From NCBI GenBank assembly GCA_025360385.1, contig JANYCG010000090.1:1-34752 (forward strand): DNA of 34,752 nt, in the 5' to 3' direction. The notes below the pieces were generated by a model that saw only the letters and a list, made by a program, of their open reading frames with translations, had not been told where the DNA came from and did not search any database. A program made the translations under genes and the position numbers. The stretch comes from Burkholderiales bacterium. Its GTDB lineage: Bacteria; Pseudomonadota; Gammaproteobacteria; Burkholderiales; Burkholderiaceae_C. Positions 1-34,752 of this stretch are shown here, one piece after another. Within the stretch, counting starts at the first letter, position 1. Every line of letters starts with the position of its first letter.

Positions 1-1
1 G

Positions 2-3000
2 GTGATTGGCACAGTGGGCACAGCCATCACGGCGATCCAGGTCAACGCCAGCAACCCGCCGCTGAATGCGGGCAGCTACATTGCAACGGGCCTGCCTGTG
101 GGGTTGGCAGTCAACGCCAACACAGGAGTCATCAGCGGTACGCCCACGGCCAGCGGCGACTTTGCGCTGACTCTGGGGGCCAGCAACGCCAGCGGCGCGG
201 GCACGCTTAACGTCACGGTGCGCATCAACGCCAGTGCTACGCCAGTAATCACCAGTTCAAATACTGTCCCAACCCTCACTGCTGGCGTTGCGGGTGGCTC
301 CATTTACCAAATCACTGCGTCGAACGGGCCAAATTTGAGTTACGGGGTAGTTGCCCCCAGTAGCCTTCCGCCCGGTTTAAGTTTGAATGTTGCAACCGGA
401 CTTATTTCCGGCAATCCAACGCAAAGCGGGTCTTTTACTGCGACGGTCAGTGCAAACAATGCAGCAGGAAGCGGGACCAAAGTGCTGGCCTTTACTGTGA
501 ACGCGGTGGCTGCGCCAGTCGTCACCAGCCCGACATTTGTAAATTTGGCACCCGGTTTGGCAATGACGCCAATTCCGGTTTTGGCTTCAAATCCACCCAT
601 TCTGAGTTATCAAGTTCTATCCGGCAGCGCATTGCCGGCCGGGCTTGTCTTGAACGCCACGACTGGTTTGATTTCTGGCACGCCTACCTCGCCCGGGCCT
701 GTGTCCGTCGTCTTGAGTGTGAGCAATGCAGCCGGGACTGGGACATTGACGGTGCCATTCACTGTAGGAGTACCCGCACCCGCAAATTGTGTAATGACAG
801 TTCCTCTGAACACGGCAACTACACTTGACTTGAAGACCTGTATGTTCCCGGCCTTCTCGCCTACCGGAATTTCGATTTTGGCCACGCCTTCGCATGGGGC
901 CGTGACTATTAGTGGCACGAGTATTACCTTCACGCCTGTAAACAACTATTTCGGCACGGACAGCTTCTCCGCCGTGGCGTATTTCATTGGGGGCAGCACC
1001 ACGTCACCTGGCGTGGTGACCGTCACCATCACCGGCCGACCTGACCCGACCAAAGACACGAATGTGCTTGCCATTGCGGCAGCGCAGGCAGATACCCTCC
1101 AGCGATTTTCAAGAGCCCAGGTGTCAAATTTCCAGCGTCGCATGGAGGCGCTGCACCAGCGTGGAGGAGCCGGTTCTGGCGCTGCGCCAACACTTCTAGC
1201 CAGACGCGATGCGGCAAATTCGTCGCCCCCCGCCTTCGCTGAGCCTAACCGTAGCAGCCTTGCCGCACTGGACGGTCAGCAGGCGACTCGCCCGATATCG
1301 GAGGCACAGGCACTTGACGCGGTCGCTAGCGGCACGGGACTTAAGTCCCTGCCATTTGCAGAGTCGGTTGCAAGTCTATTGACTAACAAATCGGTGAATC
1401 TTGCCAATTTGGTGCAGGGCAACGGATTACCGACTTCAGATTCGACCAGCTATTGGATCGAAGGTGTCGTCAGTTTTGGCAAGGGGGGCGCTACAGCAAT
1501 TTCGAACGCTTATGAGTTCACTACAAACGGTGTCAGTGTCGGTGTTGATCGTCGGCTGAATGACAAATTTGCCTATGGATTTGGCGTTGGTATTGCTCAA
1601 GACAAAACACTGATTGGCACAGACGGCTCACGAAATGACGGGCGCGGGCTATCTGTCGCCGCTTATGGCAGTTACCAGCCCAGCCCCGGCAATTACATCG
1701 ACGGAATGTTGGGTGTTGGCACGATAGATTTCGATACACGGCGTTACGTCGCGCCCATCAACGACTTCGCATTGGGCAGTCGCAAAGGGGTTCAGTTGTT
1801 TGGCTCAATCACTGCAAGCCATGAGTTCCGGGACAACGGCCTCATGTTTGCACCCTATGGGCGCCTGGACTTCACCTCCGACCGAATGCAAGACGGCACT
1901 GAAACGGGTGCGGGCGCCTACGCATTGTCTTATTTTGGTCAGACAAGTTCGTCGATGCAGGCCGCGCTCGGAACTCGGGCCGAATCGATTCACTCCACCA
2001 GTTTTGGCTGGGCTATACCCCGAGTCAGGGCCGAGCTTAGGCATGAGTTCCAGAGTGACCGGCAATTGCTCATTTCTTACGCTGATCAAATTGGTGGCCC
2101 TGTTTATGCCCTGCCAACCGGTTCGGTGGGGCGCGATAGTTTGGTGCTGGGGGTTGGCAGCGACTTCATCCTGCGTGACGGCTGGACACTGGGCCTGGAC
2201 TATCAGCTTACCAACTCTTTTTCTCAGGAGTCGAGTTTTGCGCTGAAAATCAAGCTGACCAAAGATTTTGATGCGCGCGGGTTGCCCAAACTGCTCGGCG
2301 TTTCCGCCGAAAATCAAGGCAAACCCATAGATGTTCAGGTCGATGCTGGTTTGGTGGTCGATGACAACGTGACTCGAGCCAAAGAGGGGCCGGATCGCGT
2401 GTCCGACAATTCCTATTTTGTCAATGTCAGCAAATCCAGCCAATACCCACTGTCTGAGCATTCAAGAGCCTTGCTGACAGGGACATTGGGTGGAGAAAAA
2501 TTCCAAAATTTCAATGGCCTGAGCCGCCTGTCCGCCAGCATTGAGGGCGAACTGCAATACCGTGATTCTTCTGAATTCGATGCGCCTACCCTGGCATTGT
2601 TTGGGCGCATTTCGGTTGACCGCCACCAATCTTATCTGCGGGACGGTTACAGGTACTCCCTGGGTGCCTCCATACGTGAACCATTGACGGATCGAATCAG
2701 TCTCTTTGCCGCATTGGCCTATAACGAGCGCTTTGGGAACAGCGCGGTCTTCAATTCGACCGACACTTCGCTGCGGCTGAATGCTGACTATGCCTTGAGC
2801 GCACGTGCGACCCTTTATGCGACGGGTGAATACAGGCGCGGCGACATTGTGTCTACCGGACGGCCGTCACTTGAAAATGTGAGCATTGCCAAAGTATTTG
2901 TGCAAGATGATGCTTACCCTGGAGGTCAGTTTTTCAGCTACAAATTTGACGGCTCAACGATTCTGGCGACATTTGGGTATAACCTGGGTCTGGGGCCACG

Positions 3001-3124
3001 AGACTCAGTTGATTTTTCATGGCGCCGGGTTGAGTCCACGCCGAGTTTGCGCCCGAGCTTTGTCACCTCGCCCAATAGTTACATCGACAACCAGTTCGCA
3101 ATCACCTATCTGGTCAGGTTCTAG
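2..3124 (+). CDS. Outer-membrane autotransporter-like protein with Ig-like repeats (5' end outside window)
   Basis: The reading frame is open from the window edge, so the true start and signal peptide are missing; 1040 residues are visible. Three repeats of about 85 residues (about 1-75, 80-167, 170-255) carry the putative-Ig (He_PIG) signature 'LPxGLxxNxxTGxISGxPT' followed by 'SNAAGxGT'. A fourth beta-rich module (about 262-350, 'NNYFGTDSFSAVAY') resembles cadherin-like tandem Ig domains. A charged helical stretch (about 355-390) precedes an autotransporter-type beta-barrel (about 470-770, 'YWIEGVVSFGKGG', 'GFGVGIAQDK'). A further beta-rich region (about 775-1040) contains 'VDDNVTRA' and ends in '...ITYLVRF', a terminal aromatic typical of outer-membrane barrels. 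Inference: a surface-exposed adhesin or structural protein. The cytochrome lipoprotein gene starts 5 nt after its stop codon, so the two are probably co-translated. The partner or ligand is unknown. Confidence 0.8.
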   Translation: MIGTVGTAITAIQVNASNPPLNAGSYIATGLPVGLAVNANTGVISGTPTASGDFALTLGASNASGAGTLNVTVRINASATPVITSSNTVPTLTAGVAGGSIYQITASNGPNLSYGVVAPSSLPPGLSLNVATGLISGNPTQSGSFTATVSANNAAGSGTKVLAFTVNAVAAPVVTSPTFVNLAPGLAMTPIPVLASNPPILSYQVLSGSALPAGLVLNATTGLISGTPTSPGPVSVVLSVSNAAGTGTLTVPFTVGVPAPANCVMTVPLNTATTLDLKTCMFPAFSPTGISILATPSHGAVTISGTSITFTPVNNYFGTDSFSAVAYFIGGSTTSPGVVTVTITGRPDPTKDTNVLAIAAAQADTLQRFSRAQVSNFQRRMEALHQRGGAGSGAAPTLLARRDAANSSPPAFAEPNRSSLAALDGQQATRPISEAQALDAVASGTGLKSLPFAESVASLLTNKSVNLANLVQGNGLPTSDSTSYWIEGVVSFGKGGATAISNAYEFTTNGVSVGVDRRLNDKFAYGFGVGIAQDKTLIGTDGSRNDGRGLSVAAYGSYQPSPGNYIDGMLGVGTIDFDTRRYVAPINDFALGSRKGVQLFGSITASHEFRDNGLMFAPYGRLDFTSDRMQDGTETGAGAYALSYFGQTSSSMQAALGTRAESIHSTSFGWAIPRVRAELRHEFQSDRQLLISYADQIGGPVYALPTGSVGRDSLVLGVGSDFILRDGWTLGLDYQLTNSFSQESSFALKIKLTKDFDARGLPKLLGVSAENQGKPIDVQVDAGLVVDDNVTRAKEGPDRVSDNSYFVNVSKSSQYPLSEHSRALLTGTLGGEKFQNFNGLSRLSASIEGELQYRDSSEFDAPTLALFGRISVDRHQSYLRDGYRYSLGASIREPLTDRISLFAALAYNERFGNSAVFNSTDTSLRLNADYALSARATLYATGEYRRGDIVSTGRPSLENVSIAKVFVQDDAYPGGQFFSYKFDGSTILATFGYNLGLGPRDSVDFSWRRVESTPSLRPSFVTSPNSYIDNQFAITYLVRF

Positions 3125-3129
3125 CCAAA

Positions 3130-5115
3130 ATGGTCAAGCCCATCCTTAATCGTATTGTTTGCCTGATCTCGTTGGGCTGCCTGTTGCTGTTGGTCGCATG
3201 CGGTGGTGGTGGCGGAGGGACGAGCGGCGGTGGCGACATCGTTCCGGGCAAAGGGCCGGTCCTTGCCGCCACCGGCCCCGACAGTTTCCTGCTGTTCCCC
3301 AATCCGCAAAAACAGGTCGACGGATCCCTGGAAGTGAATTCCACCGACTATGCAAAGGCCTATTACGAGGCGATAGACCCCAACAATGACCGGGATACCC
3401 TGGCCAAATTCAAGGCGGTGAATGGTCTGGGCACTGGCAGTGGTGGTGGCGCAATAGAAGAGTCTGTCATTGTCGGTGACCAGCGCGATTTGGGGTATGG
3501 GCGCAAAATGACTGCCCGCCAAAATGCCGACGGCAGCTTAGCATTTTTCGTTGAAAATTACCTCGTTGGTGCCTACGGAGCCTATTCCCCATTGAACCTT
3601 GAAGCAGCGATTGTGGGCGCCAAGCAATGGCATATCGGCACCAACGGCATTGAGTTCAGCCCAGGCCCTGGCGGGACGGTAAAGTTTGCCAAGTTCTATA
3701 CCTTTGACCCCATCACCGGCGCAAGGCAAATGGCTGGCAACCTGGATGGACGCGGCGCGAAAGCCATGCCCACGATCTGTATCTCGTGCCATGGCGGTCG
3801 CGGTGACCCGCTCACGCCGCCAGATGCTTCAGGCAAACGGCTGTTCGCGAAAGTCATGAACACGGTGTCACAGGCCCGTGGCGATGTTGGCGCACAGCTG
3901 CATCCGTTTGAGCCTTCGTCGTTTGATTTTTCCAGTTTGCCTGGCTTTTCCCGGGCCTTGCAAGAATCCAAAATCAAGACCATCAACAAGATGGTGCTTT
4001 GCTCGATGAACCTGTCAGAAGCCTCAGGGTTTGCCGAGGATGTATGCCGGGCCAACAACCGCCCGGACAATGGCGGTCTGGCAACTATCAATGAATACCA
4101 GGGAACGGCGGCAACCCACCTCAAGGAGATGTATGGCGGCGACGGCATGCCCCTCGCGGCTACCAGCGCGACGGATACCTATGTCCCTGCCTCATGGGTG
4201 GCGGCGGGCCAGTCCTCGCTTTACATCAAGACGCAGGCGCAAGTTTGCCGTGTTTGCCATTTGCTGCGGGGCACCGGGAACCAGTCGGATATCAACTTTG
4301 ACAGTTTTGAGAAATTTGACGGCTACAGCGACCGTATCAAAACCCACATCATTGACCGGGGCAACATGCCTTTGGCCAAACTGATTTATGACAAATACTG
4401 GAGCACGCCGGAGATCAACAGCGTCATGGCCAACTATCTGGTCGGTAAAGCTTATGCAGACGGTGGGCAGCGCCCTGGCCGTCCCATTGCCGACCCCGGG
4501 CCCAATCGGGTAGTCAAGCAGTTGACAACTGTGTTGTCGGGTGCCATGAGCCTGTATTCAAGCAGCTATCAATGGACCATCGTCGGCGGACCCACAGGTG
4601 CCAGTTTGACCAATGCCAGCAGCGTTCAGCCGACGTTAACTGTGCTTGCGCCCGGCAGTTACACCGTGCAACTGATCACGGGCAACGGCAGCAGTGTGAG
4701 CTCTGCAAGCTCTTTCACCTTGGTGGTGGATACGTCACTTTCATATGACCCCGTGGCGCTGCGTTTTAGCGACATCAAAGCCCTGTTGCAGGCAGGTGGG
4801 GGGCATTGCACCACTTGCCATCAGCCTGGAGGCAATGGTGCCGTAACGCCGCCCGTCTGGTACGCCAGTTATGACCGGGCAGGCACCGGCAATCCACTGG
4901 ATTCAACCAATGACCATTGGCTGTACACCGAACTTAAGGGGCGCATCAACTTCACTGATTTGGTGGCAAGCCCCTTGCTGAGAAAACCTTCTGGCAACCA
5001 TCACAACGGAGGCTTGCGGACAGGCTTTGACACCAGTCTTGCGCCGGGTGACGCAGGACGCATAGATTACGACAAATTCCTGGGCTGGATTCTGAATGGA
5101 GCGCCAGAAAATTGA
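3130..5115 (+). CDS. Tri-haem cytochrome c lipoprotein with PKD-like domain
   Basis: The 661-residue product begins with a lipoprotein signal peptide; the lipobox 'LVAC' places the lipidated Cys at residue 24, followed by a Gly-rich tether. Three c-type haem-binding motifs are visible: CISCH (217-221), CRVCH (373-377) and CTTCH (560-564). Between the second and third lies a beta-rich PKD/Ig-like stretch (about 450-540, 'YQWTIVGGPTGASLT...GSYTVQLITGNG'). Expected location is the periplasmic face of the inner or outer membrane, or the cell surface. The start is only 5 nt after the stop of the upstream barrel gene and has no strong ribosome-binding site, which suggests translational coupling. 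Inference: it hands electrons to or from something at the outer membrane together with the barrel protein, or is a redox enzyme of unknown substrate. I do not recognise a named family. Confidence 0.82.
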   Translation: MVKPILNRIVCLISLGCLLLLVACGGGGGGTSGGGDIVPGKGPVLAATGPDSFLLFPNPQKQVDGSLEVNSTDYAKAYYEAIDPNNDRDTLAKFKAVNGLGTGSGGGAIEESVIVGDQRDLGYGRKMTARQNADGSLAFFVENYLVGAYGAYSPLNLEAAIVGAKQWHIGTNGIEFSPGPGGTVKFAKFYTFDPITGARQMAGNLDGRGAKAMPTICISCHGGRGDPLTPPDASGKRLFAKVMNTVSQARGDVGAQLHPFEPSSFDFSSLPGFSRALQESKIKTINKMVLCSMNLSEASGFAEDVCRANNRPDNGGLATINEYQGTAATHLKEMYGGDGMPLAATSATDTYVPASWVAAGQSSLYIKTQAQVCRVCHLLRGTGNQSDINFDSFEKFDGYSDRIKTHIIDRGNMPLAKLIYDKYWSTPEINSVMANYLVGKAYADGGQRPGRPIADPGPNRVVKQLTTVLSGAMSLYSSSYQWTIVGGPTGASLTNASSVQPTLTVLAPGSYTVQLITGNGSSVSSASSFTLVVDTSLSYDPVALRFSDIKALLQAGGGHCTTCHQPGGNGAVTPPVWYASYDRAGTGNPLDSTNDHWLYTELKGRINFTDLVASPLLRKPSGNHHNGGLRTGFDTSLAPGDAGRIDYDKFLGWILNGAPEN

Positions 5116-5163
5116 GCGCCCTGGTTCCAGCGGCAGACTGTCAATTGCTTAGGTTCCATTGAC

Positions 5164-5180
5164 CGAACCGTGACGGTTCG
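5164..5180. terminator. Hairpin between convergent genes
   Basis: A perfect 7-bp stem (CGAACCG / CGGTTCG) with a 3-nt loop lies in the 81-bp gap between the convergent cytochrome lipoprotein and FecR genes. There is no clear T-run on either side, so an intrinsic terminator is plausible but not certain. Confidence 0.4.
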
Positions 5181-5196
5181 CTCTAAATGCAAATTG

Positions 5197-5934
5197 TCAG
5201 TAAGTACGCCGCGGTGCGTTATACCCGTCGCGTGAAAACACGATGGGCGAGCGTCGGCCCACCAGGGTTTCAATCAGCGACAGTTCCTGATCCGTATGAT
5301 TGACAAACCCGGCCCTGCGGATATTGCTACCTGAGTTAGCGCCTGACGTGATGTAAAGCGGTTTGTCATGGTTGGTGGCGGCCACGGTTTCCGCGCTGGT
5401 CGGGTCGGCGGTGGCCTGCACTTCAGTCACGCCATAACAGGTGCAAAAATAGGTCAACTCAGGGTCAGACTCGACATAAAACCCGGTACCTCGAATACCA
5501 ATCGTCGACGTAGACGTGCTGACCTTCATGGGGGAATTGCGCGATACCGACAAGAGCCGCCCGGTGACCATGCGCAGGCCCGCGATGATGGCTGAAGCGC
5601 TTGTGTTTTCCGGCGCTTCAATTTGCAGTTTGCTGTCCCCGCGCAAAATCATCGAGTGTGTGTTGACCACAAACACGACTTCGCTGTTGCGCGCGGTCTG
5701 CACGGTATCCCCAGGTTTGATCAGGGTTTGCAAGTTGGCGATTTGGTCATTCACGGTGACTTGCCCTGACAAGCCGTAGATGGATTGGCCCGGTGGCAAT
5801 TTGGCTGGCCGACTGCCAAAAATGCTGAAACCCTGCGCCAGCGCGTCGGTGACAGCACTGGTGAACAAGCCCGCGCCAAGCGCCTGGATCAGCAGGCGTC
5901 GACGAGGGTCGTCGTAGTTGTCAAAGCGGTTCAT
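5197..5934 (-). CDS. FecR-domain periplasmic protein
   Basis: The 245-residue protein has an N-terminal export signal with two adjacent arginines ahead of a hydrophobic stretch ('DPRRRLLIQALGAGLF', cleavage probably after 'DALAQ'), which could be a Tat signal. Residues about 50-150 match the FecR domain pattern ('LIKPGDTVQTARNSEVVFVV', 'GTGFYVES'). Stand-alone FecR-domain proteins of this type are commonly found beside large outer-membrane or surface proteins in betaproteobacteria. It is not the classical anti-sigma FecR: there is no sigma-factor gene here and no cytoplasmic sigma-binding N-terminus. It is convergent with the barrel and cytochrome genes, so it is not in their operon. A weak AAAGG sits just before the ATG. 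The precise role is unknown. Confidence 0.8.
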   Translation of the reverse strand: MNRFDNYDDPRRRLLIQALGAGLFTSAVTDALAQGFSIFGSRPAKLPPGQSIYGLSGQVTVNDQIANLQTLIKPGDTVQTARNSEVVFVVNTHSMILRGDSKLQIEAPENTSASAIIAGLRMVTGRLLSVSRNSPMKVSTSTSTIGIRGTGFYVESDPELTYFCTCYGVTEVQATADPTSAETVAATNHDKPLYITSGANSGSNIRRAGFVNHTDQELSLIETLVGRRSPIVFSRDGYNAPRRTY

Positions 5935-6046
5935 GGCAGGGCCTTTCGGTTGACGATGTATGGCGCAAATCCTAGCACGAAACCATGATTTTAAGCCTCA
6001 AAAATGAGAATTAGTGCCGGATGTCCTTGTTAAATATACGTAAGAA

Positions 6047-6063
6047 GCTATTTATTACATAGC
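6047..6063. repeat. 17-bp palindromic mini-repeat GCTAT-N7-ATAGC
   Basis: Inverted 5-bp arms flank an AT-rich centre just downstream of the fumarase stop codon. Similar 17-bp sequences occur inside aceF (31357-31373) and lpdA (33674-33690). It could also act as a weak hairpin at the end of the fumarase transcript. Confidence 0.4.
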
Positions 6064-6082
6064 AGACCGCTACCGTGCCAAA

Positions 6083-7633
6083 TTAAGCAGCCGCAACCGT
6101 TATGCCTTTGAACTCACCCGCGGCAATTTTTTTCTGCCACGCTGCCGGCCCGGTGATGTGCGCACTGGTGCCGCCCGAATCAACCGCTACCGTCACCGGC
6201 ATGTCCACCACGTCGAATTCGTATATCGCTTCCATGCCCAGGTCAGCAAAGGCCACGACGCTTGCCGTTTTGATGGCCTTGCTCACCAGGTAAGCTGCGC
6301 CACCCACCGCCATCAGGTAGGCGCTTTTGTGTTTTTTAATGGCTTCAATTGCAAGCGGGCCACGCTCGGCCTTGCCAATCATAGAGATCAGGCCGGTTTG
6401 CGCCAACATCATTTCGGTGAAACTATCCATGCGGGTCGCGGTGGTGGGGCCTGCGGGGCCGACCGCCTCATCCCGCACCGGATCCACCGGGCCCACGTAG
6501 TAAATCACCCGGTTGGTGAAGTCAACCGGCAGTTTTTCGCCTTTGGCCAGCATGTCCTGGATGCGCTTGTGCGCGGCGTCGCGCCCGGTCAGCATCTTGC
6601 CGTTGAGCAGCAGGGTATCACCTGGTTTCCAGGCCGCCACCTCAGCCTTGGTCAGCGTGTTGAGGTTCACCTTTTTACTCTTCACATAGTCCGGCGTCCA
6701 GTGCACATTGGGCCAGCTATCCAAGCTTGGCGGCTCCAGATAGACAGGCCCGCTGCCGTCCATCACAAAGTGGGCGTGTCGGGTGGCGGCGCAGTTGGGG
6801 ATCATGGCCACCGGCTTGCCAGCAGCATGCGTAGGGTACATGTTGATCTTGACATCCAGCACCGTGGTCAGCCCGCCAAGGCCTTGCGCACCTATGCCCA
6901 AGGCGTTGACTTTTTCATGCAACTCAAGGCGCAGCGCTTCGACTTTGCTCAGTGCAGCACCAGACGACGATTTGATCTGCAACTGGTACATGTCAATGTC
7001 CTCCATCAAGCTTTGTTTGGCCAGCAGCATGGCCTTTTCTGCCGTGCCGCCAATGCCAATGCCCAACATGCCCGGCGGACACCAGCCAGCGCCCATGGTG
7101 GGCACGGTTTTCAGCACCCAATCCACGATGGAGTCATTGGGGTTGAGCATCACCAGTTTGGACTTGTTCTCCGAGCCGCCGCCTTTGGCTGCCACCGTCA
7201 CGTCCAGCCTGTCGCCCATGACCATTTCCACGTTGATCACTGCTGGCGTATTGTCTTTGGTGTTTTTGCGGTCAAACTGCGGGTCAGCAACGATGGAGGC
7301 GCGCAAGGTGTTGTCCGGGTGGTTGTAGCCCTGGCGCACACCTTCGTTCACCGCGTCGTCCAGGGTTCCGGTGAAGCCCTCAAGCCTCACATTCATGCCG
7401 ATCTTCAAAAATACATTGACGATGCCGGTGTCCTGGCAAATCGGCCGATGGCCCTCGGCGCTCATCTTGCTGTTAGTCAAAATCTGCGCTATGGCATCTT
7501 TGGCAGCCGGGCTTTGCTCGCGTTCATATGCCCGCGCCAAATGGGCGATGTAGTCTGAAGGATGGTAATAGCTGATGTACTGCAATGCGGCAGCAATGGA
7601 TTCGATCAGGTCGGCCTGTTTGATGGTGGTCAT
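6083..7633 (-). CDS. fumA: Fumarate hydratase, class I
   Basis: The 516-residue protein is the single-chain class I type, in which the alpha and beta parts are fused. It reversibly hydrates fumarate to L-malate in the TCA cycle, in the cytoplasm, using an oxygen-sensitive [4Fe-4S] cluster. Likely cluster ligands are Cys66 ('RPICQDTG'), Cys185 ('GAGWCPPGM') and Cys281 ('IPNCAATRH'). The C-terminal beta part contains 'GPAGPTTATRMDSF' and 'VDSGGTSAHITGP', both typical of the family. Length and motif order match full-length FumA/FumB-type enzymes. It lies 51 bp downstream of a UPF0114 membrane-protein gene on the same strand and may be cotranscribed with it. No strong ribosome-binding site is visible before the ATG. 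Confidence 0.95.
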   Translation of the reverse strand: MTTIKQADLIESIAAALQYISYYHPSDYIAHLARAYEREQSPAAKDAIAQILTNSKMSAEGHRPICQDTGIVNVFLKIGMNVRLEGFTGTLDDAVNEGVRQGYNHPDNTLRASIVADPQFDRKNTKDNTPAVINVEMVMGDRLDVTVAAKGGGSENKSKLVMLNPNDSIVDWVLKTVPTMGAGWCPPGMLGIGIGGTAEKAMLLAKQSLMEDIDMYQLQIKSSSGAALSKVEALRLELHEKVNALGIGAQGLGGLTTVLDVKINMYPTHAAGKPVAMIPNCAATRHAHFVMDGSGPVYLEPPSLDSWPNVHWTPDYVKSKKVNLNTLTKAEVAAWKPGDTLLLNGKMLTGRDAAHKRIQDMLAKGEKLPVDFTNRVIYYVGPVDPVRDEAVGPAGPTTATRMDSFTEMMLAQTGLISMIGKAERGPLAIEAIKKHKSAYLMAVGGAAYLVSKAIKTASVVAFADLGMEAIYEFDVVDMPVTVAVDSGGTSAHITGPAAWQKKIAAGEFKGITVAAA

Positions 7634-7684
7634 GGTTTTACGCAGTTCGAAGTGAGTCTTTTGGGGTAAATCGAGGATGCGTCC

Positions 7685-8311
7685 TCAATCGTTGTTGGCG
7701 CGGCCATCCAATTCTTTGGCGTCGTGGTCGGCGCGCTCCATCAGCTTGTCGGTGTAAGCAATGGCCATGGCGCTTAACAAAAAGGTCACGTGGATGATGG
7801 TCTGCCACATCAATACCTTCTCGGAGTAATTGGCGGCGTTAATGAAAGTTTTAAGCAAGTGGATGGACGAAATGCCAATGATCGCCGTGGCCAGTTTGAC
7901 CTTCAACACACTCGCGTTGACGTGGCTCAGCCATTCGGGCTGGTCGGGGTGGTTTTCCAGATTCATGCGGCTTACAAAGGTTTCGTAGCCGCCCACGATG
8001 ACCATGATCAGCAGGTTGGAGATCATCACCACATCAATCAGCGCCAACACCACCAACATGATCACTGTTTCATTCAGGGATTTGATGTTGGTGTCTGCAT
8101 AACCAATGCTTTTAACCAGCGCATCAACGTCCGGCTGATTGCCGAATGCGGCCCCCACCAGGTGGTACAGCTCGATACCGAAGTGGAAAACGTACACGGC
8201 TTGCGCGGCAATCAAACCCAGGTAAAGCGGCATTTGCAGCCAGCGGCTGGCAAAAATAAAATTCGGCAGCGTACGCATGCCGTTGCCTGGGTTTTTGCGG
8301 TGAGATGTCAT
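7685..8311 (-). CDS. UPF0114 (YqhA-like) inner-membrane protein
   Basis: The 208-residue product resembles the YqhA/UPF0114 (TIGR00645) family: 'FASRWLQMPLYLGL' at the N-terminus, 'VIMLVVLALIDVVMISNLLIMVIVGGYETFVS' in the middle, and 'GISSIHLLKTFI' plus 'HVTFLLSAMAIAYTDKL' near the end. About four hydrophobic segments suggest an integral inner-membrane protein. The family has no established function. An alternative ATG 11 codons downstream (before 'RTLPNF') lies nearer the E. coli YqhA start; neither ATG has a strong ribosome-binding site. Same strand as fumA and 51 bp upstream of it. Confidence 0.85.
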   Translation of the reverse strand: MTSHRKNPGNGMRTLPNFIFASRWLQMPLYLGLIAAQAVYVFHFGIELYHLVGAAFGNQPDVDALVKSIGYADTNIKSLNETVIMLVVLALIDVVMISNLLIMVIVGGYETFVSRMNLENHPDQPEWLSHVNASVLKVKLATAIIGISSIHLLKTFINAANYSEKVLMWQTIIHVTFLLSAMAIAYTDKLMERADHDAKELDGRANND

Positions 8312-8533
8312 AATTTTCTGTGACCCATGAAGTTCAGGCTTGAATTGTAGAAGGGCTAATGTTCATGCACCGTCGCCCTGCGCCCTCATCCCATGAAAGT
8401 TCGCTCATTCACCATCATGCCAGACGGGGGCAAATGCAAAGCGGATCCGAATGAAATTTGCGACATCAACTCACCAGCCGTCAGTAGCATGTAAGTGCAA
8501 ACCCGGATAGTTCAGCCCATGCAAAACTTAACT

Positions 8534-8539
8534 AAGGAG
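8534..8539 (+). promoter_or_regulatory. Ribosome-binding site of acs
   Basis: AAGGAG lies 8 nt before the acs ATG at 8548 and fixes that start. The rest of the 236-bp gap to the divergent UPF0114 gene must carry acs promoter signals, but I cannot point to a convincing -35/-10 pair. Confidence 0.7.
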
Positions 8540-8547
8540 ACAACACC

Positions 8548-10548
8548 ATGAGTTCATCATCAACGGCAACGGTCGAATCTGTGCTAGTCGAAAACCGCGT
8601 TTTCCCGCCCAGCGCTGCCGTCCAGAAAGCCGCCCGAATATCCGGCATGGATGGCTACAACGCCTTGTGCGTAGAAGCCGAAAAAGACTTTGAAGGTTTC
8701 TGGGCCGAACTCGCCCGCGCCAACTTGGTCTGGAGCAAGCCCTTTTCCCGCACGCTGGACGAATCCAACGCACCGTTTTACAAATGGTTTGACGATGGCG
8801 AACTGAACGCTTCGGCCAATTGCCTGGACAAACATATGGGCACGCCGGTCGAAAATAAAACCGCCGTTATTTTTGAAGCCGATGACGGAGCCGTCACCAA
8901 AACGACCTTCAAAGAGCTGCTGGCCAAGGTGAGCCAATTCGCCAACGCGCTTAAGGCTGACGGCATCCAAAAAGGCGACCGGGTCCTGATCTACATGCCC
9001 ATGACGCTCGAAGGCGTGGTGGCGATGCAGGCTTGCGCACGCATTGGCGCAACCCATAGCGTGGTGTTCGGCGGCTTTTCGGCCAAGGCGCTGCAGGATC
9101 GCGTCATCGATGCTGGTGCGGTGGCAGTCATCACCGCCAATTACCAGATGCGCGGCGGCAAAGAGTTGCCGCTGAAAGCTATCGTCGACGATGGCCTGGC
9201 CCTGGGCGGCTGCGATTCGATCAAGACAGTGTATGTGTACCAGCGCACCGCTACCGCCTGCAATATGGTGGTCGGGCGCGACAAGACGTTTGCCCAAGCG
9301 CTCGCAGGCCAAAGCGCCACGTGCGCGCCAGTGCCAGTGGGCGCGGAGCACCCGTTGTTCATTCTCTACACCTCAGGCTCGACAGGCAAGCCCAAGGGTG
9401 TGCAGCATTCCACGGGAGGTTACCTGCTGTGGGCCAAACTCACAATGGACTGGACCTTTGATTTGCGTCCGTCTGACATCTTCTGGTGTACCGCCGACAT
9501 CGGCTGGATTACCGGACACACTTATGTGGCCTATGGCCCGCTTGCAGCGGGTGCTACACAAATAATATTTGAAGGAGTGCCAACCTTCCCGAACGCCGGG
9601 CGCTTTTGGCAGATGATCGAGCGCCACAAATGCACTATTTTCTACACCGCGCCGACTGCCATCCGTTCCCTCATCAAGTCGGCGGAAAGTGATGAAAAAG
9701 TGCATCCCGCGCGTTCGGACTTGAGCAGCTTGCGCATCCTCGGTACGGTGGGCGAACCCATCAACCCCGAGGCCTGGATGTGGTACCACAAACATGTAGG
9801 CGGCGAGCGTTGCCCAATTGTCGACACCTTCTGGCAGACCGAAACGGGTGGCCACGTGATCACGCCTCTGCCTGGTGCGACGCCGCTGGTGCCCGGCAGT
9901 TGCACCTTGCCGTTGCCCGGCATCATGGCCGCCATCGTTGATGAGGTCGGTCAGGACATCCCGAATGGCACGGGTGGCATTTTGGTCATCAAGCGCCCCT
10001 GGCCCAGCATGATCCGCACCATTTGGAACGACCCCGAGCGCTTCAAGAAGGCCTATTTCCCCGAAGAGATGGGTGGCAAATACTACCTGGCGGGCGACGG
10101 CGCAGTACGCAGCTCAGATCGGGGCTATTTCAGAATCACCGGGCGCATCGACGACGTGCTCAACGTCTCTGGCCACCGCATGGGCACCATGGAAATCGAG
10201 TCCGCCCTGGTGTCGTGCGCCCACCTGGTAGCCGAGGCCGCAGTCGTGGGGCGGCCCGACGATTTAACCGGAGAGGCCATCTGCGCCTTCGTTGTGCTCA
10301 AACGTGCGCGCCCCGATGCTGCAGAAGGCAAACTCATCGCCAAGGAGCTGCGCGACTGGGTCGCCAAAGAAATCGGCCCGATTGCCAAACCCAAAGACAT
10401 CCGTTTTGGGGAGAACCTGCCTAAAACCCGCAGCGGCAAAATTATGCGGCGGCTTTTGCGCTCCATTGCCAAAGGCGAGGCAGTGACGCAGGACACGTCC
10501 ACGCTGGAGAATCCTGCGATTCTGGATCAATTGGGGCAGGCATATTAG
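8548..10548 (+). CDS. acs: Acetyl-CoA synthetase (acetate--CoA ligase, AMP-forming)
   Basis: The 666-residue enzyme activates acetate with ATP and CoA to give acetyl-CoA, AMP and PPi in the cytoplasm. The phosphate-binding core '[11 protein letters not shown]' lies at about 273-283. '[11 protein letters not shown]' and '[10 protein letters not shown]' (about 426-435) follow; the Trp after Phe corresponds to the residue that restricts the acyl pocket to acetate in characterised Acs, so acetate rather than propionate is the expected substrate. The C-terminal domain has '[14 protein letters not shown]' and '[10 protein letters not shown]', where Lys631 is the catalytic lysine that lysine acetylation silences in studied Acs enzymes. 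Length is usual for Acs. Transcribed divergently from the UPF0114-fumA pair; downstream is an AT-rich spacer and a terminator. Confidence 0.95.
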
Positions 10549-10697
10549 GCGTGGCGTTGCGTTACGACGCGTCAGCACGCGCCGGTACTACGGTTGCGCG
10601 AGTTTGGCGATTAAATTAAGTTATTTAAATTACTTAAAAACCTTGTTTAATTTTTATTAAAATAAAATTATTGTTTAAAATATAGTCAATTTTTACC

Positions 10698-10734
10698 TAT
10701 ATTTGATAGCATACTATGCTTTATTTGTGGGGAC
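10698..10734 (+). repeat. AT-rich ~40-bp dispersed repeat, copy 1
   Basis: The copy contains TTTGATAGC, the odd palindrome AGCATACTATGCT and a 'TTATTTGTGGGGAC' tail. It lies in a very AT-rich spacer (about 10610-10730) between acs and the small cytochrome c gene. Related copies are at 18939-18977, 23731-23768 and 24665-24706. Confidence 0.5.
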
Positions 10735-10743
10735 TACAGCCAT

Positions 10744-10776
10744 AAAAAAAGCCCGCTCAAAGCGGGCTTTTGTTTT
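10744..10776. terminator. Bidirectional intrinsic terminator between acs and cytochrome c
   Basis: The 7-bp stem GCCCGCT/AGCGGGC (10751-10757 and 10761-10767, loop CAA) is flanked by an A-run on the left and a T-rich run on the right. It therefore serves as an intrinsic terminator in both directions, for the minus-strand cytochrome gene ending at 10791 and for acs. Confidence 0.88.
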
Positions 10777-10790
10777 TAGATAAATAATTG

Positions 10791-11117
10791 TTATTTAGCA
10801 GCCAACACCCAAGCCGCGAGCTTTTTGGCCTCGGCCTCATTGACTTGCGCATTGGCGGGCATGGGGACGGCACCCCAAACGCCTGAACCACCCTTGAGGA
10901 TTTTGGCCGCCAATTTGTCCACAGCGCCTTTGTCGCTCGCGTATTTGGCGGCGACCTCTTTGTAGGCGGGTCCCACCAGTTTTTTGTCGACGGCGTGACA
11001 TGCCATGCAGTTTTTGGACGTTGCCAAGGCGAGGTCAGCAAAGGCAGGGGCCGCCGAAAGCAACACGACGGCAGCCGTAAGTTGACTCAGAACGTTGAAA
11101 GTAAGGCTGGATTTCAT
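10791..11117 (-). CDS. Small periplasmic class I cytochrome c (c551/c552-like)
   Basis: The 108-residue precursor has a Sec signal peptide (cleavage probably after 'AFA', residue 27), one haem motif CMACH (37-41) and a C-terminal methionine ligand in 'VPMPAN' (Met86). The spacing and the 'VGPAYKEVAAKY' segment match small soluble electron carriers of the c551/c552 type. It would shuttle electrons in the periplasm, for example to a terminal oxidase or reductase; the partner cannot be read from context. I chose the internal ATG at 11117 because GAGG precedes it and it opens the signal peptide; an upstream in-frame start would add 12 residues unlike a signal sequence. It is a single-gene unit ending in a strong terminator. 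Confidence 0.9.
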   Translation of the reverse strand: MKSSLTFNVLSQLTAAVVLLSAAPAFADLALATSKNCMACHAVDKKLVGPAYKEVAAKYASDKGAVDKLAAKILKGGSGVWGAVPMPANAQVNEAEAKKLAAWVLAAK

Positions 11118-11239
11118 GGTGATCCTCAAGGAGTTTGGGTTACATTGCTTCAACGCGATTGTAGGGATAGCGGTTGACGCTGAGTTGGCGCAAGACCGGC
11201 TCGACCGATCAAACTTGAGACAATTTACCGGAGATGGAC

Positions 11240-11485
11240 ATGTACATGGTGGGATTAGGCTTGGTGCTGATGGTCATGAAATACCTCGACGTGGGGCCGG
11301 TCGGCAAATGGGACTGGTGGGTGGTGCTGATCCCGTTTGGGTTGGCGATCGCCTGGTGGAGTTGGGCCGACGCCTCGGGTTGGACCAAACGCAAGGCCAT
11401 GGACCGTGAAAATGCGCGCAAACAAGCCCGGCTGGACAAACAAAAACTGGCAATTGGCACCCTGCAGCCCAAGAAGCGCAAATAG
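11240..11485 (+). CDS. Small Trp-rich membrane protein (TIGR04438-like)
   Basis: The 81-residue product has one or two hydrophobic helices rich in tryptophan ('WDWWVVLIPFGLAIAWWSWADASGWTKRKAMD') followed by a highly basic tail ending 'KKRK'. This matches the small Trp-rich family TIGR04438 of betaproteobacteria, for which no function is known. GGAG at 11230-11233 sits 6 nt before the ATG at 11240, which makes that start better than the ATGs at 11234 and 11246. It is divergent from the cytochrome c gene and convergent with ilvD. Confidence 0.78.
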   Translation: MYMVGLGLVLMVMKYLDVGPVGKWDWWVVLIPFGLAIAWWSWADASGWTKRKAMDRENARKQARLDKQKLAIGTLQPKKRK

Positions 11486-11503
11486 GCGGGACGTGCCTGC
11501 AAC

Positions 11504-11527
11504 AAAAAGGTGCCCAGGTGCCTTTTT
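11504..11527. terminator. Likely terminator between Trp-rich gene and ilvD
   Basis: AAAAAGG and CCTTTTT (11504-11510 and 11521-11527) form a stem around a short partly pairing centre, between two convergent genes. The A/T flanks make it usable in both directions. The GC part of the stem is short, so strength is uncertain. Confidence 0.5.
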
Positions 11528-11542
11528 TAGGGTTGAACGACC

Positions 11543-13237
11543 TCAGAAATCGTCCAGAACCGCGCCTTTGCTGGCGGTTGATGCATTGAAGGCAAACTTG
11601 GCCTGAACACCGCGGATATACCGTGGCTTGGGTGCCACCCAGCCCACTTTGCGTCGGGCAATCTCGGCATCATCGACATTGAGTTCAAGCTTCAAGGCAA
11701 GCGAGTCAATTGTGACCGAGTCGCCTTCCTGAATAAACGCGATCAGCCCGCCCACCGCGGCCTCCGGTGCCACGTGGCCCACCACCATGCCCCAAGTGCC
11801 GCCCGAGAAGCGGCCATCGGTGATCAAGCCGACGCTTTCACCCAGGCCCGCACCGATCAGAGCGCCCGTTGGGGCCAACATTTCAGGCATGCCGGGCCCG
11901 CCCTTGGGGCCGAGGTAACGCAAGACCATCACGTCACCCGCGACAATTTTTCCGGCCAAAATCGCCGCCAATGCAGACTGCTCGTCGTCAAACACCCGCG
12001 CGGGGCCGGTCATCACTGGCTTTTTCAAGCCTGTGATTTTGGCCACGCAGCCCTCTGGTGACAGATTGCCTTTGAGGATGGCCAGGTGGCCCTGTTTGTA
12101 CATCGGATTGTCGATGGGGCGGATCACGTTCTGCGAAGCAGCGGGCGTGTCTGGCAGGTCTTTCAACACCTCGGCAATGGTTTGCCCGCTGATGGTGAGG
12201 CAGTCGCCGTGCAGCAGGCCAGCCGCCAGCAGCGTCTTCATGACTTGGGGAATGCCGCCTGCCAAGTGCAAGTCCACGGCCAGATATTTGCCCGAGGGTT
12301 TGAGGTCGCACAGGACCGGGGTTTTGACACGCACACGCTCGAAGTCATCAATCGTGAACGGCACCTGGGCCGCGTGGGCAATGGCCAGAAAGTGCAGGAC
12401 GGCATTGGTCGATCCACCGGTCGCCATGATCACGGCCACGGCGTTTTCCAGAGATTTCCTGGTGACGATGTCGCGCGGTTTGATGTCTTTTTTGATAGCC
12501 TCAATCAGCACTTTGGCCGATTCTTTGGCTGAATTCAATTTTTCGTCATGAGGGTTGGCCATGGTTGACGAATAGGGCAGTGAAAGCCCCAGCGCCTCGA
12601 AGGCTGATGACATGGTGTTGGCTGTGTACATGCCGCCACAGGAGCCCGTTCCAGGAACTGCGCGGCGCTCGATTTGCAGCAAGTCTTCATCGCTCATGTT
12701 GCCAGCGGCATTTTGGCCCACAGCCTCAAACACGCTGACGATGTTGATGTCTTGCCCTTTGTAGTGGCCAGGCAGGATCGTGCCGCCGTAAACATAAATC
12801 GAAGGCACATTGGCGCGCAACATGCCCATCATGCCGCCCGGCATATTCTTGTCGCAGCCGCCCACCACCAACACGCCGTCCATCCATTGGCCCTGCACGC
12901 AGGTTTCGATGCAGTCGCTGATGACTTCGCGCGACACCAGCGAATATTTCATACCCTCGGTGCCCATGGCCATGCCGTCGGAAATCGTCGGTGTGCCAAA
13001 AATCTGCGCGTTCCCGCCAGCCTCTTCAATACCGGCCACTGCCGCGTCCGCCAGCTTTTGCAGACCGGAGTTGCAAGGCGTGATCGTGCTGTGCCCGTTG
13101 GCCACACCCACCATCGGCTTTTTGAAATCAGCCGCCTCGTACCCCATGGCGTAATACATGGAGCGGTTGGGCGCCCGAGCCTTGCCTTCAGTGATGTTTT
13201 TGCTGCGCGGGTTCAGAATGACAGGTTTGATGTCCAT
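11543..13237 (-). CDS. ilvD: Dihydroxy-acid dehydratase
   Basis: The 564-residue enzyme dehydrates 2,3-dihydroxy-3-methylbutanoate and 2,3-dihydroxy-3-methylpentanoate to the 2-oxo acids that lead to valine and isoleucine (cytoplasm). The three cysteine motifs of the IlvD/Edd family are present: 'TPCNSGLQ', '[10 protein letters not shown]' and '[13 protein letters not shown]'. '[15 protein letters not shown]' near the C-terminus is also typical. The length is that of the shorter IlvD class rather than the ~616-residue E. coli form; the shorter class often uses a [2Fe-2S] cluster, which I infer but cannot see. No other branched-chain synthesis genes are adjacent. Convergent with the Trp-rich gene. 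Confidence 0.95.
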
Positions 13238-13386
13238 GGGAGATTCGGGTTAGAGGTTGGAATGTTTGCCCGCCGTGCTTCGACGCCTGACCTTGGGCAA
13301 GATTGAGAGTTTATCGCGTTGACGAGTGTCGGTGCATGGGATTCGTTGGTGTGCGGTGTTCAGGGACGATCACGACGCCATAGAAC

Positions 13387-13413
13387 AAAAAAACCCCGCT
13401 TTGGCGGGGTTTT
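13387..13413. terminator. Intrinsic terminator of the PEP-CTERM gene
   Basis: CCCCGC (13394-13399) and GCGGGG (13404-13409) form a stem with a 4-nt loop, flanked by an A-run and TTTT. It lies 20 bp past the stop codon of the minus-strand PEP-CTERM gene and also protects ilvD from read-through. Confidence 0.88.
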
Positions 13414-13432
13414 GTCGTGTTGCCCGGCGCAA

Positions 13433-14437
13433 CTATCGGCGGCGCCATGTCAGGGCCAGCAGGCCCAAGCCCAATAGCGCCAAACTGTCAGGCTCCGGCA
13501 CCTCACCCCCCTGGAAGCCGCCACCTGTGGGCGCAGTCAGGCGCAACACGCTGTCTGTTTGGGTGAACAATAAAGTTCCGTTGTTGCCATCCACTGTGAC
13601 AAAGTCGCCGCGCGAGCCACCTTGCACCAGCTTGGTTTGTACTTTGGTGATGAGGTCGATTTCAAACAATTCACCGCTGTTGGTATTGGCAAAAATATTG
13701 CCCGCCAACGAGCCGGAACCCAAGGCCGTACCGTCCACACCGCCAGGGATGCCGCCTGAGAAGAACACCATGTTTTTGGTGGTGGTGTCAAACCCCAAGA
13801 TTTGGCCGCCGCTGGCCGCATAAAGTGTTTTGCCGTCGGCAGATAAAGTCAAGCCATCGGCACCGACATTGACGAATGGCGTTGCCGTCAACGCGACGGG
13901 ATCCAAATCCCAAATGGTGCTGAATACGTCTGACACAAACAGGCGCCCTGTCGCCGGATTGCCCACGATGCCCGTCGTGAGACTGCCTATGATTGGGCCA
14001 ATATTGCCAATGAAATTGCCGCTGCTGTCAATTTCAACCACTCGGCCATTGGCTTGACGGGCGAGAAAAAACCGCCCGCTGACGGTGGCCAGGCCCGCTG
14101 GGTCGTTGCCACCGTAATTGGAGCCAGCCAACGCGCCGCCACTCCAGGCTTGCCCATCGACATCGCTGAAGACCTTGATTTCACCGGTCGCGTATCCGGT
14201 GACCATGATCGTGCCACCGGTCGCGTTGAGCACGCCGACTGGACCCACGCTTCCGTTCGAAGGGATTCGATCGACAAATGTCGAAAGGCCAAACCCGGCT
14301 GTCACTGCTGCGGCAGTCAAAACCGCCGCTGCGTGCGCCGCGCCACTGAATGCCGCCAGCGCGAAAAAGCTGGTGGCGACAACAACTTTTGTTGTCTGGC
14401 GAAACGATTTCGTGACGGATTGAAAAAAAGGTTTCAT
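13433..14437 (-). CDS. PEP-CTERM sorted, beta-propeller-like exported protein
   Basis: The 334-residue protein has a long N-terminal signal peptide (cleavage near 'GAAHA', about residue 36). The C-terminal sorting signal starts with 'VPEP', continues with a Leu/Gly-rich membrane segment and ends in 'WRRR'. This is the PEP-CTERM tripartite signal, recognised by an exosortase in exopolysaccharide-producing Gram-negatives; no exosortase gene is in this window. The middle has repeats such as 'NATGGTIMVTGYATGEIKVFS', 'GNPATGRLFVSD' and 'LSADGKTLYAAS', which suggest a beta-propeller (NHL/SMP-30-like) fold. The start at 14437 follows AGGAG; an upstream frame extension lacks a signal-like sequence. 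The exported function is unknown. Confidence 0.87.
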   Translation of the reverse strand: MKPFFQSVTKSFRQTTKVVVATSFFALAAFSGAAHAAAVLTAAAVTAGFGLSTFVDRIPSNGSVGPVGVLNATGGTIMVTGYATGEIKVFSDVDGQAWSGGALAGSNYGGNDPAGLATVSGRFFLARQANGRVVEIDSSGNFIGNIGPIIGSLTTGIVGNPATGRLFVSDVFSTIWDLDPVALTATPFVNVGADGLTLSADGKTLYAASGGQILGFDTTTKNMVFFSGGIPGGVDGTALGSGSLAGNIFANTNSGELFEIDLITKVQTKLVQGGSRGDFVTVDGNNGTLLFTQTDSVLRLTAPTGGGFQGGEVPEPDSLALLGLGLLALTWRRR

Positions 14438-14741
14438 GAGTTTTTCTCCTGCATGCAATGAAAAAATTGACAAATATCCCAAAAATGACGATGGCACTAA
14501 AAATAAGCAATTTTCAGGCCATTGCAGCTTTAATCAAGCAATTCAAAGACTTACGAAACAGATGAAGTTTTGGCGCTGGGGCAATGTTAAGCAATCCGAC
14601 AGAATCACCTCACTCGTGGAGGATTGTGTGAACAATGCCTGAGAGAAAAATCGAATGATGTCGCCGCCCATGCTTGCAGCTTTTGACCGCAATTCACGGG
14701 CAAGTGTATGGATCAGGCTGATCGCCGCGTCAACGGGTCTT
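14438..14741. other. 304-bp intergenic region between dctM and the PEP-CTERM gene
   Basis: This gap holds the leader of the PEP-CTERM gene (its AGGAG lies at the low end) and the 3' end of the TRAP operon transcript. A 13-bp inverted repeat GATCAGGCTGATC lies at 14711-14723, just past dctM. I see no convincing promoter hexamers, no clear T-run terminator, and no small open reading frame that looks coding. Confidence 0.5.
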
Positions 14742-16013
14742 TTAGAACTTGCCGTTGACCAGGTACATGGCGATCCAAGGTTGCCAGATGATGAGGGCGA
14801 GTCCCACAATCATCAAGGCGATAAAGGGGATGGCGGCGGCAGTCAGGGTGCCGAGCTTTTCCTTAAATGCCGTCATGCCAATAAGCAGGTTCAGGCCCAA
14901 CGGGGGTAGCAGGTAGCCAATTTCAAGGTTGTGGATCATGATGATGCCAAAGAACACCTTGTCATAGCCATAGGCCATTGCCACCGGCGTCAGCAGAGGG
15001 CCCAGAATGAGCAGCGCTTCCGTGGTTGTCATCAGGCAGCTGACAACCAGCAACAGAGCATTGACAGCGATCATGAAGCTGACGGGTCCGGAGAACCAGC
15101 TTTGCATCAGATGCACCATCTGCTCAGGTATTCGCTGTTCCGTCAGCACCAGCGACAAGCTCAAGGCGATGGCCAGCAGCGGGAACAGCGAGCCTGCCAT
15201 CTTGGCGGCGTTCACGACAACCTGCTCAAGGTCGCCGAATTTCACTTCCTTGTGGACGTAGATTTCCACGACTATGGCATACAGCAAAGCGATGGCCGCC
15301 GACTCCACGGTCGTGAAATAGCCAGAATAAATTCCCCCCAGCAACAGCACCGGCATCGCGAGCGCGAACACGCCAGAGCGCATGGCGCTTTTGAACTCAA
15401 GCCAATTAAAAGGCGTTGTTTTCAAGTGCCGGTTCGTCCACATGGAATAGCCCGAGAACAGGCCGACCAGAAGCAAACCTGGCAACAAACCTGCAATGAA
15501 GAGGTCTACGATGGATGCCTCAGTCACCAGGCCAAAGATGATCAGTGGTATCGCGGGAGGCAGCACGACGCCCAATGAACCCCCGGCCAAAACAGCGCCG
15601 AGTGCGAATTTCTTGCCGTACCCGGCGTCCAGCATCGCCGGGTACATCACTGATCCGATGGCTAGCATCGTCACCACGGAAGAGCCCGAGATGGCCGAGA
15701 AGACCATGCTTGCCAGAATGCAGGAAACCCCTAGTCCCCCTGGTATCTGGCACGTCAGCGATGCCGCGATGCGGATAAGGCGTTTGGCGGTTGAACCCCG
15801 GGTCATCAATCCACCACATAACATGAACAGCGGTATTGCCAGAATCATTTCCTTGTCCAGCGAAACCCACATGTCTTCAATGATGTAGTCGAAGTGCCCT
15901 TTGCCCCAGGCGAAATGCATAAAGGCGCAGGCGCCCAGCAGGAGCACGATCAAAGGCTGGCGCAAGGTGAGCGCTACCAGCACCAAGGCCAGAAGCATGA
16001 GTCCATAGGTCAT
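14742..16013 (-). CDS. dctM: TRAP transporter large permease (DctM family)
   Basis: The 423-residue, highly hydrophobic protein has about a dozen predicted membrane helices and family motifs such as 'IPLFMLCGGLMTRGSTAKRL', 'SAISGSSVVTMLAIG' and 'AVLAGGSLGVVLPPAIPLIIFG'. It is the ion-coupled transport channel of a tripartite ATP-independent periplasmic transporter in the inner membrane, working with the DctQ subunit and a periplasmic binding protein. It starts 6 bp after the dctQ stop, so the two are cotranscribed and probably form a stable pair. The substrate is not determined by this subunit. The gene symbol denotes the family. Confidence 0.92.
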   Translation of the reverse strand: MTYGLMLLALVLVALTLRQPLIVLLLGACAFMHFAWGKGHFDYIIEDMWVSLDKEMILAIPLFMLCGGLMTRGSTAKRLIRIAASLTCQIPGGLGVSCILASMVFSAISGSSVVTMLAIGSVMYPAMLDAGYGKKFALGAVLAGGSLGVVLPPAIPLIIFGLVTEASIVDLFIAGLLPGLLLVGLFSGYSMWTNRHLKTTPFNWLEFKSAMRSGVFALAMPVLLLGGIYSGYFTTVESAAIALLYAIVVEIYVHKEVKFGDLEQVVVNAAKMAGSLFPLLAIALSLSLVLTEQRIPEQMVHLMQSWFSGPVSFMIAVNALLLVVSCLMTTTEALLILGPLLTPVAMAYGYDKVFFGIIMIHNLEIGYLLPPLGLNLLIGMTAFKEKLGTLTAAAIPFIALMIVGLALIIWQPWIAMYLVNGKF

Positions 16014-16019
16014 TCGGGT

Positions 16020-16598
16020 CTACTCCTGGAATTCAGGTGGCTGGGGGCGTAGCGCCGGATAGGCGGCGAAAAAGAAGTAGCGCACCGATGCTGACAGGAA
16101 GCCCAGCGGAATGGCGATCTGGAACGGCCAGACCGGAAGGTTGAAGGCCTGTGCACGCAGGCCCGTGGACATGGAGGACGCGACAAACACGTAACCGTAG
16201 TACGCGACGCCAACCATGAACAGGCCGGTCAGCAGATCCGCGAGGCGATCCATGTGCGGTCCCCAGGCCTTGGGAACCCAGCCAAAGCCGACACGCGGGA
16301 TCAAGTGGCTGCCAGTGGCTGTGGCGATTCCGATGCCGCAGAAGCTGGCCAGCACCAGCGCATAGACCGATGCCTTCTGGGCGCCATAAAGCCCAGTAGC
16401 GCCCTTGATGTCCAGCGCCTTGAAGATGGGCCCCAGCAGTTCACGGCCCATGACATCCAGCACCAGCAACGTGGCGATCAGCCCGTAGGCAGCCACCACG
16501 ACCACGCACTCGGCCCGGTGCCAGCGGCGCGTAAAACTATGCGCCCACAACGGGGCTGTCGCCGCAGGTGCTGGCGGCAAAATGGCGGATGCGCTCAT
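16020..16598 (-). CDS. dctQ: TRAP transporter small permease (DctQ family)
   Basis: The 192-residue protein has four hydrophobic segments, as usual for DctQ: 'CVVVVAAYGLIATLLVLDVMG' first, then 'ASVYALVLASFCGIGIATATGSH', 'LLTGLFMVGVAYYGYVFVA' and 'WPFQIAIPLGFLSASVRYFFF'. The first helix is followed by 'GRELLG', the usual DctQ position for an Arg near the membrane face. DctQ pairs with DctM in the inner membrane. It starts 3 nt after the stop of the second binding-protein gene and ends 6 nt before dctM, an operon arrangement. Confidence 0.88.
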   Translation of the reverse strand: MSASAILPPAPAATAPLWAHSFTRRWHRAECVVVVAAYGLIATLLVLDVMGRELLGPIFKALDIKGATGLYGAQKASVYALVLASFCGIGIATATGSHLIPRVGFGWVPKAWGPHMDRLADLLTGLFMVGVAYYGYVFVASSMSTGLRAQAFNLPVWPFQIAIPLGFLSASVRYFFFAAYPALRPQPPEFQE

Positions 16599-16601
16599 GG
16601 C

Positions 16602-17627
16602 CTACTTGGCGCAGGCCTTGCGGCCAGCTTCCATCAGAGCAAAAAATTTGTCGGATTCTCCGCCGGTTTCCTTCACGATTTGCGGGTACACGGATTCAAG
16701 TTGCTTGCGCCACGCGGCGCGCTGCTCAGGTGTCATGGTGGCGATCTGGCCGCCGCCCTTCTCATGCATGCCGTACAGGGTGTTTTCAAAACCGCGCACT
16801 TCAGTCCGGTATTTGGCCGAACTGTGGCGCGCGACAGCCCGCACCAGCGCTTCGCGATGCTCCGGGCTGAGTTTGTCGAATGTGGCCTTGTTCATCAGCG
16901 TCAGGCCGGGAGAGTCATACAACGCGGCACGGGTTGCTGTTGTAGCGACCTTGTTCAACCCCATGGGGAGCGCGCTGGTGATGGTGGTCATCACCACTTC
17001 GGCCAGGCCGGTCTGGATGGCCGGGATCCACTCAGGCAATCCCATCGGGTTCGGATTGGCGCTTAGCGATGCATAAAACAGGGCCTGAGTTTTGTTGGCA
17101 TAACTGATGGCTTTCACGCCGGCCAGGTCCTTGGGGTTCACGTAAGCTTTTTTGCCAAAGAAATCAATCGTGCCCACTTCAGTCCAGCCGAGGAACTGCA
17201 CTCCTTTTTTGGCGTACATCTCGGTGATGGGTTTGCTGAGATGGCTATCGAGCACGCAGTCAAGCTCTTCGTTGTTCTTAAAGTAAAACGGCATCACCAC
17301 CAGGCCAAGCTCAGGCACCAGCAGCGCTGCCGAACCAGACGAGTAGCCACCCATCTCAATGCGCCCGCGCGCAACCTGCTGCACCGTGTCCTGCTCGCTG
17401 CCTAGCTGCGACGCGAAAAATGGCGACACCTTGAGCTCGCCCTTGCTCTCTTCTTCCACATCCTTAGCAAACCGGTTGATCTGCATCACCCAGGGGTTGC
17501 CGGCCGGCGGTGCCCCGGAGCTGTAACGCAGCTCAATGGGTTTTTTGTCCTGCGCGTTGGCGAGCCCAGCGGCGCTGGCCAGACTGATTGCCGCGAGAAC
17601 GGCAGAAAAAATCGTGCTCTTCTTCAT
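16602..17627 (-). CDS. TRAP solute-binding protein (DctP family), copy adjacent to dctQ
   Basis: The 341-residue precursor has a signal peptide ending near 'GLANAQ' and the mature start 'DKKPIELRYSSGAPP'. DctP-family features include 'FFASQLGSEQDTVQQVARGRIEMGGYSSG' and 'LPEWIPAIQTGLAEVV'. It captures a substrate in the periplasm and delivers it to DctQM. The ATG at 17627 is preceded by AGGAGA and opens the signal peptide; the upstream extension would be 34 charged residues. At the place where carboxylate-binding DctP/SiaP proteins usually have 'GxKxR', this protein has 'GVKAISYANK', so the common substrate-binding arginine seems absent. It is closely similar along its full length to the upstream paralogue. 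Confidence 0.9.
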   Translation of the reverse strand: MKKSTIFSAVLAAISLASAAGLANAQDKKPIELRYSSGAPPAGNPWVMQINRFAKDVEEESKGELKVSPFFASQLGSEQDTVQQVARGRIEMGGYSSGSAALLVPELGLVVMPFYFKNNEELDCVLDSHLSKPITEMYAKKGVQFLGWTEVGTIDFFGKKAYVNPKDLAGVKAISYANKTQALFYASLSANPNPMGLPEWIPAIQTGLAEVVMTTITSALPMGLNKVATTATRAALYDSPGLTLMNKATFDKLSPEHREALVRAVARHSSAKYRTEVRGFENTLYGMHEKGGGQIATMTPEQRAAWRKQLESVYPQIVKETGGESDKFFALMEAGRKACAK

Positions 17628-17803
17628 GGGTTTGTCTCCTGTTGAATTTAAATCTCGGTTTGATGCAGGACTCAACCCAAAGGGTCGAATACTTACCTTG
17701 CGGTTTATATCAGCACGGCGGCGCTTCAACCGCTATCGTTTGTACTGGGTTTCGTATTGGCGCAGACACCCCGGCGACAGCGTTTCACCCGCCAACCACC
17801 CGC

Positions 17804-18826
17804 CTATTTGGCGCATGCTTTGCGGCCCGACTCCATCAGCGCGAAAAATGCCTCGGCACCGCCACCGGTTTCCTTGACGAGCTGCGGGTACATTGATTCA
17901 ACCGCCTTGCGCCAAACGTCGCGCTGCTCCTGTGTCACAGTGACGATCTGGCCGCCGGCTTTTTCGTGCATGCCGTACAAAACGTTTTCAAAGCCACGGA
18001 CTTCGGCGCGCATTTTTGTCGGTGGGTTGCGTGCGGTGGCCCGCACCAGGGCATCTTGCTGCTCTTTGCTCAACCTGTCGAAGGCGGCCTTGTTCATCAA
18101 GGTCAACGAGGGTGAGTCATAGAGGCCGATGCGGGTTGCCACAGGCGCCACTTTGGTCAAGCCGGAGGGCAAAGCAAAGGTGATCGGCGAGCCGATGACT
18201 TCAATCAAACCGGTTTGGATTGACGGAATCCATTCCGGCAAGCCCAGTGGAATGGCGTTGGCTCCCAAAGCCCGGTTGTAAAGTTCGAACGATTTATTGG
18301 CATAACCACCCGCTTTGATACCCTTCGCGTCGTTCGGGGAGGTGTAGGCTTTTTTGCCAAAATAGTCGATGGTGCCCACTTCAGCCCAGCCCATAAATTG
18401 GACGCCTTTTTTGGCATACAAGTCACTCACCATTTTGGTCAAATGCTCGTCCAGAACACAATCGAGTTCAGCCGTGTTTTTAAAATAAAACGGCATGATC
18501 AGCAAAGCGATCTCAGGCACCAACAGCGCTGCGGACCCGGACGAATAACCTCCCATATCGATGCGGCCTCGCGCCACCTGTTGCACCGTGTCCTGCTCAC
18601 TGCCCAATTGGGATGCAAAAAACGGCACAATTTTGAGTTCGCCCTTGCTCTCTTCCTCCACGTCTTTGACCATGCGATTGATCTGCATGACCCACGGGTT
18701 GCCCGATGGTGGAGCGCCCGAGCTGTAGCGCAATTCGATGGGTTTTTTGTCTTGCGCCATTGCGCCGCCGGCACATGCAAGTCCCAGGGTGGCCAGAACG
18801 ACAGATGTAATCAAGCAGGGTTTCAT
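17804..18826 (-). CDS. TRAP solute-binding protein (DctP family), first gene of operon
   Basis: The 340-residue precursor has a signal peptide (cleavage near 'GGAMAQ') and the same mature start 'DKKPIELRYSSGAPP' as the downstream paralogue. I estimate by eye that about two thirds of positions are identical, with long conserved blocks in the first 130 residues and at the C-terminus ('RKACAK'), and most change in the middle, substrate-facing part. At the usual Arg site it reads 'GIKAGGYANK'. The ATG at 18826 follows CGGAGA. A 176-bp gap separates it from the second copy, enough for a promoter or processing site of its own. Order in the operon is this gene, second dctP, dctQ, dctM. The substrate is unknown. 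Confidence 0.9.
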   Translation of the reverse strand: MKPCLITSVVLATLGLACAGGAMAQDKKPIELRYSSGAPPSGNPWVMQINRMVKDVEEESKGELKIVPFFASQLGSEQDTVQQVARGRIDMGGYSSGSAALLVPEIALLIMPFYFKNTAELDCVLDEHLTKMVSDLYAKKGVQFMGWAEVGTIDYFGKKAYTSPNDAKGIKAGGYANKSFELYNRALGANAIPLGLPEWIPSIQTGLIEVIGSPITFALPSGLTKVAPVATRIGLYDSPSLTLMNKAAFDRLSKEQQDALVRATARNPPTKMRAEVRGFENVLYGMHEKAGGQIVTVTQEQRDVWRKAVESMYPQLVKETGGGAEAFFALMESGRKACAK

Positions 18827-18938
18827 CGCGTATCTCCGGTTGAGCCAGGCATCGAACCTGGCCAATGGCTGAGCCATCCCGTTATAGCAGCGGGGCTACC
18901 AATCCCTGACAGGGTTTACCTGTGGCGAACATCATCGG

Positions 18939-18977
18939 TATCAAAAATATAGCTAACTATCCATATTTAACGGGGAC
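18939..18977 (+). repeat. AT-rich ~40-bp dispersed repeat, copy 2 (overlaps the pyrD 3' end)
   Basis: TATCAAAAATATAGCTAACT begins this copy, which ends in TTTAACGGGGAC. It shares the 11-mer TAGCTAACTAT with the copy at 24665-24706. The pyrD stop codon lies inside it. Confidence 0.6.
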
Positions 18978-20026
18978 ATTCGGTAATTTTTAATTGCCAA
19001 GGCGGCATTTTTGACCAAATCCGGCCCATGGTAGATCAAACCGGTGTAAATCTGCACCAGGTCGGCCCCAGCCTTGATTTTGCTCAATGCGTCGGCAGCA
19101 CTCATGATGCCGCCTACACCCACGATGGGAAAGCCTTTGCCCAGAGCGCGGCGCAGTTGCGCAATCACCCGGTTGCTTATCTCCAGCAAGGGTGCGCCAC
19201 TCAGCCCACCGGCTTCTTCGCTGTGTTTGAGGCCTTTGATGGCATCGCGGCTGAGCGTGGTATTGGTGGCCACCACGCCATCCATGCCATGGCGCTGCAG
19301 GGTCGCGGCGATGATGTTGACTTGGGCTTCATCCAGATCTGGCGCGATTTTGACGAACACCGGAACGCGTTTTTGATGCTGCTGGGCCAGGGCTTCGCGC
19401 CTTTGGGCAAGGGCGCCCAACAGCCCATCCAGCGCTTCGTCGTTTTGCAGGGCGCGCAGGTTTTTGGTATTGGGGCTGGAGATGTTGACTGTCACGTAAT
19501 CGGCGTGCGGGTAAACGCCTGCCAGGCCAATCAGGTAGTCGTCAGTGGCCCGCTCGATGGGAGTAGCCGCGTTTTTCCCGATGTTGAGGCCCAGCAGCAT
19601 GACACTGGATTTTTGCTGGCGCGAAGACGCGCCTTGCACGTTACGGATGAAGGCGTCCAGGCCGTCGTTGTTGAACCCCAGACGGTTGATCAGCGCCTGT
19701 GCGGCGGGCAGGCGGAACATGCGTGGCTTGGGGTTGCCGCTTTGCGCCAGCGGTGTCACCGTGCCCACCTCGATGAAGCCAAAACCCATGGCACCCAGGC
19801 CGTCAATGCAGCGGGCGTTTTTGTCCAGGCCTGCCGCCAGGCCCACCCGGTTGGGGAACTTCAGGCCCGCCAGAATGATGGGGTCGTCCACGCGCGCGTT
19901 GCAATAGGCCCATTCCAGCGGCGTACCCTGGACGACCGCCAGGCCGTGGATGGTCAGGTCATGGGCGACCTCTGGATCCAGGCCGAATAAAAAGGGGCGG
20001 GCGAGGGCGTAAGGGAGCAAGGCCAT
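18953..20026 (-). CDS. pyrD: Dihydroorotate dehydrogenase (quinone), class 2
   Basis: The 357-residue, membrane-associated FMN enzyme oxidises dihydroorotate to orotate in pyrimidine synthesis and passes electrons to ubiquinone. The class 2 N-terminus '[19 protein letters not shown]' is present. FMN and catalytic motifs include '[12 protein letters not shown]', '[12 protein letters not shown]', '[12 protein letters not shown]' (catalytic Ser region), 'KIAPDL' and '[13 protein letters not shown]'. The last residues ('SPLNMDS') are encoded by the dispersed repeat, so the natural C-terminus may have been changed by it. The start overlaps the frame of rpiA in a CCATGG; the conserved N-terminus supports this start although no ribosome-binding site is obvious. 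Confidence 0.95.
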
Positions 20027-20066
20027 GGGAAAATTGAAACTTGAATCAAAAAGTGGATTGTCTCAA

Positions 20067-20750
20067 ATGACGAAAATGACCCAAGACGAACTCAAAACCC
20101 AGGTGGGCCAAGCCGCCCTGCGCTATGTCGTCAAAGGCGACATCGTTGGCGTGGGCACCGGCTCGACAGTGAACAAATTCATCGAGGCGCTGGCCTCCGT
20201 CAAAGGCGACATCAAAGGCGCGGTCTCCAGTTCAGAGGCCAGCACAGTCAGGCTCAAAGCGCTGGGCATCCCGGTGTTTGACGCCAATGCAGTGGGAGAA
20301 CTGGCGGTTTACATTGACGGAGCCGATGAAATTGACGGCCAGGGCAACATGGTCAAAGGCGGCGGCGCGGCGCTCACTCGCGAGAAAATTGTGGCCGCCC
20401 AGTCGCGCCAATTCGTCTGCATTGCGGACGAGTCAAAACGGGTGCAGACCTTGGGCAAATTTCCCTTGCCGGTTGAAGTGGTGCCCATGGCGACGGCGCG
20501 TTTGATCCGCCAGTTTGCGGGCATTGGCGGCACGGCGGTTGTCAGGCTCAAAGACGGCCAGCCCCTTGTCACCGACAACGGCTTACACCTGATCGACGTG
20601 ACCGGCCTTCAGCTCAGTGATCCACTCGCGTTTGAAACCCAGGTAAGCCAGTGGCCAGGCGTTTTAACCGTGGGCGTGTTCGCGCAGCAAAGGGCGCAGG
20701 TGTGTTTGCTGGGCACCGCCAGCGGCGTTGAAACGCTGACTTTCAAATAA
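20067..20750 (+). CDS. rpiA: Ribose-5-phosphate isomerase A
   Basis: The 227-residue cytoplasmic enzyme interconverts ribose 5-phosphate and ribulose 5-phosphate. Motifs include '[16 protein letters not shown]' (phosphate-binding loop), 'DGADEID' (catalytic Asp pair) and '[14 protein letters not shown]' (catalytic Lys). The frame is open to an ATG at 20025, which would overlap the pyrD start; the family N-terminus ('[15 protein letters not shown]') favours 20067 or 20076. With the later start, a divergent promoter region of only about 40-50 bp remains between pyrD and rpiA. Full length for the family. A tandem repeat follows the stop codon. Confidence 0.93.
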
Positions 20751-20752
20751 GC

Positions 20753-20829
20753 CCATCTCAGAAAGAAGGCCAACTCAGAAAGAAGGCCAACTCAGAAATA
20801 AGGCCAACTCAGAAATAAGGCCAACTCAG
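20753..20829. repeat. 17-bp tandem repeat, about 4.5 units
   Basis: Four full units and a partial one (starts at 20753, 20770, 20787, 20804, 20821) share CCAACTCAGAAAGAAGG. The first unit has ATC in place of AAC, and units 3 and 4 have AATAAGG in place of AAGAAGG. It fills the 90-bp gap between the convergent rpiA and glutaredoxin-like genes, a candidate variable-number tandem repeat. Confidence 0.9.
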
Positions 20830-20840
20830 CCCGCCCGCCC

Positions 20841-21521
20841 TTAAAACCGGATCCCGGTCGGGTTGTCTGCCGGTGGGGCGGGGGGCGGTGGTGCCACGCG
20901 TGGCGCTGGGCTTGCCGCAGCCTGGCTTTCACTTTCAGCCTGCGCACCGGGGGCCGCGGGGCTTTGCACGGCCACCAGCGGCGCGGCAGGCGGGTTGCGG
21001 TAGTTGCCGGGCAACTTTGAACTGGGCGGGTAACCCGCAGCGTCCAGGAATTGCGTCCATTCTGTGTCAGAGTAGCCCTTGATTTTTTGCCCGCCAATGG
21101 TCAAAAACGGCAAGGAGCTGTCGCCGGCAATCCGGGCCAGCGCTTCGTTGTCGTCGCTGGTGGTGATGGTGCGCTCAGAAAACGGGATGCCGCGGCTGGC
21201 CAGCAGGTTGCGCCCGTTGGCGCAGGGCGTGCACGTGGCCGCGCTGTACAGCGTGACCGGGAAACGCGTCGCCACGGCACGCAGTTCAAACGGCAAGGTG
21301 TTGCTCGCCAGCTCAAGCGGTTTGCCGCTTTTGCTGGTGGCTGTGACGTTTTGGCTCGCAGCCGTGGTCGCCGGTGGTTTGTCAGAAAACGTGATTTTGC
21401 CGTCTGCACCGACGATGCGAAAGACCGTTTGCGCACTTAGGGACGGCACCGCGCTCATGGCGAGCAAGGCCAGCAGCCAGGATACCGACAGGCCAGCGGT
21501 GTGAAGTGCATATTGTTTCAT
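20841..21521 (-). CDS. Exported DUF4124 and glutaredoxin-domain protein
   Basis: The 226-residue protein starts with a signal peptide (cleavage near 'PSLSAQ'). A DUF4124 segment follows ('TVFRIVGADGKITFSDKPP', about 31-50), then a glutaredoxin/thioredoxin-like domain with 'VTLYSAATCTPCANGRNLLASRGIPFSERTI' (CTPC redox site) and the cis-Pro segment 'SLPFLTIGG'. A low-complexity Pro/Ala tail ends the protein. It probably acts in periplasmic thiol-disulfide exchange, but no partner is indicated. The ATG at 21521 follows AAGGAAT. It starts 19 bp after the prlC stop and so is probably cotranscribed with prlC. Confidence 0.85.
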   Translation of the reverse strand: MKQYALHTAGLSVSWLLALLAMSAVPSLSAQTVFRIVGADGKITFSDKPPATTAASQNVTATSKSGKPLELASNTLPFELRAVATRFPVTLYSAATCTPCANGRNLLASRGIPFSERTITTSDDNEALARIAGDSSLPFLTIGGQKIKGYSDTEWTQFLDAAGYPPSSKLPGNYRNPPAAPLVAVQSPAAPGAQAESESQAAASPAPRVAPPPPAPPADNPTGIRF

Positions 21522-21540
21522 CAAGGTATTCCTTTTTCAA

Positions 21541-23670
21541 TCAGGCAGAAACCATGCCCTGGTGCCGCAACAAGGCGTCCAGCGTCGGCTCGCGGCCCCG
21601 GAAGGCCTTGAACGACTCGATGGCAGGGCGGCTGCCGCCTGCCTCCAGAATGGCGTGACGGTATTTTCTACCCGTTTCGATATTTGGCAAGCCGTTGTTA
21701 CCAGCGGTTTCTTCAAACGCCGCGTAGGCATCAGCGCTTAACACTTCAGCCCATTTGTAGCTGTAGTAACCGGCCGCATAACCGCCCGCAAAAATGTGGC
21801 TGAAAGTGTGGACGCTGCGCGACCATGGCGGCGGCTGGATCACGGCGACCTCGTGCCGCACGGCGTTGAGCAAGGGCATGAAGTCGTCATCCGGGGCATG
21901 GGCGGTGTGCAGCAACATGTCAAACAGCGACAACTCGATTTGCCGCACCGTCTGCATGCCGCTCTGGAAGTTTTTGGCGGCCAGCATTTTGTCGAACAGC
22001 CCGCGTGGCAGGGGCGCCCCCGTGTCCACATGCGAGGTCATGTGTCTGAGCACATCCCATTCCCAGCAGAAATTCTCCATGAACTGGCTGGGCAACTCGA
22101 CGGCATCCCACTCCACGCCGCTGATGCCCGAGACATCGCGTTCATTCACCAGCGTGAGCATGTGGTGCAGGCCATGGCCGAATTCGTGGAACAGCGTGGT
22201 CACGTCATCGTGCGTCAGCAGGGCTGGTTTTTTGACGCCGTCCACCTCAACGCCGTCGGCAAAATTGCAGACCAGGTGGGCCACCGGGGTTTGCAAAACG
22301 CCATTGTCCGGGCGCAGCCAACGCGAGCGTGCATCGTCCATCCAGGCACCGCCAAGTTTGCCGTTGCGGGCGGTCGGGTCCAGGTAAAACTGACCCACCA
22401 GAGCGGGGCCCCGTTCGGTCTGGCGTTCAATGCGGTAAAACGCCGCGCCTGGGTTCCACACTGGGGCGCTGTCCTGGCGGATCGACACCTCAAACAGGGT
22501 CTCCACAATTTTGAACAGGCCAGCCAACACTTTGGGTGCCGTGAAATATTGTTTGACGTCCTGCTCGCTGAATGCGTAACGCGCCTCTTTGAGCTTCTCG
22601 CTGACAAAAGACCAGTCCCAGGGTTGCGGGTCTGCCAGGCCCAAATGTTGGGCGGCAAACTCACGCAGATCCGCCAGGTCTTTTTCGGCAAAAGGTTTTG
22701 CTTTGGCTGCCAAATCACGCAGAAAGCTGATGACCTGGGTGGGCGAATGGGCCATTTTGGGCACCAACGAGAGCTCGCCAAAATTCGCATAACCCAACAG
22801 TTGGGCCTCTTCCAGACGCAGCGCCAAAATCTCGTGGATCAAGGCGGAATTGTCGAATTTGGCGGCGTCGGGCGCAGCCTGGTCGGACGCGCGGGTGACG
22901 TGGGCGCGGTACAGGGTTTCACGCAGTTCGCTGCTTTTGGCAAACTGCATGATGGGCAGGTAACAGGGCATTTTCAGGCTGAGTTTGTAGAGGGCCTTGC
23001 CATTTGCCTTGCCGTTCGCCGTGGCGTTTGCCGTGGCGTTTGCATCCGACGGCGATTGGCCTCGGTCTGCGCCCGCCTTAGCGGCTGCCAAGGCCGTTTG
23101 AACCACGTCTTGCGGCACGCCATCCAGCTCGTCCAGCGTCGCGTAGTACGCAAAGGCGTCGGTTGCATCCAGCGCGTTTTCGCTGAACTTCTGGCTCAAT
23201 TCAGCTTGCCGCTCCTGGATGGCGGCAAAACGCTCACGGGCCGCGCCGACAAGCTCCGCGCCACCCAGCACAAAATTGCGCACAGCATTTTTGTGGGCCT
23301 GCTTTTGCTCGGCATTGAGCGTGGCGACGTCTATGTTTTTGTATTTGGCGTAGAGCTGCTCGTTGGCGCCCAGGCGAGTGAAATATTCGGTGATTTTGGG
23401 CAGCGCTTCGTTGTAGGCGGCGCGTAACTCGGGCGTGTCGGCCACGGCGTTGAGGTGGCTCACTGCACCCCAGGCGCGGCCGAGTTTTTCAGTGGCGACA
23501 TCCAGCACCTTGGCAATCGCCGTCCATTGCGCGGGGAAGTCGTCGGCGGTGACGCTGGCGAGAGCGACTTCAGCCTGCGCCAGCAACGCGTCCACGGCGG
23601 GGCCGACATGGGTGGGCTGGATTTGGTCAAACAGTGGGAGATCGGCAGAGTCGAGCAGGGGATTGTTCAT
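21541..23670 (-). CDS. prlC: Oligopeptidase A (M3 family metallopeptidase)
   Basis: The 709-residue cytoplasmic zinc peptidase degrades short peptides, including signal-peptide fragments in the E. coli counterpart. The zinc/catalytic motif 'TTLFHEFGHGLHHML' and the downstream Glu region 'WDAVELPSQFMENF' are intact. 'AGGYAAGYYSYKWAEVLSADAYAAFEE' is the C-terminal family block with substrate-binding tyrosines. An unusual insertion near residues 211-226 reads ANAT-ANAT-ANGK-ANGK and is encoded by four 12-bp repeats. The protein is otherwise usual in length (E. coli 680). It lies between folD and the glutaredoxin-like gene on the same strand. Confidence 0.94.
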   Translation of the reverse strand: MNNPLLDSADLPLFDQIQPTHVGPAVDALLAQAEVALASVTADDFPAQWTAIAKVLDVATEKLGRAWGAVSHLNAVADTPELRAAYNEALPKITEYFTRLGANEQLYAKYKNIDVATLNAEQKQAHKNAVRNFVLGGAELVGAARERFAAIQERQAELSQKFSENALDATDAFAYYATLDELDGVPQDVVQTALAAAKAGADRGQSPSDANATANATANGKANGKALYKLSLKMPCYLPIMQFAKSSELRETLYRAHVTRASDQAAPDAAKFDNSALIHEILALRLEEAQLLGYANFGELSLVPKMAHSPTQVISFLRDLAAKAKPFAEKDLADLREFAAQHLGLADPQPWDWSFVSEKLKEARYAFSEQDVKQYFTAPKVLAGLFKIVETLFEVSIRQDSAPVWNPGAAFYRIERQTERGPALVGQFYLDPTARNGKLGGAWMDDARSRWLRPDNGVLQTPVAHLVCNFADGVEVDGVKKPALLTHDDVTTLFHEFGHGLHHMLTLVNERDVSGISGVEWDAVELPSQFMENFCWEWDVLRHMTSHVDTGAPLPRGLFDKMLAAKNFQSGMQTVRQIELSLFDMLLHTAHAPDDDFMPLLNAVRHEVAVIQPPPWSRSVHTFSHIFAGGYAAGYYSYKWAEVLSADAYAAFEETAGNNGLPNIETGRKYRHAILEAGGSRPAIESFKAFRGREPTLDALLRHQGMVSA
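22994..23041. repeat. In-frame 12-bp tandem repeat within prlC
   Basis: Four 12-bp units (22994, 23006, 23018, 23030) include two identical copies of GCCGTGGCGTTT and two near-copies of GCCTTGCCATTT. Read on the minus strand they encode the four-residue repeats ANAT and ANGK in oligopeptidase A. Confidence 0.88.
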
Positions 23671-23730
23671 GGCTTGTATTTTGCCTCGAAGCCGGGGAAT
23701 TCAAGGCGCTCGACGTGGTTTCTGTACGCT

Positions 23731-23768
23731 GCTAAAAAAATAGCAAGCTATGCAGTATTGACGGGAAC
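23731..23768 (+). repeat. AT-rich ~40-bp dispersed repeat, copy 3
   Basis: The copy contains AATAGCAAGCTATG and the tail TATTGACGGGAAC, and lies in the 119-bp gap between folD and prlC. The tail closely matches that of the copy at 24665-24706 read in reverse. Confidence 0.6.
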
Positions 23769-23789
23769 TTTAGAGGGTTTTAGCCTCAT

Positions 23790-24635
23790 CTAACCTCTTT
23801 CAGCCGCCTCAAGCGTGTTCACCAGCAACATTGTGATCGTCATGGGGCCAACCCCGCCCGGCACCGGGGTGATCCAGCCTGCGACTTCTTTGACCGCTTC
23901 AAAATCCACGTCGCCGCAGAGTTTGCCCAGTGCGTTGCGGTTCATGCCCACGTCGATCACCACCGCGCCGGGCTTGACCATGTCAGCCGTCAGCGTGTTG
24001 CGTTTGCCCACGGCGGCAACGACCACGTCAGCTTGCAAGGTGTGGTTTTTGAGGTTTTGCGTGGCGCTGTGGCAGACCGTGACCGTGGCATTTTTTTGCA
24101 GCAGCATCAAGGCCATGGGCTTGCCCACGTTGTTGCTGCGACCGATCACCACGGCGTGTTTGCCTTTGAGGTCAATGCCGGTACTTTCGATCAGCTTGAT
24201 GCAGCCGTAGGGCGTGCAGGACCAGAAACCCGGCGTGCCCGTCATCAAGGCACCGGCGCTGGCGACGTGGAAACCGTCGACATCTTTGGCGGGTGAAATC
24301 GACTCGATCACCCGGTGGGCGTCAATGTGCTGGGGCAGGGGCAGTTGCACCAGAATGCCATGGATCGCCGGGTCGGCGTTCAACGCCTGGACCCGCGCCA
24401 GCAGTGCCGCTTCGGACAAGTTTGCGTCGTATTTTTCGAGCACCGAAAACACCCCCGTGTCTTGGCAAGCCTGCACCTTGTTGCGCACATACACCTGGCT
24501 GGCCGGGTCGTCGCCCACCAGCACCACGGCCAGGCCCGGTGAGATGCCGCGCAGCTTGAGCGCTGTGACGCGTTGGGCCACTTCAAGGCGCAGGTGCCTG
24601 GACAAAGCGCTGCCGTCGATCAATTGAGCTGTCAC
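23790..24635 (-). CDS. folD: Methylenetetrahydrofolate dehydrogenase / methenyl-THF cyclohydrolase
   Basis: The 281-residue bifunctional cytoplasmic enzyme interconverts 5,10-methylene-, 5,10-methenyl- and 10-formyl-tetrahydrofolate with NADP(H). Family signatures are '[12 protein letters not shown]' (Tyr and catalytic Lys of the YxxxK site), '[10 protein letters not shown]', '[16 protein letters not shown]' (cofactor-binding loop) and '[15 protein letters not shown]'. Full length for the family. It is on the same strand as the two-component genes upstream, with a 93-bp gap holding a dispersed repeat, and 119 bp upstream of prlC. Confidence 0.96.
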
Positions 24636-24664
24636 GGGTCGAATGCGAGGTAAAACCGCTCTAT

Positions 24665-24706
24665 GTTCCCGTCAAATGGACATAGTTAGCTATATATTTG
24701 ATAGTT
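24665..24706 (-). repeat. AT-rich ~40-bp dispersed repeat, copy 4
   Basis: Read on the minus strand it begins AACTATCAAATATATAGC and ends TTTGACGGGAAC; it carries TAGCTAACTAT, shared with copy 2. It lies between the response regulator and folD. Confidence 0.62.
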
Positions 24707-24728
24707 CGAACGGCGATGGGGACAGCGT

Positions 24729-25355
24729 TCAGGGTTTTGGGCTGTTCTGGCCCAAGGCGATTTTCAGCAAATCGGCGACCGTGTTGGCGTTGAGTTTTTC
24801 CATGATGTTGGCGCGGTGCGCTTCCACCGTTTTGATGCTGATGCCCAAGTCGTCGGCAATCTGCTTGTTCAGCCGCCCGGCGACGATGCGCTCCAGCACC
24901 TGCGATTCGCGCAGCGTCAGCTTGGACAGCAGGGCGTCGCGGCTGGCGGATTGCTGGTGTTCGGCAAAGGTGACTTTGGCGTGCGCCAGCATGCGCTCAA
25001 CCAGGCCGACCAGTTGCTCTTCTTTGAAGGGTTTCTGGATGAAATCCATGGCGCCCTTTTTCATCGTGTCCACGGCCATCGGTACGTCGCCATGGCCGGT
25101 GATGAACACGATGGGCAGGGGTGAGCGCAGGTCGGTCAGCTTGTTTTGCAGCTCGAGCCCCGTCATGCCGCCCATGCGGATGTCGACGATCAGGCAGGCC
25201 ACTTCGCGTGCGTCGTAACGGCTTAAAAACGATTCGGCTGAATCAAAGCAGCGCACCCGGTAGTCTTTGCCTTCGAGCAGCCACTGCAGCGAGTCACGCA
25301 CGGCCTCGTCGTCGTCCACGACATAAACAGTGCCTTTTTTCGGAATCAAGCTCAT
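24729..25355 (-). CDS. FixJ-like response regulator (receiver + LuxR-type HTH)
   Basis: The 208-residue protein has a receiver domain ('VYVVDDDEAVRDSLQ', phospho-acceptor Asp58 in 'LIVDIRMGG', 'FITGHGD', conserved Lys in 'IQKPF'). A LuxR/FixJ DNA-binding domain follows at about 147-203 ('LTLRESQVLERIVAGRLNKQIADDLGISIKTVEAHRANIMEKL'). It is expected to become phosphorylated by the kinase encoded 5 bp upstream and to bind DNA. FixJ/TtrR/DctR-type regulators control respiration or organic-acid use in related bacteria; the target here is unknown. The divergent aceE promoter region is an obvious candidate. Confidence 0.93.
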   Translation of the reverse strand: MSLIPKKGTVYVVDDDEAVRDSLQWLLEGKDYRVRCFDSAESFLSRYDAREVACLIVDIRMGGMTGLELQNKLTDLRSPLPIVFITGHGDVPMAVDTMKKGAMDFIQKPFKEEQLVGLVERMLAHAKVTFAEHQQSASRDALLSKLTLRESQVLERIVAGRLNKQIADDLGISIKTVEAHRANIMEKLNANTVADLLKIALGQNSPKP

Positions 25356-25360
25356 TCGGT

Positions 25361-27916
25361 TTACCCTGGGGTCTTTAACTGTTTTCGGGCTGACGCCAGC
25401 GCAGAAGGCGCTGGCGGGGCTGGCTCGGCGCAGGGTATCCAGAAGGAGAAACAGCAGCCTGAGACATCGCTACCATTGTAAAGGTTCTCGGCTTTCATCC
25501 GCCCTTGGTGCGACTCGACGATGGAGCGGCACAAGGACAGACCAATGCCCATGCCATGCGCCTTGGTGGAAAAGAACGCCTCATACAGGCGCTGCATGAC
25601 TTCCGGTGCCAGGCCGGCACCCGAGTCGTGTACGGCAAACTCAACCACCGGGATGTTGTCGACGCGTTTTTGTGCGACCCGCAGCACAACGCTGCGACGT
25701 GCGGTGGGACGGGCCGCCGAGTCCACCGATTCAGCCCCGTTTTTGAGCAGGTTGACCAGCACCTGCTCGATCAGGATCGGGTCTACCAGCAACTTGGGCA
25801 GGCGGTGCGCCAGGTGGTGCGTCAGGCGCACATTGCGCCGCCGCAGTTCAATTTCTGCCAGCTCGAGGGCTTCATTGACCATGCCATGCACGTCCGACAG
25901 GGTGCGGTTGGGTTCACTGCGTTTGACGAAGGAGCGGATGCGCTGGATGATCTGGCCCGCGCGCTGGGCTTGCTTGGCGGTTTTGTCCAGCGCTTTGAGC
26001 AAGTCTTCTTCCGAAATCTGCTTGCCCCGGATGCGCGTCACCATGCCATTGCAGTAGTTGTTGATGGCGGTCAGCGGCTGGTTCAGCTCATGGGCCACGC
26101 TGGAGGCCATCTCGCCCATGGTGATTAGGCGGCTGGAGTTTTGCGAACGCTCCGCCTGCAAGGCCGACTGCTCTTCGGCCAGGCGCCGCGCCGTGATGTC
26201 GGTGGCAATCACCATCTGGGCCAGACGGCCATCGACCCAGGCCAGGTAACGCGTGCGCACTTCGATCCACTTGCCAAGCGTGCTTAAAAACACCTCGGCG
26301 CTTTCGGTCTCCGATTCGGCCAGCTTGGCAATCGGCAGGCCCGCCAGCGAATCGACCGAATCCTGCGCTTCGTCGTTGGTCGGTTTGGGCGGCACCCCGG
26401 CCTGGGCCACCAACTGCAAGTGACCCGCCGCTTCGGCGCCAAACCACAAGCGGTACAGCTTGTTGGCGAACAACAGCTCTTCACTGCCGATCGGTCCGAC
26501 AGAAATGGACGCGTCCAGGGCTTCAAGCACGGTTGTGAAACGCTCGTACGAGGCGGACAGCTGCTCGCGGACGCGGTTGGGCTCGGTGATGTCGGTCATC
26601 GACGTCATCCAGCCCGTTTGCGCCCCGCGCGAATCGATCAGCGGCGACACGTAGAGCCGCGCATCAAACAGGCTGCCTTCCCGGCGTTGCACGCGCACCT
26701 GGATGCCGCCCGGCGCCGTTCGGCCATTGAGCTCGTCGTCCAGCCTGGATGCCAGGGTTTCACGGTCCATCGCCGGCCAATACGGAAACGGCGCCGTGCT
26801 GCCCACCAAGTCGGCCTCGCCAAATCCCGTCATCTGGCAAAACGCCGCGTTCACGTAAGTGATGCGGCCATGCAAGTCCATCGCACGCATGCCCGTCAGC
26901 ATGGAGTTCTCCATGGCGCGGCGGAAATTGGTTTCAGACACCAGCGCCTGTTGCGCCTGCATGCGCCGGCGCATGTGGCGCCAGTTGGCGATCAACATCC
27001 AGGCCGTGGTGCCCGACAAGGCGATGACCAGCCAGAACAGCCCACTGCCAATGACGCCCAGCGAGGTGCGGTAGGCCTGGGCCTTGATGATCAGGCCATT
27101 GCCGACGGGCGACACTGGCACCTCGTAGGAGTTGGCCGCGGTGGCCCAAGGCAACAAGCTGCTGCCCGGGTTGTAGGGCGGAACCGAGGCGCCGGCCAGC
27201 CGGCCACCCCTTGCGTCGTGGAACGACACCGCGTAACGCGCCGACACTTCTGACGGCACGCCGTATCGGTAAATGCCATCGACTGAATATTCAGCCAGCA
27301 AGACGCCGGCAAAACGGGCGCGGTCCGTCAGCGGGATATGCAGTTGCAGTTGCACTGGCGCACTGGAGGCCGCACGCTGGAAATAAACCGGCTGCTTCAG
27401 GTCTTTGGCGACGCCGAAATTGGCATCGGTTTCACCCGCGCGCAGCACGGTGCCGACCCCCCGGATCTGGGTGATTGCCAGGCTGGCCGTGCCGTAGCTG
27501 GACTTAATTTTCTTTTTGTCGTCGATCCAACTGATGGCGTCAAGCTCGGGGTACTGGTTGACCAGGGATTCCGCCCGGTCATGAAAGTCATCGGCGTCCA
27601 GCTCGCGGTTGGAGACGTCACGCGCCAGCCGCATCAACTGTTCCTGGCGCTCCAACAGGCGCAGGCGCAGGCGCTGCTGGGTGTACTCCACATCCCGTTT
27701 GACGGCCTCTTGCTCGCGGTCAATTTCCTCCAGACGCAAATAGGCAAAGGCGGCAACGATGGCAATCAAAAAAACGATCACCGCCGCCAACGGCGCCAGC
27801 ACGGAAAACCGGTCCTGCCGCTGCGGCGAAAGTTTGTGCCACCAGTGCCGCAAACGCGTGCGCAACCGCGAGGGTGCCAGCGCAGCGGGCAGTGACAAAA
27901 CAGGCGGAACGGACAT
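25361..27916 (-). CDS. PAS-domain sensor histidine kinase (FixL/DctS-like)
   Basis: The 851-residue kinase has a first membrane helix (about 39-60), a periplasmic sensing region (about 61-284), a second helix (about 285-309), two PAS domains (about 323-448 and 453-578), a dimerisation domain with His609 in 'SSVAHELNQPLTAINNYCNG' and an ATPase domain (N box 'VLVNLLKNGAESV', G1 'VHDSGAGL', G2 'HGMGIGLSLCRSI'). The H-box type is that of FixL/DctB/DctS kinases. The periplasmic part resembles double-helix plus alpha/beta sensor modules that bind small ligands. No Cys or His haem site like that of FixL is obvious, so a small-molecule signal is more likely than oxygen. An in-frame GTG 22 codons upstream is an alternative start. 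Operon with the response regulator, divergent from aceE. Confidence 0.9.
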   Translation of the reverse strand: MSVPPVLSLPAALAPSRLRTRLRHWWHKLSPQRQDRFSVLAPLAAVIVFLIAIVAAFAYLRLEEIDREQEAVKRDVEYTQQRLRLRLLERQEQLMRLARDVSNRELDADDFHDRAESLVNQYPELDAISWIDDKKKIKSSYGTASLAITQIRGVGTVLRAGETDANFGVAKDLKQPVYFQRAASSAPVQLQLHIPLTDRARFAGVLLAEYSVDGIYRYGVPSEVSARYAVSFHDARGGRLAGASVPPYNPGSSLLPWATAANSYEVPVSPVGNGLIIKAQAYRTSLGVIGSGLFWLVIALSGTTAWMLIANWRHMRRRMQAQQALVSETNFRRAMENSMLTGMRAMDLHGRITYVNAAFCQMTGFGEADLVGSTAPFPYWPAMDRETLASRLDDELNGRTAPGGIQVRVQRREGSLFDARLYVSPLIDSRGAQTGWMTSMTDITEPNRVREQLSASYERFTTVLEALDASISVGPIGSEELLFANKLYRLWFGAEAAGHLQLVAQAGVPPKPTNDEAQDSVDSLAGLPIAKLAESETESAEVFLSTLGKWIEVRTRYLAWVDGRLAQMVIATDITARRLAEEQSALQAERSQNSSRLITMGEMASSVAHELNQPLTAINNYCNGMVTRIRGKQISEEDLLKALDKTAKQAQRAGQIIQRIRSFVKRSEPNRTLSDVHGMVNEALELAEIELRRRNVRLTHHLAHRLPKLLVDPILIEQVLVNLLKNGAESVDSAARPTARRSVVLRVAQKRVDNIPVVEFAVHDSGAGLAPEVMQRLYEAFFSTKAHGMGIGLSLCRSIVESHQGRMKAENLYNGSDVSGCCFSFWIPCAEPAPPAPSALASARKQLKTPG

Positions 27917-28028
27917 AGTGCGAGTGTAGGGGAGGCCGCTGCCGTTTTGCCCTGCGCCAAAGGCAAGCGAATTGCACGGCACTGGTGCAATGGAGCCAAT
28001 TTTTGGCGCGGGCGGGCAAAAAGTTTGA

Positions 28029-28087
28029 ATGCGATGTTCAATTGAATATTCAATTGTAAAATTTCATAATATAAAATTCAATCGCAT
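28029..28087. promoter_or_regulatory. Candidate operator of aceE (nested palindromes)
   Basis: A perfect 18-bp palindrome CAATTGAATATTCAATTG (28039-28056) lies inside an outer inverted repeat ATGCGAT (28029-28035) / ATCGCAT (28081-28087). It overlaps the -35 box of the first aceE promoter candidate. The binding regulator is unknown; a GntR-type (PdhR-like) repressor or the adjacent FixJ-like regulator are guesses. Confidence 0.5.
28042..28070 (+). promoter_or_regulatory. Candidate sigma70 promoter P1 of aceE
   Basis: TTGAAT (28042-28047), 17-bp spacer, CATAAT (28065-28070). The -35 box lies within the 18-bp palindrome, which suggests control by a bound repressor. Confidence 0.5.
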
Positions 28088-28090
28088 AGG

Positions 28091-28119
28091 TTGAAATAAA
28101 TTTAATTTTGTGAAATAAT
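28091..28119 (+). promoter_or_regulatory. Candidate sigma70 promoter P2 of aceE
   Basis: TTGAAA (28091-28096), 17-bp spacer, AATAAT (28114-28119). It would give a leader of about 50 nt, with AGGAG (28167-28171) just before the aceE ATG. Confidence 0.5.
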
Positions 28120-28176
28120 AGGGAATCCGCACTAAATAGCGGCCAAAATTTAACCACCGACACAAGAGGAGACACC

Positions 28177-30927
28177 ATGTCAGCACTTCCAAATGACGAT
28201 TCAAAACGCCTGATGGGCGCCGCCAATGACGGCGACAGCCAGGAAACCCGCGAGTGGACCGACGCCTTGAGCGCCGTCATCCAGGCCGAAGGCCCAGAGC
28301 GCGCCCACTTTTTGCTGGAGCAATTGCTGGAGCATGCGCGCCAGCAAAGCATTGACATGCCGTTCTCGGCCAACACCGGTTACGTCAACACCATCGAGAC
28401 CGACCAGGAAGCGCGTTGTCCCGGCAACATCGAAATTGAAGAGCGCCTGCGCGCCTACATGCGCTGGAATGCCATGGCCATGGTGGTCAAGGCCAACCGG
28501 CACCATCCCGTTGACGGCGGCGACCTGGGCGGCCACATCGGCTCGTTTGCCTCGCTGGCCCACATGTTCGGCGCGGGCTTCAATCATTTCTGGCACGCTG
28601 AAAGCAATGTGCCCGGCAAAGAACACGGCGGCGATTGCCTCTACATTCAGGGTCACGTGTCGCCGGGCGTTTACGCGCGGGCCTATCTGGAAGGCCGCCT
28701 GACCGAGGAGCAGCTGCTCAACTTCCGCCAGGAAGTGGACGGCAAAGGTTTGTCCAGTTACCCGCACCCGAAACTGATGCCCAACTTTTGGCAGTTCCCC
28801 ACGGTGTCGATGGGCTTGGGGCCATTGATGGCGATTTACCAGGCCCGTTTTCTTAAATACTTGCACGCCCGTGGTATTGCCGACACCGCCAACCGCAAGG
28901 TCTGGGTGTTCTGCGGCGACGGCGAGATGGACGAGGTCGAGTCTTTGGGTGCCATTGGCCTGGCTGCGCGCGAGAAGTTGGACAACCTGATCTTCGTCAT
29001 CAACTGCAACCTGCAACGCCTGGACGGCCCGGTGCGCGGCAATGGCAAGATCATCCAGGAACTCGAAGGCGAGTTCCGTGGTGCCGGCTGGAACGTCATC
29101 AAACTGCTGTGGGGCAGCGAATGGGATCCCCTGTTGGCGCGTGACAAAGACGGCGCCTTGAAGAAGCTGATGATGGAAACGCTGGACGGCGACTACCAGG
29201 CCTTCAAGGCCAATGACGGTGCTTACGTGCGCAAACATTTTTTTGGCCGCGACCCCCGCACGCTGGAGATGGTGGCGCACATGAGCGACGACGAAATCTT
29301 CGCGTTGAAGCGCGGCGGCCACGACCCGAAAAAGGTCTACGCGGCCTACCACTCGGCGGTCAACCACAAAGACCAGCCCACGGTGCTCTTGATCAAGACC
29401 GTCAAGGGTTTTGGCATGGGAAAGAGCGGCGAAGGCAAGAACAATGTGCACCAGACCAAGAAGCTGACCGACGAAGACATCAAAATCTTCCGCGACCGCT
29501 TCAACCTGCCGATCCCCGACAGCCAGCTGGCCGACATTCCGTTTTACAAACCGGCCGACGACACACCGGAAATGAAGTACCTGCACGAGCGCCGCGAGGC
29601 CCTGGGCGGCTACCTGCCGCACCGCCGTGCCAAGGCCGACGAGCAGTTCACCATACCGGCGCTGGAGACCTTCAAGTCGGTGATTGAGCCCACGGCAGAG
29701 GGCCGCGAAATCTCGACCACCCAGGCCTATGTGCGCTTTTTGACAACGCTGCTGCGCGACCAGGCCCTGGGGCCGCGCGTGGTGCCCATCTTGGTCGATG
29801 AGGCCCGCACTTTCGGCATGGAAGGCCTGTTCCGCCAGATCGGCATCTACAACCCCGATGGCCAGCAATACACCCCGGTCGACAAAGACCAGGTGATGTA
29901 TTACAAGGAAGACAAAAAAGGCCAGATTCTGCAAGAAGGCATCAACGAAGCGGGCGGCATGAGCAGCTGGATCGCGGCGGCCACGTCGTACAGCACGAAC
30001 AACCGCATCATGGTGCCGTTTTACGTTTATTACTCGATGTTCGGCTTCCAGCGTATTGGTGACCTGGCCTGGGCGGCCGGCGACATGCAGGCGCGCGGCT
30101 TTTTGCTGGGCGGCACCTCGGGGCGCACCACCTTGAACGGCGAAGGCCTGCAGCACGAAGACGGCCACAGCCACATCATGGCCGGCACGATTCCGAACTG
30201 CATCAGCTACGACCCGACCTTTGCGCATGAAGTTGGCGTCATCCTGCACCATGGCCTCAAACGCATGGTGGAGAAACAGGACAACGTGTATTACTACATC
30301 ACGCTGCTGAATGAAAACTACGCCATGCCGGGCCTGACCGCAGGCACGCAAGAGCAGATCATCAAGGGCATGTACCTGTGCAAAGAGGGCGCAGTGCCAC
30401 CGAAGGGCACCGCCGATGCCGTGACGCCACGGGTTCAGCTTTTGGGTTCTGGCACCATCCTGCGCGAATCGATTGCCGCGCAGGATTTGCTGGAGAAAGA
30501 CTGGGGCGTTGCCGCCAACGTCTGGAGTTGCCCCAGCTTCAACGAGCTGACGCGTGAAGGCCAGGACTGCGAGCGTTTCAACCTGCTGCATCCCACCGAC
30601 AAGGCCCGCGTGTCCTTTGTGGCCCAGCAACTCGACAAACACACCGGCCCCGTGGTGGCGTCCACCGACTACATGAAGGCCTATGCCGAGCAGATTCGCC
30701 CTTTCATCCCCAAGGGCCGCACCTACAAGGTGTTGGGCACCGACGGCTTTGGCCGCAGCGACTTCCGCAGCAAACTGCGCGAGCACTTCGAGGTCAACCG
30801 CCACTACATCGTGCTGGCCGCCTTGAAGGCCTTGAGTGAAGAGGGCACTGTGCCCGTCGCCAAAGTGCTGGAAGCCATCCAGAAATACGGCATCAAGGTG
30901 GACAAAATCAATCCGCTTTACGCTTGA
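28177..30927 (+). CDS. aceE: Pyruvate dehydrogenase E1 component, homodimeric type
   Basis: The 916-residue thiamine-diphosphate enzyme decarboxylates pyruvate and acetylates the lipoyl groups of E2; it is the first component of the cytoplasmic PDH complex. The N-terminus has 'IDMPFSANTGYVNTI' and 'HPVDGGDLGGHIGSFAS'. The ThDP/Mg motif 'CGDGEMDEVESLGAIGLAAREKLDNLIFVINCNLQRLDGPVRGNG' starts near residue 246. The transketolase-like C-terminal parts carry 'DEARTFGMEGLFRQIGIY' and 'GFGRSDFRSKLREHFEV'. Length and motifs match the AceE type (E. coli 887). Strong ribosome-binding site AGGAG. First gene of aceE-aceF-peptidase-lpdA, 90 bp before aceF. Confidence 0.96.
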   Translation: MSALPNDDSKRLMGAANDGDSQETREWTDALSAVIQAEGPERAHFLLEQLLEHARQQSIDMPFSANTGYVNTIETDQEARCPGNIEIEERLRAYMRWNAMAMVVKANRHHPVDGGDLGGHIGSFASLAHMFGAGFNHFWHAESNVPGKEHGGDCLYIQGHVSPGVYARAYLEGRLTEEQLLNFRQEVDGKGLSSYPHPKLMPNFWQFPTVSMGLGPLMAIYQARFLKYLHARGIADTANRKVWVFCGDGEMDEVESLGAIGLAAREKLDNLIFVINCNLQRLDGPVRGNGKIIQELEGEFRGAGWNVIKLLWGSEWDPLLARDKDGALKKLMMETLDGDYQAFKANDGAYVRKHFFGRDPRTLEMVAHMSDDEIFALKRGGHDPKKVYAAYHSAVNHKDQPTVLLIKTVKGFGMGKSGEGKNNVHQTKKLTDEDIKIFRDRFNLPIPDSQLADIPFYKPADDTPEMKYLHERREALGGYLPHRRAKADEQFTIPALETFKSVIEPTAEGREISTTQAYVRFLTTLLRDQALGPRVVPILVDEARTFGMEGLFRQIGIYNPDGQQYTPVDKDQVMYYKEDKKGQILQEGINEAGGMSSWIAAATSYSTNNRIMVPFYVYYSMFGFQRIGDLAWAAGDMQARGFLLGGTSGRTTLNGEGLQHEDGHSHIMAGTIPNCISYDPTFAHEVGVILHHGLKRMVEKQDNVYYYITLLNENYAMPGLTAGTQEQIIKGMYLCKEGAVPPKGTADAVTPRVQLLGSGTILRESIAAQDLLEKDWGVAANVWSCPSFNELTREGQDCERFNLLHPTDKARVSFVAQQLDKHTGPVVASTDYMKAYAEQIRPFIPKGRTYKVLGTDGFGRSDFRSKLREHFEVNRHYIVLAALKALSEEGTVPVAKVLEAIQKYGIKVDKINPLYA

Positions 30928-31017
30928 GCGATTGTTATCAGAATGAATAGCGGGACAGTGGGCCGCCACACGACTTGGGCGAGCCCTGTCCTCAACTGAA
31001 CAATAGGAGATAAAAAC

Positions 31018-32730
31018 ATGGCATTGCTGGACATACAAGTACCCGACATTGGGGATTTTGACGAAGTGACCGTCATTGAATTGATGGTCAAACCCGGCGA
31101 CACGGTCGCTGCCGACCAGTCGCTGATCACCGTGGAGTCTGACAAGGCCTCCATGGAAATACCGTCCAGCCACGGCGGCGTGGTCAAGGCGGTTTGGGTC
31201 AAACTGGGTGACAAGGTCAAGCAGGGCTCTCGGGTGGTGCAGCTTGAAGTAGCGGGTGCCGCTGCCGCCTCTGCCGCTCCAGCAGCCCCTAACGCTTCCC
31301 AAACGCCCGATCAGGCAGCAAAAGTAGCGGATGTTCCCGTGCTTGCTGCACAGTCAGCTATTCATAATGTAGCGACCACCAGCGCCGGTCTGATCGAAGT
31401 GCGGGTGCCTGACATCGGCGACTTCAAGGACGTGGCGGTGATAGAGCTGCTGGTCAAGGTGGGCGACAGCGTCAAAACCGAGCAGTCGCTGATGACCGTC
31501 GAGTCCGACAAGGCGGCGATGGAAATCCCGTCCAGCGCGGCGGGTGTGGTGAAAGAATTGAAGGTCAAATTGGGCGATAAGGTCAATGTGGGGGACTTGA
31601 TTGCGGTGCTGGAAGGGGCCGCAGCTGCTGTCCCGGTGGCAGCGGTAGCCACAGCCACCACCACCGTTCGCCCTGAGCCTGTCGAAGGGCCTGCTGCCGC
31701 TGCAGCTTCGACAAGCTCAGCCCGAACGGAGGTTGCCGTGTCTGCCCCCGCCGCCGTGCCTGCCCACAACCCCATCGGCATGCCTATCGGCCTGCCCCAC
31801 GCCTCACCTTCCGTGCGCAAATTCGCGCGTGAGCTCGGCGTGCCATTGGCCGAAGTCAAAGGCAGCGGGCTCAAAGGCCGTATCACCGAATCCGACGTGC
31901 AGGGCTTCACCAAATCCGTGATGAGTGGCGCGGTGCAAACCCTGGCCATTGCGGCGCAGGCCAAGTCCAAACCCTCCACGGCCAGCGACGGCGGTGGCTT
32001 GGGCCTCTTGGCCTGGCCCAAGGTGGACTTCAGCAAGTTCGGCGTGGTCGAGCGCAAGGACATGTCGCGCATCAAGAAGATCAGCGGCGCCAACCTGCAC
32101 CGCAACTGGGTGCTGATTCCGCACGTTACCAACCACGACGACTGCGACATCACAGACCTGGAGGCTTTTCGCGTCCAGATGAACAAGGAAAACGAGAAGG
32201 CCGGCATCAAGCTCACCATGCTGGCCTTCATGATCAAGGCCAGCGTGGCGGCCCTCAAAAAATTTCCCGAGTTCAACAGCTCGATCGACGGCGACCAGTT
32301 GGTGCTGAAGCAGTACTATCACATCGGATTTGCCGCCGATACGCCCAACGGCCTGATGGTGCCAGTCATCAAGGACGCCGACAAAAAAGGTGTGGTGCAG
32401 ATCTCCACCGAGATGGGTGAACTGGCCAAGAAGGCGCGTGACGGCAAGCTGAGCCCGGCCGAGATGAGCGGTGCCTGCTTCACCATCAGTTCCTTGGGCG
32501 GCATTGGCGGGCGTTATTTCACGCCCATCATCAACGCCCCCGAAGTCGCCATCATGGGCGTGTGCAAGAGCCAGATTGAGCCCAAGTGGGACGGCAAGGC
32601 CTTTGTGCCCAAGCTGATGCTGCCACTGTCGCTGTCATGGGACCACCGCGTGATTGACGGTGCTGCCGCCGCACGGTTTAACGCGTATTTTGGCCAGGTG
32701 CTGACCGACTTCCGTCGGGTCCTGTTGTGA
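31018..32730 (+). CDS. aceF: Pyruvate dehydrogenase E2, dihydrolipoamide acetyltransferase
   Basis: The 570-residue E2 core subunit transfers acetyl groups to CoA. Two lipoyl domains (about 1-80 and 124-202) carry lipoyl-lysines Lys43 and Lys165 in 'ESDKAS' and 'ESDKAA'. Flexible Ala/Pro-rich linkers follow each. The peripheral subunit-binding domain is at about 262-297 ('SPSVRKFARELGVPLAEVKGSGLKGRI'). The catalytic domain ends with 'SLSWDHRVIDGAAAARF', with catalytic His543 and Asp547. The second linker (about 216-238) is encoded by a REP-like inverted pair. The first linker end overlaps a 17-bp mini-repeat. Preceded by AGGAG; 19 bp before the proteasome-like gene. Confidence 0.96.
   Translation: MALLDIQVPDIGDFDEVTVIELMVKPGDTVAADQSLITVESDKASMEIPSSHGGVVKAVWVKLGDKVKQGSRVVQLEVAGAAAASAAPAAPNASQTPDQAAKVADVPVLAAQSAIHNVATTSAGLIEVRVPDIGDFKDVAVIELLVKVGDSVKTEQSLMTVESDKAAMEIPSSAAGVVKELKVKLGDKVNVGDLIAVLEGAAAAVPVAAVATATTTVRPEPVEGPAAAAASTSSARTEVAVSAPAAVPAHNPIGMPIGLPHASPSVRKFARELGVPLAEVKGSGLKGRITESDVQGFTKSVMSGAVQTLAIAAQAKSKPSTASDGGGLGLLAWPKVDFSKFGVVERKDMSRIKKISGANLHRNWVLIPHVTNHDDCDITDLEAFRVQMNKENEKAGIKLTMLAFMIKASVAALKKFPEFNSSIDGDQLVLKQYYHIGFAADTPNGLMVPVIKDADKKGVVQISTEMGELAKKARDGKLSPAEMSGACFTISSLGGIGGRYFTPIINAPEVAIMGVCKSQIEPKWDGKAFVPKLMLPLSLSWDHRVIDGAAAARFNAYFGQVLTDFRRVLL
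31357..31373. repeat. 17-bp mini-repeat within the aceF linker
   Basis: GCTATTCATAATGTAGC has 5-bp near-inverted arms and lies in the coding sequence for 'SAIHNVA'. It resembles sequences at 33674-33690 (in lpdA) and 6047-6063. Confidence 0.4.
31664..31729. repeat. REP-type inverted pair inside aceF
   Basis: The left arm starts CCGTTCGCCCTGAGCCTGTC (31664-31690). The right arm (31705-31729) is its near reverse complement, containing GCTTCGACAAGCTCAGC. This is the widespread repetitive extragenic palindrome type normally found between genes. Here it is in frame and reads 'VRPEPVEG...STSSARTE' in the E2 linker. Confidence 0.82.
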
Positions 32731-32737
32731 TTCGCAC

Positions 32738-32752
32738 GGAGCACTCAGTTTG
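32738..32752 (+). promoter_or_regulatory. Ribosome-binding site and TTG start of the proteasome-like gene
   Basis: GGAG (32738-32741) lies 8 nt before a TTG codon at 32750. The next codon is ACC (Thr), the expected catalytic N-terminal residue after Met removal. There is no nearby in-frame ATG that would keep the Thr at position 2, so the TTG start is supported by function as well as spacing. Confidence 0.7.
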
Positions 32753-33334
32753 ACCACGGTCATTGTTGTCAAGAAAGCCGGCCAGGTCGCCATCGCGGCG
32801 GACACGCTGGTCACGTTTGGCGATACGCGCCTGTCCAGCCGCTTTGAAGCCAATAGCAAGCTGTTCAAAATCGACACGCCGGCCGGCCCGAGTTACGTCG
32901 GCATTGCCGGTACGGTGGCGCACTTCCCCGTGCTGCGCAAAGCCATGCTGGCGCTGCCCAAAAAGGAATTGTTGCTGGGCGGCAAGGACGAGGTGTTTGA
33001 CACCTTCACCAAACTGCACCCCATGCTCAAGGAAACGTTTTTCCTGCAGACCAAGGAAGACGACAACGACCCGTATGAGTCCAGCCAGTTCAGCGTGGTG
33101 GTGGCCAACGCCACCGGCATCTACGGCCTGTACAGCTACCGCGAAGTATTTGAGTTCAACCAGTTCTGGGGCATTGGCTCCGGTCGCAGCTTTGCCCTTG
33201 GGGCCATGCATGCGGTATGGGACAAGGCCAAAACAGCGCGGGAGATCGCATCGGTTGGCATGGCGGCCGGCTGTGAGTTTGACAAAAACTCAGGAGGCCC
33301 AGTGGAAATTTTTACCTTGAAGCTGAAAAAGTAG
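32750..33334 (+). CDS. Proteasome/HslV-like threonine peptidase (BPH-like)
   Basis: The 194-residue protein belongs to the Ntn-hydrolase proteasome superfamily. After Met removal it starts 'TTVIVVKKAGQVAIAADTLVTFG', aligning Thr1 and Asp17 with HslV and proteasome beta subunits. Lys36 in 'SKLFKI' takes the place of Lys33, with a 3-residue insertion before it. 'GIGSGRSFALGAMHAV' and 'ASVGMAAGCEFDKNSGG' match the later active-site and packing segments. There is no propeptide. It differs from HslV and Anbu and fits the betaproteobacterial proteasome homologue (BPH), which known work describes as a double-ring peptidase. Gaps of 19 bp to aceF and 27 bp to lpdA put it in the PDH operon. No unfoldase (HslU, Mpa/ARC) gene is visible here. 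Confidence 0.85.
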   Translation: MTTVIVVKKAGQVAIAADTLVTFGDTRLSSRFEANSKLFKIDTPAGPSYVGIAGTVAHFPVLRKAMLALPKKELLLGGKDEVFDTFTKLHPMLKETFFLQTKEDDNDPYESSQFSVVVANATGIYGLYSYREVFEFNQFWGIGSGRSFALGAMHAVWDKAKTAREIASVGMAAGCEFDKNSGGPVEIFTLKLKK

Positions 33335-33361
33335 TTCAGATTTAAAAAGAAAGAGACGATC

Positions 33362-34752
33362 ATGGCAACGCTTGAAATTAAGGTTCCGGACATTGGTGAT
33401 TTTGATGAAGTCACCGTGATTGAGTTGATGGTGAAGGCGGGCGACCGCGTTGCGGCTGACCAAAGCCTCATCACCGTGGAGAGTGACAAGGCTTCGATGG
33501 AAATCCCGTCCAGCCATGCTGGCGTCGTGAAGTCGCTGGCGGTCAAGCTGGGCGACAAAGTCAAGCAAGGCTCGGTGATTTTGCAACTGGACGCAGAAGG
33601 AGCCCAAAACGCAGCTGAAACTTCTTCTACACAAGAAAAACAGGCCAAAGTTCCCGTGGGTATTGAACAGTCTGCTATAAATAATGTAGTATTTTTCGCG
33701 ACGCCAGGTGCCGCCAGTTATGCCGGCACCGCCGATCTGGACTGCGACCTGCTGGTGCTGGGCGCTGGCCCCGGCGGTTACAGCGCCGCCTTCCGCGCCG
33801 CCGACCTGGGCCTGAAAGTGGTGCTGGTCGAGCGCTACGCCACCCTGGGCGGTGTGTGCCTGAACGTCGGTTGCATCCCCTCCAAAGCCCTGCTGCACGT
33901 GGCTGCGGTGATGGACGAAGTGAGTCACCTCGGCGCTTTGGGCATCGAGTTTGGCGCGCCCAAGGTCAACATCGACACACTGCGCGGCCACAAAGAAAAG
34001 GTCATAGCCAAACTGACTGGCGGTCTGGCCGCCATGGCCAAGATGCGCAAGGTGACCACCGTGCGCGGCGTGGGCCAGTTTCTCAGTGCCAATCATGTGG
34101 AGGTGGAGGAAACCACCGGTGCCCAGGGCCAGGAAAAAACTGGCAGCAAAAAAGTCGTCGCGTTCAAGAAGTGCATCATCGCCGCCGGCAGTCAGGCCGT
34201 GCGATTGCCCTTCATGCCCGAGGATCCACGCGTGGTGGACAGTACCGGTGCCCTGGGTTTAAAAGATGTCCCCAAGCGCATGCTCATTCTGGGTGGCGGC
34301 ATCATCGGCCTGGAAATGGGCACGGTCTACAGCACCCTGGGGGCGCGTCTGGACGTGGTTGAAATGCTAGACGGCCTGATGCAGGGCGCGGACCGGGACC
34401 TGGTCAAAATCTGGCAGAAGATGAACGCCAAGCGCTTTGACAACATCATGCTCAAGACCAAGACCGTTTCTGCACGCGCCTTGCCCGAAGGCATCGAGGT
34501 GACATTCGCATCGGCAGAAGAGGGCGGCACCGCCCCCGCGCCGCAGGTGTATGACCTGGTGTTGCAAGCCGTGGGCCGCACGTCCAACGGCAAGAAGATC
34601 GCAGCCGAGAAGGCCGGCGTAGCGGTGACGGACAGAGGCTTCATCAACGTCGACATCCAGATGCGCACCAATGTGCCCCACATTTTTGCCATCGGCGACA
34701 TCGTGGGCCAGCCCATGCTGGCGCACAAGGCGGTGCACGAGGCGCATGTGGC
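33362..34752 (+). CDS. lpdA: Dihydrolipoamide dehydrogenase (PDH E3) with N-terminal lipoyl domain, 3' end outside window
   Basis: The frame is open to the window end; 463 codons are visible. It begins with a lipoyl domain (about 1-80, Lys43 in 'ESDKAS') nearly identical to the first one of aceF, then a linker ('[11 protein letters not shown]'). The FAD-dependent E3 follows: '[23 protein letters not shown]', redox-active disulfide Cys166/Cys171 ('[16 protein letters not shown]'), NAD-binding '[22 protein letters not shown]' and '[17 protein letters not shown]'. It reoxidises dihydrolipoamide of E2 with NAD+. E3 with a lipoyl domain is known in betaproteobacteria and Neisseria. The C-terminal dimer interface lies beyond the window. 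Weak ribosome-binding site AAAGAGA. Confidence 0.95.
33674..33690. repeat. 17-bp mini-repeat within the lpdA linker
   Basis: GCTATAAATAATGTAGT, preceded by CAGTCT, closely parallels the sequence at the same place in the aceF linker (31357-31373). It encodes 'SAINNVV'. Confidence 0.4.

Follow-up and report, generated by a model that had tools for sequence, protein, structure and literature searches.

A BPH proteasome homolog encoded between aceF and lpdA in the pyruvate dehydrogenase operon of a Burkholderiales bacterium

Introduction

The closest described relatives of the gene considered here are the BPHs of Cupriavidus metallidurans (Cm-BPH) and Thiobacillus denitrificans (Td-BPH), for both of which a tetradecameric double ring has been reported (Fuchs et al., PMC5777263). 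The same authors, citing Valas & Bourne 2008, listed three settings in which the BPH gene occurs: with argG, with the three PDC genes (in C. metallidurans) and with hsp33. In the characterised BPHs the initiator methionine is removed to expose Thr1 as the nucleophile, the subunits form a 14-mer barrel and inhibitors are bound, Thr1 reacting with epoxomicin and MG132; both purified proteins were inactive on standard peptides and on casein (PMC5777263). The N-terminal residue is Thr in Betaproteobacteria and Ser outside them, and an acidic pore loop is a hallmark of the family (PMC5777263). HslV is regarded as the ancestor of BPH, yet the residues of the HslU interface are not conserved in BPH and no partner AAA+ protein was found (PMC5777263). 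Pull-downs with Cm-BPH, reported as 'data not shown' and made in a species other than the one studied here, recovered neither PDC subunits nor HslU, and carbonylation patterns were unchanged (PMC5777263). We found no later functional work on BPH in the literature that we searched.

Here we analyse a stretch of 34,752 nucleotides (the window; GenBank assembly GCA_025360385.1, contig JANYCG010000090.1) in which a sequence-only reading had noticed a threonine-peptidase gene between the E2 and E3 genes of pyruvate dehydrogenase (PDH). That reading assigned the gene to BPH and suggested that it serves in turnover or quality control, either of the PDH complex or of lipoylated or acetylated proteins.

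Results

The open reading frame placed at 32750-33334, on the same strand as the E2 and E3 genes and separated from them by 19 and 27 bp, was located exactly (Table 1). Its product matches the Pfam Proteasome family (PF00227, 26.9 bits against a cut-off of 22.4). The best match in the PDB is the BPH of C. metallidurans (5ovu, E = 7.8e-65), followed by that of T. denitrificans (5ovs, E = 1.2e-32), whereas HslV is far weaker (E = 0.0025). By these matches the gene is a BPH, which confirms the original assignment. In an alignment of ten BPHs, read with the residue roles given in PMC5777263, T2, D18, K37, G54 and S144 (numbering including Met) are invariant, so that Thr1 and Asp17 are present as claimed; the lysine at the Lys33 site is found as mature Lys36, which aligns with Lys37 of Td-BPH, a residue equated with proteasome Lys33 (PMC5777263). 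G54 and S144 are the equivalents of Gly50 and Ser139, the glycine lying in the oxyanion region. The N-terminal threonine directly follows the start methionine with no propeptide, and the pore loop QTKEDDNDPYESS aligns with the long, acidic loops of Cm-BPH and Td-BPH between H2 and S7. A dN/dS of about 0.09 against the closest relatives argues that the reading frame is real rather than a chance one, and that the gene is, by this measure, under purifying selection.

Table 1. Features of the PDH operon and of the BPH gene in the window
Feature	Position	Strand	Basis or remark
sigma-70-like promoter matches (two candidates), 5' of aceE	28042..28119	+	consensus scan
aceE, PDH E1 (homodimeric type)	28177..30927	+	TIGR00759, 1421.6 bits
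aceF, PDH E2 with two lipoyl domains, E3-binding and catalytic domain	31018..32730	+	TIGR01348, 714.9 bits; Pfam
aceF-BPH intergenic gap, 19 bp, with Shine-Dalgarno-like GGAG at 32738-32741	32731..32749	+	sequence
BPH ORF, proteasome-like N-terminal-nucleophile threonine hydrolase	32750..33334	+	194 aa, TTG start
Catalytic Thr1 codon (after Met removal)	32753..32755	+	invariant in BPH alignment
Asp17 codon	32801..32803	+	invariant in BPH alignment
Codon of mature Lys36, the counterpart of proteasome Lys33	32858..32860	+	invariant in BPH alignment
Acidic BPH pore loop QTKEDDNDPYES	33047..33082	+	alignment
lpdA, PDH E3 with N-terminal lipoyl domain	33362..34752	+	TIGR01350, 311.8 bits, partial protein; Pfam

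Cm-BPH (Rmet_1198, 5ovu) is about 55% identical to the window protein over nearly the full length, and the two have in common the catalytic residues, the acidic loop, the PDH-operon context and the clade. They differ in the TTG start, which belongs to the window gene, and in four inserted residues (DTPAG region) ahead of the oxyanion-hole glycine; the remaining differences are ordinary divergence. Td-BPH (5ovs, 5ovt), at 39% identity, shares the family and the active site but stands in the argG context and in a separate clade.

The source assembly (4.12 Mb in 337 contigs, 98% complete) contains one BPH and, on another contig (C97), a separate hslV-hslU pair scoring 272 and 649 bits. HslV (ClpQ) resembles BPH in its fold and its Thr1/Asp17/Lys33-type site; unlike BPH, it forms hexameric rings, carries basic residues in a short pore linker and has HslU as a partner. 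The HslV models gave the window protein only 28-30 bits and so failed their cut-offs of 137 and 158; these scores, together with the genuine hslVU pair, rule out the gene as HslV. Since hslU stands beside its own hslV, BPH is an additional homolog, and the distinction from HslV drawn in the sequence-only reading holds. The genome also encodes Anbu (contig C99, L317:1183-2010), a 275-residue protein matching PDB 5loy with E = 2.8e-92 that is likewise proteasome-like but of another family and length, so that three proteasome homologs are present: BPH, HslV and Anbu.

The E1, E2 and E3 genes were identified with NCBIfam and Pfam profiles. The lpdA gene, with an ATG start, is incomplete and reaches the window end. 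A consensus scan from 27900 to the window end placed promoter-like matches on the forward strand only upstream of aceE and none between aceF, BPH and lpdA, although with three matches in total against 1.6 expected by chance the scan is weak evidence; nor was a terminator for BPH found on that strand between the genes. Thus the separate promoter and terminator that would have spoken against membership of the operon did not appear. Among 133 loci of the PDH type (in which some genomes occur twice, and with the lpdA start approximated by the nearest in-frame ATG), BPH is preceded by a median gap of 13 bp and followed by one of 2 bp, and start and stop codons overlap by 4 bp before BPH in 32 loci and after it in 57. 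BPH is likely co-transcribed within the PDH operon, as gene spacing and the scan suggest.

Elsewhere in the window, two genes (24729-27982, reverse strand) lie upstream of aceE and diverge from it, one for a sensor histidine kinase with a PAS domain and the other for a response regulator of the LuxR type; this pair could regulate the PDH operon. A gene for an M3 family (thimet oligopeptidase-like) peptidase occupies 21541-23670 on the reverse strand, about 4.5 kb from the operon, and at the window start (2-5115, forward strand) an autotransporter with Ig-like repeats adjoins a gene with cytochrome c matches.

The order aceF-BPH-lpdA is conserved in relatives. In the 80 closest named loci (Rhodoferax, Polaromonas, Curvibacter, Ramlibacter, Caenimonas and other Comamonadaceae, a set biased toward close relatives) BPH adjoins lpdA throughout, and also aceF where the contig reaches. 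An even draw of the order gave a broader picture: BPH occurs in 154 of 399 genomes, and the 117 loci that could be typed by their neighbours divide into 15 with aceF-BPH-lpdA, 36 with argG-(ppnP)-BPH-yajQ, 42 with BPH-hslO and 24 others, which take in truncated contigs and mixed neighbours and did not yield a fourth context. In seven families (f1, f3, f8, f10, f20, f21 and f32) all typed BPHs are of the PDH type, which was seen in none of the remaining families sampled in this survey. The published argG context is thus more exactly argG-(ppnP-like)-BPH-yajQ (for example L143, L171, L190, L196 and L212), and at argG-type loci of several families folE2 lies further downstream on the opposite strand; the names ppnP, yajQ and folE2 are our reading of the sequences.

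Within the window's own family BPH was hit in 62 of 251 genomes, leaving about three quarters of the family without it. All 57 loci in which BPH is intact and fully visible, the window included, have the order aceF-BPH-lpdA; of the other five hits, contig ends cut through two, one was left out, tblastn did not confirm another and the last is a relic. The relic (L302) lies between aceF and lpdA and has lost about 90 internal residues in frame, the pore loop among them; it could reflect natural decay or, the genome being fragmented, an assembly error. In eight of nine BPH-less family genomes that we fetched, lpdA directly follows aceF. In the ninth, a complete genome (L307), the aceF-lpdA gap, where BPH stands in relatives, holds an unrelated gene about 300 residues long. 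E2 and the lipoyl-domain E3 are alike in BPH-plus and BPH-less genomes, which led us to reject any dependence of PDH architecture on BPH.

In a maximum-likelihood tree with one BPH per genus, all PDH-context BPHs, the C. metallidurans reference among them, group in a single clade (support 97/95), set apart from the argG clade and from the hslO rows. We infer from this that BPH was inserted once between aceF and lpdA in an ancestor, was then passed on vertically and was cleanly lost several times. On that view the shared gene order amounts to one event and not to dozens of independent ones, and we set aside the high count of aceF-BPH-lpdA loci as proof of a functional link. No relocation of BPH within the PDH-context clade was seen in the loci examined.

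Discussion

Both the BPH protein and its position in a PDH operon are already known: the association was published in PMC5777263, with credit to Valas & Bourne 2008 for the contexts, and is not new here. What the sequence-only reading said of BPH identity, of the distinction from HslV and of the operon position has stood, while we find no support for the part in PDH turnover or in lipoyl quality control that it drew from the position.

We favour, at a probability of roughly 0.6, the view that the window encodes an ordinary BPH, an ATPase-independent quality-control peptidase that came to be carried on the PDH transcript by a single insertion and for which PDH is not a dedicated substrate. The protein would be translated from an aceE-aceF-BPH-lpdA transcript and would assemble as its relatives do. 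The barrel probably acts without a partner AAA+ unfoldase on unfolded, damaged or specialised substrates, and the acidic pore loop may select what enters it. The PDH operon would serve mainly as a site of steady expression. Since BPH is present in only 62 of the 251 family genomes and stands in argG or hslO contexts elsewhere, it is not tied to PDH. Two points qualify this proposal. The label 'peptidase' rests on active-site geometry and on the binding of epoxomicin and MG132, the purified BPHs having been inactive (PMC5777263). Furthermore, the position has been kept across many speciations without any relocation seen, which a functional link between BPH and PDH would account for as well.

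Such a link is the core of one alternative, that the BPH of the PDH clade is dedicated to PDH quality control and clears oxidised, orphan or mis-lipoylated E1, E2 or E3 made from the same mRNA. Its strict place between aceF and lpdA, the overlapping start and stop codons in many relatives and the lack of relocation all speak for this. Against it, PDC subunits were not recovered in the pull-downs and carbonylation was unchanged (PMC5777263), about 75% of the window's family lacks BPH, the lipoyl-domain E3 is unchanged in BPH-less genomes, the neighbours in other clades are argG or hslO, and a single insertion is a single data point. Most of the family does without BPH yet keeps PDH, where checked. 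Because of the published negatives, the other contexts, the frequent absence and the single insertion, we consider a PDH role possible but disfavoured, and dedicated quality control improbable.

We hold it no more probable that BPH is a specific processing enzyme or a ligase-like transferase with a narrow substrate, comparable to connectase. This would account for a protein that is inert on standard substrates although its Thr1 reacts with epoxomicin (PMC5777263), and connectase itself is a proteasome-like homolog that acts as a specific ligase (PMC8665760). However, connectase is monomeric, whereas BPH closes into a barrel whose active sites lie inside (PMC5777263, PMC8665760), and the gene context of BPH offers no candidate substrate.

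Slightly less probable still is a variant in which the BPH of the PDH clade, after its one insertion, gained a substrate within the PDH complex or among the lipoyl domains of that complex, and for this reason never moved in the loci seen, though it is often absent. Finally, the idea that the window gene is HslV, the identity already refuted, or an HslU-dependent enzyme can draw on the descent of BPH from HslV (PMC5777263) and on the weak profile matches of 28-30 bits, but we give it hardly any credence given scores far under the cut-offs, the true hslV and hslU on contig C97, the absence of HslU from the pull-downs and the unconserved HslU-interface residues (PMC5777263).

If, as we propose, an ordinary BPH was inserted once into the PDH operon and then lost frequently, the outcome is a natural set of relatives that have or lack BPH, whose PDH operons are otherwise alike and which are directly comparable.
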